DNA of 8,896 nt from contig JAUIEM010000409.1 in assembly GCA_030428695.1 (NCBI GenBank), positions 1 through 8,896 of the forward strand. Direction: 5' to 3'. The position numbers and the translations under genes are program-made. This DNA comes from a bacterium (GTDB lineage Bacteria; Planctomycetota; J058; JAJDCP01). How positions within the stretch are numbered: position 1 is the first letter of the stretch; the number at the start of each line of letters is the position of its first letter. The notes beneath the pieces are model-generated. The model did not search any database. It was not told the DNA's origin and saw only the letters and a list, made by a program, of their open reading frames with translations. This document shows, piece by piece, positions 1-8,896 of the stretch.

Positions 1-527
<527 letters not shown>

Positions 528-565
528 CGGCGTTCTCCTCCACAGTTGGGTAGAAACCCGTACCT

Positions 566-1429
566 TCAGTCGAGCGCGTTGGCTCCACTGACAATCTCGA
601 TAAGTTCCGTAGTAATCGCTTCCTGACGCGCCCGGTTCCGCGCCAGGGTCAGCTTGTCGATCAGATCGGACGCGTTGCGGGTCGCGTTGTCCATGGCGGA
701 CATCCGCGCGCCGTGCTCGCTGGCCGCGGCCTCGAGCAGCATGCGAAAGCCCTGCTCGTGCAGGTTCTGGCGCAGCACCTCGTGCAGGAGCACCGCCTGG
801 TCGGGCTCGTAGGTGTAGTCGGCGAGGTACTTGCCCTCCTCGACCTCCTCGCGCTTGATCGGCAGGAAGGGCACGAAGCGCACCCGCTGGCTGACGACCG
901 ACACGAACTCGCTGTAGATCGCGTACACCCCGTCGCACTCGCCCTTCTCGAAGGCGCTGGTCAGGGGATCGAGCACGTGCGCGACGTCGCTGACCGTGAT
1001 CGACTGCACGAAGGCCGGGAAGGACTTGCGCACGGTCCAGGGGCGGCGTTTGAAGAACTGATCGGCGCGCTTACCGACCGTCGTGATCTCGACCTTCTTG
1101 TCCTTGAGCTCGCCCTTGAGCCGGGCGACCGCCTCTTTGAGCACGTTCGAGTTCAACGACCCGCACAGGCCCTTGTCGGACGTGACCACGACCAGGTGCA
1201 CCACCTTGTCCGAGGTCTTCGTGCGCAGCAGCGGATCGCGGGAGTGCCGGGCGCGGGTCGCGACCGACATCATCACCTCGTGCAGCTTCACGAAGTAGGG
1301 GCGGTTCTGCACGATCGCGATCTGTGCCTTACGCAGCTTCGCCGCCGCGACGAGCTTCATCGCCCGCGTGATCTTCTGCGTGTTCTTGACGCTGACGATG
1401 CGCCGTTTGAGTTCTCTCAGGCTGGCCAC
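566..1429 (-). CDS. atpG: F1F0 ATP synthase subunit gamma
   Basis: Central rotor shaft of F1, which couples c-ring rotation to conformational change in the alpha3beta3 head. The product is 287 residues, normal for bacterial gamma. The N-terminal helix ([20 protein letters not shown], then [16 protein letters not shown]) and the C-terminal helix ([18 protein letters not shown], then [19 protein letters not shown]) are the two long antiparallel coiled-coil helices of the family. [10 protein letters not shown] near residue 85 is the conserved start of the globular Rossmann-like part. The start is GTG at 1429, chosen because AAGGAG sits 7 bases upstream and because [11 protein letters not shown] matches family N-termini. 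It lies 48 bases after alpha and 38 before beta, the usual place in F-type operons. Confidence 0.97.
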
Positions 1430-1477
1430 GGGCTGACTCCTTGTTGGGGTCTGGTGTCCTGGCGACGGGCGCGCTGA

Positions 1478-2986
<1,509 letters not shown>

Positions 2987-3009
2987 GTCTGGGCTCCGGG
3001 TTGCCGCGT

Positions 3010-3549
3010 TCAGGAAGCGAGCATTGAGTTCTTGAGTTCTTTGAGCTGGGTGCGCAGGCTGCGGTCGACGACGAGGTTACCGATCTGGACGGAGATCCCG
3101 CCGAGCAGCTCCGGGTCGACCTCCACCTCCACGCGCACGGACTTCTTGCTGACCTCAGCGATCTTATTTTCGAGCGCCTCGACCTGGGAAGCGGTCAGCG
3201 GAAAGGCGCTCCTGACATGGGCGACCACGCGTTTGAAGTGCGCGTCGACCAGGTCGGAGAAGGCGTTGGCAATCCCCCTCAGGTAGGGTGTTTTGCGGTT
3301 GTGCACGACCAGGTCGAGCAGTCGCAGGAGCACCGGTTCGAGCTCCGCCTTCTCGCCCAGGGCGCGCAGCGCCTGGAACTGTATGTCGAGGTCGAGTGTC
3401 TGGTTGGTCAGCACCCTCTGGACGTCTGGGTTGGTCTCGAGAACCTCGGCGAACTCCTTGAACTGCGTCGCCTTGCGGTCGAGCCTCTCGAGCCGCGACG
3501 CCGCCATCAGCGCCGCTGCATACCGTCTGTAGACCAGCTGTCCTTTCAC
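3010..3549 (-). CDS. atpH: F1F0 ATP synthase subunit delta (OSCP-like)
   Basis: Stalk subunit joining the b subunits to the top of the F1 head. The product is 179 residues, typical of bacterial delta. The N-terminal helical domain begins [14 protein letters not shown]. The C-terminal signature is clear: [20 protein letters not shown] followed by [15 protein letters not shown]. The start is GTG at 3549, which overlaps the stop of the preceding b-type gene by four bases (GTGA). It has a strong AGGAGG at 3557-3562, 7 bases upstream, so the two genes are probably translationally coupled. The presence of delta in normal order argues against the N-ATPase type of sodium ATPase operon, which lacks this gene. 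Confidence 0.96.
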
Positions 3550-4487
3550 GACGCCGCCTCCTTCTCCAGGGCCGCGAAGTGAGGCCCGAACGCGTCGAAC
3601 TCGGCGATGAACGCCTCGACCAGCGCCTCCTGGTCCTTCTTCTTGACGTTGCCTTCGAGCAGCCCGTGGGCCTCTTCGCTGGCGCGACCGACGACGAGGG
3701 CCTGGAAGTTCTGCTTGGCGCGCAACAGCTCGAGGTCGGCGTATTCCTTCTCGGTCTCGTCGATGCGGGCCTTGGCCTCCGCGGTCTCTTTGGCGATCCG
3801 CTCGGACTCGGCCGTGGCCGTCTCGTTCGCATCGCTGAGGATGCGGCTCTTCTCGGTGTCGAAGTCCTCGAGCTTCTTGCGGATGTCACGGAAGACGGCC
3901 TGGGCCTCCTCCCGCTCCTTCTGCGAGGCGTCGAGGTCGTGCTTGATCCGCTCGGCGCGGGAGTCGAGGAAGCGGAGCAACGGACCCCAGCCGAAGTACC
4001 AGATCAGGAACACGGCGACGAGCACGTTCATCCAGGTCAGGATGCTCGAGTACCTCATCTCCATGATCCGTCGTTGCGCCCAGCCCGACACCGCCGCCAG
4101 CGCCTGCCCGCGAGCGTTGTCCTCGGCCAGCGCGCTGCGCTCGGCGTCGCACAGCTCGCTCAGGTCGTCGAGCTCTTCCTTGCTCAGCTCGACCAGCCAG
4201 GTCTCGTACTCGCGCTCGAAGCTGCGCTCGTAGTGCAACGGGTCGTCGATCGCCCGCTGGCGCAGGGCGAGCAGAAAGGGCGGCTTCTCGAGGCCCTTCG
4301 GCGGAAGGAACTTGTCCTCGAGCAGCGTCTTGCTGAGCACCGCCTTGAACTCGGGGGTGGTGTCGACCACTTCGGGGTAGCCTCTTCCCCACATGAGGAA
4401 GAAGATCGACCACGCGATGAGGTAGACGACGACCATCGAGAGCAGGACGGCTTTGATCGGGCGTTTCGGGGCTTTCTCGTGTGGCAC
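3546..4487 (-). CDS. atpF: Enlarged b-type ATP synthase subunit with an extra membrane helix and a predicted periplasmic domain
   Basis: Second peripheral-stalk (b or b-prime) subunit. At 313 residues it is nearly twice the usual b length of about 155-170. The predicted second half is ordinary b: a membrane helix at about 149-168 (ILTWMNVLVAVFLIWYFGWG), then PLLRFLDSRAERIKHDLD and a long, highly charged heptad-like coiled coil to about residue 262. The first half is unusual. A basic N-terminus (KAPKRPIK) leads into a membrane helix at about 12-33, then about 115 hydrophilic residues (35-147) rich in acidic and aromatic residues. These would lie in the periplasm if both helices span the membrane. 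The start is GTG at 4487, with AAGGGA upstream overlapping the stop of the first b gene; no alternative ATG precedes the first helix. Assignment as a b-type subunit is firm from the second half and position; the role of the extension is unknown. Confidence 0.85.
   Translation of the reverse strand: MPHEKAPKRPIKAVLLSMVVVYLIAWSIFFLMWGRGYPEVVDTTPEFKAVLSKTLLEDKFLPPKGLEKPPFLLALRQRAIDDPLHYERSFEREYETWLVELSKEELDDLSELCDAERSALAEDNARGQALAAVSGWAQRRIMEMRYSSILTWMNVLVAVFLIWYFGWGPLLRFLDSRAERIKHDLDASQKEREEAQAVFRDIRKKLEDFDTEKSRILSDANETATAESERIAKETAEAKARIDETEKEYADLELLRAKQNFQALVVGRASEEAHGLLEGNVKKKDQEALVEAFIAEFDAFGPHFAALEKEAAS
3557..3562 (-). promoter_or_regulatory. Ribosome binding site deciding the GTG start of delta
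   Basis: AGGAGG on the minus strand, 7 bases before the GTG at 3549. It lies inside the end of the upstream b-type gene and supports a GTG start in a four-base GTGA overlap, with no ATG nearby. Confidence 0.85.
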
Positions 4488-4497
4488 GGGTCTTCCC

Positions 4498-5094
4498 TTA
4501 GAGTTCGCGGCCGAGCAGCTTGCTCGCCATGGCTTTGCCGAGCTCCGGCACCTGCTTCTCGACCTCGTCCTGCTGGCCCGCGAGCTGTTGCGCGAGGTCG
4601 TCGCGCACGGCCTGCACCGAGTCCTTGAGCGCGCTCTGACGCTCGATCAGCTCGGTCTGGGCCTGGTCGTGGGCTTCGTGGACGCGGTCGGAGATGACCT
4701 TCGCGGCCTGCAGACGCACTTCGGCGAGCTTCTGGTCGTACTCCTTCTGCATCGCCCTGGCCTTGGCTGTGAAGTCCTTGGCCTCGCGATGGTTCCGATG
4801 TACGAGCTCAGAGCGTTCGTCCAACACCTTCACCGTCGGCTTGAACACCAGACGGCCCATGATGAGGAGGAAGATGCAGAAGATGAGCATCTGCACGATC
4901 AGGGTGCCGTTCGGGTTGAGCATCCCCCGCACGGCTTTGTAGTTTCCGCCCCCGTCGGCCCCGCCGTACGGGTACTGATCCTGCATCATGACCTTGATCG
5001 AGTCCGGCACCTGCGCGTTGTCCGCGGACTGCGCGTGTGCCGGTCCCCAGGCGAGGACGAGGAAGAAAGCGGCCAGACAGATGAAGCGACGCAT
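4498..5094 (-). CDS. atpF: F1F0 ATP synthase subunit b with a predicted cleavable signal peptide
   Basis: Peripheral-stalk subunit that holds F1 against rotation by linking subunit a to delta. The product is 198 residues. Residues 1-21 look like a signal peptide: basic MRR, a hydrophobic core (FICLAAFFLVLAW), then a signal peptidase I-type AHA/Q site. About 40 mature residues follow that would lie outside (with YPYGGADGGG). The membrane helix is at about 63-82 (GTLIVQMLIFCIFLLIMG), followed by the b-typical VFKPTVKVLDERSELV and a charged coiled coil to the C-terminus (KLLGREL). The ATG at 5094 has only a weak purine-rich upstream signal. It lies 36 bases after the single-hairpin c gene and 10 before the second b-type gene. 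An uncleaved N-terminal helix is the alternative to a signal peptide. Confidence 0.92.
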   Translation of the reverse strand: MRRFICLAAFFLVLAWGPAHAQSADNAQVPDSIKVMMQDQYPYGGADGGGNYKAVRGMLNPNGTLIVQMLIFCIFLLIMGRLVFKPTVKVLDERSELVHRNHREAKDFTAKARAMQKEYDQKLAEVRLQAAKVISDRVHEAHDQAQTELIERQSALKDSVQAVRDDLAQQLAGQQDEVEKQVPELGKAMASKLLGREL

Positions 5095-5130
5095 GTTTTC
5101 GTCTCGTTGGTTGCGCAGAACGAACAGGCG

Positions 5131-5415
5131 TTAGTTGACCAGAACGAACAGCATGAGCAGGGCGATGACCAGCGAGTAGATGCCGGTCGACTCCGACACC
5201 GCCTGACCGATCAGCATGGTCCGGGTCAGCAGCGGGGCGTTCTCGGGGGTACGGGCGATACCTTCGCAGGCGCGGCCGGCGGCGTAGCCTTCACCGATGC
5301 CCGGACCGATCGCTCCGAAGCCCATGCAGATCCCGGCGCCGATGAACAGCGCAGCGTTCTCGAGCTCCGATCCGTTGAAGGTGATTTCCGACAGGAAGGT
5401 GAGAAGGTCCAACAT
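5131..5415 (-). CDS. atpE: F1F0 ATP synthase subunit c, single hairpin, with sodium-type two-carboxylate site
   Basis: Ion-carrying rotor-ring subunit. The product is 94 residues forming one hairpin: an amphipathic N-terminus, helix 1 at about 20-50 (glycine-rich [20 protein letters not shown]), a polar loop with ARTPE, and helix 2 at about 65-92. The essential carboxylate is Glu75 in [18 protein letters not shown]. Helix 1 has Glu42 in [11 protein letters not shown] where the sodium-binding c of Ilyobacter has Gln32. Glu42 plus Glu75-Ser76-Thr77 and Tyr80 matches the two-carboxylate sodium pattern described for Fusobacterium nucleatum. The ATG at 5415 is chosen over an in-frame TTG three codons earlier, because AGGAG abuts that TTG but is 9 bases from the ATG. 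The gene starts 25 bases after the fused c gene. Actual ion specificity is inferred, not shown. Confidence 0.95.
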
Positions 5416-5424
5416 GGCTTCCAA

Positions 5425-5429
5425 CTCCT
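5425..5429 (-). promoter_or_regulatory. Ribosome binding site deciding the start of the single-hairpin c gene
   Basis: AGGAG on the minus strand is directly adjacent to an in-frame TTG at 5424 and 9 bases before the ATG at 5415. The spacing rules out TTG and favours the ATG. Confidence 0.8.
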
Positions 5430-5440
5430 AGCAAGGTGGT

Positions 5441-6172
5441 TCAGACGACGAACACCAGGATGATGCTGATGACGAGCGCGAAGACCGACGGCGATTCGGC
5501 GATAGCCTGGCCGAGGATCATCGTGCGGGTGATCGGTCCCGCAGCGAGCGGGAAACGCCCCGCTCCCTTCGTGGCCTGGGACGCGGCGAAGCCTTCGCCG
5601 ATACCCGAGCCGATGGTTCCAAAGCCGACACACGCGCCGGCGGCGATGAATTTGGCGAGCCCCTCGAAGGAGCTGGCGGGGGTCAGGTTGACCAGCAGCA
5701 GGACGAGCGAGATCACGAAGGCGAACACGCAGGGCGACTCGGTGATCGCCATGCCGAGGATCATCGTGCGCTCGGTCAGGCCCTTGGTGCGTGGGTTCCG
5801 GCTGACGTTGGTACAGGCCTGGGCGGTGACCAGGCCGAGCCCGATGCCGGCGCCGATCGCCGCGAAGCCGATCGCCATGCCGGAGCCGAGCTTCGCCCCG
5901 ATGGTGTGGAACTCGTAGTTGATCGGCGTGGTGAAGCCGAGCAGCAGGGCGACCACGAGGGCGAAGATACCCGGGGTCTCGGACAGCGCCTGGCCGAGCA
6001 GCATCGTGCGGAAGGTGATGTCCGCGTGCTTGGGCTGGCGCTGCATCGAGAACACCGCCGCCCCGCCGGCCATCCCGACCCCGATCGCGGGGCCGATGGC
6101 GCCGAAGCCCATCGCGATGCCGGCTGCCAGGAAGCTGGCGAGCTGCACCCAGTTTTCCATCTCAAGTTCCAC
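5441..6172 (-). CDS. atpE: F1F0 ATP synthase subunit c, three hairpins fused in one polypeptide
   Basis: Rotor-ring subunit of 243 residues, about three times the normal c length. It reads as three tandem c units of about 80 residues, so six membrane helices are predicted. Unit 1 is about 1-80, unit 2 about 81-162, unit 3 about 163-243. Each has a glycine-rich first helix ([39 protein letters not shown]), an Arg-x-Pro loop (RQP 45-47, RNP 125-127, RFP 206-208) and a second helix with the essential glutamate: Glu65 (ALSETPGIF), Glu145 (AITESPCVF), Glu226 (AIAESPSVF). The position equivalent to Ilyobacter Gln32 is Val32, Leu112 and Glu193, so the sites differ. The repeats are well diverged, which suggests an old fusion rather than a recent duplication. 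The start is GTG at 6172, with AGGAG 7 bases upstream. The reading frame is uninterrupted, with no sign of a frameshift joining genes. Confidence 0.93.
   Translation of the reverse strand: MELEMENWVQLASFLAAGIAMGFGAIGPAIGVGMAGGAAVFSMQRQPKHADITFRTMLLGQALSETPGIFALVVALLLGFTTPINYEFHTIGAKLGSGMAIGFAAIGAGIGLGLVTAQACTNVSRNPRTKGLTERTMILGMAITESPCVFAFVISLVLLLVNLTPASSFEGLAKFIAAGACVGFGTIGSGIGEGFAASQATKGAGRFPLAAGPITRTMILGQAIAESPSVFALVISIILVFVV
5441..6172 (-). repeat. Three tandem diverged c-hairpin units within one gene
   Basis: Protein-level internal repeat. Unit boundaries fall near bases 5930 and 5686. All units share G-x-G-x-G first helices and a TM(I/L)LG-x-A-x-x-E second helix. Unit 3 is visibly closest to the separate single-hairpin c gene, with about half of aligned positions identical by eye. 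This suggests that gene and unit 3 descend from one copy. Confidence 0.88.
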
Positions 6173-6179
6173 GACTGCT

Positions 6180-6184
6180 CTCCT
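6180..6184 (-). promoter_or_regulatory. Ribosome binding site deciding the GTG start of the fused c gene
   Basis: AGGAG overlaps the TAG stop of subunit a and lies 7 bases before the GTG at 6172. An in-frame ATG at 6160 would be 19 bases away, too far, so GTG is preferred. The overlap with the upstream stop suggests coupled translation. Confidence 0.8.
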
Positions 6185-6965
6185 ACTCGTTCACTTCGAC
6201 GCTGATATAGGTCAGCGTCAGCATGGTGAACACGAAGGCCTGCACGGTCCCGACAAAGAACACGAAGAAGAAGTTCAGACCGACCGGCAGGAACACGTAG
6301 TTCACCAGCCAGGACACCACGACCACGATGATCACGCCGCCCTTGATGTTCCCGAACAGTCGAAAGCTGATCGAGAGCACCTCGGCGATCTTTCCGATCG
6401 CGTTGAGCGGGAAGAAGATCGGGTTCGGTGCGAACAAGCCCTTGACGAAGCTCCCGACCCCTTTGAAGAAGCCGCCGACGCCCTTGCCGCCGTGCACGCG
6501 GAAGTGGCTGACCAGCGAGATCATGAAGCCGAGGATGCCGAGCGCGAACGGCGTGTTCACGTCGGCGGTCGGCTCGTGCAGGAAGGGGATGAAGCCGAGG
6601 ATGTTGCTCAGGACCAGGAAGATGAACAGGGTGCCGATCAGCGGCAGGTACTTGCGGTTGTCTTCCTGCTTCTCGAAGCCGAGCGAATCGGCGACGAGGC
6701 TGTCAAAACCCCCGACGATCAGCTCGCAGAAGGATTGGAAGCGTCCGGGCACCATCGAGCGGCTGCGCCACAGGATGATCGCGCCGAAGAGCAGGATCCC
6801 GACGACGACGAAGGTGTCCGTCAGCGTGTGGGGATTCACCTCGAACAGCGGGCTGCGGAGGATCGGGTACTCGGCGTACCACTGCGCCCACAGCTCATCC
6901 TGCCCGATCAGATGGAGGAACCACCCGATCAGATTCATCACTTCTTGTCTGGCGATATGTTCCAC
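6183..6965 (-). CDS. atpB: F1F0 ATP synthase subunit a
   Basis: Stator membrane subunit that forms the two ion half-channels against the c ring. The product is 260 residues with five or six predicted membrane helices. Family marks are present: LSNILGFIPFLHEPTADVNT near 119-138, the stator arginine Arg202 in SISFRLFGN, and Gln242 in VQAFVFTMLTLTYISVEV. Two usual polar partners are absent. Relative to E. coli a, the residue matching Glu219 is Val211 and the one matching His245 is Val235. Lys208 lies six residues after the arginine (RLFGNIKGG), an unexpected charge in this helix. The start is GTG at 6965, with AAGGG 7 bases upstream; an ATG at 6938 is possible but has a weaker site. It follows the AtpI-like stop by 3 bases and precedes the fused c gene by 10. 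Confidence 0.95.
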   Translation of the reverse strand: MEHIARQEVMNLIGWFLHLIGQDELWAQWYAEYPILRSPLFEVNPHTLTDTFVVVGILLFGAIILWRSRSMVPGRFQSFCELIVGGFDSLVADSLGFEKQEDNRKYLPLIGTLFIFLVLSNILGFIPFLHEPTADVNTPFALGILGFMISLVSHFRVHGGKGVGGFFKGVGSFVKGLFAPNPIFFPLNAIGKIAEVLSISFRLFGNIKGGVIIVVVVSWLVNYVFLPVGLNFFFVFFVGTVQAFVFTMLTLTYISVEVNE

Positions 6966-6968
6966 TAC

Positions 6969-7346
6969 TCAGCCCTTTGCCAAACCCAGTCCGGCGACGA
7001 CGAGCACGACCTGGCAGGCGAACAGCCCGGCCGCGCACGCAGCGAAGGAAATGATCTCGGGAAACATCAACGCGGCGATCAGCGCGACACCCATCAGCGG
7101 GAGGCGCAGGCCAAAGCTCGCGAAGGACATCCGCGCCGCGGCCTGCGGGTCGACCTGGTCGCGCATCTTGCGTGCATTGCGGGCGAGCAGCCGGAAGTTG
7201 ATCAAGCTGAAGAGCCCACCGAGGAGCAGCCCGAACGCGACCGCGCTGTGCCCGAGGGCGAGGGCCGCCCCCGCGGAACCGAGCACAAGGACCGTCGTCA
7301 GACGGTCAACCTTGCGCACCAGCGTGTCGATCGTCGACTGCGCCAT
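6969..7346 (-). CDS. atpI: AtpI-like ATP synthase accessory membrane protein
   Basis: A small membrane protein of 125 residues in the usual AtpI/UncI position just before subunit a. AtpI proteins help assemble the c ring and, with AtpZ, have been linked to magnesium/calcium transport. Four hydrophobic segments are visible, at about 15-32, 34-54, 76-95 and 98-121. A basic loop after the second (NFRLLARNARKMRD) is typical of the family. The ATG at 7346 is preferred to a longer frame beginning at 7412, because AAGGGGG sits 9 bases upstream and the extra N-terminal residues look unlike coding sequence. It overlaps the end of the AtpZ-like gene by 41 bases and stops 3 bases before subunit a. The assignment rests on position, size and hydrophobic profile more than on a diagnostic motif. 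Confidence 0.8.
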   Translation of the reverse strand: MAQSTIDTLVRKVDRLTTVLVLGSAGAALALGHSAVAFGLLLGGLFSLINFRLLARNARKMRDQVDPQAAARMSFASFGLRLPLMGVALIAALMFPEIISFAACAAGLFACQVVLVVAGLGLAKG

Positions 7347-7671
7347 CGCGATGTGCCCCCTTGTTCTCGCGAAACAGCAACTTCCCGGCCGCGTAGAAAC
7401 CCGCGGCGACACCGACCAGCACGCCTGCCGCCGTCAGCGGCCCCGACCAGCCGAGCAGGCGGTCGAGCAAGAACCCTCCGGCCAGCCCCGCACCGACGCA
7501 GATCGCGACGACCAGACCGAGCTGGGCGACGAGGCCCAACGCCTGGTACATGTGCGCTTCAGACTTCTGGCTCCCGTCGAAGAGGCGCTCGCGCACGTCT
7601 TTGTCGGGACGACCTTCCCCCTCGCGCTCTTGAGCACCTGGCTGGTCGCTCGGCCGGGGGTTGTCCACCAT
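7306..7671 (-). CDS. atpZ: AtpZ-like F0F1-ATPase accessory subunit
   Basis: First gene of the operon, 121 residues. The N-terminal 40 residues are hydrophilic and low-complexity (Pro, Gly, Glu, Arg). Two membrane helices follow, at about 43-66 (ALGLVAQLGLVVAICVGAG) and 77-100, with LAGGFLLDRLLGWSGPLTAAGVL between and around them. That G-x-x-LD-x-x-x-G-x-x-P pattern and two-helix layout fit the AtpZ (ATPase gene 1) family. The ATG at 7671 is chosen because GAGGG lies a few bases upstream; a longer frame reaching 7869 would run through the promoter and leader and its extra residues look non-coding. The last 41 bases overlap the AtpI-like gene. AtpZ and AtpI occur together in many bacterial F-type operons and may act as a complex. 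Confidence 0.8.
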   Translation of the reverse strand: MVDNPRPSDQPGAQEREGEGRPDKDVRERLFDGSQKSEAHMYQALGLVAQLGLVVAICVGAGLAGGFLLDRLLGWSGPLTAAGVLVGVAAGFYAAGKLLFRENKGAHRDGAVDDRHAGAQG

Positions 7672-7715
7672 CTGTCTGCCCTCACGGGGCTTTTGACCTG
7701 GGCTCTCGAGGACTT

Positions 7716-7731
7716 TGTGATTTTTTTCACA
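7716..7731. promoter_or_regulatory. Perfect TGTGA-N6-TCACA palindrome of CRP/FNR type in the atp leader
   Basis: The core reads TGTGA, six T, TCACA on the plus strand. Symmetry extends outward with GACT at 7711-7714 matched by AGTC at 7733-7736, giving a 26-base imperfect palindrome (one mismatched pair at 7715/7732). The core is the E. coli CRP half-site pattern with its normal 6-base spacer. Its centre is about 25 bases downstream of the predicted transcription start, a place where a bound factor would usually repress. In RNA it would also fold as a stem with a six-A loop, so a leader hairpin is the alternative reading. Confidence 0.6.
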
Positions 7732-7755
7732 GAGTCGGTGTCCCAAAGCGCGGAC

Positions 7756-7784
7756 GTTGTAACCGAGGGGATCTGCGCTGTCAA
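7756..7784 (-). promoter_or_regulatory. Sigma-70-like promoter for the atp operon
   Basis: On the minus strand, TTGACA at 7784-7779 is a perfect -35 box. It is followed by a 17-base spacer and TACAAC at 7761-7756, which matches four of six -10 positions including the key A and T. The transcription start would be near 7749, giving a leader of about 78 bases before the AtpZ-like ATG. It stands out from its GC-rich surroundings and is placed correctly for the operon. Confidence 0.65.
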
Positions 7785-7965
7785 AGAAAAAGCCGGAGAA
7801 AAGGCGGGTCGGCGCGCGCGTGACTTTTCTCTGCAAGGGCCCGGCAGGCGGATTGCGAGCGATTCCCAACGATTTTGGTCAGGGAGGGAGGCGCTCGAGG
7901 CGGGCCGGTGCAGCGGACGGGCGCCTTCGCCTGGGCGTTACGAGCAGGAAACGTCCGCGGTCATC

Positions 7966-8256
7966 CTACTCGAAGACACCTTCGACGACGTACTTCGCGA
8001 ACTTGTCCTCGCTCTCCTTGAAGACGCGCATCTTGATCCCGGAGAACTCGTCACCGTTGCGCTGACGCAGAACCTCTATGCCTTCGGTCAGGGAGACCGG
8101 CGAGATGAAGAGCGTCTTCTCTTCGCCCGCGTCGGTGCGGACATCGACCACCGGCGCATAGCCCCGGCGGGTCTTGACGACATAGGGCTCGGTCAGGATC
8201 TCGAGGACCACTGGATCCTCGGTCACCTTGAGCGACTTCTGTTTCGCGTCGGCCAC
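7966..8256 (-). CDS. Hypothetical protein, 96 residues
   Basis: I do not recognise this protein. It is soluble and mixed-charge, with no signal peptide or membrane helix. It has alternating hydrophobic patterns suggesting several beta strands (VVLEILTEPYVVKT, GYAPVVDVRTDAG, EKTLFISPVSL) and then a short helix-like segment (LTEGIEVLRQRNG) and a strand-rich end (GIKMRVFKE and KYVVEGVFE). A small beta-barrel is plausible but is only inference. Coding status is well supported: GTG start at 8256 with GGAAGGAG 6 bases upstream, strong GC third-position bias, and clean stop. It lies 79 bases after the larger unknown gene on the same strand, so they may be co-transcribed. There is no evidence that it takes part in ATP synthase function. 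Confidence 0.75.
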   Translation of the reverse strand: MADAKQKSLKVTEDPVVLEILTEPYVVKTRRGYAPVVDVRTDAGEEKTLFISPVSLTEGIEVLRQRNGDEFSGIKMRVFKESEDKFAKYVVEGVFE

Positions 8257-8282
8257 GTTGTGCTCCTTCCTGTGTGCAAAGA

Positions 8283-8302
8283 CGCGCCGCAGGGTCGGCG
8301 CG
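8283..8302 (-). terminator. Possible hairpin terminator or attenuator between the two unknown genes
   Basis: A perfect 7-base-pair stem, CGCGCCG with CGGCGCG, and a 6-base loop. In the minus direction it is followed by TCTTTGC, a very weak T-tract. It lies in the 79-base gap between the 144-residue and 96-residue genes, so it could end or reduce transcription, or stabilise an mRNA end. Confidence 0.35.
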
Positions 8303-8335
8303 CTCGTGTGTGTTGCGGAATCCTGGCCGGGAGTC

Positions 8336-8770
8336 TCAGGTCTTCGTCTCGTCGTCCGCCGCCTCGTCCTTGGCGTCGGACTCCTTGGAGCGGTTGAGGG
8401 CTTCGAGGACCTGGTCCTTCTCGTACAGGTACCGCTGCTTGTACTTCTTGATGTAGTTGTTGATCGTCAGCAACGGCTTCTCATCGACGTAGCCCTGCTG
8501 CTTGAACCGCTTGGCCCAGTTCGCGCATTTGCGGATGTGCAGCTCGGAGAACAGGTCCTGGTGGTCGCGGTTGATCAGGTAGAGGGCGTTGAGCACGTGG
8601 TCGAGGTCGGTGTGCGGGATGCCCTTGCGGCTGCGCGAGCGACTTCTCGAGCTCTTGCCCTTCGTCTTCTTCTGCTGCGCGGTCTCGACCCCGTGCGCTG
8701 CAGCTGGCCGGAGCTCGTGAGAGCAGGAGCTAGCACGTGGGGGGTAATGCCGGCGGATCAGTACCGACAT
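8336..8770 (-). CDS. Hypothetical basic/acidic protein, up to 144 residues, with Ser-Arg repeats
   Basis: I do not recognise this protein. A lysine-rich stretch and Ser-Arg repeat lie at about 34-49 (KKTKGKSSRSRSRSRKG). Next comes a compact region at 51-130 that looks mostly helical and folded, with conserved-looking Trp, Tyr and Cys residues (HVLNALYLINRDHQDLF, IRKCANWAKRFKQQGYV, NNYIKKYKQRYLYEKDQ). The tail from 130 is acidic. The codons in 51-130 show strong GC third-position bias, so it is very likely coding. The start is uncertain: ATG at 8770 is the only standard start seen in frame, but it has no good ribosome binding site, its first 27 residues look non-coding, and it overlaps the divergent cyclase start by 24 bases. 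A nucleic-acid-binding role could be guessed from the basic tail but is not supported further. Confidence 0.65.
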   Translation of the reverse strand: MSVLIRRHYPPRASSCSHELRPAAAHGVETAQQKKTKGKSSRSRSRSRKGIPHTDLDHVLNALYLINRDHQDLFSELHIRKCANWAKRFKQQGYVDEKPLLTINNYIKKYKQRYLYEKDQVLEALNRSKESDAKDEAADDETKT

Positions 8771-8896
8771 GGCCAGTCTGCAAAGGACATCTTCGGCCGC
8801 TACGTGACCCGTCAGGTGGCCGAGGAGATCCTCTCGGGCCGCGTGCCCCTCGGCGGAGAGCGGCGCACAGGCCGCCTCGAGCCGGGCGATGTCCTG
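8747..8896 (+). CDS. Class III adenylate/guanylate cyclase, N-terminal fragment (runs off window)
   Basis: The frame is open from an ATG at 8747 to the right edge, 50 codons. Residues from about 14 read KDIFGRYVTRQVAEEILSGR and then VPLGGERR. This is the segment that directly precedes the catalytic domain in many bacterial class III nucleotidyl cyclases, where it is usually followed by VTVLF-x-D-I-x-GFT with the metal-binding aspartate. Here GGERR is followed by TGRLEPGDVL, so the expected strand start is displaced, by an insertion or possibly a frameshift. The metal site itself is outside the window. The frame is also open upstream, so the protein may start earlier; the ATG has no good ribosome binding site (only a G-run directly before it). 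It is divergent from the minus-strand genes. If active it would make cAMP or cGMP from ATP or GTP. Confidence 0.7.
   Translation, partial: MPADQYRHGQSAKDIFGRYVTRQVAEEILSGRVPLGGERRTGRLEPGDVL

Follow-up and report, generated by a model that had tools for sequence, protein, structure and literature searches.

A stretch of bacterial DNA of 8,896 nucleotides (hereafter the window) carries an F-type ATP synthase operon in which one gene encodes a c subunit made of three fused hairpins and the next gene encodes a normal, single-hairpin c subunit. We observed the same pairing of fused and single c genes throughout a family of bacterial proteins, and read the residues at the ion sites of both partners. 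By analogy with known enzymes, we consider it likely that the triple-hairpin protein sits in the rotor of an F1Fo ATP synthase that is probably coupled to Na+, where it would share a mixed c ring with many single-hairpin c subunits.

The triple-hairpin gene and its operon

The frame of the triple c subunit (6172..5441, minus strand) is open across 243 codons and starts with GTG, with aggag located seven bases ahead; an alternative start, ATG 6160, is the same as the starts of two close relatives (P0003 and P0004). Pfam matched PF00137 (ATP-synt_C) three times in the protein with E 4.6e-39, which ruled out a chance match, and the score against TIGR01260, summed over three units, was 98.1 bits (cut-off 43.95). 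Each unit has one helix-2 glutamate (65, 145 and 226) and one R-x-P loop motif (45, 125 and 206). In pairwise comparison the units were 44-49% identical, and therefore do not represent an assembly duplication. The AlphaFold2 model, built from 22 aligned triple-hairpin proteins (mean pLDDT 93.6, pTM 0.87), consisted of three two-helix hairpins with short predicted linkers between them, and a simple hydropathy scan with a cut-off of 1.5 picked up five membrane helices where six are expected. The plus-strand translation of 5441..6172 contained no c subunit.

The order of the genes, a, c-triple, c-single, b', b, delta, alpha, gamma, beta, is that of a standard F-type operon, and genes for AtpI-like and ATPase_gene1-family proteins stand ahead of it. 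The features of the window are as follows:

7306..7869, minus strand: ATPase_gene1-family protein, whose listed frame overlaps that of the AtpI-like protein (PF09527, E 1.1e-07)
6969..7412, minus strand: AtpI-like protein (PF03899, E 6.5e-13)
6183..6965, minus strand: a subunit with the SFRLFGN motif and Arg 202 (PF00119, E 4.3e-42)
5441..6172, minus strand: triple-hairpin c subunit, 243 aa (PF00137 three times, E 4.6e-39; site residues; AlphaFold2 model)
5131..5424, minus strand: single-hairpin c subunit (PF00137, E 4.6e-19; site residues; start region; nearest solved chains)
4498..5094, minus strand: b' subunit, 198 aa (PF00430, E 7.1e-18)
3546..4487, minus strand: b subunit, 313 aa, much extended at its N terminus (PF00430, E 1.1e-14, matched from residue 153)
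3010..3549, minus strand: delta subunit, 179 aa (PF00213, E 3.6e-42)
1478..2986, minus strand: alpha subunit, 502 aa (homologue search, listed hits all alpha-type)
566..1429, minus strand: gamma subunit, 287 aa (frame matches in related operons; named from order and sequence)
3..527, minus strand: beta subunit, N-terminal part, leaving the window (start MDAQSRGQ at 527; named from order and sequence)

Arg 202 of the a subunit is presumably the stator arginine. The b subunit of 313 residues has two hydrophobic stretches, which begin at about residues 14 and 148. Among the best 120 of 8000 candidates, the alpha subunit was 90% identical to one protein and at most 72% identical to the other 118 relatives. 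Two further frames are listed upstream of the operon on the minus strand (7966-8256 and 8336-8770), and neither had a Pfam or NCBIfam match.

The single-hairpin frame encodes 97 aa if it is read from TTG 5424; the likely start is ATG 5415, behind taggag, which gives 94 aa. Depending on this choice, the gap between the triple gene and the single gene downstream is 25 or 16 bases. Because a normal c gene directly follows the triple, the ring should not by default be read as built of fused chains alone.

The preliminary description of this DNA thus held good for the open frame of 243 residues with three diverged c units and a glutamate in each, for an F-type operon that is otherwise classical and includes delta, and, in the topology prediction that it had proposed, for three hairpins; it was incomplete in that the single-hairpin c gene right after the triple had been missed.

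Two other classes of rotary ATPase were rejected. Assignment to the A/V-type K subunits was excluded by the F-type a, b and delta subunits recognised with Pfam and by V-type K models that remained far below their cut-offs (in one example, 61.1 vs 211 bits). N-type ATPases, as described in PMC11738941, follow the order beta-epsilon-X-X-a-c-(b-delta)-alpha-gamma, and their delta is either missing or fused to b; the window has a separate delta and the order a-c-c-b'-b-delta-alpha-gamma-beta, and its score for alt_F1F0_F0_C was 122.7 with a cut-off of 130.85.

Ion-site residues and comparison with known enzymes

We write the ion-site residues as position 32, a slash, and then positions 63, 65, 66, 67 and 70. 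The window single c reads E/VESTY, which corresponds to a complete two-carboxylate ligand set of the Na+ type: all six ligands listed for the Na+ ring of Fusobacterium nucleatum (E32, V63, E65, S66, T67 and Y70; PMC3692424) are identical in it. The same paper describes production of the F. nucleatum ring in E. coli DK8 together with Ilyobacter subunits. The units of the triple read V/LETPF (unit 1), L/IESPF (unit 2) and E/IESPF (unit 3). Compared with the F. nucleatum ring, the fused units thus keep the helix-2 carboxylate in three of three cases, whereas T67 and Y70 are absent from every unit (P and F stand at the places of T and Y in the single c) and E32, the helix-1 ligand, is present in unit 3 only, replaced by V in unit 1 and by L in unit 2. 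Since the fused sites miss part of the Na+ ligand set, their affinity for Na+ may be lower, or they may take up H+ instead. The Sporomusa ovata enzyme, for which PMC9430772 reports a Na+ motif and an ATPase not stimulated by Na+, indicates that the motif is no proof of Na+ use.

Among solved structures, the nearest chains to the single c were 4bem_J and 3zk1, the latter of which we take to be the c ring entry of F. nucleatum. The solved relative nearest to the triple by sequence was the c1 subunit of Acetobacterium woodii (4bem_J, E 8.8e-21), and the same chain was ranked first by Foldseek for the triple model (E 6.0e-08), with merely moderate superposition (TM 0.44/0.55, rmsd 9.3). The preliminary description was right to name A. 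woodii as a bacterial precedent. According to PMC7911925, in Clostridium aceticum and A. woodii the gene of a double-hairpin c1 (sites E, then Q) stands before that of a single-hairpin c2, and the C. aceticum ATPase is Na+-dependent; the A. woodii ring is described as having 10 sites, equal to 3.3 Na+ per ATP (PMC7793690, PMC5662883).

Like A. woodii (c1 with c2/c3; PDB 4bem) and C. aceticum (c1/c2), the window combines a fused and a single c in one F-type operon, and the fused gene precedes the single gene as it does in C. aceticum. A single c with the full Na+ motif, a feature of the A. woodii type, is likewise found in the window (E/VESTY). However, A. woodii c1 has two hairpins and has lost one carboxylate (E, then Q), whereas the window triple has three hairpins and has lost none; furthermore, the single c of the window carries Glu rather than Gln in helix 1. 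Because the two hairpins and the one lost carboxylate are not found in the window protein, we did not file it as a member of the A. woodii type; it differs in these two features, yet by analogy it would work like one.

Tandem hairpins in one chain are also known from archaeal K/c subunits, in which Methanocaldococcus jannaschii has a triple and Methanopyrus kandleri 13 hairpins with every site kept (PMC2359735); those, however, belong to A/V-type enzymes, and the window triple belongs to an F-type operon. The ProAD paper (PMC11738941) describes c/K variants of two or more hairpins, each with or without the site; the passages concerned give no count, gene pairing or F-type triple for the multi-hairpin c/K. 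Among the top-ranked titles and abstracts of the literature searches, none dealt with a fused F-type c of at least three hairpins. Hybrid rotors and their distribution are the subject of a review (Brandt & Mueller 2015), and we do not claim the first report of longer F-type fusions.

Fused c subunits in other bacteria

A contig scan returned 302 stretches with an encoded relative, of which the best 80 were taken; 32 further loci, many of them duplicates of earlier ones, and the window were then added, so that the sample was picked by likeness to the window triple. It contained a fused c at 113 loci, and at 107 of these the next gene downstream, on the same strand, was a single c. Merging of identical proteins left 101 distinct fused c subunits of two to six hairpins from several phyla: relatives occurred in families of Desulfobacterota, in Planctomycetota, in a Spirochaetes MAG and a 'Bacillota' MAG, and in Coatesbacteria, UBP8 and Termititenax. 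One had two hairpins, 41 had three, 45 had four, 11 had five and three had six (L006 was counted among the last with an incomplete match of its first unit). A single c came directly after 96 of these 101 proteins, and an a gene came before 97; for the window clade, pairing with a single c was read at the window locus only.

The helix-2 patterns of the 101 fused proteins were mostly EQQE (20), EQQQ (18), EQE (18), EQQ (9) and SQQ (7); less frequent were EQQQQ (6), EQQQE (5), ETQ (3) and ETE (3), and eight further patterns covered 12 proteins in all. EEE occurred in the window alone. At least one helix-2 carboxylate was missing from 99 of the 100 locus proteins with at least three hairpins, the window being the sole exception, and nine of the 100 had none at all (seven SQQ and two SSQQ). 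The carboxylate-free chains are SQQ in L079, L094, L105, L108, L109, L110 and L111 and SSQQ in L090 and L091, and most of them come from the small phylum of L079. We also noticed two places (L113:2668-4658 and L114:3460-5537) with an a gene and a four-hairpin SSQQ c, where other ATPase subunits were not detected within 9 kb.

At the helix-1 site, 93 of the 96 adjacent single c subunits had Glu and two had Gln, and one was unreadable. The single c was the more conserved partner, with a median identity of 74% to that of the window (107 compared), and units 1, 2 and 3 of the fused proteins were below it with medians of 49, 38 and 45%. Five of the 101 proteins lacked an adjacent single c: L007 (identical to L008), L084, L105, L090 and L091. 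L084 and L105 stand close to the end of a contig (34 and 180 bases away), but L007/L008, L090 and L091 are unpaired in place. Each of the six genomes of the unpaired proteins (that of L008 included) had another short c match elsewhere, and the one such place that was read, L116, had a single c with E/E. Genome G554 (L007) has two four-hairpin fused c genes, on C16 with a single c close downstream and on C29 without one.

The search of bacterial genomes for relatives, which the preliminary description had proposed, gave 96 pairs among 101 fused proteins. The view that the architecture is unusual has to be qualified, given 101 distinct fused c proteins of two to six hairpins in several phyla.

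Five more triple-hairpin proteins of the same architecture came from other contigs and were 61-83% identical to the window triple (P0003 83%, P0004 79%, P0006 71%, P0007 71% and P0026 61%); in P0004 the middle site is Gln, not Glu. A protein search with the window triple gave 613 proteins at E <= 0.001 and one with the six-hairpin relative from L063 gave 1868; the best 120 of each were taken, and each search scored just the approximately 8000 candidates with the most words in common. The 216 distinct database proteins listed in this way are best scorers and not a random sample, include some fragments and count a copy of the window protein; six had three hairpins, 94 had four, 85 had five and 31 had six. 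At least one unit was without its helix-2 carboxylate in 210 of the 216, whereas all carboxylates were kept in six (window, P0003, P0006, P0007, P0026 and P0310). P0310, with 520 residues, six hairpins, six Glu and hydrophobic helix-1 residues, is unlike the rest of the family. In a tree of 199 units, the six window-clade copies clustered per unit position (support 0.986, 1.0 and 0.937); unit 1 was nearest to the first units of other fused proteins, and units 2 and 3 were nearest to single c, with long branches.

Genome frequencies were counted with the triple alignment at E <= 1e-40 or 1e-30, starting genomes included. At E <= 1e-40, a threshold that overlooks the known cases G547, G552 and G008, matches were found in 15 of 294 genomes in the phylum of L026 (Phycisphaerae), 24 of 247 in that of L038 (Desulfosarcina), 11 of 74 in that of L035, nine of 12 in that of L079 and one of 149, namely the starting genome, in that of L022 (Spirochaetes). 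At E <= 1e-30, three of four genomes were matched for L067 (four-hairpin) and three of three for L011 (two-hairpin). Across up to 808 genomes, no match exceeded 220.1 bits to the triple alignment.

Additional c matches were present elsewhere in eight of the ten fused-c genomes first examined. Nine of ten such places were read as short stretches (L118-L126), and all nine had an a gene near c; their site residues were Q with Leu for Thr in six, E/MESTY in two and I/FETAY in one. With extra c genes beside an a gene elsewhere, the fused-plus-single operon would usually not be the sole rotary ATPase of those genomes. In Desulfatiglans-related genomes, PMC13343851 reports two to four copies of atpE, with the ion not resolved there.

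A probable mixed ring and its alternatives

We infer that the triple and the single c encoded next to it would be assembled into one hybrid ring, as c1 is with c2/c3 in A. woodii, and each fused chain would occupy three neighbouring places. The ring of the window would then have a carboxylate at every position, all three fused places having kept theirs; purely for illustration, one triple and eight single c subunits would give 11 hairpins and 11 carboxylates. Elsewhere in the family, the conserved single c would supply ion sites where the fused chains have few or none. This reading is favoured because the fused/single pairing and the loss from E to Q recur here with more hairpins, and because site-poor fused chains need sites that the conserved single c can provide; a fused chain whose three to six hairpins share at most one carboxylate is unlikely to form a working ring by itself. 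Co-assembly, the copy number, the ion and work as a synthase all belong to the inferred part of this proposal.

It seems unlikely that the cell would instead switch between two uniform rings, one of triple only (9, 12 or 15 hairpins) and the other of single c only. A uniform triple ring is chemically possible, as the window triple has three carboxylates, a state common to five listed triples in the window clade; however, the two genes are adjacent in one operon, and a uniform ring is implausible for relatives which have the same gene arrangement and one or no carboxylate per chain. It appears rather improbable as well that the fused protein stays out of the moving rotor and helps rings of single c to form, whether as an assembly template or as a membrane protein on the stator side or in regulation. 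The faster evolution of the fused units relative to single c, the chains without any helix-2 carboxylate, and the SSQQ chains of L113 and L114, beside which an a gene was the sole ATPase subunit gene detected, would agree with such a role. On the other hand, the closest relative in both sequence and fold is a ring member, unit 1 has Glu in about 99% of the 216 listed database proteins, and R-x-P loops are present in all three window units.

That the fused chain is processed into three ordinary c subunits once it has been made is very improbable: every unit is a complete hairpin, but the linkers are short, and the carboxylate-free units of most relatives, if released at random, would poison the ring. 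Still less credible is an assembly artefact or a decaying gene, as the units are just 44-49% identical and both the frame and the ribosome-binding site are intact; the five other triples from other contigs largely refute an artefact.

The ion cost of each ATP is fixed by how many sites the c ring carries. The preliminary description had stated that the ratio of ions to ATP would not fall when all three carboxylates are kept. For the window this may hold, since the triple keeps three Glu and the ratio need not fall provided that its incomplete sites, with other Na+ ligands missing, work. In P0004, however, the middle site is Gln, and 99 of the 100 locus proteins with at least three hairpins have lost one carboxylate or more.

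More remarkable than the window itself is the stepwise disappearance of ion sites in the family as a whole. Whether hybrid F-type rotors, with fused c chains of three to six hairpins, are widely used by bacteria to set the ion-to-ATP ratio while the ring size stays constant is, in our judgement, evenly balanced. If they are, a fused chain would replace an arc of the ring, in which sites can go one by one, down to none, and the most extreme rotors must carry the stator past several site-free positions in a row. The window clade would then form the end of the series at which all carboxylates are kept, and P0004 the first loss. Fused and single pairs are present in Desulfosarcina alkanivorans (fused pattern EQQE), Desulfacinum hydrothermale (EQE), D. 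infernum, Dethiosulfatarculus sandiegensis and Desulfoferrobacter suflitae, and the question is thus open to bench work in named strains. Fused chains of two to six hairpins, with all to no carboxylates and nearly always paired with a single c, would be a natural test series, with the window clade as its no-gap end, for whether a rotor can run across gaps and for the lower limit of the ion-to-ATP ratio in energy-limited cells.
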